From positions 1 to 57,206 of the forward strand of contig JAFUWN010000049.1 in assembly GCA_017483465.1 (NCBI GenBank): a stretch of DNA of 57,206 bases. The letters run 5' to 3'. The position numbers and the translations under genes were made by a program. The notes under the pieces were generated by a model. It was not told the DNA's origin. It saw only the letters and a list, made by a program, of their open reading frames with translations, and made no database searches. Below are positions 1 to 57,206 of the stretch, piece by piece (position 1 is the stretch's first letter; each line of letters begins with the position of its first letter). This stretch comes from Oscillospiraceae bacterium. GTDB taxonomy: Bacteria > Bacillota > Clostridia > Oscillospirales > Ruminococcaceae.

Positions 1-1275
1 AGAACGAATATAGGCAAGTGCTTTAGCCGCCGCAGTATCCGGAAGAGGTGTGCCATGCAGAATCGCATACATTATCTGCGGAGCAAGTCCGCTGAGTTCT
101 TCGGCGATACGTTCAGAGAGTTTTGTCTTGTTTGTTGAAAACTTCAATAAACGGCTATATATTCTGAATAATTTTGGATAGGATTTACCATAATTAGGAA
201 TATCTATACAAATATCCTGAAACCATTTTTGAATGTGAAAAAATAAATCCTGATAGTTTCCCTTATCGTATTGTCGTATCATAACTCTTGTTTTAGTAGC
301 ACTTAGTGACATCATATAGTATTTACATTTAGGTAATTTTTGTGGTGGAATTTTACTCGTAACAAATGAAAAAAGAGTTTGAATTCGCTTTTCATCCGTT
401 GTTTTTGTTTCTTCTATATCTTCTGAAAAATTATTTTCTGATGAAGTATACCCAAAATCAAGTATTTCCAATATATCCATTTCCGGTGCTTGGCTGAACC
501 AATGTATATTTATTGCACCTGCCAACGGTGCAGGAGCTTTACGAATCAAGTCCTCTAAAGCAGAATTGACAATGTTCATTGTTTCTCCAGATACTGGGGC
601 ATTTTCAGCTTGTTCTAATCCATAGGAACGAAAAGCGGCTTTATCAAAAGAAATCAATGTTGCTAAAGAACTTTTTTCAGGGTCAAGGCTTGATGGGAGA
701 CTAACATTTAGTTTGGGAACAGTTTTTGCAATTTGTACAGATTCACCTGTAATTAGACAACGTGCCATAGCTGAACTAACTTTTTCAAAGTTAAAGCGAT
801 ATTCTGACCACCATTCTGAAAAATCAGTACTACTTTCAAGTGGAATCCCATCTACTTTAATACTGAGTATATCTGTTATTTTTTTCTTTTTATCTGAAAC
901 GTATTGTTCCTTAATGCTATCTAAACAACTTGATATTCCTTTATAGGCAATTTCAGCCAATTTATCATATTCAGATGCTTTTTTTAAAGATTCCATATAA
1001 AATTGATGCTTTTTAGATAATGTAGGCTTAGGATTTGAATTGTTGATATTTAAAATAATTTCAGCTTTTTCAGCAATCAAATCACATTTATCTCCTTGAT
1101 TAAGTCCATTTACAAATGGGCAATATGGTTTAGGCATCTCATCTTCGAGGATATCAAATCCCAGAAAATGTCCGTTCAAATCAAAATGGATATAATATTT
1201 CACATTTTTCTGTTTGAATCCCGGACGAGCTGTCAGACCATTATCGATTGCGTATTGATAGAGTTCACCAAGCAT
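1..1275 (-). CDS. cas8c: Cas8c/Csd1, type I-C Cascade large subunit (N-terminal part, cut by window edge)
   Basis: The minus-strand frame is open without a stop from the ATG at 1275 to base 1, giving 425 codons; the family is usually about 550-650 residues, so the C-terminal part lies outside the window. Family-typical features are an N-terminal MLGELYQYAIDNG, a central LATLISFDKAAFRSYG followed by ENAPVS, and KYYMMSLSATKTRVMIRQY. In type I-C systems Cas8c is the large Cascade subunit that recognises the PAM and supports the crRNA-Cas7 backbone. The start is one base after the cas5c stop, and its ribosome site GGAGGTAG lies in the last codons of cas5c, so the two are translationally coupled. 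cas7, cas4, cas1, cas2 and the array would be expected further left, outside the window. Confidence 0.9.
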   Translation of the reverse strand, partial: MLGELYQYAIDNGLTARPGFKQKNVKYYIHFDLNGHFLGFDILEDEMPKPYCPFVNGLNQGDKCDLIAEKAEIILNINNSNPKPTLSKKHQFYMESLKKASEYDKLAEIAYKGISSCLDSIKEQYVSDKKKKITDILSIKVDGIPLESSTDFSEWWSEYRFNFEKVSSAMARCLITGESVQIAKTVPKLNVSLPSSLDPEKSSLATLISFDKAAFRSYGLEQAENAPVSGETMNIVNSALEDLIRKAPAPLAGAINIHWFSQAPEMDILEILDFGYTSSENNFSEDIEETKTTDEKRIQTLFSFVTSKIPPQKLPKCKYYMMSLSATKTRVMIRQYDKGNYQDLFFHIQKWFQDICIDIPNYGKSYPKLFRIYSRLLKFSTNKTKLSERIAEELSGLAPQIMYAILHGTPLPDTAAAKALAYIRS

Positions 1276-1276
1276 A

Positions 1277-1921
1277 TTATCTACCTCCTGCCGGTTTCCA
1301 GACAGAATCGCTGTCATATTCCGGTACTGTAATCACACCGTTTTTCATTTCAGCGTGGAACAGGGAAATATAGGGTTCTGCTTTTTTCGTGACTGCAAAT
1401 TTATGCAAATCAAACACATCATACAACATAAGACCGAAGTCGGCACTTTCCTGAATGGGCTGAATATTACTGGGTTCATCAAAATAGCAGACAAATTCCC
1501 GCAGTCCGAGCGAGGGCTGAAAGAAACATTTTCCTTCCTGAATCCTGCGTTTCGCCTGATGATAAAGCTGCTGCTCCTTTCCTGAAAAATCGGGACGTTT
1601 TATAATTTCAGCAGTAATGCGATAGCGTACATCCTGTAACAAGACACTTTGCCGCTGTGTTCTGTCATCTTCTACCAGCATCGGCTTGTCACTGATTTTG
1701 GATTTTATTTCATTTCGTTTAAAGCTAATATATCGAATAGGGCGCAGAACTTCAATTTGCTTTATCTGCCAATAAAATTCTGCCGGTTTGGAGTAAACAG
1801 CACTTAAAATGCCTCTGGCTGCTGATGGTGTCATGACGGGATATGTCAGGCGTTCTACTTTGCTTTCAGGTCTTGTGAAGCAAGCAAAATCGCCCCAGAC
1901 TTCCATTTTTATTTTATGCAT
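1277..1921 (-). CDS. cas5c: Cas5c (Cas5d) type I-C pre-crRNA processing protein
   Basis: 214 residues. The N-terminal MEVWGDFACFTRPESKVERL, then VMTPSAARGIL, then VLRPIRYISFKRNE, and the glycine-containing SLGLREF are hallmarks of the type I-C Cas5 family, which replaces Cas6 as the endonuclease that cuts pre-crRNA and then caps the crRNA 5' handle. The ATG at 1921 has a GGAGG site 6 nt upstream. The gene sits 13 bp after cas3 and overlaps functionally with cas8c in one operon. One oddity is that, from remembered alignments, the catalytic Lys-His pair of characterised Cas5d proteins (about 24 residues before the REF motif) reads Gln-Leu here, although the Tyr of the YxKP motif is kept (YSKP). 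This needs an alignment before any claim of altered activity. Confidence 0.92.
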   Translation of the reverse strand: MHKIKMEVWGDFACFTRPESKVERLTYPVMTPSAARGILSAVYSKPAEFYWQIKQIEVLRPIRYISFKRNEIKSKISDKPMLVEDDRTQRQSVLLQDVRYRITAEIIKRPDFSGKEQQLYHQAKRRIQEGKCFFQPSLGLREFVCYFDEPSNIQPIQESADFGLMLYDVFDLHKFAVTKKAEPYISLFHAEMKNGVITVPEYDSDSVWKPAGGR

Positions 1922-1934
1922 AATATGCCTCCGT

Positions 1935-4115
1935 TCAGATGCTAGTGTTCAGACTGCTGTCATTATTGAAATACAGTCCTGTATGTTCGTCATAGAATCG
2001 AGTGTCATGCAGAAGATACCAACCGTTTACAGGTTCACAGCCGTATTTTGTATGAATAAAGCATTTTTCACATAATTCATCAAGTTTATTCTCATAGTAA
2101 CTTGTAACTGTGATTGGAGCTGCTCTTTTCATCCATGATTTTGAAATTCCTTTTTCAAGAGCTTCTTGTATCAATGTCTCATACAGTTCCGTTTTTTCGG
2201 TATAGGGGACGAGTACATTTGCACCAGATTGAGGAATAAAATGATATCGCTGTGCGACTTTCTGAAAATCATGTTCTGCAATTGCCTTAACAAGAGTCGG
2301 TTCATCAGTTCCATATTGCCGGTATAATTCTTCATAATACTCACGGATATGAGATGTATCACAAATATCAATAGGATGGCGAGAATTCAGTAATTTTATA
2401 ATGTTGGCAGCATTTTCATAGGTATCAGCTGGATATAAATTTTTCTCATCTGGTATGAATACGGTCATATTTCCAGTGTTTCTGCCATTACGGTTACAGC
2501 GACCAGCACATTGGATAATTGCATCAAGCGGTGCAAGTGCACGGTACATATTGGCAAAATCAAGGTCTACACCGGCTTCGATACATGAAGTAGAAACTAA
2601 CCGGCAGGGAAGATTTTTCTGTAATCTCTTGGTAATTTCATTCAGTATTTTTTCACGGTGAGCTTTGCACATATCTGTCGAAATATGAAAGCACTCGCTT
2701 TTATCACTTAATTCACATAATTTTTGATATAATGTGTGGGCATGGTCTTTCATATTAACGACGCAGCAGTTACTGGTCTGCTGTGACATTTGTTCAGCAA
2801 TTGCTGCCCATGATAGGGGAAATTCAAGATTCCAGTTAACAGAAACACGTTTCATTTTCTGATAGATAATTGCTGAATCGGGTAAAATTTCATATGGATG
2901 AAACTGAATATCTTTTCTAATATCAAATGCCGGCTGTGTAGCTGTTGAAAGTAATAAAGTACATTTGAATTTTTCACACATCATCCTCATAGTTTCCATT
3001 GTCGTACCTACAAGATTGTGAGGAATACTCTGTGCTTCATCAAAAACAATTACACTATTTGTGATATTATGAAGGAATCTGACATCTGTAGGACGGGAGT
3101 TGAAAAATACTTCAAAAAATTTTACGGAAGTAGTAATAATTACCGGAGCATTCCATCTTTCGGACAATTGTTTTGTTTTTTCGGTATAGTTTGCCATGCT
3201 GTGAGCTTCGAGGACATTTCCGCAGATTTCCTGATAAATTTTGGCATTCTGTGAAATTATGGAAAGATATGGCAATACAATGATGACACGACGCTTCTGG
3301 TATTGTTTGGCATGTGCAGCTGCAAAAGCCATTAAAGCAAGAGTTTTACCAGTTCCGGTAGGGGCTGTTAATGTAAAGATTCCTGGTTTTTGTAATGCTG
3401 CCTGCAAGCAAGCAGAGTATACTTTTTCACGTATTGAATTCACGGAAGATGATGCTGTGGATTCAGAAATAATATTTTTTCGATAGTTTTCTAAATTTTC
3501 TAATATTTTATCCGAATTCAAAGATTCGCCGTTAACTTCTTCCAGAACATGCTCATTTTCATGAGAGGCTGAGGCAGTATAATCTGCATCTGCCAAACAA
3601 GAAAGTAATACTCTTGCATGAAGCATTTCAAATAGTGTGCTATAAAATGAATTGCTTTCATTAGCTATCATTACAGGATATTCTTTAGGAATACCAATTT
3701 CATTTCTCATGTACTGATTTAACAGCATATATTCTTTCTGACCAGAAACAGCAAACCGTTTTCCATTCTGTGTATCCTGAGAACGTGAAATCTGGAACGA
3801 ACAGTTCAAATCATCTTTGATGTCCCATACAAGCCCATCATGGTGTGCATAAATTACTCGTGCAATTAAAGAATTCATTTTGTATAATAAACAAGCACCT
3901 GCTGCGGCATGATTTACGTTATGTTCTCTATGATGCAGAACATCTTGAAAAAGTTCAGATGCCTTTCCGGCATCATGAAATAACCCTAGCCATTGTCCTG
4001 CAATTTCTTCATCAAATGCTTTCGCAAACTGACTTGCAAGACATTCTGTTTTTTTCAAGTGTAATGGAAGTTCTTCCTTGTTTCCGTTTGAATTTTCACT
4101 TCTTGAATAAAACAT
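1935..4115 (-). CDS. cas3: Cas3, HD nuclease-helicase of type I-C CRISPR-Cas
   Basis: 726 residues from the ATG at 4115; the frame extends 18 nt further to a GTG, but that extension is the ribosome site GAGGTG itself. The N-terminal HD nuclease domain shows H19 and the HD pair H47-D48 in LGLFHDAGK, then NHAAAG and AHHDGL. The SF2 helicase follows with Walker A (APTGTGKT, about residue 255), DEAQ (about 359), STATQP and motif VI QCAGRCNRNGR. Cas3 is recruited to Cascade R-loops and degrades invading DNA processively. It is the first gene of the leftward cas operon, with a TTGACT-18-TATAAT promoter upstream. Its 5' end has been duplicated in decayed form at 4880-5005. All catalytic motifs look intact. 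Confidence 0.95.
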   Translation of the reverse strand: MFYSRSENSNGNKEELPLHLKKTECLASQFAKAFDEEIAGQWLGLFHDAGKASELFQDVLHHREHNVNHAAAGACLLYKMNSLIARVIYAHHDGLVWDIKDDLNCSFQISRSQDTQNGKRFAVSGQKEYMLLNQYMRNEIGIPKEYPVMIANESNSFYSTLFEMLHARVLLSCLADADYTASASHENEHVLEEVNGESLNSDKILENLENYRKNIISESTASSSVNSIREKVYSACLQAALQKPGIFTLTAPTGTGKTLALMAFAAAHAKQYQKRRVIIVLPYLSIISQNAKIYQEICGNVLEAHSMANYTEKTKQLSERWNAPVIITTSVKFFEVFFNSRPTDVRFLHNITNSVIVFDEAQSIPHNLVGTTMETMRMMCEKFKCTLLLSTATQPAFDIRKDIQFHPYEILPDSAIIYQKMKRVSVNWNLEFPLSWAAIAEQMSQQTSNCCVVNMKDHAHTLYQKLCELSDKSECFHISTDMCKAHREKILNEITKRLQKNLPCRLVSTSCIEAGVDLDFANMYRALAPLDAIIQCAGRCNRNGRNTGNMTVFIPDEKNLYPADTYENAANIIKLLNSRHPIDICDTSHIREYYEELYRQYGTDEPTLVKAIAEHDFQKVAQRYHFIPQSGANVLVPYTEKTELYETLIQEALEKGISKSWMKRAAPITVTSYYENKLDELCEKCFIHTKYGCEPVNGWYLLHDTRFYDEHTGLYFNNDSSLNTSI

Positions 4116-4141
4116 TTCAACACCTCGCTTCACTTTTATAT

Positions 4142-4171
4142 ATTATAATGCTAAGCTTATTTAAAAGTCAA
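4142..4171 (-). promoter_or_regulatory. cas operon promoter
   Basis: On the minus strand TTGACT (4171-4166), an 18-nt spacer and TATAAT (4147-4142) precede the cas3 ribosome site. It is divergent from the ncRNA promoter at 4245, with about 75 bp of very AT-rich DNA between them that contains TTTACAA/TTGTAAA inverted arms. Confidence 0.65.
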
Positions 4172-4244
4172 TATATTTATCTAATAATTTACAAAAAATT
4201 CATTTATTGTAAATTTGATTTTAAGAAATTTTTTGAAAAAATTC

Positions 4245-4273
4245 TTGACAAATTTTTAAAGTCGTGATATAAT
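4245..4273 (+). promoter_or_regulatory. Consensus promoter of ncRNA copy 1
   Basis: Perfect TTGACA (4245-4250), 17-nt spacer, perfect TATAAT (4268-4273). A near-palindrome AAGAAATTTTTTG with AAAAAATTCTT overlaps the -35 region and is kept in copy 2, so it may be an operator. Confidence 0.75.
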
Positions 4274-4279
4274 AAATTT

Positions 4280-4840
4280 ATCATCTTAAAAATTGAATAC
4301 AACACTTCGGTACGTCAGTCCTTGATGGAGGATACTGTCTTCCAGCCGGGAATCATGCGCCATGACCTCTGTTTATCAGAGCGAGCGAGTTTATAAAGTG
4401 GAGTGACCAGCAGAACACCGCCAGTTCTGTGTGGCAATGAAAGTCAGGGGCAGGGTACTTCCGTAAAAAACGGCTGTGCGGCATTGTAACCGCCAGAGGC
4501 TTGAAACCTATGCAGACAGAGAGGTCGCTGTTTGACCGGAGTTGTTCCTTTTGCCGGAGGGGGCAGACTGTCAGTCTGTCAGATAATTTCCGTCACCTTC
4601 AATCTATAGAAGCAGAGATTCTGCTGAAGGAAAGTGCTGTTACGGAAAGTAACAGTGAAACTGCCTGAGAGTGGGCAGTGCAAAGTACAGAAATTTATTG
4701 TATACTTTGCGATAAAATGTTGTGAATATGATTTCTATGGTCGTATTCTGTAATTATGTCGATGATTATAATTGGTATTTATATAAAAAATATATATGCA
4801 GGTGCATCACAGCGGTGCTGTAGTGTGCCTGCATTTTTAT
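4280..4840 (+). ncRNA. Large structured non-coding RNA, copy 1
   Basis: About 560 nt from the predicted start to an intrinsic terminator (hairpin 4797-4833 followed by T-rich sequence). There is no convincing ORF. It aligns along its whole length with copy 2 (5072-5590), with conserved blocks such as GTACGTCAG, CCAGCCGG, GGGTACTTCCGTAAAAA and AAACCTATGCAGACAG. Helices visible in both copies are 4411-4416/4424-4429, 4513-4519/4528-4534, 4637-4643/4649-4655 and 4660-4665/4674-4679; several carry compensatory changes between copies, which supports selection on RNA structure. The size would suit ornate large RNA classes such as ROOL, GOLLD or OLE, but I do not recognise its consensus and do not assign it. 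It is divergent from cas3 and upstream of a mobile element. Confidence 0.75.
4797..4840 (+). terminator. Terminator of ncRNA copy 1
   Basis: Long hairpin with arms TGCAGGTGCATCACAGC and GCTGTAGTGTGCCTGCA (one mismatch, some G-U pairs), loop GGT, then TTTTTATATTTT. The equivalent hairpin follows copy 2, with changed but still pairing bases. Confidence 0.7.
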
Positions 4841-4879
4841 ATTTTCAGAGGCAAAGCAACAGATTTGAGGTGATGGTGT

Positions 4880-5005
4880 AAAATACCCATTGTCCTGCAA
4901 TTTCTTTACTAAATGCTTTTGCAAACTGACTTCAAAAATACCCTGTTTTTTCAAGTGTAATGGAAGTTCCTTCCAGTTTTCGTTTGAATTTTCATTTCTT
5001 GTAAA
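4880..5005 (-). pseudogene. Decayed duplicate of the cas3 5' end
   Basis: Plus-strand bases 4887-5000 closely follow 3990-4103 (shared CATTGTCCTGCAATTTCTT, GCAAACTGACTT, TTTTTTCAAGTGTAATGGAA and CGTTTGAATTTTCA), which on the minus strand encode the first residues of Cas3. The copy then jumps to the sequence equivalent to 4209 onward, so the cas3 start codon, ribosome site and cas promoter are deleted while the ncRNA promoter is kept. It also carries small indels that break the reading frame. It shows that ncRNA copy 2 arose by tandem duplication of a cas3-5'-end plus ncRNA unit at this locus. Confidence 0.8.
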
Positions 5006-5036
5006 TTGAATTTCAAGAAATTTTTTGAAAAAATTC

Positions 5037-5065
5037 TTGACAATTTTTTAAAATCGTGCTATAAT
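5037..5065 (+). promoter_or_regulatory. Consensus promoter of ncRNA copy 2
   Basis: Perfect TTGACA (5037-5042), 17-nt spacer, TATAAT (5060-5065), with the same -35-overlapping near-palindrome as copy 1. Confidence 0.75.
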
Positions 5066-5071
5066 AATTTC

Positions 5072-5590
5072 ATCATCTTGAAAATAGAACAGAATACTCC
5101 AGTACGTCAGCTCTTGATGGGGGACAGATGTCGTCCAGCCGGAGAACATGCGCTGTGACCCCTTGTTGCGGGGCGAGCGGGAAAGTGAACATACGAGCAA
5201 GGAAAGCCATCCTTGTGCGGCGATGAAATTCAGGAGCAGGGTACTTCCGTAAAAAGCGGCTGGGTGGTGTTGTAACCCTTTGAGGCTAAAAACCTATGCA
5301 GACAGTGAGGTCGCTGTCTGGCTGGAGCTATTCCTTTTGTCGGAGGGGGCAGACCTACAGTCTGTCAGAGAATTTCCGGCATCTTCAACCTATGAAAGCA
5401 GAGGTTCTGCTGAAGGAAAGTGCTGTTATGGAGAATAGCAGTGAAACTACCCGGTGGTGGGTAGTACAGACAGATTTTTAGGTTTATGTTCTGCAAAAAA
5501 ATTGAAAATTAAAGATTAAATTGAATATAGAGATAAATAAATGTGCAGGTGCATTACAGTACAAATGTAATGTGCCTGCACTTTTTTAGA
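5072..5590 (+). ncRNA. Large structured non-coding RNA, copy 2
   Basis: About 520 nt from the predicted start to the terminator at 5544-5590. It is homologous to copy 1 over its full length but considerably diverged, and the divergence keeps helices: CAAGGA/TCCTTG (5198-5203/5210-5215) replaces CAGAAC/GTTCTG, ACTACC/GGTAGT (5446-5451/5460-5465) replaces ACTGCC/GGCAGT, CTGTTAT/ATAGCAG (5423-5429/5435-5441) replaces CTGTTAC/GTAACAG, and CAGACAG/CTGTCTG (5299-5305/5314-5320) replaces CAGACAG/CTGTTTG. The short ORFs that cross it (for example at 5296) are not conserved in copy 1. Function unknown; two maintained copies argue against a passive relic. Confidence 0.75.
5544..5590 (+). terminator. 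Terminator of ncRNA copy 2
   Basis: Hairpin TGCAGGTGCATTACA / TGTAATGTGCCTGCA (5544-5580) followed by CTTTTTTAG. Confidence 0.75.
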
Positions 5591-5653
5591 TTCTGAAAAA
5601 ATTCTGCAACAGACTGGAGGGGAGAGTATTATGACTTAGAAAATTAATTCTGC

Positions 5654-5688
5654 CACATCGTGTTCACAACACGGTGTGATTTTTATTT
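5654..5688 (+). terminator. Second intrinsic terminator before the RepA-like gene
   Basis: 11-bp stem CACATCGTGTT / AACACGGTGTG with loop CAC, followed by ATTTTTATTT. Together with the ncRNA terminator it insulates the RNA pair from the mobile-element genes. Confidence 0.6.
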
Positions 5689-5762
5689 GTACATGGCTGA
5701 TGGTCAGTCAGCCGATAATTTTTTTCTGAATTTTTCAGAAAAAATAAAAGGAGGAATGCCCA

Positions 5763-6869
5763 ATGAACAATTCAATTCCTGTCTACAGCAGCGACTATGT
5801 AATAAACACACAGTTCGGCCAGCCGAAATTTGTAGTGCATCAGATGCTGTATGCCGGTCTGTATCTGTTAGCCGGTTCACCGAAAGTCGGCAAGTCATGG
5901 TTTGCACTGGATTTGTGTCTGTCAGTGGCGAACGGGGAACAGTTTCTGAAACACGATACTGCAAGAGGACAGGTTCTGTATCTCAGTCTGGAAGATACAC
6001 TGGTCAGAATTCAGAACCGACTCTACGAACTGACGGAAGAATCATCAGATAATCTGTTCATCGCTGTCGAGTCGAAAGCTCTGGGAAATGGTCTGGAACA
6101 ACAGCTCGAACAAAGCAAGAGAGATTTTCCCAATCTGAAACTGGTAGCGATTGATACGTTCCAGAAAATCAGACAGGCAACTGACATCAGCTACGGAACG
6201 GATTATAAAGAATTATCTTCTCTGAAATCTCTCGCTGACAGATTACAGATTGCAATTCTGCTGATTCATCACACAAGAAAGTGCCACGACAATGACCCGT
6301 TCAATATGATTTCTGGAAGCACTGGAATCCTTGGATGCGTTGATGGCGGTATGGTATTAATTGAGGAAAAGAGAGGCAGCAGAAAAGCTAAACTCTACTG
6401 TACGGGACGTGATATTGAAAGTCAAAAGTACAGCTTAACATTTCAGAAGAGCCGATGGATTGTGGAAGATGATGTTCTGGAACGCAAACCGGATAACTTT
6501 TCGTTTGTGATTCATGACTTGATGATGAAAGAATATTCCTTTCACGGTTCAGCAACTGAACTGTGTGAGCTGCTGCATCAATATTTTCAACTGGAATATT
6601 TTCCGAACAGAATCACCCGTGACCTTGTTCAGCATACGGATGAACTGAAAAATTATGGTGTGCTGTTCCGTTCCAGAAAAAGTCACGGCTGTCGTTCCAT
6701 CGAACTGAAATATATTTTCGAGGGGGACAGTAGCAACGGTGCACTGCTGTGGGTGAAAGTTACTGACCCTACTGTCCCCCGAAACTCTGAAAACGTCTAT
6801 CCTGCTTTAATTTCATCGGGTGGTGGTAACTCTCAGGGGGACGGTAACTTTCCAAACGGGTGGCAGTAA
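5763..6869 (+). CDS. RepA-like AAA_25 replicative helicase/ATPase of a mobile element
   Basis: 368 residues. The RecA-fold core has Walker A AGSPKVGKSW (residues about 38-47), Walker B LVAIDTF and the downstream LLIHHTRK with a paired histidine, typical of hexameric RepA/RSF1010-type helicases found in plasmids and mobilisable elements. The C-terminal third looks like a helical or winged-helix regulatory region (SATELCELLHQYF and RDLVQHTDELKNYGVLFRS). The start is supported by AAAGGAGG 9 nt upstream. It is the first gene of element 1, followed by an RHH gene, tnpW and a serine recombinase. The end of the gene and the following bases contain repeated GGGGGACGGTA-like strings. Confidence 0.75.
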   Translation: MNNSIPVYSSDYVINTQFGQPKFVVHQMLYAGLYLLAGSPKVGKSWFALDLCLSVANGEQFLKHDTARGQVLYLSLEDTLVRIQNRLYELTEESSDNLFIAVESKALGNGLEQQLEQSKRDFPNLKLVAIDTFQKIRQATDISYGTDYKELSSLKSLADRLQIAILLIHHTRKCHDNDPFNMISGSTGILGCVDGGMVLIEEKRGSRKAKLYCTGRDIESQKYSLTFQKSRWIVEDDVLERKPDNFSFVIHDLMMKEYSFHGSATELCELLHQYFQLEYFPNRITRDLVQHTDELKNYGVLFRSRKSHGCRSIELKYIFEGDSSNGALLWVKVTDPTVPRNSENVYPALISSGGGNSQGDGNFPNGWQ

Positions 6870-6937
6870 CTATCAAAAAGGGGGACGGTAAAGCAAACGA
6901 ATGTGGGCAGTTTGTGCCGCCTCTGTCAGATAAGGCG

Positions 6938-7131
6938 TAGTTATCCGATACTCATCAGATAACCGCCACACAAGCCAGCGTGAGCGATTTGTGAGCGGAT
7001 AACTAACAGAAGGAAATGACATCCGTCAGTATTGCTGAAAAAATCAGGTCGAATCATGGCGGACAGAGAGTCGCAGGTTAAAGGCTTGGGGTCAAATGCC
7101 CCAAGCCGTTCACATCGTCGGGCAAAGCCCG
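6938..7131 (+). other. oriT-like region of element 1
   Basis: A gene-free stretch between the helicase and RHH genes. It holds a perfect 10-bp inverted repeat TAGTTATCCG (6938-6947) / CGGATAACTA (6996-7005) around a block (6961-6997) that recurs in element 2 at 14022-14057, with common strings AACCGCCACACAAGC and GTGAGCGATTT. Downstream are an ATCCGTCAG string also found in element 2, a 9-bp hairpin GGCTTGGGG/CCCCAAGCC (7083-7107) and an AAA-loop hairpin CGGGC/GCCCG (7119-7131). Position ahead of an RHH MobC-like gene suggests a transfer origin; no nicking site is proven. Confidence 0.5.
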
Positions 7132-7190
7132 CCGAAATATAGGCATTTCTGAAAAAAGATGCCGGTCGCATAAAAAGGAGGTATGCCGGA

Positions 7191-7667
7191 ATGCAGTCAC
7201 ATAATACAGAAAAAAGAAACCAAAATCCGCAGAATACAGGACTTTCCGAAGTCGCATCTGCCGAAAAGAAGATGAGATTCGGAATGAAACTGTATCCGGA
7301 AACACTGAAGATGATTGACGACTTCTACACACAAGACAAATGCTCCTCACGCTCGGAATTCGTTGAGAAAGCTGTCAGATTTTATTGTGGTTACCTGATG
7401 AGCAAAGAGAATCTGGTGACTGATTTTCTTGCTCCGCAGATTGGAATAATCACAGAAGGCATCGTCAAGGGAAGTGAGCAGAAAATTTGTCGTGCAATGT
7501 TCAAAATGGCTGTGGAACTTGGTGCAGTCACACACATGCTTGCCGCTATGAATCAGATTGATGAGAAAACTCTGTTCAAATTACGCTCCATGTGTACAGA
7601 TGAAGTGCGGCAGATTAACGGCGTAATCAATTTTGAAAAAGCCGTTCGTTATCAGCATGAAGAATAA
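7191..7667 (+). CDS. Ribbon-helix-helix (MobC-like) accessory protein, element 1
   Basis: 158 residues. The segment MRFGMKLYPETLKMIDDFYT followed by SRSEFVEKAVRFYCGYL has the RHH pattern: a short strand, a helix, then an SRSEFVEKA second helix. The C-terminal part is helical and conserved with the element 2 homologue (shared VGA.TTHM/LGAVTHM, QIDE and MC..EVR.INGVI patterns). RHH proteins of this kind bind oriT or operator DNA and assist a relaxase in mobilisable elements. The start has AAAAAGGAGG upstream. No relaxase gene accompanies it, so mobilisation in trans or a purely regulatory role are both possible. Confidence 0.65.
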   Translation: MQSHNTEKRNQNPQNTGLSEVASAEKKMRFGMKLYPETLKMIDDFYTQDKCSSRSEFVEKAVRFYCGYLMSKENLVTDFLAPQIGIITEGIVKGSEQKICRAMFKMAVELGAVTHMLAAMNQIDEKTLFKLRSMCTDEVRQINGVINFEKAVRYQHEE

Positions 7668-7778
7668 GAATGATAGAGTAAAAACTTTATTTTTCAAACA
7701 AAAATTTTAATCAAAGAAAGGGTGAACTGTTATGTACGAAATTAACATTGCATTACAGAATAAGGGGATAAAAGATAT

Positions 7779-7988
7779 ATGGGAACGACTGTTTACAATC
7801 TTGAAAAAGCACATTGTCAGGATAACCCTGCTGTGCAGTATGCTGAATTTAAAGACTATCAGATTGGCAAAGTAACCTATCGGGTGTGGTCAGCCTTCAC
7901 AGGCAAGCAGAATGCCGCTGATATTCTTTCAGGACTGATGCTCAGAAAACTGGAATCAGGCGAACAGAACACTATGCAATCATCATAA
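7779..7988 (+). CDS. tnpW: TnpW-like transposon protein, element 1
   Basis: 69 residues, closely similar to the element 2 copy at 15174 (shared YNLEKAHCQDNPAVQYAEFK and VWSAFTGKQNAADILSG). Small TnpW-type proteins are encoded directly ahead of TnpX-type large serine recombinases in Tn4451-related elements; their function is unknown. The ATG has an AAGGGGATAAAAG ribosome site. Its conservation in both elements, while upstream genes differ, shows that tnpW and the recombinase travel as one module. Confidence 0.75.
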   Translation: MGTTVYNLEKAHCQDNPAVQYAEFKDYQIGKVTYRVWSAFTGKQNAADILSGLMLRKLESGEQNTMQSS

Positions 7989-8055
7989 CTGAAAGCCTGA
8001 TTTTTAGTCGAAACTTACAAATTTTATGAAAGCAGGCGGATATTACTGGATTTTT

Positions 8056-8083
8056 CAAGCGTTTTATGATATAATGATGCTTG
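8056..8083 (+). promoter_or_regulatory. Recombinase promoter with flanking inverted repeat, element 1
   Basis: TATAAT (8070-8075) lies between CAAGC (8056-8060) and GCTTG (8079-8083); the layout is kept in element 2 (CAAGT ... TATAAT ... GCTTG). A clear -35 is not visible, so the promoter may need an activator or be occluded by a regulator. Confidence 0.4.
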
Positions 8084-8122
8084 TAAGACCGGCATGTCCG
8101 CTGCTGAGATTGGAGGAAACAA

Positions 8123-9745
8123 ATGAGCAGACAGCAGCATTATAAAGCGGCACTCTATTGCAGATTATCTGTTGATGATGGCAACTTTGGCGGAAGTGTC
8201 AGCATCGAAACACAGAAAATTCTGCTCGAACAGTACTGCAAAGACCATGCCATTACAGATTATACGTTCTACTGTGACGATGGGGCATCCGGAACAAATT
8301 TCATGAGAAAAGCCTTTCAGGAGATGTACAATGACATTCAGGACGGAAAAATCAATCTTGTGATTGTCAAAGACCTGTCACGGTTCGGAAGAAATTACAT
8401 CGAAGTCGGAGCCTATGTGGAAGAATTCAAGGAGAATGATGTGCGGTTTATCGCCGCAGATGATAACTATGATTCCGCAGTCAATGGTGATGATTTGATG
8501 TTCCCGATGAAGAATGTCATCAACGAGATGTATGCCCGTGAGGTATCGAAAAAGACAAAAGCCGCTAAAAAAGCAAAGGCTCGGAACGGTCAGTTCATGG
8601 GTTCAAAGCCGCCGTTCGGCTACAGACTCGACCCGAATGACAGGCATCATCTGATTGTAGATGAACCCGCTGCCGAAACTGTCCGGAAAATTTTCCGGCT
8701 CTCGGCTGAAGGAATCGGCTATAACAAGATGGTGAAAATGTTCAGGGCAGAGCATGTTCTCACGCCGATTGCCTATTTCAATCTGCACAATCCGGACTAT
8801 TTCAAAGCCGATTACTGGCGGCAGGAATTCGACTGGCACGTGACTTCTATCAGGACGATTCTGAACAATGAAGTCTATCTTGGAAAGATTATCTACGGCA
8901 AGCAGAAATCAAAATCCATGAAAAGCAGGTCGAAAGTGAATGTTCCAAGAGAGGACTGGATTGTGACGGAAAATTGTCATGAACCGATTATCAGTCAGGA
9001 ACTCTGGGACACTGTGCATAAAATCGTGAGTGCAAAGCATCGTCCTGCTAAGACCGGAGAAGTTCAGATGTTCGCCGGACTGATTCGCTGTTCCAACTGC
9101 GGTCATGTTCTGACCTACTCACAGAAACAGCGGAAAGATGGTTCTTATCACGGAGCATACTCCTGCTGGATGTACAAGACTCACGGCAAAGAATATTGTT
9201 CTTCGCACTATATCACATTCGATGCAGTGTATCAGCTTGTGCTGGCAGATGTGCAGAGAGTGCTGTTCCAGTACCGGAATGATGAGAAAGCATTCAGGAA
9301 ATTTCTGGACAGCAAATATCAAAACATGTCGGACAGAGAAGCGGTTCAGATTCAGTATGACTATGAACAGAAAGAAAAACGCTGTGAAGAACTTGACAAA
9401 ATCATCAGTAAGCTGTATGAAGATAATGTTCTCGGCAGAATCAGTGATAGTCGTTACGAAATCATGTCGCAGACCTATGAAGCCGAACAGGAAGAAATCC
9501 GGAAACAGCTTCCTGAACTGAAAGCAAAGCTACAGGAATTACAGGCACAGTCAAATGCATCGGACAAGTTCATCAGTGTAATTCGTAAATATACGCATAT
9601 TCAGGAACTGGATGCAGGTATTCTGAACGAACTGATTGATAAGATTCTGGTGCATGACAAGGAACAGGCTCGGGACGGCACAGTCTTTCAGCAGGTGGAA
9701 ATCTTCTACAGATTTGTCAGAAAATTGAATAACGAAGTATCATAA
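8123..9745 (+). CDS. TnpX-like large serine recombinase, element 1
   Basis: 540 residues. The N-terminal resolvase domain has the catalytic Ser16 in YCRLSVDD and the arginine motif DLSRFGRN (R87, R90), followed by the recombinase domain (KKTKAAKKAKARNGQF, PPFGYRLDP), a zinc ribbon (CSNCGH with later Cys) and a C-terminal coiled-coil/DUF4368-like region (YEQKEKRCEELDKIISKLYE). Large serine recombinases excise and insert an element through a circular intermediate without host factors. GGAGG precedes the ATG. All motifs look intact, so this copy is probably active, in contrast to the second copy. Confidence 0.9.
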   Translation: MSRQQHYKAALYCRLSVDDGNFGGSVSIETQKILLEQYCKDHAITDYTFYCDDGASGTNFMRKAFQEMYNDIQDGKINLVIVKDLSRFGRNYIEVGAYVEEFKENDVRFIAADDNYDSAVNGDDLMFPMKNVINEMYAREVSKKTKAAKKAKARNGQFMGSKPPFGYRLDPNDRHHLIVDEPAAETVRKIFRLSAEGIGYNKMVKMFRAEHVLTPIAYFNLHNPDYFKADYWRQEFDWHVTSIRTILNNEVYLGKIIYGKQKSKSMKSRSKVNVPREDWIVTENCHEPIISQELWDTVHKIVSAKHRPAKTGEVQMFAGLIRCSNCGHVLTYSQKQRKDGSYHGAYSCWMYKTHGKEYCSSHYITFDAVYQLVLADVQRVLFQYRNDEKAFRKFLDSKYQNMSDREAVQIQYDYEQKEKRCEELDKIISKLYEDNVLGRISDSRYEIMSQTYEAEQEEIRKQLPELKAKLQELQAQSNASDKFISVIRKYTHIQELDAGILNELIDKILVHDKEQARDGTVFQQVEIFYRFVRKLNNEVS

Positions 9746-9785
9746 ATATATGATTCGAACTGATGCGGATTTCAGCTTGAAAAAC

Positions 9786-9838
9786 GTCTCTTTAAAAACA
9801 GCCTGCGGTCATCAGTTCGAGTCTGATTACCAGCTTTC
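9786..9838 (+). other. Right-end / attachment-like sequence of element 1
   Basis: Just after the recombinase, TCTCTTTAAAAACAGCC is followed by CGGTC, a 5-bp stem ATCAG/CTGAT and the loop TTCGAGT, exactly the geometry of a tRNA T arm. The equivalent after the second recombinase (17131-17175) keeps the frame and loop but changes the stem bases in a pairing way. An inverted copy, GATTCGAACTGATG, lies just upstream at about 9752. It may be an attachment site or a tRNA 3' fragment; no complete tRNA folds here. Confidence 0.45.
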
Positions 9839-9874
9839 ATTTTACAATTTGTAAATTTTATAAGAATTAAAAAG

Positions 9875-9960
9875 GGGTGTTACATATAGCAATGTAACAT
9901 CCTAAATTTATTTCTTTCATTTACACCGCTTAGAAAGTCTTTTCCAAGCGGTGTTTTTCA
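9875..9960. terminator. Tandem hairpins between recombinase and toxin-antitoxin operon
   Basis: Hairpin GTGTTACAT/ATGTAACA followed by hairpin ACACCGCTT/AAGCGGTGT (9923-9931/9946-9954) with TTTTT. Likely a terminator for converging transcription. Confidence 0.6.
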
Positions 9961-9994
9961 TTCTATTCTTTTTTCTAGCTTGCAACAGTACTTT

Positions 9995-11017
9995 TCAGAA
10001 GTCCCTTATTTTTTCAGCATCTGCGAATTGGATAATTTGACCAGGAGTAGTGTGCTGATAAGCATATTCCTGATGCATATATTTAGCGATTTTCTTTCCA
10101 TTATAAGAGCCAAATTGATGAATCACTTTATCAAGGATTTTAATTTCTTTTATCGACAGGCTTGAGAAATCAGCTTTATCGTTTGGAAGAATATGATAGA
10201 TAGAATAATCGAAATTTTCAGGAGTTTCTTCTTCAACATGGATTCCGGGCAAATTCATGATGTTCTCATGTCCAATAGGCAATGCCCCCAGTTTTTTATG
10301 CATATACACCAATCCAGTAATCGCAATATGATTTTCTTTAAAACTAAGTGCATCACTATACCAGAGAAGTTTCATCAGAAGTACCTTTTTTAAATTGGAA
10401 ATTTTTAATGCAAAATAATTGATAATCTGTTCCAACTTATCAATATTTAGAACGATATAGCCGTTTTCAGTACATGGCTGTGAATAGAGTGCATAATAAT
10501 TCAGGAGATTCTGTCTCTTGATAAATGCATCAGTAATAAATTCAGATATTTTGCTTCTGATAGTAGCATATCGGTCAGATTCAAATACGGACTGATTTTT
10601 TTCAAGCATTTTCAGCATGATAATAGGATTTTCCATAATCAGCCGAAGTTCATTATCATAGGTAGAATCCTGAATTGCTTTGGATTCGTATCTTGAAATG
10701 GTGACATCTCCCCAACCAAGCAGACGTGCAAGTTCAACCTGAGACAAATCAAATTTATGACGAAACGCTACAATTTCATCAGAAGTTAAAAGTCCTTTGA
10801 GTTGCCGGTAAGCGTTTCTTGCACGGAGTAGATTTTCATCCATTACTTTCGGAGGAATGAAATAAGCATCTTCATCATCCTCACCAAGTGTTGAGCAAAA
10901 ATAAACGGTCTCCTCGTATTCAATAGTAGTATCTTTAATAATTGTTATCGCTTTCCTACTTTTAATAATTGCCGGATGCATTTTGCACATAGGGCATAAA
11001 ATTACCTTTTCTTCCAT
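9995..11017 (-). CDS. Panacea-type antitoxin: zinc finger, HTH and SocA/DUF4065 domains
   Basis: 340 residues. The N-terminus has a YgiT/MqsA-like zinc finger (CPMCKMH, then YFCS), followed at about 75-125 by an XRE-type HTH (FRHKFDLSQVELARLLGWGDVTISRYE), and from about 190 a Panacea (DUF4065/SocA) domain (LEQIINYFALK, LLWYSDALSF, GLVYMHKKLGALP). Panacea domains neutralise many unrelated toxins, so this fusion is likely the antitoxin and autorepressor of the upstream gene. Gene order is toxin first, antitoxin second, with 42 bp between. Two TATCAATTGATA palindromes at the operon promoter are probable HTH targets. Confidence 0.8.
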   Translation of the reverse strand: MEEKVILCPMCKMHPAIIKSRKAITIIKDTTIEYEETVYFCSTLGEDDEDAYFIPPKVMDENLLRARNAYRQLKGLLTSDEIVAFRHKFDLSQVELARLLGWGDVTISRYESKAIQDSTYDNELRLIMENPIIMLKMLEKNQSVFESDRYATIRSKISEFITDAFIKRQNLLNYYALYSQPCTENGYIVLNIDKLEQIINYFALKISNLKKVLLMKLLWYSDALSFKENHIAITGLVYMHKKLGALPIGHENIMNLPGIHVEEETPENFDYSIYHILPNDKADFSSLSIKEIKILDKVIHQFGSYNGKKIAKYMHQEYAYQHTTPGQIIQFADAEKIRDF

Positions 11018-11059
11018 AGCATTTCCCTCTCGCTTTCTTAAATAAACACATAATATAAA

Positions 11060-11470
11060 TTAACTATATGGAAGTTTATCTATTTTATATTCGGCAAAAT
11101 GAAATGAAATACACAACACAACCTCATTCTTGCCAACTTCTTTTATTTTTATTTTAATATACACTTGCTTAGATTGAATTTCTTTGATGAATATATGTAA
11201 TAATTCCAAACCAGAATCAGAACTTTTCCTATCTCCAAGAGTTTCGTAATAATGTGAAACTTCCAAAGTAAGAATTTCGTTCATAACATCTTCTGTATCA
11301 TATTCGAGCTGTTCCAGACAATAGGAATTTGTAAATTCTGGTTTTGATTTTTCAGATTTTCTGGTTGGAATAAACATAAATCCATCTGTACCTTCAGTTT
11401 TGAGTTTTTCTTTTACTTTTCTAAGAAAATCATTAACATCATTTCTTTTTAAATGAAGTGATACTTTCAT
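11060..11470 (-). CDS. Candidate toxin partner of the Panacea antitoxin
   Basis: 136 residues from the ATG at 11470 (MKVSLHLKRNDV); the 18-nt extension to a GTG is the ribosome site AAAGGAAG. I do not recognise a toxin family. It is a small alpha/beta-looking protein, rich in Lys and Glu, ending in a strand-rich segment (VYIKIKIKEVG, VVLCISFHFAEYKI). Its role is inferred from position: it is first in an operon with a Panacea antitoxin behind an autoregulation-type promoter. It could equally be an unrelated accessory protein. Confidence 0.55.
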   Translation of the reverse strand: MKVSLHLKRNDVNDFLRKVKEKLKTEGTDGFMFIPTRKSEKSKPEFTNSYCLEQLEYDTEDVMNEILTLEVSHYYETLGDRKSSDSGLELLHIFIKEIQSKQVYIKIKIKEVGKNEVVLCISFHFAEYKIDKLPYS

Positions 11471-11491
11471 GTTATAACTTCCTTTCACTTT

Positions 11492-11548
11492 ACTATCAAT
11501 TGATAGTCTTCTTAATTATATTATACACTATCAATTGATAATTGTCAA
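11492..11548 (-). promoter_or_regulatory. Toxin-antitoxin promoter with two palindromic operators
   Basis: On the minus strand TTGACA (11548-11543), 17-nt spacer, TATAAT (11525-11520). The palindrome CTATCAATTGATA lies in the spacer (about 11527-11541), and ACTATCAATTGATAGT (11492-11507) lies just downstream of the start point. This layout would let a dimeric repressor block RNA polymerase at two sites. Confidence 0.75.
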
Positions 11549-11595
11549 TAGTTTTTTAGAAAAATTTTTCCATTAAAAATTAAATATAAATAATT

Positions 11596-12576
11596 TTAAT
11601 TTATTTTATATATTATTTTTTCAAATTCTTGTTCTGATATTTCATCAGCTAGGTACTGTTTACGAGCCATACTTGCTTTTTGATACCATGTTTCATATTG
11701 CTGGCGTACTGAGAGTTCTTCAGATGGCGTTATATTGTCTTTTAATAGAAGACGTTCCATACGCTTATAATTACGATTTTTAACTTTATTGTATTCATCA
11801 AGTGCAGCACAGCTGTCTATTTTTGCGTTCATATACTCTTTAGGAGCGATATCTCGGCAAGGCTTGCTATAAATAGGATTTATTTTATCACAGTACTTGG
11901 TGATTCTTTTTGTTTTAGGCACAAAGATTTTTCCACAGAACTCACATACTTGAATTCTCCTATACTCCTGAGCAAAGTGCAGAAACATAAAAGCATAATA
12001 ATCTGCAAAGTTGGTAAAGACGTATCTTTGTATAAATTCAAAATGCTGTCTTCGACATAAAAGTGAATTATTTTTCAGAACACATTTTTGAAACCAAATC
12101 TTTAAATCGTCATAATCAAAGCTTTTTACAATCAGCTGAAACAGAACATGAATAAAATTTCCGGATAATTCCAATGCCTCCAGCAATTTCATAAATAATT
12201 GTTCATAGGAAGATTCTGTTACATTATCTGTCAGATTGATTCTATTCATAATATCAGCATACAAAAGTTCACCGATAATGACATTCTTAGCTGTTACAGC
12301 TTCTGCGGTTTTAAGAGCAATATCAATACATTCCTGCATTTGTTCTTTTGTAAACAAAATAGTTTTTTCAAAATCCTCACACTTTCCATGCTTCAGAAGT
12401 TTTTCATACTGTTCAAATTCATGGCTGCTGCGATACCGCAATGCTATTGTAATCTCCTCTGAAAAAGAAGAATCCGGCAGCTGTGTCAGTTCTCCATGAT
12501 GCCATCTCCACAGATGAATTACTTTCTTATCAATTTCAGCACAAATTCCATTTTCATATATTTTTCCATGTTGCAT
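11596..12576 (-). CDS. DUF6076-like protein with a Cys zinc-binding motif
   Basis: 326 residues. The central to C-terminal part has CEFCGKIFVPKTKR followed by KYCD and PCRD, a zinc-finger-like arrangement, embedded in a helical protein (YAFMFLHFAQEYRRIQ). The closest family I can recall is DUF6076, found in Clostridia mobile regions; the function is unknown. It has its own promoter (12604-12632) and ends within about 70 bp of the toxin-antitoxin operon promoter. It lies between two recombinase-bearing modules and is probably mobile cargo. Confidence 0.6.
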   Translation of the reverse strand: MQHGKIYENGICAEIDKKVIHLWRWHHGELTQLPDSSFSEEITIALRYRSSHEFEQYEKLLKHGKCEDFEKTILFTKEQMQECIDIALKTAEAVTAKNVIIGELLYADIMNRINLTDNVTESSYEQLFMKLLEALELSGNFIHVLFQLIVKSFDYDDLKIWFQKCVLKNNSLLCRRQHFEFIQRYVFTNFADYYAFMFLHFAQEYRRIQVCEFCGKIFVPKTKRITKYCDKINPIYSKPCRDIAPKEYMNAKIDSCAALDEYNKVKNRNYKRMERLLLKDNITPSEELSVRQQYETWYQKASMARKQYLADEISEQEFEKIIYKIN

Positions 12577-12603
12577 AATTTTCCTCCATAGTGATTTGTA
12601 TCT

Positions 12604-12632
12604 ATTATAGCATAAAACAACCGTTTATGCAA
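12604..12632 (-). promoter_or_regulatory. Promoter of the DUF6076-like gene
   Basis: Minus strand TTGCAT (12632-12627), 17-nt spacer, TATAAT (12609-12604). The spacer and -35 contain GCATAAA/TTTATGC inverted arms. Confidence 0.6.
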
Positions 12633-12828
12633 GAAAAATCATCTGTCCGGAATGATGAAACTGAAATTTTTTAAAATAACAATCTCGCATAGACAGAACA
12701 GGAAATTTATGCTAAACTGAAATTAAAGAGAAAACCTCCATTCAGAATTATATAAAAACTTTATCAGATACATAACTGTTACAAATAATATTTGTGACAG
12801 TGAATCCCACTCTTTTAAAGAATCCACC

Positions 12829-12980
12829 GAACAAGCAAACAAGCATTTGAAATTAACTTAGAATAGGGAAAGACTCTGTTTGTTGGATGTTTGTTGTCTG
12901 TTTGTCAAATATTAGGCGAATAAAAATAAAATCAATGCCTATATCAAGTTATTTAGACAATTTGTTTGGCAGTTTGGCGG
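12829..12980. repeat. Iteron-like GTTTGTTG repeats
   Basis: Three direct repeats with an 11-bp period, GTTTGTTG (12878), GTTTGTTG (12889), GTTTGTCA (12900), then GTTTGGCA (12964) and GTTTGGCG (12972), plus an opposite-strand cluster ACAAGCAAACAAGC (12831-12844). Otherwise 12633-12993 contains no gene that I can see. The position just before a broken primase/helicase-type gene suggests a former replication origin. Confidence 0.45.
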
Positions 12981-13023
12981 ATTTTACAGAAGAGTGTATA
13001 TTATAAAATGGAAGGTGCTGCCC

Positions 13024-13950
13024 ATGGCAGAAAATCAAGTCAACACTGTTGACAAAAGTATTTATCATCATCCTTATCTTGTGGAGAATGGATGCTTATG
13101 TGAAGAAGTCATAACCAAACATGGTGTTCAGCATGTGAAGCTTGCAGATTATGTTCCTGTTCTGAAAGCTGAAATCACCAAAGATGATGGTCAAGAACCA
13201 AAAAAGTTATTTTATGTGAGTGCTGTTCATTCGTCAGGATTACAGATGCCGGAACGCAGAAGAAATGATAAGTGCGAAATGGATGCTTCTTAAATGGGGT
13301 TCACTTGGCGCACCACAGCTGAAACAAAGTACACAGAATAAAATCTGTCATGCTATCATGAACACTAAAGAAAATGTGAAAAAGGAAATAGTCTATCTCC
13401 AGACAGGCTGGCACAAGAAAAGATTTCCTTTCACAATCGTATACCAGAAATGTTTTCGCATATTAGAATTGGATTTGAATTCCTGCTTCTGTTTCTTTCT
13501 GACAAAACTGTTCTAAGCAACAGTACAGCTGAGAATTACAAAATCCAACTGGATGAGATTCTGATTAAAAACATTTCTGAAACTTCCGAAATTATAGAGA
13601 ATGAAAATCCGACTGCTAAGTTCATTCAAAAACTGAAAACGCTCCTTGATAGCGGCAGATGTTATGTCGATGAACGCAGTACACAAAGTATCACAAGAGG
13701 AAAAGGCTATATCGGCATGGAAGATACTGCAAAATTCTATCTGCTGGCAGATACTGTTCATTCAGAAATCAGAAAGCTGTGTTCAGAACAAGGAGAGCGT
13801 TTTTCAATTTCAAAGAACCAATTGCTCCGACAGCTTGCGGATGAGAAAATTCTTATGAAGCAGAACAACAGAAATACAACTACCATTCGATGTGCTGACG
13901 GAAAGTCCATGAATGTTATCATACTGGATAAATCAAAGATGAATCTTTAA
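13024..13950 (+). pseudogene. Broken DUF927-type helicase/ATPase gene, element 2
   Basis: The reading passes through three frames. The first part (from the ATG at 13024, site GGAAGGTG) carries KKLFYVSAVHSSGLQMPE; after a shift near 13253 a second frame continues WGSLGAPQ and IVYLQTGWHKK; after another break near 13440 a third frame gives the C-terminal region (NSTAENYKIQLDEIL through VIILDKSKMNL). The first two parts match the start of a DUF927 domain, but the central ATPase core with Walker A and B is missing, so an internal deletion is likely. Element 1 has an unrelated RepA-like gene at this position. Confidence 0.65.
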
Positions 13951-14021
13951 TACACAGGCTTGTGTCGGCGTTTTGTGCCGTTCATTCAGGAAATAAGCAA
14001 GTTATTCGACAATCAGCTACA

Positions 14022-14179
14022 AACCGCCACACAAGCTAATGTGAGCGATTTATGAGCAAATAAAAATAGTTTTTGCTACTCATGAAAGCTCTAAAATAAG
14101 GTGGAAGCCTATCCGTCAGGATGTTGCGAGTTAAAGCGGCTGGGTTGTCGCAGTCACAGCGGACGGCAAAGCCGACCGC
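14022..14179 (+). other. oriT-like region of element 2
   Basis: It carries the block conserved with element 1 (AACCGCCACACAAGC, GTGAGCGATTT), flanked by weaker TTATT/AATAA arms, then ATCCGTCAG and the hairpin GCGGACGGC-AAA-GCCGACCGC (14159-14179), which corresponds to the AAA-loop hairpin of element 1. No gene is visible between 13951 and 14227. Confidence 0.45.
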
Positions 14180-14227
14180 AAATGGGCATTAGTGCAAGGT
14201 GATACGCAGGTGCTGTGCAAGAGACAG

Positions 14228-14722
14228 ATGTTACAGGTACAGTCACCTAATTCCCGAAATAAGCCGATTCTGGCAATTCAGTACAATCAAAACCATGTTA
14301 TGCCAAAGGAGAATGATATTTATGATCAAAAAAGAAAGAAATACTGTCTGGCTCCAGAGATAACAGCAATGATTGACTCTCATATGGAGCAGGATAAATG
14401 CAAGTCAGCCAGCGAGTATATTGAGAAAGCTGTGAAATTTTATACTGGCTATCTGGCCTGTGAATCATCCTGTTTAAAAAATTATCTGCCAATTATTCTA
14501 ACTTCTGCGGTGGAGACAATCGTAAAAAATTCAGAGAACAGAATTAGCCGGAATCTGCTTAAACTGGCTGTAGAAGTAGGAGCAACCACACACATGCAGG
14601 CAGCTGCTTATCAGATTGATGAAGAAACACTTCATCAGCTTCGAGCTATGTGTGTGAATGAAGTACGCAAAATCAATGGGGTGATTCATTATGAAGACGC
14701 TGTCAAATTCCAACAGAGATGA
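14228..14722 (+). CDS. Ribbon-helix-helix (MobC-like) protein, element 2, first copy
   Basis: About 165 residues from ATG 14228. Core features are YCLAPEITAMIDSHMEQDKC, SASEYIEKAVKFYTGYL and a C-terminal LLKLAVEVGATTHM plus VRKINGVIHYED, homologous along their length to the element 1 RHH protein at 7191. The start is uncertain: there is an upstream GTG at 14192 and a later ATG at 14300, and none has a strong ribosome site. The last 32 nt overlap the next gene, pointing to translational coupling. Confidence 0.6.
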   Translation: MLQVQSPNSRNKPILAIQYNQNHVMPKENDIYDQKRKKYCLAPEITAMIDSHMEQDKCKSASEYIEKAVKFYTGYLACESSCLKNYLPIILTSAVETIVKNSENRISRNLLKLAVEVGATTHMQAAAYQIDEETLHQLRAMCVNEVRKINGVIHYEDAVKFQQR

Positions 14723-15110
14723 TGAAAAAATCAGAACTGGAATCAGTATCAGCAAGCGTTTGCTCAAAGAATGTGATGCTTATCTGAAGAAAAGCGAATT
14801 TGAAAACCGTTCTGAATTGATTGAATCTGCTTTGAAACTATTCCTTGTGACCAGAAATATTTCCGAAAAATCAGAGGTTCTTGTACCGGAGCTTGCCGAC
14901 TGTATCACCAAAGCCAGCGATAAAGGCATCATGAAAATTTCAAAAGGTCTGTTCCGATACGCTGTAGAAGTAGAAATGTTGGTTGCATTACTGGCAGACA
15001 GGCTGTGCATAAACAAAACTGAACTTGAACAAATCAGGAAAGATGCTGTGAACAATGTTCGCCAAACAAAAGGGAAAATCAACCTTGATGAACTGATTCT
15101 TAAAAAATAA
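14691..15110 (+). CDS. Ribbon-helix-helix protein, element 2, second copy
   Basis: 139 residues. RTGISISKRLLKECDAYLKK followed by NRSELIESALKLFLV is a clear RHH pattern; the C-terminus (FRYAVEVEMLVALLAD, VNNVRQTKGKINLDE) parallels the neighbouring RHH protein, so the two look like ancient paralogues. The ATG lies inside the end of the previous gene, with GGGGTG upstream. The pair could act as a heterodimer at the oriT-like block. Element 1 has only one such gene. Confidence 0.65.
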   Translation: MKTLSNSNRDDEKIRTGISISKRLLKECDAYLKKSEFENRSELIESALKLFLVTRNISEKSEVLVPELADCITKASDKGIMKISKGLFRYAVEVEMLVALLADRLCINKTELEQIRKDAVNNVRQTKGKINLDELILKK

Positions 15111-15173
15111 AGAAAAGATGGTCTGCTATATATAAGTTAATGGCACATTGCAAAATAAGGGGACTAAAGCTAT

Positions 15174-15395
15174 ATGGGGACAATTATTTATAATCTTGAG
15201 AAAGCACATTGTCAGGACAATCCCGCTGTACAGTATGCCGAATTTAAAGACTGCCAAATTGGAAAAGTGACTTATCGAGTATGGTCAGCCTTTACAGGAA
15301 AACAAAATGCTGCTGATATTCTTTCAGGACTAATGCTCAGAAAACTGGAATCAGGCGAACAGAACGCTGTACAATCACCACAATTGAAAGCCTGA
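15174..15395 (+). CDS. tnpW: TnpW-like transposon protein, element 2
   Basis: 73 residues, nearly the same as the element 1 protein at 7779 (conserved EKAHCQDNPAVQYAEFKDC and FTGKQNAADILSGLMLRK). Preceded by AAATAAGGGGACTAAAG, as in element 1. It sits 121 bp before the recombinase, with a conserved leader sequence in between. Confidence 0.75.
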   Translation: MGTIIYNLEKAHCQDNPAVQYAEFKDCQIGKVTYRVWSAFTGKQNAADILSGLMLRKLESGEQNAVQSPQLKA

Positions 15396-15516
15396 TTTTT
15401 AGTCGGAACTTACAAATTTTATAAAGCAGGCGGATATTGCTGGACTTTCCAAGTGGTTTATGATATAATGATGCTTGTAAGACCGGCATGTCCGCTGCTG
15501 AGATTGGAGGAAACTA

Positions 15517-17127
15517 ATGAGTATACAGCAGCATTATAAAGCAGCACTCTATTGCAGATTGTCTGTAGATGACGGCAATTTTGGCGGAAATGTCAGCATA
15601 GAAACACAGAAAATTTTGCTTGAACAGTATTGTAAAGACCATGCTATTACAGACTATACGTTCTACTGCGATGATGGAGCATCCGGAACAAATTTCCTGA
15701 GAAAAGCCTTTCAGGAGATGTACAATGACATTCAAAACGGAAAAATCAACCTTGTGGTTGTCAAAGATTTGTCACGTTTCCGCAGAAATTACATTGAAGT
15801 GAGAGCTTATGTAGAAGAATTCAAGGAAAATGATGTGCGGTTTATCGCCGCAGATGATAACTACGATTCCACAGTCAATGGTGATGATTTAATGTTTCCA
15901 ATGAAGAATGTCATCAATGAAATGTATGCTCGTGAAGTATCGAAAAAGACGAAAGCCGCTAAGAAAGCAAAGGCTCGAAGTGGTCAGTTCATGGGTTCAA
16001 AGCCGCCATTCGGCTACAGACTCGACCCGAATGACAGACATCATCTGATTGTAGATGAACCCGCTGCCGAAACTGTCCGGAAGATTTTCCGGCTCTCGGC
16101 TGAAGGAATCGGCTATAACAAGATGGCAAAAATGTTCAGAGCAGAACATGTTCTCACACCGATTGCCTATTTCAATCTGCACAATCCGGACTATTTCAAA
16201 GCCGATTACTGGCGGCAGGAATTCGACTGGCATGTAACTTCCATTAGAGCGATTCTGAACAATGAAGTCTATCTTGGAAAGATTATCTACGGCAAGCAGA
16301 GGTCAAAATCCATGAAAAGCAAGTCAAAAGTGAATGTTCCAAGAGAAGACTGGATTGTGATGGAGAACTGTCATGAACCGATTATCAGTCAGGAACTCTG
16401 GGACACGGTGCATAAAATTATGAGTACCAAACACCGTCCTGCTAAGACTGGAGAAGTTCAGATATTCGCCGGACTGATTCGTTGTTCCAACTGTGGTCAT
16501 GTTCTAACTTACTCACAGAAACAGCGGAAAGATGGTTCTTATCATGGAGCATACTCCTGCTGGATGTACAAGACACATGGCAAAGAATATTGTTCTTCGC
16601 ACTATATCACATTCAATGCAGTGTATCAGCTTGTGCTGGCAGATGTGCAGAGAGTTCTGTTCCAGTATCAGAACGATGAGAAAGCATTTAAGAAATTTCT
16701 GGATAACAAATATCAGAGCATATCAGACAGGGAAGCCATTCAGATTCAGTATGACTATGAACAGAAAGAAAAACGCTGTGAAGAACTTGACAAAATTATC
16801 AGCAAGCTGTATGAAGATAATGTTCTCGGCAGAATCAGTGACAGCCGCTATGAAGTCATGTCACAGACCTATGAAGCCGAACAGGAAGAACTCCGGAAAC
16901 AGCTTCCCGAACTGAAAGCCAGAATGCAGAATTTACAGGCACAGTCAAGAGCATCGGATAAGTTTATCAGTGTAATTCAGAAATATACACATATTCAGGA
17001 ACTGGACGCAGGTATTCTGAACGAACTGATTGATAAAATTTTGGTACATGATAAGGAACATTCTGAGGACGGTACAGTATTTCAGCAAATAGAAATCTTT
17101 TACAGATTTGTTGGAAAACTTAATTAA
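15517..17127 (+). CDS. TnpX-like large serine recombinase, element 2 (possibly impaired)
   Basis: 536 residues, a close homologue of the recombinase at 8123 with the same domain order: resolvase domain (Ser16 in YCRLSVDD), recombinase domain, CSNCGH zinc ribbon and coiled-coil C-terminus. Two changes stand out in the catalytic region: the normally invariant glycine in DLSRFGRN is arginine (DLSRFRRN, residue 89), and the glycine of EVGAY is arginine (EVRAY, residue 96). The first recombinase keeps both glycines. This suggests reduced or lost activity although the frame is intact. GGAGG precedes the ATG. Confidence 0.88.
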   Translation: MSIQQHYKAALYCRLSVDDGNFGGNVSIETQKILLEQYCKDHAITDYTFYCDDGASGTNFLRKAFQEMYNDIQNGKINLVVVKDLSRFRRNYIEVRAYVEEFKENDVRFIAADDNYDSTVNGDDLMFPMKNVINEMYAREVSKKTKAAKKAKARSGQFMGSKPPFGYRLDPNDRHHLIVDEPAAETVRKIFRLSAEGIGYNKMAKMFRAEHVLTPIAYFNLHNPDYFKADYWRQEFDWHVTSIRAILNNEVYLGKIIYGKQRSKSMKSKSKVNVPREDWIVMENCHEPIISQELWDTVHKIMSTKHRPAKTGEVQIFAGLIRCSNCGHVLTYSQKQRKDGSYHGAYSCWMYKTHGKEYCSSHYITFNAVYQLVLADVQRVLFQYQNDEKAFKKFLDNKYQSISDREAIQIQYDYEQKEKRCEELDKIISKLYEDNVLGRISDSRYEVMSQTYEAEQEELRKQLPELKARMQNLQAQSRASDKFISVIQKYTHIQELDAGILNELIDKILVHDKEHSEDGTVFQQIEIFYRFVGKLN

Positions 17128-17130
17128 AAA

Positions 17131-17180
17131 CATCTCTTTAAAAACAGCCAACGGTCGCTGGTTCGAGTCCAGTCACAAGC
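17131..17180 (+). other. Right-end / attachment-like sequence of element 2
   Basis: TCTCTTTAAAAACAGCC, CGGTC, then the T-arm-like stem GCTGG/CCAGT with loop TTCGAGT, matching the sequence after the first recombinase. The stem is different from the element 1 stem yet still pairs. Confidence 0.45.
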
Positions 17181-17193
17181 TTAATAAAAAGAG

Positions 17194-17232
17194 TCCTGCA
17201 TTTGAAACATAAATCAAATGCAGGATTTTTTC
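17194..17232. terminator. Terminator between recombinase and regulator fragment
   Basis: 12-bp perfect stem TCCTGCATTTGA / TCAAATGCAGGA (17194-17205/17214-17225), then TTTTTT; on the other strand it follows the regulator fragment. Confidence 0.75.
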
Positions 17233-17904
17233 TCAAATTAGGGAGTAGCAGTAGTTTTCAATGGCTGCTGTCATAGCAGGATGATGTAATATCAGGTGAT
17301 TTATAGGACTGTTTTCTTTTGAAAAGATGGCATATTGTTTCTTTTTCAGAGTAATTTTCATATTCTGGAATGGTCTGTGTTCTTTCAGAATCAGCCTGTG
17401 ATGATAGTTTTCAAAATTTCTCAGTACTTCCAGATGTTCGCAGTACTCCTGATAGGTGTATGTGATGGGAGTTTCATAGAAACCATTTATCAGGGAGACT
17501 CGGAGCGGATTCACAGTAAACTGTGCCTGTGTAAGTTCCGGAACAATTTCAATCAGAGTATCTTTTTTCAAAATTTGACGGAATCTGTTGTTTTCCTGTT
17601 CGTACAGCCAGAGCAGATAATCTTTATCCTCGTTTGGCAGATTGTGGCGGTTCAGGATATTTTGCAGTAAGCCTTTTGGCATGGAATGAAACGGCAGCGA
17701 AGAATGAACCGTCAGTATATTGCCTGACTGTTCCGGAATGGCAGTCAGAAAATGTTCAAAATCGGTTTGTTTTGCCTTATCATAGAAATTCACAAGCGGG
17801 ATTGCCTTTTCAAGCAGGTGAGCCGCTTTTTTCTTGGTATAAGCGACTTCTGCGGGATTGGTGGAAAGATGATATACTCCGTCATTGTGATAACCTGCGA
17901 CGAT
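17233..17904 (-). pseudogene. N-terminally truncated protein, probably C-terminal part of an XRE-type regulator
   Basis: The coherent coding part begins about VAGYHNDGVYHLSTNPAEVA and ends in the stop near 17233, about 220 residues. It includes YTKKKAAHLLEKAIPLVNFY, LPNEDKDYLLWLYEQENNRF and HRLILKEHRPFQNM. There is no DNA-binding domain, and the frame upstream of 17904 reads into antisense of the LRR gene, so the 5' part has been lost. I believe the full-length relatives are XRE-type regulators of Ruminococcus, but this is memory-based and uncertain. Confidence 0.5.
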
Positions 17905-17905
17905 G

Positions 17906-18520
17906 ATTCGTGACAGTGCATTCAATGACAACAGAATCAATTATGTTGATCTGAAAAATGTGACTTATATTGGAGCAGGTGCATTCGGCAATAATATTGA
18001 TTATCTCTTTGATGAAACTGATACCGCACATTATGCGACCAACCCGAACAAGAGATATATTTTCATTCCGGAAACAGTCGAATTTATCGGCGATGGTGCA
18101 TTCGGATTCTTCGGCTATACCATTGGTGATGATACAACAACAGGTGCCTCCTACAGAGGAGCGATTCACGGCTTTATCGTCAAGGACTGTACGGATGTTG
18201 CGAAAAAATATGCGGAATCCATTGGCCATGGTGTACAGGTATGGGCAGGCGGACAGGGCAGTTATACCAATGCGGAAAATTACTTCAATTATGAAGAAGC
18301 CGAATCCGATACGCCTCCCGTAATTCCGGATTCACCCACAGGCGATGCAAACGGTGATGGAAAGACCGATATTCTGGATGTCATTACGGTTAATAAAGCT
18401 GTTCTTGGAAAAGAAAGCATTTCGTCTGACAGGATTCCTTATATTGATTTCAATGGTGATGGAAAGCCGGATTCCACAGATTCTTTGACAATTCTGAAAA
18501 AAATTGTCGGCTTAATCTGA
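17906..18520 (+). pseudogene. 3' part of a BspA-like leucine-rich repeat protein with type I dockerin
   Basis: About 204 residues. It starts abruptly inside an LRR_5 repeat (SAFNDNRINYVDLKNVTYIG, AGAFG, then YIFIPETVEFIGDGAFG) and ends in a type I dockerin with two calcium-loop repeats (GDANGDGKTDILDVITVNKA and DFNGDGKPDSTDSLTILKK). Secreted proteins of this kind attach to cellulosome cohesins. There is no signal peptide or ribosome site: the 5' part is missing, and the break coincides with that of the truncated minus-strand gene next to it. A terminator follows at 18553. Confidence 0.75.
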
Positions 18521-18552
18521 TTTTTTCTTAAAATACCTCTTTAATCAAGAAC

Positions 18553-18590
18553 CCCTCCGGAATTTTTAGCGATTCCGGAGGGATTCTTAT
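18553..18590. terminator. Bidirectional terminator
   Basis: Stem CCCTCCGGAAT / ATTCCGGAGGG (18553-18563/18572-18582) between two convergent genes, T-rich on both sides. Confidence 0.75.
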
Positions 18591-18638
18591 TATTTATAAA
18601 TTGATGATGAAAGTATATGACACTGTATTCTAAACTGA

Positions 18639-19454
18639 TTATTTTGTTGCTTTGAATACAAAGCGGCAGAAATTGTAAAGATGTGCATGAATAGAATTAT
18701 CACCATGATAGCCGCCGTTGACATAATGCCAGATATGCGGTACATTATTCTTGGCGAAATTATTATGATAAGTTTCCGGATTATTATAAACTACCGTATC
18801 ATTGCTTCCGCCGGTGATCATCAGCAGATAGGGTTCTTTTCCGGCATCCCAGTTAAACGAACCTGTTACACCCGGAGCAGGACAGATTGCACCTACATAG
18901 CCGAACAGATCAGAACGCTGCATTCCGATCAGGAGAGCTTCACGGCCTCCCATGGAGAAGCCTGTGATCGCTGTGTTATCTCTTCCGGTCTTGACACTGT
19001 AGGTAGATTCAATATGCGGCATCAGATCTTTGGTCAGATCGTTGATGAAATTATCATAAGCTGCATTGTTGAAATCATCCATGCCGGAGCAGGCATCCTG
19101 AGAATCGCTGGAATAAATATACGGAAATACAACAATCATATCTTCTGCTTCGCCGGAAGCGATAGCATTTCCGATCATCTGACGGGTGTACATTGTGCCG
19201 TTGCCCTCGATGATCATTCTGTTCTGATTCTCCCAGTAACCATGCATGACATACAGTACCGGATATTTCTTGTTTTCGTTATAATTGGCAGGGAGCAGAA
19301 TATTATAAGGCTTGTTTCTCTTGCATGTTGTAGAATAATAAGTACCGCTCTTGATGGTGCCATACTGTACACCGGATTTTTCCTCTCTGGAATCAGCAGA
19401 ATCATATTCAGAAACTTTTGCAGAACACAGAGCTGTAAATTCAGACATACTCAT
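18639..19454 (-). CDS. CE1-type carbohydrate esterase domain (acetylxylan/feruloyl esterase-like)
   Basis: 271 residues. An esterase D-like alpha/beta hydrolase with nucleophile GFSMGG, upstream LLPANYNENKKYPVLYVMHG, the acid region ITGGSNDTVVY, and the catalytic-His region NGGYHGDNSIHAHLYNF. Such domains remove acetyl or feruloyl groups from xylan. Its ATG overlaps the stop of the upstream signal-peptide/CBM ORF (ATGA), and no signal peptide of its own is present. Relatives are single secreted proteins, so this is probably the second half of a gene split by a deletion or frameshift near 19451, unless re-initiation joins the two products. Confidence 0.75.
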   Translation of the reverse strand: MSMSEFTALCSAKVSEYDSADSREEKSGVQYGTIKSGTYYSTTCKRNKPYNILLPANYNENKKYPVLYVMHGYWENQNRMIIEGNGTMYTRQMIGNAIASGEAEDMIVVFPYIYSSDSQDACSGMDDFNNAAYDNFINDLTKDLMPHIESTYSVKTGRDNTAITGFSMGGREALLIGMQRSDLFGYVGAICPAPGVTGSFNWDAGKEPYLLMITGGSNDTVVYNNPETYHNNFAKNNVPHIWHYVNGGYHGDNSIHAHLYNFCRFVFKATK

Positions 19455-19837
19455 TGCTGTTTTACAGTTTCTTCGCCTGTATTCTGGTCAATGCAGAGCA
19501 GGGAAAGACGGAATGTTTCAGCAGTTTTGCTGTACACCTGTACGGAATAATGATATTTCACACCGCCGTATAAATAGAAGCCTTTGGAAGAACTTGCACC
19601 GTCTTCCGGAGCGGTTCTGTCGGTTACGAGCATACTTCTGGAAGTCTGATAGCCGTCTTCCACAGCGGTGAGCTGCATAGTATCAGCATTGCCGTACCAT
19701 CCGCCATAGCTGATTTCAAAGTCATTGCTGACAGCTGTTTCGGCATGAGCTGTCTGTACAAATTCCGGGAAGAAAGCAAGTGTTCCGGTGCAGCAGAATA
19801 ATGCTGTCAGACCTGCGAGTAATTTTTTTATTTTCAT
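19451..19837 (-). CDS. Signal peptide plus partial CBM (front part of the esterase gene)
   Basis: 128 residues. The signal peptide (MKIKKLLAGLTALFCC ... AHA) is followed by the first half of a CBM22/CBM4-like beta-sandwich (FEISYGGWYGNADTMQLTAV, SRSMLVTDRTAPEDG, KYHYSVQVYSKTAETFRLSL) that stops at TVKQQ. The usual second half of such modules is absent, and the esterase begins in another frame at the same point. The ribosome site AGGAGGGT and a TTGCGT-17-TATAAT promoter lie upstream. Best read as the 5' part of a disrupted xylanolytic esterase gene. Confidence 0.65.
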   Translation of the reverse strand: MKIKKLLAGLTALFCCTGTLAFFPEFVQTAHAETAVSNDFEISYGGWYGNADTMQLTAVEDGYQTSRSMLVTDRTAPEDGASSSKGFYLYGGVKYHYSVQVYSKTAETFRLSLLCIDQNTGEETVKQQ

Positions 19838-19898
19838 AAATAACCCTCCTGAAACATAAATCTAAAAAATATAAACGTTTTCTTTACAAATTATACAT

Positions 19899-20056
19899 AT
19901 TATACAGTAAGAAAAAGAAAAACGCAACTCATTTTTTGCAGATTAGGTGGACAAAATGAATGTTATTCTCTCAGGAAAGTCTGCTGTCTGCACATGCATT
20001 TTTTCCACTTTATCTGCAAAAAATGAGTTGCAAAAAGTATAATATTCAGTTATAAT
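19899..20056. promoter_or_regulatory. Symmetric divergent promoter inside a long inverted repeat
   Basis: Arms 19924-19961 and about 19993-20031 are near-perfect inverted copies (the outer 20 bp, GCAACTCATTTTTTGCAGAT and its complement, are identical; a few mismatches lie further in) around a loop of about 31 bp. Each arm ends outward in a -35: leftward TTGCGT (19927-19922), 17 nt, TATAAT (19904-19899) for the esterase; rightward TTGCAA (20028-20033), 17 nt, TATAAT (20051-20056) for the GH43 gene. The geometry suggests one regulator binding both arms next to weak -35 boxes and co-activating both genes. Confidence 0.75.
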
Positions 20057-20117
20057 TGTTTATAAAATATTACGGATTTTAATATATTAACTATATAATA
20101 CAAGGAGGCTTTATTTT

Positions 20118-23100
20118 ATGAAAAAATTTTTATCTGCGGTATGTGCACTGTTAGTAACAGCTGCCTGCTGTCCGGCAGTACAGTCTTTTGCGGATAATCC
20201 GATTGTACAGTCTGTCTATACATCTGATCCGGCTCCTATGGTGTATGGCGATACCCTCTATGTTTATACCGGTCATGATGCGGATAATGCTGATAACTAT
20301 ATCATGCCGGACTGGAAATGCTATTCTACGACAGATATGCAGAACTGGACTGATTACGGAACTATTCTTTCCTGTGATGATTTCGCATGGGCAGAAGAGA
20401 ACTCCGCATGGGCGGCACAGTGTGTTGAACGAAATGGTAAATTTTATATGTATGTAACATTAGTTCCGTCTTCCGGAGGCGGCAGAGCGATCGGTGTTGC
20501 AGTTGCGGATTCTCCTACAGGACCTTTTAAAGATGCCATCGGCAAACCGCTCTGCGGACCGGACTGGGCTTTTATTGACCCGACTGTCTTTATTGATGAT
20601 GACGGACAGGCTTATTTATATTTCGGCAATCCAAATCCTTATTATGTCAAACTCAATGAAGATATGATTTCCTATTCCGGTGATATTGTAAAAGTGCCGA
20701 TTGATAACCAGAGTTTCGGCACGAATCCGGCAGGTGACGGCACAAGCTATACAGAAGGCCCCTGGTTCTATAAAAGAGGCGATTTATATTATTTATTATA
20801 TGCCGCAAACGGAATCCCGGAAAATATCGCCTATTCTACAAGTCCTTCTCCCACAGGCCCTTGGACTTACAGAGGCGTAATCATGCCGACAGAAGGCAGA
20901 AGCTTTACCAATCATTGCGGTGTTGTCGATTTTCAAGGGAAATCTTATTTTTCCTATCATAACGGTGCATTAGAGGGCGGCAGCGGTTTTGACCGTTCTG
21001 TCTGCATGGAGGAATTTTCTTACAATTCTGACGGCACTTTCCCGACAATCAAGATGAGTGAAAAAGGCCCCTCACAGATCAAGGCATTGAATCCCTTTAT
21101 TCGTCAGGAGGCAGAAACAATCTGCTGGGAATCCGGTATCGAAACAGAGCCCTGTTCGGCAGGCGGAAGAAATATCGCCAATATTGAAAACGGTGATTAT
21201 GTTAAAATAAGCGGTGCAGACTTCGGAGACGGTGCAGAGCAGTTTACTGCAAGTATTGCCTCTGCGACAAATGGCGGCAAAATTGAAATCCGTCTCGACA
21301 GCAAAGACGGAACACTGCTCGGAACTTGTGATGTTCCCGCAACAGACGGCTGGCAGAACTGGAAAGAAGTTTCCTGTGATATTGATACAGTCTCCGGCGA
21401 ACATGATATTTATTTCGTCTTCACCGGCGGCAGCGGATTTTTATTTAATATAGATTGGTGGCAGTTCTCCGGAGCAGGCAGTTCTGCACTGTCTTCGGTT
21501 TCGGAAGACGGTATTTTATTCAGAAGTACATTTGAAAACGGTTCCGACAGCTGGACGGGCAGGGGAGCGGCTTCTGTAGAAATGTCTTCTCAGGAATCCT
21601 ATCAGGGAAGTAAGGCTCTGTATATTTCCGGCAGAACTGCTGCCTGGAACGGAACTTCTAAAAAACTGAATGCTTCTGCGTTTGTTCCGGGGAAATCGTA
21701 TAGTTTTTCCGTAAACGTTCTTTGTCCTGAATGTAAAGGAACAGATACTTTTTGCCTGAAACTCCAGTATCAGAACGCTGAGGGCGAAACACAGTACGCT
21801 TCTGTAGCACAGGGAACTGCTGCTAAAGGCGAATGGATTCAGCTTTCCAATACAGAATATAAAATTCCGGCAGATGCCTCAGATATGTATCTGTATGTAG
21901 AAACAGCTGATTCTAAAAACAGTTTTTATATTGATGATGCTGTCGGAGCAGTTTCCGGAACAGTAATTGACGGTGCCGGAAAAGGTTCGGCAAGGACGAT
22001 CATCAGAGGCGATGTCAACGGTGATGAAATAATTAATATCTATGACTGGATTCTGGCAAGAAAAGGCCTGCTGTACGGATTCGCAAACAGTTTTGATGAA
22101 AAATCTGCTGATGTCAATCAGGATAATATTGTCAGTACCACAGATCTTGTTCTGCTTCAGAAATATCTGAAAGGAAATATCACAGAATTTCCACAGCCGG
22201 AACTTCCCGAAAATCTGTGGGATGACTATATTGAAACCGCTTCTCCGGCAATGCAGAATTTTTATTCTGATGCAATTTATCAGTTCGGCAATACTTCCAG
22301 ATTATGGGAGAAAATCCAGAAAGCCCGGAGCGGTGAAAAAACAACAGTTGCTTATATCGGCGGTTCCATCACAGAGGGAAATCATCTGCCGACATGCTAC
22401 GCACAGAGATCGTTTGATTATTTCGCTGAAACATTCGGCACAGGCAGCAACTGCAATTTCATCAATGCCGGATTATCCGGAACTTCATCCGCTGTCGGCC
22501 TGATGAGAGCACAGAGAGATATTTTAAACGACAATCCGGATATTATCTTTATTGAATTCTCAGTCAATGACCATCCGGAAGAAATTTACAAGAAAAGCTA
22601 TGAAAGCCTTGTCCGGAAGTGTCTCTCTCAGGAGAATGCCCCTGCCGTTGTCCTGATTATCAACAGAGCAAAAGGCGGTTACTCCATGCAGGAACAAATG
22701 GCGAAAATCGGTGAATATTATGATCTTCCGGTTATCAGCATGGACAATGCTCTGACAAATGCTTTCAATTCCGGACTGCTGACAACAGATGATTATTATA
22801 CAGATGAATATCATCCTCATGCAGAGGGCTGTAAACTGATCTCTGACAGTATCGCTTATTTCTATCGGCAGGCTCTGAAATCGGAACATAAGACCGGAGC
22901 TTATACAATTCCGTCAGGCGGGGTCTATGGTTCGGAGTATGCTTCCGGCAGTATTATACCGCTGGCAGATCTTAAAAATTTCAGTTCCGGTTCCTTTAAG
23001 GCGGATAATTCTTATCCGAGATTTGCCTACGGATTCAATTTTGAAAAATATTCTGCCAACACACCCATGACATTCACGACAGAGGGAAAAGGCATTTTTA

Positions 23101-23318
23101 TCGTATATAAATCCAATCAGAATTCCAGTCTTGGCGTACTGAATGTGACAGTCAACGGCAAAACATCAGAAATTGACGGTAACCGTCTCTATGCATGGGG
23201 AGGCCCTGAAGCCGAATGTGCTTACATGCAGAACACTTCCGGAACACTGAATGTTTCTATTGACATGAAAAATGCCGGAACAGATTTCACAATCTGGGGA
23301 ATCGGTGTGATGAAATAA
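20118..23318 (+). CDS. Secreted bifunctional GH43-CBM6-CBM22-dockerin-SGNH esterase
   Basis: 1066 residues. Signal peptide 1-25; GH43 five-bladed propeller about 26-325 with D37 (SDPAP), D154 (FIDPT) and E213 (YTEGPW) at the expected base, modulator and acid positions; CBM6-like module about 327-450; CBM22/CBM4_9-like module about 461-612; type I dockerin about 628-691 (GDVNGDEIINIYDWILARKG, ADVNQDNIVSTTDLVLLQKY); SGNH hydrolase about 725-920 with S750 (GGSITEG) and D896/H899 (DEYHPH); C-terminal beta domain to 1066. It probably removes arabinose side chains and acetyl groups from arabinoxylan while docked in the cellulosome. The internal position of the dockerin is unusual. AAGGAGG precedes the ATG. 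Confidence 0.9.
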   Translation: MKKFLSAVCALLVTAACCPAVQSFADNPIVQSVYTSDPAPMVYGDTLYVYTGHDADNADNYIMPDWKCYSTTDMQNWTDYGTILSCDDFAWAEENSAWAAQCVERNGKFYMYVTLVPSSGGGRAIGVAVADSPTGPFKDAIGKPLCGPDWAFIDPTVFIDDDGQAYLYFGNPNPYYVKLNEDMISYSGDIVKVPIDNQSFGTNPAGDGTSYTEGPWFYKRGDLYYLLYAANGIPENIAYSTSPSPTGPWTYRGVIMPTEGRSFTNHCGVVDFQGKSYFSYHNGALEGGSGFDRSVCMEEFSYNSDGTFPTIKMSEKGPSQIKALNPFIRQEAETICWESGIETEPCSAGGRNIANIENGDYVKISGADFGDGAEQFTASIASATNGGKIEIRLDSKDGTLLGTCDVPATDGWQNWKEVSCDIDTVSGEHDIYFVFTGGSGFLFNIDWWQFSGAGSSALSSVSEDGILFRSTFENGSDSWTGRGAASVEMSSQESYQGSKALYISGRTAAWNGTSKKLNASAFVPGKSYSFSVNVLCPECKGTDTFCLKLQYQNAEGETQYASVAQGTAAKGEWIQLSNTEYKIPADASDMYLYVETADSKNSFYIDDAVGAVSGTVIDGAGKGSARTIIRGDVNGDEIINIYDWILARKGLLYGFANSFDEKSADVNQDNIVSTTDLVLLQKYLKGNITEFPQPELPENLWDDYIETASPAMQNFYSDAIYQFGNTSRLWEKIQKARSGEKTTVAYIGGSITEGNHLPTCYAQRSFDYFAETFGTGSNCNFINAGLSGTSSAVGLMRAQRDILNDNPDIIFIEFSVNDHPEEIYKKSYESLVRKCLSQENAPAVVLIINRAKGGYSMQEQMAKIGEYYDLPVISMDNALTNAFNSGLLTTDDYYTDEYHPHAEGCKLISDSIAYFYRQALKSEHKTGAYTIPSGGVYGSEYASGSIIPLADLKNFSSGSFKADNSYPRFAYGFNFEKYSANTPMTFTTEGKGIFIVYKSNQNSSLGVLNVTVNGKTSEIDGNRLYAWGGPEAECAYMQNTSGTLNVSIDMKNAGTDFTIWGIGVMK

Positions 23319-23422
23319 CTTCTGATTCTATATATCGTTTTTCTGTCTGACAGACATGAGAGAGACAATGCGTAAGTAAATCAGTACTTTTTTAATCACT
23401 AAAATTATGAGGGTATAAGAAT

Positions 23423-23470
23423 AGCGGCTCTGGTTGAGGAATGAACCTCTTTCAGAGCCGCTTTCATAAA
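23423..23470 (+). terminator. Terminator after the GH43 gene
   Basis: Stem AGCGGCTCTG / CAGAGCCGCT (23423-23432/23453-23462) with inner GAGG/CCTC. The rest of 23319-23723 holds nothing convincing; a 50-codon minus-strand ORF (23405-23557) has no usable promoter or ribosome site. Confidence 0.6.
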
Positions 23471-23723
23471 GATTGAATGCACACCATCTGCGTGTACCAG
23501 TGCTTCTTCTTTTGCACTCAGTTCTATAAAGTACCCCATAATTCCGTTATTTTTCATAATTCTATTATACCATACCCTGTCAAGTTTTTAAAATTGATTT
23601 GCATGTCTGAATTCCAGAGAATCCGGTTTTGACCGGAAAAATTTATTTATTTTTCCAGTTATATATTTTTTGAATATCTGATATGCTATAATAAATTTAT
23701 AATATATATTACAGGAGGCAGCT

Positions 23724-24047
23724 ATGAAAAAATTTGATAGCAATTATAAAATTTTACAAGATATGTCTGATGACTATTATCCTGCTTTTCTGGTGGATAA
23801 GCTCAGAAAAGAAATTCAGAATGTAATCGCTTTTCTGGAGACCGGCGTGACGGATTTGTATCAGATTCAGGAAAAATTAGATCATATGACAATCAATATG
23901 AATCAGATTGCAGAAGAATTTGAAGACAATGACAGCGAAATCGAAAGTATCGCCCGTGATAATATCGCTGCGGATATTATCAAAATTCTGAATTATTTTG
24001 CTATTCCCCTTGATGTCGAAACGGCACTCAGAGAAAGAGAGTGGTAA
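23724..24047 (+). CDS. DUF5713-like small protein
   Basis: 107 residues, acidic, all helical by appearance (FLVDKLRKEIQNVIAFLETG, LDHMTINMNQIAEEFEDNDSE, IARDNIAADIIKILNYFAI). It resembles the DUF5713 family of unknown function, whose relatives often occur as orphan or immunity-like genes. The ribosome site AGGAGG is strong. It overlaps the region where the next gene starts (stop at 24047, next ATG at 24050), so both are one transcription unit. Confidence 0.6.
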   Translation: MKKFDSNYKILQDMSDDYYPAFLVDKLRKEIQNVIAFLETGVTDLYQIQEKLDHMTINMNQIAEEFEDNDSEIESIARDNIAADIIKILNYFAIPLDVETALREREW

Positions 24048-24049
24048 TC

Positions 24050-24763
24050 ATGAAAGAAATTTATCGTATTCCCTTGCAGTATCAGAAAGGAAAATATCAG
24101 TACTGCGAACTCCCCGGAACAGAGGCAGATTGTCTTGTTCTGCATCCTGAAAGCGGTCAGATCTTCAGATATACTGACCCTGTTTATCAGAATGAAATCA
24201 GAATTTATTCTGTTCCGGAGAATCCCGAAGAGAAATTAAATGCCGGTTACAGTGACAGCGGTATCCTCGAATATGTCGAAACTGCCGAGGGAAACAGAAC
24301 ACGTCTTGTTTATATCCGCTTTCCGGATGACGAATCCGCAAAAGAAATTATCTATCAGTTTTCTGAATATCAGGCAGAGAAAATCGCTGATAAACTGATA
24401 CATGCCAATCAGGAATATGCCCGGATTTTTATCGAATATTTCTTTGACGGACATTCTGCTGATATCGCCGTCAGAACAGGAACTCCTCAGGAAATGCAGG
24501 AAATCAAGGAATATTATCAGAAAAATCATCCTCGTATCGCTCAAAAAGTAACTGTTGAAGATGATGCCGGAGCATTTCCTTTTGAAAATCGCATCGAATT
24601 CGATGATGATACACTCTCTGTCATGCTCCAATGTACCCGAAAAGGATTTAATCAGGAGCTTTTCGGCTTTGCTGTCTGGATTTTAGAACAGAAAATAAAA
24701 GAGATTCTTCCGGAGCTTCCAAAAACAGAAAATTTTAAATTCATATCGGAAGAGTATGATTAA
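24050..24763 (+). CDS. Uncharacterised cytosolic protein
   Basis: About 237 residues from ATG 24050 (a GTG at 24041 would add three residues but lies inside the previous gene). I do not recognise the family. Visible: a beta-rich first half (LVLHPESGQIFRYTD, EIRIYSVPENPEEK), a helix with FSEYQAEKIADKLI, and a C-terminal part with charged helices (WILEQKIKEILPELP). No signal peptide, membrane segment or cysteine motif. Co-transcribed with the DUF5713-like gene 2 bp upstream. Confidence 0.55.
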   Translation: MKEIYRIPLQYQKGKYQYCELPGTEADCLVLHPESGQIFRYTDPVYQNEIRIYSVPENPEEKLNAGYSDSGILEYVETAEGNRTRLVYIRFPDDESAKEIIYQFSEYQAEKIADKLIHANQEYARIFIEYFFDGHSADIAVRTGTPQEMQEIKEYYQKNHPRIAQKVTVEDDAGAFPFENRIEFDDDTLSVMLQCTRKGFNQELFGFAVWILEQKIKEILPELPKTENFKFISEEYD

Positions 24764-24769
24764 TAGGCA

Positions 24770-24798
24770 TTGACAGGATTCTGATTTTATGCTATAAT
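24770..24798 (+). promoter_or_regulatory. Promoter of mtnN
   Basis: TTGACA (24770-24775), 17-nt spacer, TATAAT (24793-24798). Confidence 0.7.
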
Positions 24799-24836
24799 AT
24801 TTCATATTATTAAAATCAGATAGGAGTTAATTATTT

Positions 24837-25514
24837 ATGAAAATTATCGGTATCATCGGAGCTATGCCCTCGGAATTGAAAGACATCCAGAATATTCAGG
24901 AAAATCCTGTTATCACAAAATTAGCAGGCTATGAATTCCATGAGAGTATGCACGGAGCAAATAAAATTGTAACGGTCTGCTGTGGAATCGGTAAAGTCAA
25001 TGCAGCTGTCTGCACACAGATTCTGATTGATGTATTCAAAGCAGATCAAATTATCAATACCGGAATCGCCGGCGGTATGAAAGCCGGAATCAAAGTGCTT
25101 GAAATCGTGATCTCTACCAGCGTTCTCCCTCATGATCTGGATGCCCATTTTTTAGCTGATTATCCGCCGTATCATGCGGAATTCGAGGCCGATGAAGAAT
25201 TGCAGAAACTTGCAAAATCCGTATGCGATGAAATGCAGATTGTCTCTCATGCCGGAAAAATCGTTTCCGGAGATGCCTTTATTACAGACAGTGAAATCAA
25301 GAAAAATCTGATCGAGAAATATAATCCCTATGCAGTCGATATGGAAACGGCTTCTGTCGGTCAGACCGCCTGGAGAAATCAGATTCCGTTCGTCAGTGTA
25401 AGATGCATTTCAGACTTAGCTGATGATGATGGTGCTATGAGCTTTGATGAATTTGAAGTCTTAGCTGCTAAGAGAGTCGCTGAAATCGTCATGGCCATGT
25501 GCGAACGGGAATGA
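24837..25514 (+). CDS. mtnN: 5'-methylthioadenosine/S-adenosylhomocysteine nucleosidase
   Basis: 225 residues, the normal length. MKIIGIIGAMPSELKDI contains the catalytic-region Glu (E13), ITNTGIAGG-type motif appears as IINTGIAGGM, then ISTSVLPHDLDA, GDAFI, VDMETASVGQ and CISDLADDDG with the catalytic Asp. It cleaves MTA and SAH to adenine and the thioribose products, recycling by-products of methylation and polyamine synthesis. The ATGA overlap at 25511 couples it to the membrane protein downstream. Confidence 0.92.
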   Translation: MKIIGIIGAMPSELKDIQNIQENPVITKLAGYEFHESMHGANKIVTVCCGIGKVNAAVCTQILIDVFKADQIINTGIAGGMKAGIKVLEIVISTSVLPHDLDAHFLADYPPYHAEFEADEELQKLAKSVCDEMQIVSHAGKIVSGDAFITDSEIKKNLIEKYNPYAVDMETASVGQTAWRNQIPFVSVRCISDLADDDGAMSFDEFEVLAAKRVAEIVMAMCERE

Positions 25515-25978
25515 AAAACAGAAATTTATTATTTCCGATATTCCTTGTTATTGTACCGCATACATTACTTTTCATATATTGGATATATGATATTGATGAA
25601 AAAATGCTTTCATATCTGTTTCCGCTTTTGATTGAAACAGTTATCGGAATTTCGGGCGGTTTCTATGCTTTGAAACTGATCCGGAAACATCAGGCAGATT
25701 TGACAAAGTATTTCAAGAAAATGATAATTGCCATCCTAATAGCTGTCGCTTTCATACTGGTTGGCGGTGTGATAGGCAATCAATATTTTTTTGAAGGCAA
25801 TATTATGGGTGGAATTCTGGGGACGATTGTGCTGTTTGGCTTCTGGGTGACACTTGCAGAAAATTCTATTGACAGGAAAATTTTATTTTTCGTCAATCCG
25901 CTGAATTATGCGGTTTTGATTGTGATTGCACTTCTCATCGGTACCGCATTCGGCCCGTCAGGGCCTCCCTTATTATGA
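25511..25978 (+). CDS. Four-helix membrane protein, paralogue of next gene
   Basis: 155 residues from ATG 25511, which overlaps the mtnN stop (ATGA). Begins MKNRNLLFPIFLVIVPHTLLF and shows about four hydrophobic segments (residues about 6-24, 34-52, 68-90, 97-115, with another near the C-terminus). The N-terminus is clearly similar to that of the next gene (KNRNLFYPFILVIFPHLFL), so the pair arose by duplication. No recognised family or function. Confidence 0.6.
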   Translation: MKNRNLLFPIFLVIVPHTLLFIYWIYDIDEKMLSYLFPLLIETVIGISGGFYALKLIRKHQADLTKYFKKMIIAILIAVAFILVGGVIGNQYFFEGNIMGGILGTIVLFGFWVTLAENSIDRKILFFVNPLNYAVLIVIALLIGTAFGPSGPPLL

Positions 25979-26006
25979 TGATTGTAAAGTATAGGAGTGA
26001 ATCAAT

Positions 26007-26441
26007 ATGAATATAAGTTTGATAAAAAACAGAAATCTTTTTTATCCATTCATACTGGTGATTTTTCCGCATCTTTTTTTAATATGGTGGTGGGGACGTT
26101 TCCCATTGTTTCTGATTGAAGGAATTGCAGGCATTTTCATAGGAATCATGGTACAAGTGCTGATTCTAAGATACAAAGCTGATTTGACTTTATATTTTCC
26201 GAAAATTGTGCTTTCTGTTCTTGTCTTTATTCTTTGGCTGGTTGTGGTAAGTCGGTTTGGTATTCCTATCCCTTTACATGCAGTGATGCTCCTTCCGGCT
26301 GTCATCACATCTGCATACTGGCTGATTACAATAAAAAATCCTATTGATAAACTTTTATTGATGTTAATCAATCCACAGAATTATGCTTTCATTTTCTGGA
26401 TTGTTATGTGGAAATATTTGTCTGAACGGACAGGGGGATGA
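26007..26441 (+). CDS. Membrane protein, paralogue of previous gene
   Basis: 144 residues with hydrophobic segments at about 10-27, 32-52, 66-84, 90-106 and near the C-terminus; shares KNRNLFYPFILVIFPH and the NPIDKLLLMLINPQNYAF block with the preceding protein (SIDRKILFFVNPLNYAV). Ribosome site TAGGAGTG. Its stop overlaps an ATG of the next ORF. Function unknown. Confidence 0.6.
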   Translation: MNISLIKNRNLFYPFILVIFPHLFLIWWWGRFPLFLIEGIAGIFIGIMVQVLILRYKADLTLYFPKIVLSVLVFILWLVVVSRFGIPIPLHAVMLLPAVITSAYWLITIKNPIDKLLLMLINPQNYAFIFWIVMWKYLSERTGG

Positions 26442-26446
26442 ACTAT

Positions 26447-27124
26447 ATGAAAGAAACAGTCACATTTCAGGATTTTTCCGGAATTGATTTCGGCAGGGGA
26501 GAAGTACAGCCTGTTCTGGGTGCTGTTCTTCATGTGGAATATCCGGCCGGAATCTGCCTGACAGTAAGAGCTTACAAATATACGCCATATTATGTCATGC
26601 TCTATAAAGAACATACTTCTCTGCTGACAGTATACTGTTATTCCAAAACAAAACTATTAGCTTACGTCCGGAATCTGAACAGAGATATTCAGGCCGGAAA
26701 ATACCGGAACAAAAAAACGCTCAGAAAACAGGCTTTTCAGATCGTTCAGGAGCGGAATCTGACAAGTTATATGAACAATACAAAATGGTATAAATTACTG
26801 AAAGTCATCAATGAGAAACTGCCTTTCAGACCGCCTTATGTCTATAAATTATTATCCGATTCGCCTGACAGGGATGATATTCAGCCGTTCCGGCATCTTC
26901 CGAATTCGCCTCAGTGCTGGTGCGGAGAATGCTTTCATGATTACAGATTCTATGAAATCGAATATGTCAGAATCACTCCGAAATATGCCGTCAATCACGG
27001 CGGAATACTTGTCGAGAATCTCGAAATCTTCGATGAAACAAGAGAATTGATTCAGGAACTCGAAAACGCACATATTCCGTTTGAAAGAGAAAATCGGGAT
27101 ATTATTATTTATGGCTATCGCTGA
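26447..27124 (+). CDS. Uncharacterised protein (possibly DUF6678-like)
   Basis: About 225 residues from ATG 26447, which has AGGGGG 9 nt upstream; an ATG at 26438 abuts the same site. The middle has SYMNNTKWYKLLKVINEKLP and later CWCGECFHDYRF followed by YEIEYVRITPKY. The NNTKW start of the second half reminds me of the DUF6678 family, but that is a weak recollection. No membrane segment. It lies in a run of small same-strand genes of unknown function. Confidence 0.5.
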   Translation: MKETVTFQDFSGIDFGRGEVQPVLGAVLHVEYPAGICLTVRAYKYTPYYVMLYKEHTSLLTVYCYSKTKLLAYVRNLNRDIQAGKYRNKKTLRKQAFQIVQERNLTSYMNNTKWYKLLKVINEKLPFRPPYVYKLLSDSPDRDDIQPFRHLPNSPQCWCGECFHDYRFYEIEYVRITPKYAVNHGGILVENLEIFDETRELIQELENAHIPFERENRDIIIYGYR

Positions 27125-27132
27125 GGAGTGAT

Positions 27133-27504
27133 ATGATGATTCTGAAACTGGATGCCGATACCATCCGGAAAGCTTATGCTCCGGAGGGAGAAATTTTATT
27201 TGACCCCTATACATATGAATTTCATAGAAATTCAGAATCGAATCTTCCGGAGTATCTGCTTGAATTTCCATCCGTACCGACACCAGAGGCACAGAGAGCC
27301 TATATCAATACTCTCAATCACAGACGATTAAGAGAGCATTTTGCAAGATTATCAGATTCTGAATGTTCAGCAGAGTTCTGGAATCTTTATGAAAATCATC
27401 CTTACTGGCCTTGTTTTGAAGATTTCGAGCAGAGTTATCAGCTTGAGAAAATCAAGCTCTGGTGTGATGAAAATCAGATTGCTTATTATATTGATTGCAG
27501 ATAA
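27133..27504 (+). CDS. UPF0158-like small protein
   Basis: 123 residues, acidic and aromatic-rich. Features resembling UPF0158 are ILFDPYTYEFH, LPEYLLEFPS, LREHFARLSDSE and the C-terminal LEKIKLWCDENQIAYYI. GAGGAG precedes the tandem ATGs (27133 and 27136). A strong terminator follows directly. Function unknown. Confidence 0.5.
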   Translation: MMILKLDADTIRKAYAPEGEILFDPYTYEFHRNSESNLPEYLLEFPSVPTPEAQRAYINTLNHRRLREHFARLSDSECSAEFWNLYENHPYWPCFEDFEQSYQLEKIKLWCDENQIAYYIDCR

Positions 27505-27538
27505 GCAGGGAAGTCCTTACGGATTTCCCTGCTTTTAT
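27503..27538. terminator. Terminator shared with the convergent sigma-factor gene
   Basis: Stem AAGCAGGGAA / TTTCCCTGCTT (27503-27512/27524-27534) followed by TTTATCT; its distal part touches the 3' end of the sigma-factor gene. Confidence 0.75.
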
Positions 27539-28218
27539 CTGAACGGAGTCGTATCGTATTTATCTCTGAGTTTTTTCAGAGCTTTTTTCTCTAATCTCGA
27601 AACATAGGAACGGGAGATATGCAGTTTTTCGGCAACTTCTTTCTGTGTCAGAGGAATATGCTGATATAATCCATAGCGATGAATCATAATTTCCAATTCA
27701 CGGGCATCTAAGCACTGTTTCAGAAAATCATATAACTGCTTGGCGTGTATGGAATATTCTACCTGATCTTCCAGATTGGAGCCGTCTTCAAGCGTATCCA
27801 TAAGGGTGAGTGTATTTCCGTCTTTATCGGTCATTGTGGGTTCATTCATATGCAGATCAGAGAGATGTTTTTTCTGTGCCCGGAAATGCATTAAAATTTC
27901 GTTCTCCACGCACTTCGAGGCATATGTAGAAAATCTGGTATTTTTATGATAATCAAACGTATCGACGGCCTTGATTAATCCGAAAGTGCCGATAGAGATC
28001 AATTCTTCCTGTTCTTCGCTTCCACGGTATTTTCTGACGATATGGGCGACTAACCGGAGATTATGTTCAATCAGCTTATGACGGGCTTTGGAATCGCCGG
28101 ATTCCATGGCTTCAAAACAGGCGAGTTCTTCTTTTGATGACAATGGTTTCGGAAAAGCATTGGGAGTATCGGCATGAAGAATCCAGAAAAACATATGATT
28201 CAGGAGCGTAAACAGCAT
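27535..28218 (-). CDS. sigK: Sporulation-type sigma-70 factor, SigK-like
   Basis: 227 residues from ATG 28218 (site AGAGGTG; the GTG extension is that site). A short hydrophobic N-terminus (MLFTLLNHMFFWIL) resembles the pro-sequence region of SigK, followed by NAFPKPLSSKEELACF, region 2 (HNLRLVAHIVRKY, ELISIGTFGLIKAVDTFD, STYASKCVENEILMHFRA) and region 4.2 (TQKEVAEKLHISRSYVSRLE). In spore-formers SigK drives late mother-cell genes. Here the gene is uninterrupted. The related SigE is less likely because of the N-terminus and length. Confidence 0.8.
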   Translation of the reverse strand: MLFTLLNHMFFWILHADTPNAFPKPLSSKEELACFEAMESGDSKARHKLIEHNLRLVAHIVRKYRGSEEQEELISIGTFGLIKAVDTFDYHKNTRFSTYASKCVENEILMHFRAQKKHLSDLHMNEPTMTDKDGNTLTLMDTLEDGSNLEDQVEYSIHAKQLYDFLKQCLDARELEIMIHRYGLYQHIPLTQKEVAEKLHISRSYVSRLEKKALKKLRDKYDTTPFR

Positions 28219-28289
28219 GACAGCATACACCTCTTTAAGTTTATTAATATCAGTATATGCCGTACAGCTTTTCCGTGTGCGGATAATTT

Positions 28290-28665
28290 TTAATCAGACC
28301 ATATTACAGTATAATCAACAGGAAGACAGCCGGGGTTGAAGCTCCCTTGAAATCTGGCTTTTTTCCGATATTTTCTTTTGGTATCAGACTGAGAGAGAAT
28401 CTGTCTGAGCATATCTTTTTCTGTATGAGTCTGATAGAATAAATCCGGATTTCCGTCAGAAACGGCCTGACACCAGGCGTTCCATTCCATCATGATTTCG
28501 GCTTGTTCAGAATCATTGACAGGGGTGAGATAATATTCATCCAGATAGTCATTCTGAATTTCATCAAAAAATTCTTTCATAGATACATAAGATATTATGA
28601 TAATAGGCAAGGCCTGTCAGAGGCCCGTCCCACCAGTTATGAATAGTAATTACTTTTTCTTGCAT
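28290..28665 (-). pseudogene. Frameshifted small protein gene (six-T run)
   Basis: Starting at ATG 28665 (CAGGAG 7 nt upstream) the frame reads MQEKVITIHNWWDGPLTGLA and on to YERIF, then stops; the rest (FFDEIQNDYLDEYYLTPVND through PVDYTVIWSD) is in another frame. Removing one T from the six-T run (A6 at 28566-28571 on the plus strand) joins them as YERIFDEIQNDYLDEYY, the arrangement seen in a family of small proteins that begin with a HDWWDGP-type motif. So either a real frameshift, slippage, or a sequencing error. Function unknown. Confidence 0.65.
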
Positions 28666-28686
28666 AATCATACTCCTGTATAACAG

Positions 28687-28720
28687 AAATCTGTCCGGTA
28701 ACAGCCGGACAGATTTTTAA
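28687..28720. terminator. Terminator of the ABC exporter operon
   Basis: 12-bp perfect stem AAATCTGTCCGG / CCGGACAGATTT (28687-28698/28705-28716) with T/A-rich flanks. Confidence 0.75.
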
Positions 28721-28727
28721 TCATTGA

Positions 28728-30638
28728 TTATTCCAGTTCAAATGCACCGGTATAAAGCTGATAATAATGCCCTTTCTGAGCGATTAATTCATCATGACTG
28801 CCTTTTTCGATGACTTTTCCGTGATCGAGAACCATAATTAAATCAGAATTCCGGACAGTTGATAATCTGTGAGCGATGACGAAAACAGTTCTGCCATGCA
28901 TTAGTTTATCCATACCGGCAGAAACAATTGCTTCTGTACGGGTATCAATAGAAGAAGTTGCTTCATCAAGAATCATAACAGGCGGATCAGCAACAGCAGC
29001 TCTTGCAATGGCGATCAGTTGTCTCTGACCTTGTGACAGATTGGCACCATTTCCGGTAAGCTCTGTCTGATAGCCGTCCGGCAGACGGGTGATAAAATCA
29101 TCTGCTCCGGCGAGTCTGGCAGCAGTAATGCATTCTTCATCAGTAGCATCAAGTTTACCGTAGCGGATATTATCCATGACAGTGCCTGTGAACAGATTGG
29201 TTTCCTGCAATACCAAGCCGAGAGAACGTCTTAGATCAGATTTCCGGATTTTATTGATATTAATACCGTCATAGCGGATTTTACCGTCAGCAATATCATA
29301 GAATCTGTTGATCAGATTTGTGATTGTTGTTTTGCCTGCACCGGTTGCACCGACAAAGGCAATTTTCTGACCGGGTTTTGCATAGACAGAGACATCATGC
29401 AGAACGGTTTTTCCTTCTTCATAGGCAAAATCGACATCCACCATGCGGACATCACCCTGCAAGGGTGTATAAGTTACAGTGCCTTCGGCTTTATGCGGAT
29501 GTTTCCAGGCCCAGTGGCCGGTATGTTTTTTGGTTTCCTTGACCTGACCGTCTGCGGAGATTTCGGCATTGACAAGTTTTACATAGCCTTCATCTGTTTC
29601 GGGTTCTTCGTCCATCATGTTGAAAATTCTTTCGGCACCGGCTAAGGCCATAACAACGGCATTGATCTGCTGTGCTACCTGATTGACATTGCCTGTGAAC
29701 TGTTTGGTCATATTCAGGAAAGCGACTACAATGCTGACATCCAGAACCGCACCGGAAAAACTGTAATTTTTCACATGATTCAGCACCAGTACACCGCCGA
29801 TAACGGCAACCAGTACATAAAGAATATTGCCGATATTCATAACAATAGGCCCTAATGTATTGGCATAGGCATTGGCACGGTAGCTGTCCTGGAAGAGCTG
29901 TTCGTTAATTTCATCAAATTCTTCCTGACAGGTTTTTTCATGATTGAAAACTTTAACGACTTTCTGGCCGTTCATAGTTTCCTGGATATAGCCTTCGGCA
30001 TTGCCGAGGGATTTCTGCTGACGGATGAAGTATTTTGCACTGCCGCCGCCCATGCTTTTGGAAACTAACATCATAGCAATAACACCCAGAATTGTCAGAA
30101 GTGTGAGCCAGAAGCTGTAATACATCATAATGAAAAATACAGCGATCACGACCGTACCGGCTCTTAACAGTGTCGGCAGACCCTGAGAAATCAGCTGACG
30201 GAGAGCATCAATATCATTTGTATAATAACTCATAATATCGCCGTGCTTATGTGTATCGAAATATCTGACAGGCAGATTCTGCATTTTCTTGAACATAGCC
30301 TGACGCATTTTATTCAGGAAGCCTTGTGTGATGACAGCCATCATCTGAGAATAGACAGTAATTGCCACGGTTGAAATCAGATACAGAACAATCAGGAACA
30401 TCATCATAGGGAGAATCTGTTCACTGGCCTTGCTCCAGTCCCAGCCGCTTTCGAGAGCTTCTACGATAATTTTAATCACTTTCTGGATATACATATCCGG
30501 AATGGAAGAAGCAACAGAAGAGAAAATAATACATACAATTGTGATTGGCACTAATTTAGGATAGAATTCAAACAGCATCTTCATCAGGCGAGGGAAGACA
30601 TCTTTGTTTGGTTTTTTACTATAGACAGGTTTTGGCAT
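28728..30638 (-). CDS. Heterodimeric ABC exporter subunit with canonical ATPase site
   Basis: 636 residues. An N-terminal six-helix exporter domain (about 1-330) is followed by an insertion rich in charged residues (about 355-395) and the ATPase: Walker A GATGAGKTT, Q-loop LVLQETNLF, signature LSQGQRQL, Walker B VMILDEATSS with the catalytic Glu, H-loop IAHRL. It pairs with the adjacent half-transporter; their ATG and stop overlap at 30638. Likely a multidrug or peptide exporter controlled by the MarR gene ahead of it. Confidence 0.9.
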   Translation of the reverse strand: MPKPVYSKKPNKDVFPRLMKMLFEFYPKLVPITIVCIIFSSVASSIPDMYIQKVIKIIVEALESGWDWSKASEQILPMMMFLIVLYLISTVAITVYSQMMAVITQGFLNKMRQAMFKKMQNLPVRYFDTHKHGDIMSYYTNDIDALRQLISQGLPTLLRAGTVVIAVFFIMMYYSFWLTLLTILGVIAMMLVSKSMGGGSAKYFIRQQKSLGNAEGYIQETMNGQKVVKVFNHEKTCQEEFDEINEQLFQDSYRANAYANTLGPIVMNIGNILYVLVAVIGGVLVLNHVKNYSFSGAVLDVSIVVAFLNMTKQFTGNVNQVAQQINAVVMALAGAERIFNMMDEEPETDEGYVKLVNAEISADGQVKETKKHTGHWAWKHPHKAEGTVTYTPLQGDVRMVDVDFAYEEGKTVLHDVSVYAKPGQKIAFVGATGAGKTTITNLINRFYDIADGKIRYDGININKIRKSDLRRSLGLVLQETNLFTGTVMDNIRYGKLDATDEECITAARLAGADDFITRLPDGYQTELTGNGANLSQGQRQLIAIARAAVADPPVMILDEATSSIDTRTEAIVSAGMDKLMHGRTVFVIAHRLSTVRNSDLIMVLDHGKVIEKGSHDELIAQKGHYYQLYTGAFELE

Positions 30639-32374
30639 TATTTTTCACCTCCGTTTGTCTGCTGTTCGTAGACTTCTCTGTAAATCTGGTTAGTTCTTAA
30701 TAATTTCTCATGTGTGCCGATTGCACTGACAGAGCCGTTATCAAGAACAATAATCTGGTCGGCCTCCTGTACGGAAGCGATTCTCTGAGCAATGATAATT
30801 TTAGTTGTTTCCGGAATAAATTCTTTGAATCCCTGCCGGATTAAGGCATCTGTTTTGGTATCGACTGCACTGGTAGAGTCATCTAAGATTAAGATTTTCG
30901 GCTTTTTCAGCAAGGCTCTTGCAATACAGAGTCTTTGTTTCTGACCGCCGGAAACGTTTGTACCGCCCTGTTCGATATGTGTATCATAGCCGTCAGGAAA
31001 CGTCTGAATAAATTCATCTGCCTGAGCCAGACGGCAGGCCTCTTGAATTTCCTCGTCAGTTGCCTCAGGATTGCCCCATTTCAGATTATCTTTGATACTG
31101 CCGGAGAACAAGACATTTTTCTGGAGTACCATAGCAACCGAATCACGCAGAACTTCAAGATCATAATTCCGGACATCCACACCGCCGACTTTGACAGAAC
31201 CTTCAGTGACATCATATAATCTGGGAATCAGCTGGACAAGAGTCGATTTGCTCGAACCCGTACCGCCGATAATACCGATCGTCTGACCGGAATCAATATG
31301 CAGATTAATATCAGCCAGTGCGAATTTCTGTGCCTGTGCAGAATATTTGAAACTGACATTCTCGAAATCGACAGAGCCATCTGAAACCAGTTCCAAAGCC
31401 TGTTCCGGATTTTCGAGAGTCGGTTCTTCTTCGAGCACTTCATAGATACGCTTTGCAGATTCTGCGGACATTGTAACCATGACATAGATCATAGACAGGA
31501 ACATCAGAGACATCAGAATCTGGACACCGTAAGTAATCATGGCTGAAATCTGACCAATATCGACAGAATGATCAATAATAGCCATTTTCGAGCCGACCAG
31601 AAGAATAAATACCATATCGAAATACATGCAGATCTGCATCAGAGGTGTATTCAGAGCAATAATCTGTTCTGCCCTGGTGAAATCTTTCCGGATGTCTTCG
31701 GCAGCCGTGTCGAATTTCTTCTTTTCGTATTCCTCACGGGAGAAGCCTTTCACAACACGCATGGCACGGACATTTTCTTCGATGGATTCATTGAGCTTAT
31801 CATATTTCTTGAATACTCTCCGGAATGCCGGCATTGCATTTTTACCGATCAGCAGCAGACCGACAAACAGTACAGGAATGACCACAACAAAAGCCATTGC
31901 TAATTTACCGCCCATAATAAATGCCATAACTACAGAGAAAATAAACATCAGCGGACTTCTCAGACCCATACGGATCATCATCATGAAAGCCATCTGTAAA
32001 TTTGTAATATCCGTTGTCATTCTGGTAACAAGCGACGAAGAAGAAAATTTGTCGATATTCTCAAAAGAATATGTCTGTACTCTCTCGAACATGTCATGAC
32101 GCAGATTCTTAGAGAGTCCCGTTGCAGCTTTGGAGGCCGTAAATCCGGCCGTTCCGCCGCACATCATGGAGAAGATCGCCATGATTGTCAGGAGAATGCC
32201 CGTTCTCAGTACATCATTGATTGCCGCCTGTGACTGAATCTGATTTACCAGATTCGCTGTGAGAAACGGCAGAAATGTTTCTAATACTGCTTCACCGAGC
32301 ATGAAAACCATCGTCAGAATCGTAGTTGACTTGTATTCACGCAGACAGGCAAGCAGTCGTTTCAGGATATGCAT
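30638..32374 (-). CDS. Heterodimeric ABC exporter subunit with degenerate ATPase site
   Basis: 578 residues. A membrane domain about 1-320, then the ATPase with Walker A GGTGSSKST, signature VSGGQKQRL, and Walker B ILILDDSTSAVD, in which Asp stands where the catalytic Glu would be, and IIAQRI in place of the usual H-loop His. This asymmetry is typical of heterodimeric exporters such as BmrCD/TM287-288, where only one of the two sites hydrolyses fast. Second gene of the MarR-ABC-ABC operon, 20 bp after the regulator. Confidence 0.9.
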   Translation of the reverse strand: MHILKRLLACLREYKSTTILTMVFMLGEAVLETFLPFLTANLVNQIQSQAAINDVLRTGILLTIMAIFSMMCGGTAGFTASKAATGLSKNLRHDMFERVQTYSFENIDKFSSSSLVTRMTTDITNLQMAFMMMIRMGLRSPLMFIFSVVMAFIMGGKLAMAFVVVIPVLFVGLLLIGKNAMPAFRRVFKKYDKLNESIEENVRAMRVVKGFSREEYEKKKFDTAAEDIRKDFTRAEQIIALNTPLMQICMYFDMVFILLVGSKMAIIDHSVDIGQISAMITYGVQILMSLMFLSMIYVMVTMSAESAKRIYEVLEEEPTLENPEQALELVSDGSVDFENVSFKYSAQAQKFALADINLHIDSGQTIGIIGGTGSSKSTLVQLIPRLYDVTEGSVKVGGVDVRNYDLEVLRDSVAMVLQKNVLFSGSIKDNLKWGNPEATDEEIQEACRLAQADEFIQTFPDGYDTHIEQGGTNVSGGQKQRLCIARALLKKPKILILDDSTSAVDTKTDALIRQGFKEFIPETTKIIIAQRIASVQEADQIIVLDNGSVSAIGTHEKLLRTNQIYREVYEQQTNGGEK

Positions 32375-32394
32375 TCACATCCGTCCTTTCTGTG

Positions 32395-32880
32395 TTAAGA
32401 TTTTGTCTGATCTTTTCCGGTTTTTTTCGGATTGATTTTTCTTTTGTGCATATTGCAGAAGCACCTGTGCAGCGTTTGCAGAGCATGATAAAACTCCTCA
32501 CGTTCTTTCGGGGGCATTTCATCGAACAGATTCTGATAATATCCGGCTTTTTCCGTCAGAAAGTGAGAAACATAATCTCTGCCCTGCTGAGTGAGTTTCA
32601 GCCGGACGATTCTTCTGTCGCTCGGGTCTGAGATACGTTCAGCGAAATTGCATTCTGTCAGACGGTCGACAGTTTTTGTGATCTGCTGTTTGGGGCTGTG
32701 TGTAAAGCGGGCGAGTTCGCTCATGGTGAGGCTTTCACCGTGTTCGATCAGAATCTGAATGCAGTAATACATACTGAGGCTGACACTGTCATCTAAGAGT
32801 GTTTTAAAAGGCTTGTCAATCCAGTAATGCCATTGGGGCATGGTACCGAGCAGAAGCTCCTGCAATTTGGAAGTTTTCAT
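32395..32880 (-). CDS. MarR-family transcriptional regulator
   Basis: 161 residues. The winged-helix core is evident: SLSMYYCIQILIEHG, LTMSELARFTHSPKQQITKT (recognition helix), then the wing with DPSDRRIVRLKLTQQG. The basic C-terminal tail (KRKINPKKTGKDQTKS) is unusual in length and charge. As first gene of the operon with two ABC half-transporters it is probably a local repressor relieved by exporter substrates. AGAGGTGA precedes the ATG. Confidence 0.88.
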   Translation of the reverse strand: MKTSKLQELLLGTMPQWHYWIDKPFKTLLDDSVSLSMYYCIQILIEHGESLTMSELARFTHSPKQQITKTVDRLTECNFAERISDPSDRRIVRLKLTQQGRDYVSHFLTEKAGYYQNLFDEMPPKEREEFYHALQTLHRCFCNMHKRKINPKKTGKDQTKS

Positions 32881-33020
32881 AGAATCACCTCTTTTCTGAT
32901 TTTTATGTTATAAAAATAATTCCCCTGAATGTATAGTCATCAGAAAAGAATTGTCATAATAAGTTTACTATTTTTAGGCAGAAATGTCAATAGTGTTTTT
33001 GAATTTTGTAACTTATGACA

Positions 33021-33048
33021 AAAGCAGGACTAAAATCAGCCCTGCTTT
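33021..33048. terminator. Terminator after hom
   Basis: Stem AAAGCAGG / CCTGCTTT (33021-33028/33041-33048) just downstream of the hom stop on the minus strand. Confidence 0.55.
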
Positions 33049-33079
33049 GGATGATATGAAATAATCTGTATGCTTTTCT

Positions 33080-34315
33080 TTAAGATTCCAGAACCGGATA
33101 CTGTGCCAGTACCTGAATATTTTTCTGTGCCAGAGCCTTGACAGCCTTGTCTAATTCCAGTTCGTTCAGAGCATTTTCCGTCAGGAAGACAGTTTCGCCT
33201 TCGTCAGTAGAAATTGTCTTTTCCTGAATCTGTCCGAAGACTTCATTCAGAACATCCACATCGGCGGAACTTGTCCGGAAATAGTACTTTGCAGAGAAAG
33301 AAGCGAAATTTTCAATAAAATCATGATCATGGACATTTTCCCATGTCTGTGACGGAATGGTATGATCAAGCTGAAGTTCTTCGATCATATCACCGAGGAC
33401 AGCACTTGCTGTCGGGAATTTACCGGCACCACGGCCATAGAACATAGCTTTGCCGATACCGTCACCACGAACCATCACGGCATTATACACACCGTTGACC
33501 TGTGATAACAAATTATCTTCTTCGACAGCCATCGGCATAACAGCAGGCAGAATTTTACCGTTTCCGAGCTTCTGCACTCTTGCAATCAGCTTGATCGCAT
33601 AGCCCAGCTGACCGCAGAATTTTGTATCTTTGAGTTCGACTTCACGGATTCCCTTTGTATAAACAGATTCCGGATAGACATGCTTGCCGAATGCCAGAGA
33701 TGACAGAATGCAGATCTTACGGCAGGCATCATAGCCTTCTACATCCGCAGTCGGGTCTTTTTCCGCATAGCCTTTTTCCTGAGCAAGTGACAGGGCCGCA
33801 GAGAAATCCATATTTTCTTTGATCATTTTATTTAAAATAAAATTGGTTGTACCGTTCAGAATACCGGCGATTGCAGAAAATTCATTTGCCGCAAGGCATT
33901 TATGCAGAGGCCGGATAATCGGAATCGCTCCGCCGACACTGGCTTCAAAGAAGAAATTACAGTTATGTTCTTTTGCCTTTTTCAGTAAAATATCACCTTT
34001 GGCAGCAACTAATTCTTTATTGGAAGTTGCGACACTTTTTCCGGCTTCGAGACAAGACTTGACAAAATCGAAAGCAGGGTCAATACCGCCCATGCATTCA
34101 GCGACAACTGTCACATCAGGGTCATTCAGAATCACAGAAATATCCTTGACAAGCTTGTCTGCATAAGGTCTGTCAGGAAAATCACGAAGATCCAGAATAT
34201 AGCCCATTTCGACTTGTTTTCCGCATCTTTTCCAGATCAGCTGTTTATTTTTCTCGAATAATTCCACTACGCCGGAGCCGACAACACCGCAGCCCAGTAC
34301 TGCTAATTTTTCCAT
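33080..34315 (-). CDS. hom: Homoserine dehydrogenase
   Basis: 411 residues from ATG 34315 (AGGAGG upstream; a TTG-initiated extension merely reads through that site). Rossmann fold MEKLAVLGCGVVGSGVVELF, then ECMGG, TSNKELVAAKG, the catalytic-domain EASVGGAIPIIRPL and GILNGTTNFIL, and DPTADVEGYDACRK. The C-terminal region about 340-411 is ACT-like. It converts aspartate semialdehyde to homoserine for threonine and methionine. It follows an ACT-domain gene in the same operon, a pairing common in Firmicutes. Confidence 0.93.
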   Translation of the reverse strand: MEKLAVLGCGVVGSGVVELFEKNKQLIWKRCGKQVEMGYILDLRDFPDRPYADKLVKDISVILNDPDVTVVAECMGGIDPAFDFVKSCLEAGKSVATSNKELVAAKGDILLKKAKEHNCNFFFEASVGGAIPIIRPLHKCLAANEFSAIAGILNGTTNFILNKMIKENMDFSAALSLAQEKGYAEKDPTADVEGYDACRKICILSSLAFGKHVYPESVYTKGIREVELKDTKFCGQLGYAIKLIARVQKLGNGKILPAVMPMAVEEDNLLSQVNGVYNAVMVRGDGIGKAMFYGRGAGKFPTASAVLGDMIEELQLDHTIPSQTWENVHDHDFIENFASFSAKYYFRTSSADVDVLNEVFGQIQEKTISTDEGETVFLTENALNELELDKAVKALAQKNIQVLAQYPVLES

Positions 34316-34348
34316 TTGTAAAATTTCCTCCTGTTGCAATCTTGATTG

Positions 34349-34786
34349 TTATTCTCCTGACAGAATCTTGACATCAACAACGCCGTCCACCTGCATCAGA
34401 TGTTCCTGTAATGAAACAGGCGAATATGAGCCGTTTCCGAGCCGTATCGAGAATGTCACAGCGGCTACGCCGTCAATGGGGATATTCTGATTCACGGTCA
34501 GGATATTCGCTTCTAAGTCATAAAGCGCAGACAGAACACTGGAGAGCACACCGGCTTCGTCACGGAGTACTGCATGAAGATTCATGATTCTCTGTGTCAG
34601 CTTATCTTCATAAGAGAAAACGCAGTCTTTGTATTTATAATATGCGCTTCTGGAGATACCGACACGCTTACAGGCCGCCGCAGAGCTTTTTTCTTCTTTA
34701 TTGGCTAACAGCTTCTTGACTTCCAGTACTTTATTAATTACATCAGGCAGAACCGATGCATCTACTACAATCAGCTGATGTTCCAC
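34349..34786 (-). CDS. UPF0735-type ACT-domain protein
   Basis: 145 residues from a GTG start at 34786 that has GGGAGG 8 nt upstream; the longer frame to 34831 only adds leader sequence. An N-terminal VEHQLIVVDASVLPDVINKV and KEEKSSAAACKRVGISRSAYYKYKD part is followed by an ACT domain (LRDEAGVLSSVLSALYDLEANILTVNQ). Such proteins, sometimes called PheB, lie next to hom or pheA and are thought to sense amino acids. The promoter at 34849-34877 drives both genes. Confidence 0.8.
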   Translation of the reverse strand: MEHQLIVVDASVLPDVINKVLEVKKLLANKEEKSSAAACKRVGISRSAYYKYKDCVFSYEDKLTQRIMNLHAVLRDEAGVLSSVLSALYDLEANILTVNQNIPIDGVAAVTFSIRLGNGSYSPVSLQEHLMQVDGVVDVKILSGE

Positions 34787-34848
34787 ATCAAAGACCTCCC
34801 AAGTGTCAAATCGTCCGTGTACAAAAAACAATTGTACTTGTATCTTTA

Positions 34849-34877
34849 ACTATAACATAGAATCAGAAATTTGTCAA
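34849..34877 (-). promoter_or_regulatory. Promoter of the ACT-hom operon
   Basis: Minus strand TTGACA (34877-34872), 17-nt spacer, TATAGT (34854-34849). GTACAA/TTGTAC inverted arms lie just downstream in the leader. Confidence 0.65.
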
Positions 34878-34926
34878 GGGCTTTTCCGGATTATTTTCCG
34901 ATTGTTAACCTGATAGAAAAATATAG

Positions 34927-34955
34927 TTGACAAATCAGAAATAGTATGCTATAAT
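34927..34955 (+). promoter_or_regulatory. Promoter of bioY
   Basis: TTGACA (34927-34932), 17-nt spacer, TATAAT (34950-34955); divergent from the ACT-hom promoter 50 bp away. No BirA-type operator is evident. Confidence 0.7.
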
Positions 34956-34999
34956 AGAATTATCATGCATGAAGATTTCAGAAAAGAGGTTTTTGATTT

Positions 35000-35584
35000 A
35001 TGTCACAAGCAACTGTTACTGTTCCGGAGAAGCCTCCGGTCAAACCCGTATGGAGTGCGAAAGATCTGGCATTTACGGCCATGTTTGCGGCCTTGATTGC
35101 CGTCTGCTCATGGATTTCGATTCCGACCGCCGTGCCGTTTACCCTCCAGACATTTGCAATTTACTGTGCTCTGGAATGCCTGGGCGGTAAGAGAGGTTTT
35201 TATTCTGTACTGGTATATATTCTGCTCGGAGCGGCAGGGGTTCCGGTATTTGCAGGATTCTCCGGCGGTCTAGGTGTGATCTTAGGCACAACAGGCGGCT
35301 ATATTTTAGGATTCTTGGCAAATGCGGCTGTATACTGGGTTTTTGAAAAATTTCCGAATCATGAGAAATTATGGATGCGGCTGACGGCTCTGGTTCTCGG
35401 CACGGTACTCTGCTATGTATTCGGCACAGCATGGTTTATGTATGTCTATGCAAAACAGGTAGAAGCTGTGGATTTGGCAACGGCTCTGAGCTGGTGCGTG
35501 ACTCCGTTCTTAGGCTCGAATGTCCTGAAATTAGCTCTTGCTGTAATCCTTTCTGACAGATTAAGAAAATATGTCAAGTTTTGA
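35000..35584 (+). CDS. bioY: BioY biotin transporter S component
   Basis: 194 residues with six hydrophobic segments. KDLAFTAMFAALIAVCSWIS, VPFTLQTFAIYCALECLGGK, GAAGVPVFAGFSGGLGVILG, TTGGYILGF and FLGSNVLKLALAVILS are characteristic BioY motifs. It is the substrate-binding membrane subunit of an ECF transporter; the energising module would be encoded elsewhere. Biotin uptake fits the biotin-dependent carboxyltransferase cluster at the right end of this window. Confidence 0.92.
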   Translation: MSQATVTVPEKPPVKPVWSAKDLAFTAMFAALIAVCSWISIPTAVPFTLQTFAIYCALECLGGKRGFYSVLVYILLGAAGVPVFAGFSGGLGVILGTTGGYILGFLANAAVYWVFEKFPNHEKLWMRLTALVLGTVLCYVFGTAWFMYVYAKQVEAVDLATALSWCVTPFLGSNVLKLALAVILSDRLRKYVKF

Positions 35585-35996
35585 GCTGAGACCCCATCAC
35601 GGCTTATGTATTGCATTTTTTGAGGGAAAGGGCTATAGCTCTGATTTTATTAAAAATATGACGGATAAGATCAGATATTTAAATACTGATAATCCGGAAA
35701 TCCGGCTTGTTCTGCATACAGATTCTATTTGTTCTGCCTGCCCGCATAATCAGAACCGGATCTGTATCAGCAGTCAGAAAGTACTGTGCTATGATAAAAC
35801 AGTTCTGCATTTCTGCGGACTTCAGGAAAATCATATTCTCCTCTGGAAAGAATTTCAGAATCTTGTGTTTCTGAATATTCTGAGAAAGGGGAGACTTTCT
35901 GCTGTCTGCAAACAATGTCAGTGGCTGCAAATCTGTTCTGAAAAAAGTGCTGCCTTCTTGACAAGCTGTGACAAATATGATAAAATAGACTTATAG
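35571..35996 (+). CDS. DUF1284 cysteine-rich protein
   Basis: 141 residues. The start SSFELRPHHGLCIAFFEGKG is typical of DUF1284; later cysteines (SICSACPHNQNRICIS, FCGL, CKQCQWLQIC) suggest a metal or iron-sulfur site. The ATG overlaps the last codons of bioY by 14 nt, so translation is probably coupled. The function of the family is unknown. Confidence 0.75.
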   Translation: MSSFELRPHHGLCIAFFEGKGYSSDFIKNMTDKIRYLNTDNPEIRLVLHTDSICSACPHNQNRICISSQKVLCYDKTVLHFCGLQENHILLWKEFQNLVFLNILRKGRLSAVCKQCQWLQICSEKSAAFLTSCDKYDKIDL

Positions 35997-36026
35997 TTAT
36001 TTTATTATAGATTCGGGGGGATGTCT

Positions 36027-36917
36027 GTGATTGGGATTCAGAATGATGTATTGAAAAAATATATCGGCAGTGCGGAAAAAATTGTCATTCCGGACGGTGT
36101 GAAAAAAATAGGAGCCTTTGCATTCGGCCATGCAGAGCATGAAGATGATTTCTGTCCGAACCTGAAAGAAGTGGTTCTCCCTGAAAGTGTCACAGAAATC
36201 GGAAAATTTGCATTTTGTCATTGCAAATCTTTAGTGAAAATCCAGCTTCCGGAAAATCTGAAAGTCATCGGCCGGGAAGCGTTCCGGAAATGCAGTCAGT
36301 TAAGAAATATCAACCTGCCGGATGGACTGACAGAAATTCCTTATGGCCTGTTTGAATCCTGTTACAGTCTGAGTGAAATTCATATTCCGGACAGTGTTAT
36401 AAAAATTCAGGAAAAAGCATTCAGCTGCTGCGGACTGAAAAAAATTGAGATTCCGCCGCAGGTGGAAATGTCGCCTTCTGTATTTGACGGTTATGCAAGT
36501 ATCAGATCGGTCAGCTATCAGAATATCAGTTTCGAGGCTGACAGAAGTCTGCGGAGCTGTATCCGGCTGATTAATACGCATGATACAGATGACTGCGGCT
36601 GGATTTCCGAACCGGAAAAGGCTTATATCGCTTTTCAGCTCTATTGTCAGTACCCGGAAGATAAAAAATTAATCCGTTTTCTGAAACAGGATTTTTTTCA
36701 TAAATTCAATAAATTAATAGACAGAAAAGAAACGGATCTGATTTATAAAATTTTAGAATATGGCATATTAGTAGATAAAGAAAATATTGATGCCTGCCTG
36801 CATTATGCCATTGCAGTAAAAGCCTCTGAAATTGTCTTGATGCTGACGGATTATAAATATCATCATCTGAGCTATGAAGAAATTGAATCTGTCATCAGCC
36901 GGAAATTTGCATTATAA
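36027..36917 (+). CDS. Cytoplasmic BspA-like LRR_5 protein, first of a pair
   Basis: About 297 residues from the GTG at 36027, which has the GGGGGG site 6 nt upstream; the ATG at 36021 abuts that site. The first part is a run of LRR_5 repeats (IVIPDGVKKIGAFAFG, EVVLPESVTEIGKFAF, KIQLPENLKVIGREAF, NINLPDGLTEIPYGLF, EIHIPDSVIKIQEKAF) followed by a helical tail (CRLINTHDTD onward) ending SEIVLMLTDYKYHHL, ankyrin-like. No signal peptide or dockerin, unlike most BspA proteins. Paralogue of the next gene; function unknown. Confidence 0.8.
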   Translation: MIGIQNDVLKKYIGSAEKIVIPDGVKKIGAFAFGHAEHEDDFCPNLKEVVLPESVTEIGKFAFCHCKSLVKIQLPENLKVIGREAFRKCSQLRNINLPDGLTEIPYGLFESCYSLSEIHIPDSVIKIQEKAFSCCGLKKIEIPPQVEMSPSVFDGYASIRSVSYQNISFEADRSLRSCIRLINTHDTDDCGWISEPEKAYIAFQLYCQYPEDKKLIRFLKQDFFHKFNKLIDRKETDLIYKILEYGILVDKENIDACLHYAIAVKASEIVLMLTDYKYHHLSYEEIESVISRKFAL

Positions 36918-36935
36918 AACGGGCAGGTGAACAGC

Positions 36936-37988
36936 ATGAACGGTTTTGAAATTGATCACAGAGGGGTGCTCACAAAATATACTGGCAGGGAAAAACATGT
37001 CATTGTTCCGGATGATGTCATCTATATCGGAAAACATGCCTTTACAGGGTGTGCTTCTGTCCGAAGTATTGAACTTCCGGAGGAAGTTGTGCATATCTAT
37101 GCCCGTGCATTTCTGAACTGTAAAAATTTAGAAAAAATTAATCTCCCTCCATATCTTGCGGATATCGGCGAGGGAGCATTCTGCGGATGCAGAAGTTTAA
37201 AAGAAATTCAGTTTCCGAGAAGACTCGAAAAAATTGAGGACGATGCGTTTCAGAATACCGGATTGGAAGAAGTGACCATTCCGGATACATTGCAGAAAAT
37301 CGGCGAGGGCGTATTTGAAGGCTGTTTTAATCTCAGAAAAATGACACTTTCAAAGAATATGAGATATATTCCGCATTCGTTCTTAGCTTATTGCGGAAAT
37401 CTGACAGAACTCGTGATTCCGGAGGGAATAGAATCAATAGAGCCGGCGGCTTTTCTGCAATGCAGATCTCTGAAAGAAATTCATCTGCCGGACAGTATAA
37501 AATCTCTGTATAATACAATTGCAGATGAACAGAATTCTTATGAATTTATTTATCATAATATCAGATTTGATCATCATGTTCCGGCCGCCAGACCGTTCGG
37601 ACATCAGATGAAAGTCAATCTCCAGACTTGTCTGAATGCAATTAAGTATTATATATTTGACAGCAATTTCACACGGAATCCGGCTCTTGAGAAAATCCGC
37701 ATTTTATTGCAACTGTTCCGGAATACGCCTGATGATGAGAGAATTCTGAAATATTTCAGAAAAAACCTGACAGAAGATGTCAAGACTCTGATCGAAGAAC
37801 ATGAAACCGAAACCGTCCGGAAAGTCATAGAAGCCGGTATCATTCAGAAAGAAAATATTGATGAGCTGATTCGCTATGCGATTGATCAGGAATTATATGA
37901 ATTACAGATCATGCTGACAAATTATAAGCTTGAGAAGATCGGCTTTGAATCAATCGAAGAAATTGCAGATAAATTATTGCTGGATTAA
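36936..37988 (+). CDS. Cytoplasmic BspA-like LRR_5 protein, second of a pair
   Basis: About 350 residues from ATG 36936 (GGCAGGTG upstream; the longer GTG start is that site). About seven LRR_5 repeats (VIVPDDVIYIGKHAFT, SIELPEEVVHIYARAF, EVTIPDTLQKIGEGVF, ELVIPEGIESIEPAAF and others) followed by the same helical tail type as its neighbour (IDELIRYAIDQELYELQIMLTNYKLEKIG). 18 bp separates the two genes. Its 3' end overlaps the convergent HAD phosphatase gene by 15 bp. Confidence 0.8.
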   Translation: MNGFEIDHRGVLTKYTGREKHVIVPDDVIYIGKHAFTGCASVRSIELPEEVVHIYARAFLNCKNLEKINLPPYLADIGEGAFCGCRSLKEIQFPRRLEKIEDDAFQNTGLEEVTIPDTLQKIGEGVFEGCFNLRKMTLSKNMRYIPHSFLAYCGNLTELVIPEGIESIEPAAFLQCRSLKEIHLPDSIKSLYNTIADEQNSYEFIYHNIRFDHHVPAARPFGHQMKVNLQTCLNAIKYYIFDSNFTRNPALEKIRILLQLFRNTPDDERILKYFRKNLTEDVKTLIEEHETETVRKVIEAGIIQKENIDELIRYAIDQELYELQIMLTNYKLEKIGFESIEEIADKLLLD

Positions 37989-38624
37989 TTCCAGAAGTTC
38001 TTCCGGATTTGAAATAATTTTTCCAGCTCCGTGCTGAATCAGGAATTCCCTGTCACGGAAGCCCCATTCCACGCTGATACAGGGCATTCCGGAATTTTCA
38101 GCCGTTTCAATATCCACGTCAGAATCCCCGATATAAACAGCCTGTTCCGGAGTTAAATGCAGAGCATTTAGAACTGCCTGCACAGAATCCGGAGCAGGTT
38201 TTTTCCGGATTCCCTCACGTTCTCCGGCGACCGCATCGAACAGATCAGGAAAATAGTCTTTACAGAGAATCTGTACGGCATAATCTGCCTTATTGGAGAC
38301 AACCGCTGTTTTCATTCCGGCAGATCGGATTTTCTGCAATACTTCCGGAATATGATCATATGGTTTGGTATGATCGGCACAGTGAATTTTATAATGCTCT
38401 GTAAAATCCTGATGTACCTGACTGATCTGTGTTTCCAGCGTACCGAACGGCACAGCACGTTCGATCAGTTTCCGGATACCGTTTCCGACAAACTGCCGGA
38501 CTTCTTCAAGACTCCGTTCCGGAAAGCCGGACTGTTTCAGAGCGGCATTCACACTCAGATATAAATCTTCGAGTGTATTTAAAATCGTTCCGTCGAGATC
38601 AAAAATAAAGACCTGATACTGCAT
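37974..38624 (-). CDS. HAD-superfamily phosphatase, phosphoglycolate phosphatase-like
   Basis: 216 residues. Motif I FIFDLDGTILNT (nucleophile Asp), motif II VVSNKA, the lysine in REGIRKKPAPD and motif IV YIGDSDVDIETA, with a helical cap containing FVGNGIRKLIERA. Typical Gph/PpaX-type enzyme that dephosphorylates small phosphorylated metabolites. It starts 4 bp after the TetR gene, with CAGGAGGATT inside that gene's tail, so both are one operon. Confidence 0.85.
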   Translation of the reverse strand: MQYQVFIFDLDGTILNTLEDLYLSVNAALKQSGFPERSLEEVRQFVGNGIRKLIERAVPFGTLETQISQVHQDFTEHYKIHCADHTKPYDHIPEVLQKIRSAGMKTAVVSNKADYAVQILCKDYFPDLFDAVAGEREGIRKKPAPDSVQAVLNALHLTPEQAVYIGDSDVDIETAENSGMPCISVEWGFRDREFLIQHGAGKIISNPEELLELIQQ

Positions 38625-38628
38625 AATT

Positions 38629-39213
38629 TCAATCCTCCTGTAATTTTTTGCCGGATTTCAGAGCAGGGGAGAATCCCCGGAAAGCGACTTCGCTGGTGAG
38701 TCTGCCGAGTTCTTCCATCGAGAACGGCAGATTGCCCTTGAGCCATTCCCGATAGATTTCCAGGGTTCCGGCTAAGGCGAACCGGCTGTATAAATGCATG
38801 ACATCTTCATTGACGACTATTTTTTCACGGTACATGCTGCATATGCCTGCTGTCAGGGCTTCTTTGCTCTGTTCCCAGAACGAGTCATAATAATCCACAG
38901 AGGCGATATGCTTGAAAAATTCAAGATTTTCGCTGATAATCTGATTCAGTGCAGAATATAAACTGACGGTATTGAAAGTCTGATTGAAAAAATCCTGCTG
39001 ATTCAGCAGCGTCAGCAGACGGGTGATGAGCTGTTTGTTATAATCTCTCATCACATCATCTGTTGTATCATAATGCAGATAGAATGTTTTTCTGTCAATG
39101 TTTGCCCGTCTGGCGAGTTCTGTCACAGTCATTTTCATGCTTTTTTTCTCCATCAGCAGAGAAAGATAAGCCTGTTGAATTGCAGAACGGGTCTTTTGTA
39201 CTCTTCTGTCCAT
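38629..39213 (-). CDS. TetR-family transcriptional regulator
   Basis: About 194 residues from ATG 39213 (a GTG at 39228 is an alternative). The N-terminal HTH is RVQKTRSAIQQAYLSLLMEK, MTVTELARRANIDRKTFYLH; the C-terminal ligand domain contains DYYDSFWEQSKEAL and LAGTLEIYREWLKGNLPFS, as in the TetR_C_33/AcrR-like group. It precedes the HAD phosphatase and is divergent from the HD-domain gene; either may be a target. Confidence 0.85.
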   Translation of the reverse strand: MDRRVQKTRSAIQQAYLSLLMEKKSMKMTVTELARRANIDRKTFYLHYDTTDDVMRDYNKQLITRLLTLLNQQDFFNQTFNTVSLYSALNQIISENLEFFKHIASVDYYDSFWEQSKEALTAGICSMYREKIVVNEDVMHLYSRFALAGTLEIYREWLKGNLPFSMEELGRLTSEVAFRGFSPALKSGKKLQED

Positions 39214-39275
39214 GGTTTTAATGCTCACTTTCAGTTAAAATGTAGAATAATCATCATATTATTGAATATTGGCAA

Positions 39276-39304
39276 TTGATTTATTCAGTCAATTATATTA
39301 TAAT
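39276..39304 (+). promoter_or_regulatory. Promoter of the HD-domain/CmpB operon
   Basis: TTGATT (39276-39281), 17-nt spacer, TATAAT (39299-39304), in the divergent region shared with the TetR gene. Confidence 0.65.
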
Positions 39305-39378
39305 ACTCATATGGGGAAAAGTCAAGCGGTTTTCTGTAAACCGCATTACGCATGAGAAAGAGAAGGGAATGATTTTCT

Positions 39379-39885
39379 ATGAAACAGGGAGTTACAGCAG
39401 TTCGGTCTGATGTGCGGCTGACCGCAAGACAGGAAGTACTTGCGGCAATCCGTCAGAAAGCAAAAAAACTGGAACAGTCCGGAAGAATTCATATGACAAA
39501 GCGTTACTGTCAGCACGGAGACTGTTCGGTATTTGAACACTGTGCCAATGTAGCCTATGTCAGCTGTATGCTGTTCCGGCAGCTGCATATTGATGCCGAT
39601 TTTGATGAATTGATTACAGGGGCACTTCTGCATGATTATTTTTTATACGACTGGCATAACAGACAGACCTGTCATCCGGCACATGCAGTCTATCATCCGA
39701 CACTTGCCCTGCACAATGCAAAAAAAGATTATCAGTTAACTGAAAAAGAAGAAGATATTATTCTTCATCACATGTTTCCGCTGACCGTTCTGCCCCCGAA
39801 AAGCCGGGAAGCCTGGATGGTATGCCTCGCAGATAAACTCTGTGCCCTGACGGAAACATTTGGAAAGGTGTGGGTGCGACAATGA
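39379..39885 (+). CDS. HD-domain phosphohydrolase
   Basis: 168 residues. The metal-binding histidines are in SVFEHCANVAYVSCML, the HD pair in GALLHDYFLYDW, and later HPAHAVYHP and ILHHMFPL, with LADKLCALTET near the end. The substrate is unknown; small HD proteins of this type may act on nucleotides. The stop overlaps the start of the CmpB-like membrane gene (ATGA), a linkage seen often in Clostridia. Confidence 0.8.
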   Translation: MKQGVTAVRSDVRLTARQEVLAAIRQKAKKLEQSGRIHMTKRYCQHGDCSVFEHCANVAYVSCMLFRQLHIDADFDELITGALLHDYFLYDWHNRQTCHPAHAVYHPTLALHNAKKDYQLTEKEEDIILHHMFPLTVLPPKSREAWMVCLADKLCALTETFGKVWVRQ

Positions 39886-40607
39886 CACTGGAGTATTTGT
39901 TTTTGAATTTTATGCTGTTCAGCTTTGCCGGCTGGGTATTCGAGACAACAATCTGTTCATTATGGGAAAGCGGCCATTTCCTGAACAGAGGTTCGTTGCT
40001 GGGGCCTTATTGTCCGGTATACGGCGGCGGAGCATGTTTCGGAATTCTGCTCGGATTATATATTGAAAATCCGGTGAAGCTGTTTTTCTTCTCTGCGGTG
40101 CTGTGCATTGCTGTGGAATATACAGCGGCCTGCGTGCTGGAAAATATTTTCAGCATGAAATTATGGGATTATACCGGTATGGCCTTCCAGATTCAGGGCA
40201 GAGTCTGCCTGCTTGGTTTCCTGTTCTTCGGAACAGCCTGCACAACGATCAGCAAATTTATCGAACCGTCTATATTGGCGATGTTTGATAAAACCAATCC
40301 CCGGATTCTGCATTTTATTGCTGTCAGTCTTGCAGTCATTATGGCTCTGGATATTGTGCTTTCTGCACTGGCATTCCGCAGAGCGAATAAAGTTCTTTAC
40401 AGATTTTATATCCGCTGGCACGCTTCTCTGAACCGTGAATTCAGAAGCTTATCCTATGCAGTACAGAGAAGATGTCCGGAATGGCTTCTGGATGATCTGT
40501 CCGATATGCAGGAAGTCATTCTTGATAAAAACCGGACACTCTGCAGGAAGCAGGAACAGCAGAAAGAAAATCTGATCGAAAATTTGCAGAGATTCAAAAA
40601 ATCCTGA
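39882..40607 (+). CDS. CmpB-family membrane protein ('putative ABC transporter permease')
   Basis: 241 residues from ATG 39882 overlapping the HD-gene stop. Features are LFLNFMLFSFAGWVFETTIC, NRGSLLGPYCPVYGGGACFG, LENIFSMKLWDYTGM and NIQGRVCL-type NQGRVCLL, here FQIQGRVCLLGFLFF; six or so membrane segments and a charged C-terminal tail. The annotation as a permease is conventional and unproven. A terminator follows. Confidence 0.78.
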   Translation: MTLEYLFLNFMLFSFAGWVFETTICSLWESGHFLNRGSLLGPYCPVYGGGACFGILLGLYIENPVKLFFFSAVLCIAVEYTAACVLENIFSMKLWDYTGMAFQIQGRVCLLGFLFFGTACTTISKFIEPSILAMFDKTNPRILHFIAVSLAVIMALDIVLSALAFRRANKVLYRFYIRWHASLNREFRSLSYAVQRRCPEWLLDDLSDMQEVILDKNRTLCRKQEQQKENLIENLQRFKKS

Positions 40608-40630
40608 TGAAAAATCGAAATTTCGCAAAG

Positions 40631-40654
40631 CCGGAGAGAAATCTCCGGTTTTTT
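40631..40654 (+). terminator. Terminator after the CmpB-like gene
   Basis: Stem CCGGAGA / TCTCCGG (40631-40637/40642-40648) then TTTTTT. Confidence 0.8.
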
Positions 40655-40690
40655 ATGTGAAAAAAACATGTGAAAAATACTCAAAATCAC

Positions 40691-40719
40691 TTGCTTTTTT
40701 TGTGTAAATATGCTATAAT
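40691..40719 (+). promoter_or_regulatory. Promoter of relQ
   Basis: TTGCTT (40691-40696), 17-nt spacer, TATAAT (40714-40719), followed by a leader of about 75 nt. Confidence 0.65.
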
Positions 40720-40797
40720 AAGATACAGGATAAAAGTCCTGCGGAAACCAATCATGAACCTGAACAAGTATGATAATCGAAATGAGGTGTACTTTTT

Positions 40798-41472
40798 ATG
40801 GATGAAGAACAATTCATGCTGGATACTGTAGTACAGATTTCTCCTGCCCAGCAGGAACAAATTGTGACTGTCTTTCATGAATTTATAGAACTGGAACATT
40901 TATACACATCTGCCGCCGAACTTGTCAAGACACAGCTGAATATCTATGACTCTGAATTCAGCGTGAAATTTCAGAGAAATCCGATTCACAGCATTGAAAG
41001 CCGTATCAAATCGCCGCAGAGCATTGTCGGCAAACTACAGAAAAAAAATCTGGAGCTTTCTGCAAAATCTGCTCAGAAAAATCTGATGGATATTGCCGGA
41101 ATCCGTGTGGTCTGCTATTATCTGGATGATATTTATGCCATTGCCGAACTGCTGAATATGCAGGAAGAATATGAAATCGTCAAAGTGAAAGATTATATCA
41201 AGAATCCCAAACCAAGCGGCTACAGAAGTCTGCATGTGATTCTGAGAGTACCCGTCTATCTGGCAACACAGAAAAAGAAAGTGCCTGTCGAAATCCAGAT
41301 CAGGACGATTGCTATGGATTTCTGGGCAAGTCTGGAACATCAGCTGCATTATAAAACAAAATCTGTTGTATCAGAATCGCTCAAGAAAGAATTGCAGGAC
41401 TGTGCTGAAATTATCTCTGAAACAGACCTCAGAATGCAGGATATTTACGATCAGATCAACGAACTGGAGTAG
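40798..41472 (+). CDS. relQ: Small alarmone synthetase (RelQ/YjbM-type)
   Basis: 224 residues, the size of single-domain (p)ppGpp synthetases. Motifs: SIESRIKSPQSIVGKLQ, LMDIAGIRVVCYYLDDIY, NPKPSGYRSLHVILRVP, VPVEIQIRTIAMDFWASLEHQL. There is no hydrolase or TGS/ACT domain. It makes ppGpp-type alarmones from ATP and GDP/GTP under cell-envelope or other stress. GAGGTG precedes the ATG. After the UAG stop the same frame stays open for about 63 codons (see 41500). Confidence 0.9.
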   Translation: MDEEQFMLDTVVQISPAQQEQIVTVFHEFIELEHLYTSAAELVKTQLNIYDSEFSVKFQRNPIHSIESRIKSPQSIVGKLQKKNLELSAKSAQKNLMDIAGIRVVCYYLDDIYAIAELLNMQEEYEIVKVKDYIKNPKPSGYRSLHVILRVPVYLATQKKKVPVEIQIRTIAMDFWASLEHQLHYKTKSVVSESLKKELQDCAEIISETDLRMQDIYDQINELE

Positions 41473-41499
41473 CTCCATGATACCGGAAAAAAGGATGTT

Positions 41500-41661
41500 T
41501 TGAAATCTACAGCCGAACGCCTGAAAAAATTATATCAGAACAGAATTTTCATACAGATTCCGGATAGTCTGTTCTTATCTGAATATTCTCAGAAATTCCG
41601 GATTGACGGTCAGAAATTTATCCTGACGCTGAATTTTCATCTGATTGATATCAGTCCGTAA
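41500..41661 (+). CDS. Possible small ORF or in-frame extension after relQ
   Basis: 53 codons from a TTG with GGATG just upstream ([20 protein letters not shown] to NFHLIDISP). It lies in the same frame as relQ, separated only by its UAG and nine further codons. Base use looks coding-like (AGA, CAG, CTG rich). It could be a separate small protein, a relic of a longer relQ, or coincidence. No family recognised. Confidence 0.3.
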
Positions 41662-41726
41662 GAAAATTCCGGAAATTCCTATATTCCGGAAATCGTAAAA
41701 TATTTCAACAGTTTTTCATAAAACTA

Positions 41727-41755
41727 TTGCAATTTCCGGAAGAATCCTGTATAAT
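41727..41755 (+). promoter_or_regulatory. Promoter of glyA
   Basis: TTGCAA (41727-41732), 17-nt spacer, TATAAT (41750-41755). Confidence 0.7.
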
Positions 41756-41813
41756 AAAAGTAATTGCTTTTGTAAGCAAAAAATATTTTTCAAAAAAAGG
41801 AGAGTTATCCCCC

Positions 41814-43070
41814 ATGTACAAAGATTTAATTGATACGATCGGCTATGTCGAAAGCGTTGACCCCGAAGTCGGTGCAGGTATGCAGAAAGAACTTGCCCGT
41901 CAGAAAAGAAACCTCGAACTGATCGCCAGCGAAAATATCGTTTCTCCGGCTGTTATGGCCGCAATGGGCAGCGTTCTGACAAACAAGTATGCAGAAGGCT
42001 ATCCGGGCAAGCGTTATTATGGCGGCTGTGAATGCGTGGATATTGTAGAGCAGATCGCTATTGACAGAGCATGTAAGCTGTTCGGTGCAAAATATGCCAA
42101 TGTACAGCCGCATTCCGGAGCACAGGCAAATACTGCCGTTTATGTGGCAGTACTCCAGCCCGGTGATACGGTTCTCGGTATGAGCCTGGATGACGGCGGT
42201 CATCTGACACACGGTTCACCGGTCAATATTTCCGGAAAATATTTCAACTTCGTTTCTTACGGACTTGATGACGAAACAGAAACAATTAATTATGATACTG
42301 TTCAGAAACTCGCTGAAGAACATCAGCCGAAACTGATCGTTGCCGGAGCTTCTGCTTATCCGAGAGCGATTGATTTCAAAAGATTATCTGAAATTGCAAA
42401 ATCTGTCAATGCCTTATTAATGGTAGATATGGCACATATTGCCGGACTGGTTGCCGCCGGTGTGCATGAATCTCCCGTGCCTTATGCCGATATTACGACG
42501 ACTACGACTCATAAAACACTCAGAGGCCCCAGAGGCGGTCTGATTCTCACCAATGACGAAGCATTGGCAAAGAAAATCAATTCTGCTGTATTCCCCGGCA
42601 CACAGGGCGGCCCTTTAATGCATGTCATTGCTGCAAAGGCGGTTTGCTTCGGTGAAGCTCTGAAACCGGAATTCAAGGAATATCAGAAAAAGATTGTCGA
42701 AAATGCCAAGGCTCTTGCTGATGGTCTGCTCAAGAGAGGGTTTAATCTGGTTTCCGGCGGTACAGATAATCATCTCATGCTGGTTGATCTGCGTCCGTTC
42801 AGCATTACCGGAAAGGAACTGGAGCATAGATTAGATGAAGTCTATATCACAGTCAATAAAAATGCAATCCACAAAGACCCTGAAAAGAAATTTGTCACCA
42901 GCGGTATCAGAATCGGTACTCCGGCAGTCACAACCAGAGGCCTCGGCGTGGAAGAAATGGACAAGATTGCAGAATATATCTATCTCTGTGCAACAGATTT
43001 CGAGAACAAAGCGGATGAAATCCGTGCAGGTGTGACAGAAATCTGCAATAAATTCCCGTTATATGAATAA
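41814..43070 (+). CDS. glyA: Serine hydroxymethyltransferase
   Basis: 418 residues from ATG 41814 (AAAGGAGAG upstream); the longer frame from 41727 would start inside the promoter. [54 protein letters not shown] and the PLP-lysine motif [14 protein letters not shown] are all present, and GTQGGPLMH follows. It interconverts serine and glycine with tetrahydrofolate, feeding one-carbon metabolism. The stop overlaps the start of a GNAT fragment. Confidence 0.96.
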
Positions 43071-43284
43071 TTTTAATCTTGAAACAGAAAGACTGTCAAT
43101 CCGCCGGTTTCTGCCGGCGGATGGCGGTGATCTGGCTGAAATTCTTACTGATTATGAAACGGTTTTCTATGAACCTTATGAGCCTTTTTCCGAACATCAG
43201 GCTGTTGCAGAAGCAGAGAAATTTTATCAGGATGAAAGTTTTTATTGTTTCTATGCCATGTTAAGAGATGAATTTTTGAAATGA
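43063..43284 (+). pseudogene. N-terminal fragment of a GNAT acetyltransferase
   Basis: 73 residues: NLETERLSIRRFLPADGGDL, ILTDYETVFYEPYEPF and AVAEAEKFYQDESFYCFYAM are the usual first third of RimJ/RimL-like acetyltransferases, but the acetyl-CoA-binding half is missing and no continuation is seen in other frames. Overlaps glyA by 8 nt. Probably a truncated remnant. Confidence 0.65.
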
Positions 43285-43297
43285 TATTCTGATTGAG

Positions 43298-43320
43298 GGC
43301 GGACTTGGTTCGCCTTTTCA
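43298..43320 (+). terminator. Terminator after glyA
   Basis: Stem GGCGGAC / GTTCGCC (43298-43304/43308-43314, one G-U pair), loop TTG, then TTTTCATTTTT. Confidence 0.6.
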
Positions 43321-43342
43321 TTTTTAAGAGGTGAGATGTTTC

Positions 43343-44314
43343 ATGCTATTCAGAAAAAACAAAAAACAGCAGGAAGATTCTGAAAAATTACAGGAGCTGT
43401 TGCAGGCATGGGAGATTCAGCTTCCGGAGAAAGAGAAGAAATCCGGTTTTCCGGAAACTTCTCTGAACGACTTTCCGAAAGCGGATTTCCCTGAAAGCGA
43501 ATCGAAATTAAATTCCCGGCCGGAAGCTTCTCCGGTGATTCTGAAAAAAGAAACACCGGAACAGAAAAAAATTTCCGTTCCGGAAAATGCCGGTCAGACG
43601 GATTTTGAAAAAGAACAGCATTTCAGAGCCGTTTTTCGGGAATACAGAGAAAAACAAACAGAAAAGAAAGATCTGCATACATGCCTGATGGATATCGGAG
43701 ATCCCGAGCTGGATAAGAAATTCAGACGGGAAGCAATTCAATATATGCATGGAACTGTACGGATATATTCTCCTGAATTTTTTATTTTGCTCACAGTTCT
43801 GGTTTTATTCGGCCTGAGCGTGATGTATCAGATTTTTACCTGCTTTTCCGTTCTGGCATTTGCCGCAGCTGCATTTCTGCTCTGGTATGCTTCCCGATGG
43901 AAACTCACATTCGATGGCAGTACTAACCGTTTTTCTTATCAGTCTCTGACTTGTCAGGAAATTTATTTTCATGCTTCTGAAATTGAAAGTATCCGGACGG
44001 AAAACAGCTTTCATATTTTTCAAAAAATACTGATTCTCTCCGTACACGGACAGGAAATACGGGTTGCTCTTGGTTTTCCGCAGAATGCCTCTGCCGGAAA
44101 TCAGGAAGCTTATTCCGGCGGATATTATCAGGCACATAAACTTCAGGAATATCTTGATTTTTATCAGTCTCTGCACGGAGATTTTTCTTATTCTCCTGTT
44201 CAGGCTGTGACCGTGCGGAAAAAATCAGATACTTCCAGCAAAGAAGAACTCATGAAGTTGCTGGCACAGTATCAGAAACAGATTGATGAGAAAAAGCAGA
44301 ATCAGAGGGAGTGA
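43343..44314 (+). CDS. Membrane protein with disordered N-terminal region
   Basis: About 323 residues from ATG 43343 (GAGGTG upstream; the GTG extension is that site). The first about 120 residues are charged and Pro/Glu/Lys-rich (LPEKEKKSGFPETSLNDFPK), then two closely spaced membrane helices (about 148-190: FFILLTVLVLFGLSVMYQIF and VLAFAAAAFLLWYA), then a beta-rich domain that could be PH-like (WKLTFDGSTNRFSYQSLTCQ, EIYFHASEIESIRTENSF). Function unknown. rarA follows 6 bp later, so they are likely co-transcribed. Confidence 0.65.
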   Translation: MLFRKNKKQQEDSEKLQELLQAWEIQLPEKEKKSGFPETSLNDFPKADFPESESKLNSRPEASPVILKKETPEQKKISVPENAGQTDFEKEQHFRAVFREYREKQTEKKDLHTCLMDIGDPELDKKFRREAIQYMHGTVRIYSPEFFILLTVLVLFGLSVMYQIFTCFSVLAFAAAAFLLWYASRWKLTFDGSTNRFSYQSLTCQEIYFHASEIESIRTENSFHIFQKILILSVHGQEIRVALGFPQNASAGNQEAYSGGYYQAHKLQEYLDFYQSLHGDFSYSPVQAVTVRKKSDTSSKEELMKLLAQYQKQIDEKKQNQRE

Positions 44315-44320
44315 AATACC

Positions 44321-45580
44321 ATGCCGTTAGCTGAACAGATCAGACCCAGAAGCCTGGAAGATGTTGTCGGACAGAGACATCTGCTTGCACCCGGAAAGCC
44401 ATTGAGAAAAATTATCGAAAGCGGACAGATTCCCAATATGATTTTTTATGGTTCATCCGGTATCGGAAAAACTACAGTCGCCCGCATTATCGCAGAAAAA
44501 ACAAATATGACCCTGCATATCCTGAACGGGACTCAGGCAGGAGTATCAGATATGAAATCTGTTTTTTCCGAAGTCGGAACGTTTGCAGGAATGCACGGAA
44601 TTTTATTATATCTCGATGAAATTCAGTATCTGAACAAAAAACAGCAGCAAAGTCTGCTGTCTTATATCGAAAACGGTGATATCACACTGATTGCTTCTAC
44701 TACGGAAAATCCCTATTTTGCTGTTTATAATGCCGTGATCAGCAGATGTACCGTATTTGAATTCAAGCCCGTAGAATTTGCAGAAATGAAAAAAGCTGTG
44801 GAAAGAGCGTTTGAAAAACTCAGTGATAAAAATCTTGCTCTGGAAGACGGTGTGACCGATCATATTGCACAGGGAAGCGGCGGAGATGTCCGCAAGGCAA
44901 TGAATGCCGTCGAGCTTTGTGCCCTGTCTGCCGAAGATACCGGAGAAGGCTATTTTTATATTTCTCTCGAAACCGCACAGCTCCTGACACAAAGAAGCAA
45001 TATGAAATATGACCGTGACGGCGATTCGCATTATGATATTTTATCCGCTTTGCAGAAGTCGATCCGGGGAAGTGATGAAAATGCCGCTCTGCATTATGCC
45101 GCAAGACTGATTCAGGCTGGAGATCTGCTGTCTCTGACAAGAAGATTACTGGTCATTGCTTCGGAAGATATCGGGTTAGCTTATCCGATGGCTGTACCAG
45201 TCGTCAAAGCCTGTGTGGATAATGCCTTGCAGTTAGGACTGCCGGAAGCCAGAATCCCCATTGCAGAAGCAATTGTTCTGCTTGCGACTGCTCCGAAATC
45301 AAACAGTGCTTATCTGGCTATGGATGCCGCTCTTGCTGATCTGGATAAATACGGAGCACTGGATTTCCCACGTCATTTGCAGAACCGCCATTTTGACGGC
45401 GAGGGAGCAGAAGTACACGGGCAGAATTATTTATATCCGCATGAGTATAAAAATCACTATGTCAGACAGCAGTATCTGCCGGATAAGATAAAAAATCATG
45501 TCTATTATCAGTTTGGAGAAAACAAACAGGAACAGGCCGCTCTTGCTTATCGGAAAAAGATTTTGTCTGAAAATTCATAA
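44321..45580 (+). CDS. rarA: Replication-associated recombination protein A (RarA/MgsA)
   Basis: 419 residues. MPLAEQIRPRSLEDVVGQRH, Walker A YGSSGIGKTTVA, Walker B LYLDEIQYLNKKQQQ, sensor IASTTENPYFAV, ISRC with the Arg finger, then SGGDVRKAMNAVEL and the C-terminal SEDIGLAYPMA and tetramerisation region. RarA is a clamp-loader-related AAA ATPase at stalled forks. All motifs intact. Confidence 0.93.
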   Translation: MPLAEQIRPRSLEDVVGQRHLLAPGKPLRKIIESGQIPNMIFYGSSGIGKTTVARIIAEKTNMTLHILNGTQAGVSDMKSVFSEVGTFAGMHGILLYLDEIQYLNKKQQQSLLSYIENGDITLIASTTENPYFAVYNAVISRCTVFEFKPVEFAEMKKAVERAFEKLSDKNLALEDGVTDHIAQGSGGDVRKAMNAVELCALSAEDTGEGYFYISLETAQLLTQRSNMKYDRDGDSHYDILSALQKSIRGSDENAALHYAARLIQAGDLLSLTRRLLVIASEDIGLAYPMAVPVVKACVDNALQLGLPEARIPIAEAIVLLATAPKSNSAYLAMDAALADLDKYGALDFPRHLQNRHFDGEGAEVHGQNYLYPHEYKNHYVRQQYLPDKIKNHVYYQFGENKQEQAALAYRKKILSENS

Positions 45581-45664
45581 TTTGTTCACAAATACAGAAT
45601 CAAAATATGCTATAATAAAATGCGTACTGTAAAATACAATCTTCTGAAAGGATGATGAATCAAA

Positions 45665-46861
45665 ATGAATCAAAATTATGATGATCTCAGCTTTACGACA
45701 AGGGCAATTCATGTCGGAAATGAAGCCGATTCTGCTACCGGTGCGATCGAACCGGCTGTCTATATGGCGAACAGTTTTCTTCTGCCGTATGACGCTTCCC
45801 AGATGAACTGGTCTGCCAGCGAAGCAAATATCTATACCAGAAACGGCGGTGTCAACCAGGGAATGCTGGAAAAGAAAATCGCCAATCTCGAGGGCGGTGA
45901 GGACTGTGTGGTACTTGCTTCCGGTGTGGCAGCGTTGTCGGCTCTGTTCTTCACAAAGCTGAAAAAAGGCGATCATGTGATTTTCTCAACTGTGACATAT
46001 ATTGCCACTTACAGAATTTTCAACGAACTCTGGAATGACAAGTGGGGCATTGAAACTTCTATCGTAGACTGTACCGATCTGGAAGCAATTAAAAAAGCCA
46101 TCCGGCCGAATACAAAATTAATCCATTTCGAGACACCCGGCAATCCGACTCTCTGTATCTGCGATATTGAAGCAATTGTGAAACTGGCTCATGAACATGG
46201 TATTTTGGTTTCTGCGGATAATACATTCTCATCGCCGTATAATACAAGGCCGGTGGAATACGGTGTGGATTTCGTTGTCGAGAGCCTGACAAAATATATC
46301 AACGGTCACGGCGATTCCATGGGCGGTGCGATCATCGGTGCTCATGAAGATATGGAGAAAATCCGCTATCAGGCACAAGTCAACATCGGCGGCTGTATCA
46401 GCCCGTTCAATGCATGGCTGATTCAGAGAGGCTGTACGACATTTCCGCTCAGAATGCAGGTGCATAACGACAATGCCCTTGCGGTTGCTGAATGGCTCGA
46501 ACGTCAGCCCTGTGTCAGCTTCGTGGCCTATCCGGGTCTGAAATCCCATAAGGGTCATGAACTCGCCAGAAAGCAGATGAAACACGGCTTCGGCGGTGTG
46601 CTGAGCTTTGGTCTGCACGGTGAACATGATTTATATAACAGAGTCGTGACACATCTGAATATTTTCACATCTGCCGTATCTCTGGGGAATGCCGCTTCTC
46701 TGATCGTATTTCTGGGCGAGGATGACGAAAGAATGTATCTCTATCCGGAAGAATTTCACGGCGGTTTCTATCGTGTTGCAATCGGCATTGAAGATAAGAA
46801 CGATCTGATTCATGATCTGAAACAGGCTTTTGAAGCAGAAGGCCTCGAAACAGCGGACTGA
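45665..46861 (+). CDS. PLP-dependent Cys/Met metabolism enzyme
   Basis: 398 residues. FTTRAIHVGNEADSATGAIE, YTRNGGVNQGMLEKKIANLE, VVLASGVAALSA, HFETPGNPTL, ADNTFSSPYNTRPVEYGVD and the PLP-lysine motif VESLTKYINGHGD place it among cystathionine gamma-synthase, methionine gamma-lyase and O-acetylhomoserine sulfhydrylase-like enzymes. The exact reaction is not decided by the motifs. It is expressed alone, with a terminator downstream; homoserine dehydrogenase elsewhere in the window supplies homoserine for this kind of chemistry. Confidence 0.82.
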   Translation: MNQNYDDLSFTTRAIHVGNEADSATGAIEPAVYMANSFLLPYDASQMNWSASEANIYTRNGGVNQGMLEKKIANLEGGEDCVVLASGVAALSALFFTKLKKGDHVIFSTVTYIATYRIFNELWNDKWGIETSIVDCTDLEAIKKAIRPNTKLIHFETPGNPTLCICDIEAIVKLAHEHGILVSADNTFSSPYNTRPVEYGVDFVVESLTKYINGHGDSMGGAIIGAHEDMEKIRYQAQVNIGGCISPFNAWLIQRGCTTFPLRMQVHNDNALAVAEWLERQPCVSFVAYPGLKSHKGHELARKQMKHGFGGVLSFGLHGEHDLYNRVVTHLNIFTSAVSLGNAASLIVFLGEDDERMYLYPEEFHGGFYRVAIGIEDKNDLIHDLKQAFEAEGLETAD

Positions 46862-46876
46862 TTCACAGCATAAAAA

Positions 46877-46907
46877 AATTCCCCTGCCGTATGACAGGGG
46901 ATTTTTC
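46877..46907. terminator. Bidirectional terminator
   Basis: Stem CCCCTG / CAGGGG (46881-46886/46895-46900) with A- and T-rich flanks, between convergent genes. Confidence 0.75.
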
Positions 46908-46925
46908 TTGTTTCATTACTGAAAA

Positions 46926-47756
46926 TTATTCCTGATTGGTTGTCATGGTAATGCCGGAAGTTTCGCCTTCTTTTTCATAGAAAGGAACAGCGTCACGGAG
47001 TGCGGCTGCACCGAATTTGTTTGCAGTCGGAACAATTGCCAGTTCTACATTACGCAGATGAGGCTTTGCAACCTGTGCAATGCCGTCAAACAGTTCCTTG
47101 ATGGCAGTGTCACCGCCGGAAACATCAGTGTCTACGACAAGCAGGAAGTTCGGGTTCGGCTTGTCTTCACGCTTCATCACACGCAGATAAGCTTTCTTGA
47201 TTTCCGGCTTGGCTGCCAGATACGGCTTGAGAGCTTCCAGAAGTTCTGTCGGTTCTTCTTTGAGTGTGCCGATCTGAATCTGTGTACCGGGAGCAATTGC
47301 CTCAGTATTCAGAATTTTGTGCAGACTTTCTTCCGGAATCATGATATTCTGACCGAACGGATTGACAACTGCACCGGCAATGTTATTTTCCGGATTTCTT
47401 TTCATGAATTCGCATAAATCTCTGTAAGAGAGGGCAGCAAGCTGATGATTGTTTGATTCCTGCCATTTGCGGAGTTCACCGATATCGGTAAACAGGGGGA
47501 AATATTTCTGACCCTCTGCGTTGTTGAACAGGACGAAGCTGATTTTGGGCTGGTCTACGAGCTGGATATTGCCGCTTGCGTCGGCCTGTGCCTGCTGTTC
47601 TGTCTGGATATTCGCCGGAACGAGGAAACGGGCAGCTTTCAGATGATTGACGAAAGTCACTTCTGTTTTCTGGTTGCGTTCCTGTTTCATAGCGTCCATA
47701 GCCTGTACGAGAGCCGGGTTGGTAATCGGCTGCTGACTCTGTTTAATTTCTGCCAA
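46926..47756 (-). CDS. SseB-family protein
   Basis: About 276 residues from a TTG start at 47756 that has GAGGTG 6 nt upstream; the longer frame only adds promoter-leader sequence. SseB N-terminal domain features: NPALVQAMDAMKQERNQKTE, ARFLVPANI, KISFVLFNNAEGQKYFPLFT, LRKWQESNNHQLAALSYRDL, GAVVNPFGQNIMIPEESLHK; the C-terminal SseB_C-like half follows (IQIGTLKEEPTELLEALKPY). The function of the family (enhanced serine sensitivity) is poorly defined. Confidence 0.82.
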   Translation of the reverse strand: MAEIKQSQQPITNPALVQAMDAMKQERNQKTEVTFVNHLKAARFLVPANIQTEQQAQADASGNIQLVDQPKISFVLFNNAEGQKYFPLFTDIGELRKWQESNNHQLAALSYRDLCEFMKRNPENNIAGAVVNPFGQNIMIPEESLHKILNTEAIAPGTQIQIGTLKEEPTELLEALKPYLAAKPEIKKAYLRVMKREDKPNPNFLLVVDTDVSGGDTAIKELFDGIAQVAKPHLRNVELAIVPTANKFGAAALRDAVPFYEKEGETSGITMTTNQE

Positions 47757-47927
47757 GATATTCACCTCATTAATATTTTCAAAACTCACATGGAACAGCA
47801 ATAATTTATTCCATGGCTTTATGATGATTACTATTATATCATAAATTCACAAAAAAAGCAAGTGTTTTTTATAAATTTTTAAAAATATTTTTTACAGAGC
47901 CGGAAAGGGGCTGAAAAAAATGAAAAA

Positions 47928-47952
47928 TCAGGAGTGCATAACCGGACTCCTG
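47928..47952. terminator. Terminator after rpmB
   Basis: Stem TCAGGAGT / ACTCCTGA (47928-47935/47945-47952) with A-rich flank that reads as T-run on the minus strand. Confidence 0.7.
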
Positions 47953-47979
47953 ATCATTTTTCATTTCGCAATGTAGGAA

Positions 47980-48165
47980 TTACGCACGCTCCACCTTGCC
48001 GGAACGCAGACATCTGGAGCATACATAGATGTGACAGGGAGAACCCTTTACAATTGCCTTGACACGCTGTACGTTCGGTTTCCAGGTTCTGTTTGTTGCT
48101 CTGTGGGAATGAGAAACCTTATTGCCGAAAGTAACACCTTTGCCGCAAACTGCACATTTTGCCAT
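47980..48165 (-). CDS. rpmB: 50S ribosomal protein L28
   Basis: 61 residues from ATG 48165 (GGGAGGTGTAG upstream); the extension to 48186 is the ribosome site. MAKCAVCGKGVTFGNKVSHS, RTWKPNVQRV and the C-terminal VCSRCLRSGKVERA identify L28. The four cysteines (CAVC and CSRC) mark the zinc-binding C+ form. Transcribed alone, as is usual. Confidence 0.96.
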   Translation of the reverse strand: MAKCAVCGKGVTFGNKVSHSHRATNRTWKPNVQRVKAIVKGSPCHIYVCSRCLRSGKVERA

Positions 48166-48307
48166 TGAACTACACCTCCCTTTCATTCATGAAAACGTGT
48201 GAAAACACTTATGTGATATATTATAACACAGATTCTGAAAAAAAGCAAGAGTTTTTTCAAAATTTTTTAAAAAATATTTTTATACGCAAATTTTATGGAA
48301 AATAGGC

Positions 48308-48336
48308 TTGCAATGTTCTGTGATTTGTAGTATAAT
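48308..48336 (+). promoter_or_regulatory. Promoter of the M50-scpAB operon
   Basis: TTGCAA (48308-48313), 17-nt spacer, TATAAT (48331-48336). Confidence 0.7.
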
Positions 48337-48373
48337 AGAATAGTGTATTTGAACAGAAAGGAGCCTGATTTTT

Positions 48374-48988
48374 TTGAGTGCTGATAAAATTATTGAATAT
48401 CTGGTGCGTGTGATGATTATTCTGCTGATCAATCCGCTGCATGAATGTGCTCACGCATGGGCGGCTTATAAGCTCGGTGATGATACGGCAAAAAATGAAG
48501 GCAGAATGACAGTCTCGCCGCTGGCACATATCGACCCGTTCGGAGCATTGCTGCTGCTGTTCTGCGGTTTTGGCTGGGCAAAGCCTGTTCCGGTGAATCC
48601 GAATCATTTCGGGAATCCCAGAAAAGGTATGATGATCACGGCCATTGCAGGACCTTTGTCAAATCTGCTTGCGGCCTTTGCAGGAATGTTTGCATTCAGA
48701 ATCTTTTTCAGTACAGAAATTCTGCGGACTGTGTTTTATTATTTTACAGTGATTAATATTAATTTATGTGTGTTTAATATGATTCCCGTCCCGCCGCTGG
48801 ACGGTTCGAGAGTCCTGACATATTTCCTGCCGCCGAATGCTGCCATCTGGTTTATGAGAAATCAGAGATATTTTTACGGTGTTGTCATGCTGCTTATGGT
48901 AACAGGGCTTCTGAGTGTGCCGCTGTCGTATTTATCCAATCTGGTATTTAAATTATTGCTTTTCATGACGGGACTGATCGCCCCATGA
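48374..48988 (+). CDS. Site-2 protease-like M50 metallopeptidase
   Basis: 204 residues with a TTG start (AAAGGAG upstream). The zinc motif HECAH follows the first hydrophobic stretch, and the second motif NMIPVPPLDGSRVL includes the conserved Asp; about five membrane segments. Compact M50B rhomboid-like S2P family members such as this are common in Firmicutes, but substrates are unknown. It is the first gene of an operon continuing into scpA by a 4-nt overlap. Confidence 0.85.
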   Translation: MSADKIIEYLVRVMIILLINPLHECAHAWAAYKLGDDTAKNEGRMTVSPLAHIDPFGALLLLFCGFGWAKPVPVNPNHFGNPRKGMMITAIAGPLSNLLAAFAGMFAFRIFFSTEILRTVFYYFTVININLCVFNMIPVPPLDGSRVLTYFLPPNAAIWFMRNQRYFYGVVMLLMVTGLLSVPLSYLSNLVFKLLLFMTGLIAP

Positions 48989-49713
48989 CAGAAATCAAGT
49001 TTAAATTAGATGTCTTCGAGGGACCTCTTGATCTGCTTCTGCACCTGATTTCCAAACATCAGCTGAATATCCATGATATTGAAATCACAAAATTATTAGA
49101 GCAGTATTTATTATATATTGATACCGCAAGACAGCAGAATCTTGAACTTGCCGGAGAATTTCTCGAAATGGCCGCCAGACTGGTCTGGATTAAGACCGTT
49201 TCTCTCCTCCCGAAACCGGAAGAAGCAGAAAAAGCCAGGCAGGAATTACAGGGGTCTCTGATCGAATATGCCCTCGCTCAGGCGGCCGCCAGACAGCTCA
49301 GAGAATGTTTTATCGCTGATGATATTTTCGTCCGCAAGCCCCTGAAACTTCCTAAAATTCAGCAGACTTATCAGCTCCGGCATTCTCCGGACAGACTCGC
49401 AGAAATCTTCGCTCAGATCGGCAGGGAACGCATGAACGGCCGCCTGCTTTCTGATAAAATTACAGATACTGTCACACAGGCAAAAACAGTCTCTGTGATC
49501 TCCAAAGTCGTCTTTATTTTAAGACAGCTCTATGACGGAAAATCGGTTTCTGTCGATTCGCTCTATGACGGTGTGACAGACCGTTCTGCCAGAGTTGCCA
49601 CTTTTCTTGCTGTGCTGGAACTGACACGCTTCGGCAGAATTTCCCTCAATGAAGATAACACACGCCTGACAATATGTGAGAAATCCCGGAAAAAGGACGG
49701 TGACAGCGTATGA
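48985..49713 (+). CDS. scpA: Segregation and condensation protein A
   Basis: 242 residues. FKLDVFEGPLDLLLHLISKH, then ISDITKLLEQYL-like IEITKLLEQYLLYI, LELAGEFLEMAARLVWIKT and the C-terminal winged-helix VATFLAVLELTRFGRISL. ScpA is the kleisin bridging SMC heads for chromosome segregation. ATGA overlaps on both sides link it with the M50 protease and scpB. Confidence 0.94.
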   Translation: MTEIKFKLDVFEGPLDLLLHLISKHQLNIHDIEITKLLEQYLLYIDTARQQNLELAGEFLEMAARLVWIKTVSLLPKPEEAEKARQELQGSLIEYALAQAAARQLRECFIADDIFVRKPLKLPKIQQTYQLRHSPDRLAEIFAQIGRERMNGRLLSDKITDTVTQAKTVSVISKVVFILRQLYDGKSVSVDSLYDGVTDRSARVATFLAVLELTRFGRISLNEDNTRLTICEKSRKKDGDSV

Positions 49714-50279
49714 CAGAAGAAGAAAGCAAACTCTGTGCAATGGCAGAAGCAATTCTGTTTGCTTCCGGTGAACCGGTCGAGAGTTCCCGGTTTTCACAGG
49801 CTCTCGGCGTTTCCGAACAGGAAGTCTCTGAACTCATGCAGAAATTGATTCAGCGTTATGCAGAATCAGAATCCGCTTTGCAGATTCTGCATTTGGAACA
49901 TGCCTATCAGCTGGCTGTCCGGCAGGAATTTGCTCCGGTCATCCGGACAGCCATGGAATCCAGACGAATGCAGCCGCTCTCGAATGCGGCAATGGAAACC
50001 CTGACGATTATTGCCTATAATCAGCCCGTCAGCAAGGGCTTTGTCGAGCGTGTGCGAGGCATTGACAGTTCTTCTGTAGTGAATTCTCTTGCCGATAAAG
50101 GCCTTGTGGAAGAAGCCGGAAGAATTGATGTTCCCGGACATCCGATCGGCTACCGGACAACAGATTTGTTTCTCAGAGTGTTCGGCCTGCATTCGCTTGC
50201 CGAACTGCCTGACCCTCATCCGGCCGATTCCGGTGAGAAATTCACCGGAGAACTGACAGAACAGGATGTGTCTTCATGA
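49710..50279 (+). CDS. scpB: Segregation and condensation protein B
   Basis: 189 residues. AMAEAILFASGEPVESSRFS, YQLAVRQEFAPVIRTAM, NAAMETLTIIAYNQPVSKGF, VERVRGIDSSSVVNSLADKG and GHPIGYRTTDLFLRVFGLHS are standard ScpB double winged-helix motifs. It dimerises and binds ScpA. Stop and start overlap with the DUF2953 gene downstream (ATGA). Confidence 0.94.
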   Translation: MTEEESKLCAMAEAILFASGEPVESSRFSQALGVSEQEVSELMQKLIQRYAESESALQILHLEHAYQLAVRQEFAPVIRTAMESRRMQPLSNAAMETLTIIAYNQPVSKGFVERVRGIDSSSVVNSLADKGLVEEAGRIDVPGHPIGYRTTDLFLRVFGLHSLAELPDPHPADSGEKFTGELTEQDVSS

Positions 50280-50977
50280 TGATCATGCTCGGTATTCTGA
50301 AATCTGTATTTAAAATTTTTTTAATTATTTTATCAGCTGTTTTAATATTGATAATTATTCTCTGTCTGACAAGCGTATCTGTCAGGCTGAGTTTCTGGGA
50401 TGAAAAATTTGACTGGAGTGTCCGGTATCTCGGATTGAAAATTCTTCCCCGTAAGAAAAAAGATTCTGATACAGATACAAAAGAGAAAGAAAAGAAACAG
50501 AAAAAAGAAAAAAATACAGAAAATCAGAAAATAAAATCAGAGCAGAAAGCTCAGAAATTGCTGATGGATAAAATCTGGGAAAAAATGCAGAAATTCGTCA
50601 GCCGGATGGATATGGCCGGAAGTGCCGCCGCCGCTTTGCTGCCGGCTCTGACCGCCCTCGGAAAGGCGGTTACATGGTATGCCGTCGAAACAGATATTCT
50701 TGTTGCTGATGAAGACGCTGCTGTCTGTGCCAGAAATTACGGCCTGATACAGACCGCCGTGCAGAATCTTCTGAGTCAGGCAGGAAATTATATTCATGTA
50801 AAACGTAAAAAAATTAAAATTCAGTATGATTTTATTCAGGATAAGAGTAGTTATCAATTCCGGTGCAGAGTAAAACTCCAGATCGGAAAAACCATCGGAG
50901 CAGCCCTTGTCTTTCTCTGGTATTATCTCAAGGACAGAAGAAAGGCCGGAAAAGCTGTCATCCGTCAAAAATTATAA
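50276..50977 (+). CDS. DUF2953 membrane-anchored protein
   Basis: 233 residues. One N-terminal membrane helix (residues about 5-30, FKIFLIILSAVLILIIILC), SVRLSFWDEKFDWSVRYLGL, a Lys/Glu-rich linker (KKKDSDTDTKEKEKKQKKEK) and a C-terminal region ending QFRCRVKLQIGKTIGAALV, as in DUF2953/YtfI proteins. In Bacillus, ytfI and ytfJ are adjacent, and the same order is kept here with gerW/ytfJ next. Confidence 0.78.
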   Translation: MMIMLGILKSVFKIFLIILSAVLILIIILCLTSVSVRLSFWDEKFDWSVRYLGLKILPRKKKDSDTDTKEKEKKQKKEKNTENQKIKSEQKAQKLLMDKIWEKMQKFVSRMDMAGSAAAALLPALTALGKAVTWYAVETDILVADEDAAVCARNYGLIQTAVQNLLSQAGNYIHVKRKKIKIQYDFIQDKSSYQFRCRVKLQIGKTIGAALVFLWYYLKDRRKAGKAVIRQKL

Positions 50978-51010
50978 GCAGCGGCAAAGCCGCAGTAAGG
51001 AGCTATGACT

Positions 51011-51457
51011 ATGAGTGAACATGCAGTAAACGGCTTTATCGGTGTCAGTGTGGAAAAAATCCGCAGTATGGTAGATACAGATACTATGATCGGCAATCCG
51101 ATTTCATGCGGAGAGGGGATTACTGTGATTCCGATCTCGAAAATTTCTGTCGGATTTGCTTCCGGCGGTTCCGATCTGCCGACCCGTACCAATAAAGAAT
51201 ATTTCGCCGGCGGTGCCGGTGCCGGTATGAGCGTGAAGCCCGTCGGCTTTCTGGTCGTGAATCACGGTGAAGTCCGTATGGTACAGATGTCCGAAAAAGG
51301 CGGGGACAGTGCCTCGGCAATTATGGATAAAATTCCGGAGCTTCTCGATAAAGTCGGAAGTATGCTTTCCAAAGACAAGAAAGAAAAAGTAAAAGTCCGT
51401 AAAACAGAAAAATCAGAAACCCCGGAAGAAGCCGAAACCCCGGAAACTGATTCATAA
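51011..51457 (+). CDS. ytfJ: GerW family sporulation protein YtfJ
   Basis: About 149 residues from ATG 51011 (AAGGAG 8 nt upstream). IRSMVDTDTMIGNPISCGEG, TVIPISKISVGFASGGSDLP, GGAGAGMSVKPVGFLVVNHG and VRMVQM are the family core; the tail is charged and Pro/Glu-rich. In Bacillus it affects germination with particular nutrients; in this lineage it occurs also in poor spore-formers. Co-directional with the preceding DUF2953 gene. Confidence 0.9.
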   Translation: MSEHAVNGFIGVSVEKIRSMVDTDTMIGNPISCGEGITVIPISKISVGFASGGSDLPTRTNKEYFAGGAGAGMSVKPVGFLVVNHGEVRMVQMSEKGGDSASAIMDKIPELLDKVGSMLSKDKKEKVKVRKTEKSETPEEAETPETDS

Positions 51458-51515
51458 AACAGGCTTTGTCCGCATATACTCTGTCATAAAAATCTGAATG
51501 CCGGAGGTATGCCGA

Positions 51516-52661
51516 ATGTATCGGGTTCTGAAAAACTGTGTGACTTTGCTGATTCTGCCTGTACTGCTGATAGTTTCCGTTCCGGAACTGCCTGTTCATG
51601 CAGAGATTTCCGTATCTGCCAAGGCCTGTATTTTAATAGAAGCCTCGACCGGACGGGTTCTGTTTGAGAAAAATGCTCAGGAAAAACTGCCTATGGCCAG
51701 TACCACTAAAATTATGACTACGCTCCTGACAATCGAGAGCGGTGATCTGGATACGGAATTTATGGTGAATAACCAGGCAATTCATGTGGAAGGCTCTTCT
51801 ATGGGCTTGCAGGAAAATGATATTGTTACCAAAAGGGCGTTATGCTATGGTATGCTTCTGCCATCCGGAAATGACGCCGCCAATGCTTCGGCAGTCGCAG
51901 TCGCCGGAAGTATTCCGGCTTTTGCCAGGCTCATGAACCAGAGAGCCGAAAAAATCGGCATGACAAGAACCTGTTTCGTCACCCCCTCCGGACTCGAAGG
52001 CACAGGCCACGGAGCTTCGGCTTCTGATATGGCTCTGCTGACACGGGAAGCCTTGCAGAATCAGATTTTCAGAGAAATCTGCTCGCAGGCTTCGGCGGTT
52101 GTGAAATTCGGCAATCCGCCCTATGAACGGAGATTATATAATTCCAATAAGCTCCTGGGCATGTATGACGGTGTGATCGGTGTCAAGACAGGTTTCACGG
52201 ATGAAGCCGGCCGATGTCTGGTTTCGGCCTGTGAGCGTGACGGCGTGACTCTGATCTGTGTGACACTGAATGACCGGGATGACTGGAATGATCATATGCA
52301 GTTATATGATTACGGCTTTTCACAGATCAGCCCGGTGACTCTGGAAATTCCTGAAATTACTCAGAATCTTGCCGGCAGTACACAGGAAAAAATCAGACTC
52401 CGGATAGAACAGCCTGTTGTCATCGGAACGGTGAATCAGGATGTTTCGGAAATCAGCTATAAAATATTATTGTCTCCCTTTGCCTGTGCTCCTGTCAGAG
52501 ACGGCGAGGAACTCGGCAGACTGGAGTATTATTTCAGAGATCAGAAAATCTGCTCCTGCCCGTTACTGGCTGACGGTTCGGCAGAAGCAAAAATCAGCCC
52601 TGAAAAAAGCAAATTTATGCAGTTTCTTGATACGCTCAGAAAGATTATCAGAAATGCATAA
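51516..52661 (+). CDS. D-alanyl-D-alanine carboxypeptidase (DacF/PBP5-type)
   Basis: 381 residues from ATG 51516 (GGAGGT 7 nt upstream). Signal peptide (MYRVLKNCVTLLILPVLLIV ... VHA), active-site SXXK in PMASTTKIMT, SGN in LPSGNDAAN, and KTG in VIGVKTGFTDEAGRC, followed by the C-terminal PBP5_C-like beta domain (TLEIPEITQNLAG onward) and a short basic tail. Trims pentapeptides of peptidoglycan at the cell surface. Confidence 0.92.
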   Translation: MYRVLKNCVTLLILPVLLIVSVPELPVHAEISVSAKACILIEASTGRVLFEKNAQEKLPMASTTKIMTTLLTIESGDLDTEFMVNNQAIHVEGSSMGLQENDIVTKRALCYGMLLPSGNDAANASAVAVAGSIPAFARLMNQRAEKIGMTRTCFVTPSGLEGTGHGASASDMALLTREALQNQIFREICSQASAVVKFGNPPYERRLYNSNKLLGMYDGVIGVKTGFTDEAGRCLVSACERDGVTLICVTLNDRDDWNDHMQLYDYGFSQISPVTLEIPEITQNLAGSTQEKIRLRIEQPVVIGTVNQDVSEISYKILLSPFACAPVRDGEELGRLEYYFRDQKICSCPLLADGSAEAKISPEKSKFMQFLDTLRKIIRNA

Positions 52662-52700
52662 GAGATAAAAATATAAAATAACAAGAAAGTGAGAATCAAA

Positions 52701-53429
52701 ATGGCAGAAATCAGAATACAGAAATATCTTGCCGAGGCCGGTTACTGCTCCCGCCGCAGAGCAGAAATGCTGATCGAATCCGGTCATGTCCGGAAAAACG
52801 GCAGACCTGTCAGACTGGGCGACAAGGCCTCTTATAAAGATATCATCACCGTGGACGGCGAAAAAGTCGTCATGCCCAGAAAAAAGAATTTCCGGTATAT
52901 CATGCTGAATAAGCCCCGAGGCTATGTGACTACCGTTTCCGACGAACTCGACAGACGCTGTGTCATGGATTTGCTGGAAGATGTCGAAGAACGTGTCTAT
53001 CCGGTCGGCCGTCTTGACCGGAATTCCGAGGGTCTGTTATTACTTACCAATGACGGAAAATTCGCAAATGATATTATGCACCCGAGCAGACATATTTCCA
53101 AAACCTACCGGGTAACGGTCAGACCCTCGGTCACAGAAGAACAGCTCGCTCAGATAGCCGCCGGAATCGTCCTTGACGGAAAGAAAACCCTCCCGGCAAA
53201 TGTTGTCGTTCTGCATAACGAGCCGAACAGAGTCGTATTGCAGATTACGATCAAAGAAGGCAGAAATCGTCAGATTCGCCGGATGTGTGAGGCGGTCGGC
53301 CTTGAGGTCGCAAGACTCAGAAGAACTTCTGTCGGCCCTGTCCGGCTCGGAATGCTCAAGCCGGGTGCCTGGCGTGACCTGACACCGGACGAATTAAGAG
53401 CCATCCGCAATGCCATCGGAAAGGAATAA
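52701..53429 (+). CDS. rluB: Ribosomal pseudouridine synthase RluB/RsuA family
   Basis: 242 residues from ATG 52701. An N-terminal S4 domain (EIRIQKYLAEAGYCSRRRAE, LIESGHVRKNGRPVRLGD), NKPRGYVTT, the catalytic Asp in YPVGRLDRNSEGLLLLTNDG, then KTYRVTVRP and EGRNRQIRRMCEAVGLEV. Modifies 23S rRNA. Follows the carboxypeptidase by about 40 bp and precedes the GNAT-like gene by 3 bp. Confidence 0.92.
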   Translation: MAEIRIQKYLAEAGYCSRRRAEMLIESGHVRKNGRPVRLGDKASYKDIITVDGEKVVMPRKKNFRYIMLNKPRGYVTTVSDELDRRCVMDLLEDVEERVYPVGRLDRNSEGLLLLTNDGKFANDIMHPSRHISKTYRVTVRPSVTEEQLAQIAAGIVLDGKKTLPANVVVLHNEPNRVVLQITIKEGRNRQIRRMCEAVGLEVARLRRTSVGPVRLGMLKPGAWRDLTPDELRAIRNAIGKE

Positions 53430-53432
53430 CTT

Positions 53433-53831
53433 ATGCTCAGAATACTGGAACAGAAAAATTTTACTGCCTATCAGAATCAGATTCAGAATCTGAATCTTCC
53501 GGAACCGGCAGAGCTTCATCTTTCAGAAGCTCTGGATGATGAAAATGCCGTCAAAGGCTGGATTCTCTATGCCTACCAGCCGGAACGGATCGTGATCTAT
53601 AGCCTTGATGACGGAAATGACTGGAATTATTGTGACGGTCTTGTCAGATCGGTGCTGTTTAAAGCCCAGCTTCGGGGAATCGAAAAAGCGGTCTTTGAAA
53701 TTGCAGATCAGACCGTATTCGCAAGGCTGAAAACATTAGGATTTGTCAAAAATGACAATAAAATACTGGAAAATATTTCAGAAGTTATGGAAAACTGCAA
53801 AAAATGTAAAGAAAATCCCGCAAACACTTGA
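53433..53831 (+). CDS. GNAT-like small protein
   Basis: 132 residues. The second half (YCDGLVRSVLFKAQLRGIEK, FARLKTLGFVKND) resembles the acetyl-CoA-binding half of GNAT proteins, but the first half is short. AAAGGAA precedes the ATG. The Cys-Lys-rich tail ENCKKCKENP is unusual. Likely co-transcribed with the pseudouridine synthase gene. Confidence 0.6.
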   Translation: MLRILEQKNFTAYQNQIQNLNLPEPAELHLSEALDDENAVKGWILYAYQPERIVIYSLDDGNDWNYCDGLVRSVLFKAQLRGIEKAVFEIADQTVFARLKTLGFVKNDNKILENISEVMENCKKCKENPANT

Positions 53832-53893
53832 AAAAAATCAGAAAAAATAGTATCATGAATATATATGATATTTTTATGTCAGGAAGGAAGATC

Positions 53894-55240
53894 ATGCAAA
53901 TGGAAAAAAATCTGAACAGTCCCGCAAGACAACTGCTGACAGCTCTGTTTGATGACGGTGCTTATCAGGAAATCGGCTCTTATCTGAAAGAGAAAAACGC
54001 TCCCGCAGGTGTCGTTACTGCTTACGGCTATGTCAACGGAAATCCGGTCTATGCGTTCGCACAGGATAAAAGCATTGAAAACGGTGCGGTCGGTATGGCT
54101 CATGCCGAAAAAATCAGCAAGCTCTACGGACTTGCCGCAAAAACAGGTGCTCCCGTTGTCGGAATCTATGATTCCAACGGTGCATTTATGGACGGCAGTG
54201 CCGCTTCTCTGAATGCTTACAGTGTGATGATGGAGCAGACTGCCGCTGTTTCCGGTGTTGTACCGCAGATTTCAATTATCGCCGGTGTGTGTGCCGGAAG
54301 TGCCGCTGTAATGGCTTGTGCTGCCGATTTTGTCATCATGTCTCAGGAAGCAGAACTGTTTTTTACTCCCAATATCGAACAAAGCAGTGCGGATGTCTGT
54401 GCCGCCAACGGTATTTCTGCACTGACCGCAGATTCTCCGGAAGCCGCTGTCGCTCAGGCAAGAAAGCTGATCAACATTCTGCCTGTGAATAATATGGCCT
54501 GCACACCCTGCATGGAATACGACATGCCGTCTGTCGCAGCAGGAACAGATTTCGCTTCTTATGTCGAAAGTATTGCCGACGGTGAAAGCCTTCTGGAAGT
54601 TTACGGAGAGTATGCCGGTGCTGCTTATACTGCGTTTGCGACTGTGACAGGCTCGACAGTCGGAATTGTAGGAACCAATAAGGAAATAAAGCTGACCGCA
54701 GATGACTGCAACAAGATCGCAAGATTTGTCAGAACCTGCGATGCGTTCTCGGTTCCTGTGATTACGCTGATTGATACACTCGGCTTTGAAGGTTCTCAGG
54801 CTTCTGAAACGGCCGGTTCTGTCCGTGCTCTGACCCGTCTGGCCGGCAGTTATGCTGAGGCAACAACTCCGAAAATTTCCGTAGTCACCGGAAATGCTGT
54901 CGGTGCTGTGTTTGTCGCACTCGCCGGAAAAGGCTGTAATGCTGATTTTTCCTATGCGTTTGAAAATGCCTGCATTGCTCCGCTTCTGCCGGAAGCCGCT
55001 GTGGAATTTCTCTGGCATGACAAGCTGAAAGACTGTGACAATCTTCAGGAAAAGCGTCAGGAACTCGTGAAAGAATATGCCGATACTGTTGCTTCTGCCG
55101 AAGCCGCCGCTCAGATCGGTACGGTAGATGAGATCATCACACCCGCCGAACTGAGAAACGCAGTCAGCAAGGCTCTGTCCATGCTGGAAGGCAAGCGTGT
55201 GACAAATCTGCCGAAGAAACATAATAACTTCCCGTTCTGA
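53894..55240 (+). CDS. MmdA/PccB-like carboxyltransferase subunit with altered active-site glycines
   Basis: 448 residues from ATG 53894 (AGGAAGGAAG upstream; the frame upstream of it is promoter-like). A crotonase-fold biotin-dependent carboxyltransferase in two halves: GVVTAYGYVNGNPVYAFAQD, AKTGAPVVGIYDSNG, VPQISIIAGVCAGSAAV, then ARFVRTCDAFSVPVITLIDT and YAEATTPKISVVTGNAVGAV. Shorter than typical MmdA/12S subunits (about 510). Where canonical relatives have GGAR and CAGGA in the first half and GGAY in the second, this protein has NGAF, CAGSA and GAVF. It is followed by a BCCP and an OadA-like subunit. Confidence 0.82.
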   Translation: MQMEKNLNSPARQLLTALFDDGAYQEIGSYLKEKNAPAGVVTAYGYVNGNPVYAFAQDKSIENGAVGMAHAEKISKLYGLAAKTGAPVVGIYDSNGAFMDGSAASLNAYSVMMEQTAAVSGVVPQISIIAGVCAGSAAVMACAADFVIMSQEAELFFTPNIEQSSADVCAANGISALTADSPEAAVAQARKLINILPVNNMACTPCMEYDMPSVAAGTDFASYVESIADGESLLEVYGEYAGAAYTAFATVTGSTVGIVGTNKEIKLTADDCNKIARFVRTCDAFSVPVITLIDTLGFEGSQASETAGSVRALTRLAGSYAEATTPKISVVTGNAVGAVFVALAGKGCNADFSYAFENACIAPLLPEAAVEFLWHDKLKDCDNLQEKRQELVKEYADTVASAEAAAQIGTVDEIITPAELRNAVSKALSMLEGKRVTNLPKKHNNFPF

Positions 55241-55297
55241 CGGGAAGCAGAAATAAATCCTGATAAAATTATAGAATTATAGATTGGTGGTAAATTT

Positions 55298-55672
55298 ATG
55301 AAAAAATTCAATGTGATTGTAAACGGAAAATCTTATGATGTTGCTGTGGAAGAACTCGGCGAGGGTGCTGCTCCTGCTGCTGTTCCGGCTGCTCCTGCCG
55401 CTCCTGCTGCTGCCCCGGCTGCTGCTCCTGCTGCTCCGGCCGCTCCTGCCGTGGGTGCCGGTGAGAAAGTAACGGCTCCTATGCCCGGTACGATTCTGGA
55501 TGTGAAAGTTTCTCAGGGTGCAAGCGTTTCCAAGGGTGATGTCATCATGGTGCTGGAAGCTATGAAGATGGAAAATGATATTGTCGCTCCCTGTGACGGT
55601 TCTGTGACCAGTATTGTTGTCAAGAAAGGCGACAGCGTACAGAGCGGTGATACTCTCGCAACTGTGGGCTGA
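55298..55672 (+). CDS. Biotin carboxyl carrier protein
   Basis: 124 residues: a short N-terminal strand region (MKKFNVIVNGKSYDVAVEEL), a long flexible Ala-Pro linker (about 26-58) and a biotinyl domain with the biotin-lysine motif VLEAMKMEND and the DGSVTSIVVKKGDSVQSGD lobe. It carries carboxybiotin between the MmdA-like and OadA-like subunits on either side, like the 1.3S subunit of transcarboxylase or the gamma/delta parts of Na+-pumping decarboxylases. Confidence 0.93.
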   Translation: MKKFNVIVNGKSYDVAVEELGEGAAPAAVPAAPAAPAAAPAAAPAAPAAPAVGAGEKVTAPMPGTILDVKVSQGASVSKGDVIMVLEAMKMENDIVAPCDGSVTSIVVKKGDSVQSGDTLATVG

Positions 55673-55709
55673 GAAAGCAAATTCTATCTGGAAAGGATTT
55701 TAGAGAATC

Positions 55710-57125
55710 ATGGCTAAAAAAATAAGAGTTACCGAAACTGTTCTCCGTGATGCCCATCAGTCTTTGCTGGCAACACGTATGAGAATTGAAGATATGCTCC
55801 CGATTCTGCCGAAACTGAATCAGGTTGGTTTCAATTCGCTGGAATGCTGGGGAGGTGCAACGTTTGATTCCTGTCTGCGTTTCCTGGGGGAAGACCCGTG
55901 GGAAAGACTCAGAACACTCCGCCGTGAAATGCCTGACGCAAGACTGCAAATGCTGTTCCGTGGACAGAATATGCTCGGCTATCGGCATTATGCAGATGAC
56001 GTGCTGGAAGAATTTGTTCAGAAATCTGTGGAAAACGGGATTGATGTCATCAGAATTTTTGACGCTCTGAATGATATCAGAAATTTGCAGACAGCAATCA
56101 ATTCTGCCAAAAAAGCTTCCCGTGACGGCAAAAAGCCGGAAGTACAGGTGGCTGTTTCCTACACGACAGGCGATGTGTTCACAACAGAATATTATGTCGA
56201 ATATGCCAAGAAAATTCAGGAAGCCGGTGCGGATTCGATCTGTATCAAAGATATGGCCGCCCTGCTGACACCTTATAAGACAGAAGAACTCGTCAAGGCT
56301 CTGAAAGCCAGTGTCGATCTTCCGATTGATCTGCATACGCATTATACTTCCGGTCTGGCTTCCATGTGTCTGCTCAAAGGCATTGAAGCCGGGGCAGATA
56401 TTATTGATACGGCAATGTCTCCGCTGGCTCTGGGAACGTCTCATGCTCCGACAGAATCTATGGTCGCCGCTTTGCAGGGTACGGAATACGATACCGGTCT
56501 TGATCTGCCGCTTCTGATGGAAATCCGTGAATATTTCATGGGTCTGCGTAAGAAATATCTTGACGAAGGTCTGATTGACCAGAAAATGCTTGCGACTGAC
56601 GCAGGTGCTCTGATTTATCAGGTGCCGGGCGGTATGCTCTCGAATCTGCTGTCTCAGCTCAAACAGGCAGGCAAGGAAGAACTGCTGAATGAAGTGCTTC
56701 TCGAAGTGCCGAGAGTCCGCAAAGACGCAGGCTATCCGCCGTTAGTAACGCCTTCTTCCCAGATCGTCGGTACACAGGCAGTGTTCAATGTCCTGATGGG
56801 CGAGAGATACAAGACGGTTACCAAAGAATTCAAGGGTGTTGTCCGTGGGGAATACGGTCAGACTCCTGTGCCGGTAGACCCGGAATTCAGAAAGAAAATT
56901 ATCGGTGACGCTGAACCGATCGACTGCCGTCCGGCTGATCTGCTTGCTCCCGAACTTGAGAAGCTCCGCAAAGAATGTGCCGATTGGGCAGAGTCCGAAG
57001 AAGATGTGCTCAGTTATGCTCAGTTCGGACAGGTGGCTGTCAAGTTCTTTGAAAAACGCCGCAATCAGAAATTAGGCCTTGACAGCAAACACGGCGATAC
57101 GGAAAAACAGATTCATCCGGTATAA
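55710..57125 (+). CDS. OadA-type carboxyltransferase subunit without a biotin domain
   Basis: 471 residues. VTETVLRDAHQSLLATRMR (with the metal Asp14 and neighbouring His16), GFNSLECWGGATFDSCLRFL, MLFRGQNMLGYRHYADDV, IRIFDALNDIRN, ICIKDMAALLTPY, DLHTHYTSG and TGMSPLALGTS-like MSPLALGTSHAPTES are typical of the oxaloacetate decarboxylase alpha / pyruvate carboxylase B / transcarboxylase 5S family. It stops before the usual fused biotinyl domain, which is encoded separately upstream. AAAGGATT precedes the ATG. Whether a membrane beta subunit follows lies beyond the window. Confidence 0.9.
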   Translation: MAKKIRVTETVLRDAHQSLLATRMRIEDMLPILPKLNQVGFNSLECWGGATFDSCLRFLGEDPWERLRTLRREMPDARLQMLFRGQNMLGYRHYADDVLEEFVQKSVENGIDVIRIFDALNDIRNLQTAINSAKKASRDGKKPEVQVAVSYTTGDVFTTEYYVEYAKKIQEAGADSICIKDMAALLTPYKTEELVKALKASVDLPIDLHTHYTSGLASMCLLKGIEAGADIIDTAMSPLALGTSHAPTESMVAALQGTEYDTGLDLPLLMEIREYFMGLRKKYLDEGLIDQKMLATDAGALIYQVPGGMLSNLLSQLKQAGKEELLNEVLLEVPRVRKDAGYPPLVTPSSQIVGTQAVFNVLMGERYKTVTKEFKGVVRGEYGQTPVPVDPEFRKKIIGDAEPIDCRPADLLAPELEKLRKECADWAESEEDVLSYAQFGQVAVKFFEKRRNQKLGLDSKHGDTEKQIHPV

Positions 57126-57149
57126 GCAGGATATCAATTAAATCTATTT

Positions 57150-57198
57150 ATGCATTGCCCTGTGATCAGCATGGGGCAATTGCTATTCTGTTTTTATA
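57150..57198 (+). terminator. Possible terminator after the OadA-like gene
   Basis: Stem ATTGCCC / GGGGCAAT around 57153-57181, then CTATTCTGTTTTTATAA. If real it would end the carboxyltransferase operon here and leave no downstream subunit in it. Confidence 0.5.
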
Positions 57199-57206
57199 AT
57201 TTATTA

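Follow-up and report, generated by a model that had tools for sequence, protein, structure and literature searches.

What do two adjoining units, apparently genes for large folded RNAs, do in the genome of a relative of Ruminococcus? The units lie on the forward strand of the stretch of 57,206 nucleotides analysed here (the window). Each begins with a perfect TTGACA-17-TATAAT promoter (4245 to 4273 and 5037 to 5065), scoring 12/12 and carrying TG ahead of the -10 element. Each ends in a terminator. Terminator 2 (5543 to 5587) was found by scan and consists of a 16-pair hairpin (5543 to 5581) followed by TTTTTT. Terminator 1 (4796 to 4841) is a bulged hairpin followed by a T-run. Two scans caught only parts of its stem (4814 to 4829 and 4803 to 4827), and the full bulged hairpin (4796 to 4833) with its T-run (4834 to 4838) was read by eye. 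From the promoters and terminators we infer the ends of the transcripts: copy 1 (W1) would span about 560 nt from its predicted start to the terminator T-run (4280 to 4841), and copy 2 (W2) about 515 nt (5072 to 5587). The longest open reading frame (ORF) touching 4275 to 5600 in the window's ORF listing has 62 amino acids, and no ORF of at least 90 amino acids lies between 4268 and 5659, so a protein-coding unit was rejected. RNase P and group I or II introns, considered by eye, were also rejected, as none gave an Rfam match. The two units can be aligned over their whole length, and the duplicated blocks D1 and D2 are 83% and 86% identical. The original prediction, made from the letters of the DNA, had described a perfect promoter and a terminator hairpin per unit, some 520 to 560 nt devoid of coding potential and an end-to-end alignment of the units, and all of this holds.

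The structure of the units is preserved in both copies, as had been proposed. All helices named in the original prediction are found at the positions given there. The hairpin P4 reads CAGAAC/GTTCTG in copy 1 (4411 to 4429) and CAAGGA/TCCTTG in copy 2 (5198 to 5215), with four of its pairs changed on both sides; it was covered by both the strand-pairing test and the comparison between copies. Across 12 helices comprising 69 pairs, 15 pairs differ between W1 and W2, and 13 of these 15 are still paired; nine of the 13 are altered on both sides, and the remaining two of the 15 do not pair in one of the copies. If sites changed independently at a rate of 17%, one would expect about one pair altered on both sides yet still paired, and 14 broken pairs; the contrast is flattered by the choice of the 12 helices, which were picked by eye for pairing. 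Because these helices were hand-chosen, a less biased test was added. RNAalifold on a MAFFT alignment of eight sequences gave -52.9, against -17.1 +/- 3.7 in 200 column shuffles. The folding energies of the single sequences are modestly low when the terminator part is left out (z -1.6 and -2.2) and lower when it is included (z -4.4 and -4.6). Sequence identity alone is no proof of upkeep, because a fragment of the 5' end of cas3 that was copied along with the RNA (4884 to 5016, reverse strand), and that had gone unremarked in the original prediction, resembles its source to the same degree (83-84%) as the cores of W1 and W2 resemble each other (83%). It is the compensatory changes that show the upkeep of both copies. 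The units are structured and very probably real RNA genes.

To which class do these RNAs belong? A scan with Rfam at its gathering cut-offs gave no match anywhere in the window. Below the cut-off of 34.8 bits, the pemK RNA model RF02913 scores 19.2 bits on copy 1 (4454 to 4513) and 20.5 bits on copy 2 (5235 to 5299). The same model stays below its cut-off in two relatives, L004 and L005 of genomes G037 and G003 (26.0 and 22.4 bits), comes near it in a locus of Ruminococcus sp. YE71, L025 (34.2 bits), and gives no match at E 1 in the three most divergent relatives. The large RNAs ROOL, GOLLD, OLE, raiA and HEARO are comparable in size to the window RNAs and, like them, have no coding potential. 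The original prediction had named these models as candidates for an Rfam check, and none of the five is among the 14 weak Rfam matches between 4180 and 5660 (E of at most 5, none at a gathering cut-off); the check yielded instead the sub-threshold pemK signal in both copies.

RF02913 is found above its cut-off in 119 of 391 sampled genomes of the window's class, and the 30 best-scoring loci were fetched as a comparison set. Five of the 30 were used to build a covariance model, R2, that covers the core and the 3' domain and has a hand-written structure. Trial alignments of nine and eight loci with three ParA-type loci or L058 were dropped, the first hairpin being misaligned. Since R2 was built from Rfam-positive RNAs only, it tests homology free of circularity. 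R2 matches copy 1 at 4441 to 4581 (E 7.6e-6) and copy 2 at 5226 to 5357 (E 5.8e-8), both on the forward strand. In all, it matches seven of the eight copies and relatives (W1, W2, L032, L031, L025, L024 and L027); the eighth, L026, is not matched at E 1, and the best other match has E 0.13 in 200 kb. The core UACUUCCGUAA, the first hairpin, the AGG/CCU hairpin and the CCUAUG end stand at aligned places in the window RNAs and in pemK RNA. With hand-chosen strands in eight sequences, the first hairpin (CCGU/ACGG) pairs at 32/32 positions and the AGG/CCU hairpin that follows UACUUC at 24/24. Non-standard pairs are flagged against R2 in the second core hairpin of W1 and W2. Judged by these sequence comparisons, both units are highly likely to be homologous to the pemK class, and a wholly new RNA class, rejected on the two R2 matches, is no longer needed for what the original prediction could not recognise. 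As both copies score under the RF02913 cut-off, they are called a divergent branch of the class and not Rfam members. They differ from the Rfam motif further in their length (about 515 to 560 nt against 61 nt), in having no PemK gene nearby, and in their tandem arrangement with their own promoters and terminators.

The branch to which the window RNAs belong looks narrow. Blast against 100 related genomes matched three: the window's own genome, G037 and G003. The four copies found in this way were used for a second covariance model, R1, whose structure was derived by RNAalifold. R1 matches five of 38 genus genomes, newly G013 and G024 with two copies. In the class sample it matches three of 391 genomes, namely the window's own and two with weak matches, in a search with stricter filters and with a model whose fold is probably partly wrong: it pairs UUCCGUAAAAA with UUUUGCCGGAG, contrary to the pemK fold. 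The two weak matches, L022 and L023, lie in other families. The reverse search of R1 against the 30 Rfam-positive loci gave nothing better than E 0.35, which we attribute to the partly wrong fold of R1. A first pattern scan of genome contigs found nothing. A second yielded nine stretches; R1 scores L029 and L030 weakly and gives no score for L028; pattern scanning of genome contigs also newly gave the YE71 locus. Scans of viral contigs gave nine stretches with a best R1 match of E 0.021, and none in a second scan. Phage and plasmid records, with two queries each, gave no match.

Comparison of the window family with the Rfam-positive loci places the 61-nt motif inside a larger RNA. Read by eye, with a few loci seen in part only, the order from the 5' end is a boxA-like word, a GGTACRTT-like word and the 5' strand of P1, a long-range helix. 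Then follow a word like GCGCCANGAC, the sequence GCGAGCG, hairpin P4, a word like GCGATGA and the 3' strand of P1. Next comes the pemK core of 61 nt; after it lie hairpin Hd and the 3' domain, which helix He closes. In copy 1 the 5' strand of P1 is at 4320 to 4325 and its partner at 4444 to 4449; in copy 2 they are at 5112 to 5117 and 5230 to 5235 (positions read from the sequence). With hand-picked strands in the eight copies and relatives, own strands pair at 48/48 positions for P1, P4 and Hd, and at 46/50 for He. When strands are swapped between sequences, pairing is 56% for P4, 59% for Hd and 78% for He, and stays high for P1 (92%), Ha (95%) and Hc (81%), so that the last three helices are weak evidence in the eight-sequence set. 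P1 fares better among the Rfam-positive loci. In an anchored test of 26 of them, own strands have a mean score of 15.3 versus 10.2 for swapped strands and top all swaps in nine loci, and a score of at least 16 is reached by 11/26 own and 28/640 swapped combinations. The corresponding means in five of the eight copies and relatives are 10.9 and 9.9. Seven of the 38 sequences (four of the 30 Rfam-positive loci) had no anchor in this test, and several anchors are visibly wrong. The unanchored test is noisy, with means of 18.4 own versus 15.4 swapped in the 30 loci (own tops all swaps in 5/30) and 16.0 versus 15.8 in the copies and relatives (1/8). A pseudoknot between a pyrimidine run before He and a G-run inside He is suggested by eye. 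Judged by the relatives, the 61 nt modelled in Rfam would form the core of an RNA of 300 to 450 nt that also has a boxA-like element at its 5' end, the long-range helix and the 3' domain.

The boxA-like element is clearer in the Rfam-positive loci than in the window. The consensus used to score it is a mix of recall and the loci themselves and was partly chosen after viewing them. Upstream of the core, the best match to a boxA-like word stands out from shuffled sequence at p of at most 0.02 in 20 of the 30 Rfam-positive loci and in five of the eight copies and relatives, and control stretches downstream score at most 13/18. The word is not above chance in the other 10 Rfam-positive loci or in L031 (p 0.053). 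The same is true of the best words in W1 (p 0.45) and W2 (p 0.09), which differ from the aligned ones. The elements assigned to the window are weak and placed by alignment with the relatives: CTTAAAAATTGAATA in copy 1 (4285 to 4299), which aligns with the relatives' TTGAAAAYTGAATA and looks similar to the rRNA spacer found in another class genome, and CTTGAAAATAGAACA in copy 2 (5077 to 5091). That other genome, G274, has GTACCTTGAAAACTAAACAATG in seven of seven 23S-linked spacers, and ACCTTGAAAACT is common to its spacers ahead of 23S rRNA (7/7 loci) and to the RNAs of L024, L026 and L027. This support from rRNA spacers comes from one genome, as eight of nine tested genomes have no match to the 23S word. 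The exact word TTCTTTGAAAACT is present in two of six genomes, and neither site is a 23S spacer. CYTTGAAAAYTGAATA occurs in two of 38 genus genomes and is confined to the RNA loci; the rRNA boxA of the genus itself was thus not seen in these 38 genomes.

The genes around the two copies point to a mobile element. The first downstream gene encodes an AAA_25 (DnaB_C-like) ATPase (5763 to 6869). It is followed by a 158-aa protein that has no Pfam family in the family scan and is ribbon-helix-helix-like by eye (7191 to 7667), and by a large serine recombinase with Resolvase, Recombinase and DUF4368 families (8123 to 9745), all on the forward strand. A tRNA 3'-end-like sequence on the same strand after the recombinase (9787 to 9836, by eye) is a possible attachment site; ARAGORN, run on the window, reports no complete tRNA gene. 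The recombinase module is repeated with 90% identity at 15109 to 17124, and each copy of it ends, by eye, in such a tRNA 3'-end-like sequence. It is very likely that the window RNAs belong to an integrated mobile element, and the original prediction was right to place them beside one. It also suggested that their function is tied to defence or to maintenance of the element.

A defence RNA belonging to the type I-C cas operon has the local arrangement in its favour. The cas3 gene (start at 4133) is divergent from copy 1, with 111 bp between it and promoter 1, and part of cas3 was copied along with the RNA. The divergent gene before copy 1 and the fragment before copy 2 indicate that one duplication carried both. 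This association is not conserved. No cas gene was seen among the ORFs listed for the six related loci outside the window (family models were run on part of these ORFs), and no cas family is among the 25 commoner families of the 30 Rfam-positive loci, a list that leaves aside 6 and 5 rarer ones and reaches some 1.5 kb at most to either side. A CRISPR link was therefore rejected, and a role in defence is extremely improbable. Maintenance of the element comes closer, since genes for recombination, toxins or partition often lie downstream of such RNAs.

The neighbours of the 30 Rfam-positive loci show this pattern, within the same flanks. Family models were run on 34 of 47 upstream ORFs (28 loci) and 55 of 64 downstream ORFs; the 13 and 9 left out were mostly farther away or shorter, or were repeated ParB genes. 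Upstream, the families are Sigma70_r4_2 (15), Sigma70_r4 (15) and HTH_16 (6). Downstream, they are Resolvase (13), Recombinase (9), PemK_toxin (8), ParA-type AAA_31 (5), Phage_int_SAM_3 (4) and Phage_integrase (3). These counts are not independent, because the loci are the top-scoring ones and some are near-copies (five ParA loci, for example). The relatives of the window RNAs are arranged in a similar way. In L005, a sigma-like gene, the RNA, a PemK gene and a DEAD-type (DinG-like) helicase gene follow in this order. In the YE71 locus, a sigma-like gene and the RNA precede PemK and helicase genes (both by eye), and a serine recombinase is present too, as it is in L032. The sigma-like gene comes after the RNA in L009. 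By eye, both L012 and L010 encode an integrase, accompanied by a small protein in the former and by a helix-turn-helix protein in the latter. In all six relatives, a same-strand ORF starts 81 to 399 nt past the core. Across these loci, the RNA often has a sigma-like regulator before it and mobility, toxin or partition genes after it. No sigma-like gene was seen beside the window RNAs.

The recurrent PemK gene raises the possibility that the RNA is an antitoxin or a control element for a MazF/PemK toxin, acting either like a type III antitoxin or in cis. PemK adjoins the RNA in three close relatives (in L004 as a truncated fusion, in L025 by eye), and 8 of the 55 ORFs scanned downstream of the Rfam-positive loci belong to its family. 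At most of these 30 loci a different gene comes first and the toxin is lacking, and the two PemK genes of the window's own genome are on other contigs, leaving none on the contig of the window RNAs, where the first downstream gene encodes an ATPase. ToxI-type type III antitoxin RNAs consist of short tandem repeats; no repeats of at least 24 nt were found inside either unit. An RNA antitoxin was rejected as the main role, and toxin control in any form is unlikely. A leader of the riboswitch type, turning a downstream mobility gene on or off in response to a signal, would agree with the conserved unpaired words, with the upstream position and with the cis-regulatory type that Rfam assigns to RF02913. 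It would be large at 515 to 560 nt, and the loci have no consistent expression platform, with few terminators and a variable spacing to the ORF, which makes such a sensor decidedly unlikely.

We consider the RNA to be probably a leader of mobile-element modules. It would act in cis, as an untranslated segment upstream of the first gene of the module and on the same strand. The nascent RNA would open with the boxA-like element and would then fold into the long-range helix P1, the pemK core and the 3' domain. The folded RNA would render RNA polymerase processive by boxA-type antitermination, and the mobility genes downstream would thereby be transcribed. The combination of a boxA-like start with a long, folded, untranslated RNA and an operon behind it is reminiscent of antitermination leaders, and a boxA-like word close to the 5' end, weak in the window copies, would be the feature in common with the leaders in rRNA spacers. 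The antitermination step, and with it a function for the boxA, we infer only tentatively, and we hold it to be somewhat doubtful. The absence of a sigma70-like promoter scoring at least 9/12 on the forward strand between 5066 and 6000, together with three terminator-like hairpins before the ATPase gene (terminator 2 and two found by hairpin scans at 5654 to 5714), would fit control by read-through. Two observations count against it. A leader terminator between the core and the first ORF was found in three of the 30 Rfam-positive loci (0.5 expected) and in none of the six relatives, by a finder that allows loops of at most 9 nt; with so few terminators, there is usually nothing to read through. 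Both window copies, moreover, look like complete transcripts. The LoaP leader of Bacillus velezensis, in the excerpted text of its description (PMC12691694), is likewise a structured leader that precedes an operon with terminators, and the pemK-type fold differs from the small hairpin bound by LoaP that is presented there.

The main rival is a stand-alone noncoding RNA of the element that acts in trans and possibly controls element genes by base pairing or by binding a protein. It would account for the full promoter and terminator of each window copy and for the duplication of the copies together with their promoters. It accounts poorly for the six relatives, in which the same-strand ORF follows the core closely and no terminator was found between them. 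We regard a trans-acting RNA as possible and rather unlikely. Given their strong promoters and terminators, the window copies may by now be transcribed as RNAs in their own right, and any read-through would be partial. As a whole, the best explanation is that the units are diverged, tandem RNAs of the pemK class on an integrated element that act in cis in the manner of their relatives, and we give it about an even chance (roughly 0.5). A more speculative extension, which we would not expect to hold in full, is that the pemK motif is the heart of an unrecognised, boxA-dependent processive antiterminator RNA of 300 to 450 nt for recombination modules, widespread on mobile elements of Clostridia and working with a dedicated region-4 sigma-like regulator. 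The window copies would then be its tandem, self-terminated form.

The pemK motif was reportedly first described by Weinberg and others in 2017, and we know of no role for the RNA. Judged by titles, literature searches on pemK RNA and on leader RNA, boxA and mobile elements brought up no paper on the function of pemK RNA or on a boxA leader of mobile elements. In the available portions of three papers, pemK is an entry in tests of structure or methods (PMC7657543, PMC11701678, PMC11507696). The larger RNA and its connection with mobile elements may be partly known already. The class itself is known; the new lead is that the Rfam pemK model spans only the core of a larger RNA. PemK RNA is common, with nearly a third of the sampled class genomes over the cut-off, yet its Rfam model is 61 nt long. 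The relatives set this motif in a larger folded RNA that often lies between a sigma-like regulator and genes that serve to mobilise, retain or guard mobile DNA. What has been an annotation label would become a testable idea about how integrative elements get switched on.

The window contains two serine recombinase modules, at 7713-9730 and 15109-17124, that share 90% identity at the DNA level and 93% identity at the protein level. Each module is followed by a sequence that resembles, by eye, the 3' end of a tRNA (9787-9836 and 17133-17182, respectively). The modules perhaps represent two elements integrated in tandem. At 9995-11488, an MqsR-like toxin gene, with a Pfam score barely above the cut-off, neighbors a gene in which weakly MqsA-like and HTH parts are fused to a SocA/Panacea domain. 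The region 20118-23318 encodes a protein of the cellulosome type, which combines GH43, CBM_6, CBM_4_9 and dockerin domains with a GDSL lipase domain. A piece of the 5' end of cas3 lies at 4884-5016, between the two pemK-like RNAs, and its divergence equals that of the RNAs.

At L004, a locus of a related RNA outside the window, a single ORF (2-1423) begins with a MazF/PemK-like portion (residues 8-39 matched) and continues as a DinG-like helicase, whereas at a second such locus, L005, MazF/PemK and the helicase are two separate genes. R1, the covariance model built from four copies, also weakly matched loci in two other families (L022, E 6.4e-4; L023, E 2.2e-3), and a search of both loci with the Rfam pemK model RF02913 gave no match at E 1. 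In genome G296, which had no match to the 23S rRNA word, the exact word TTCTTTGAAAACT occurs near position 1500 of locus L066, followed by AAATAG. This word may mark another boxA leader.
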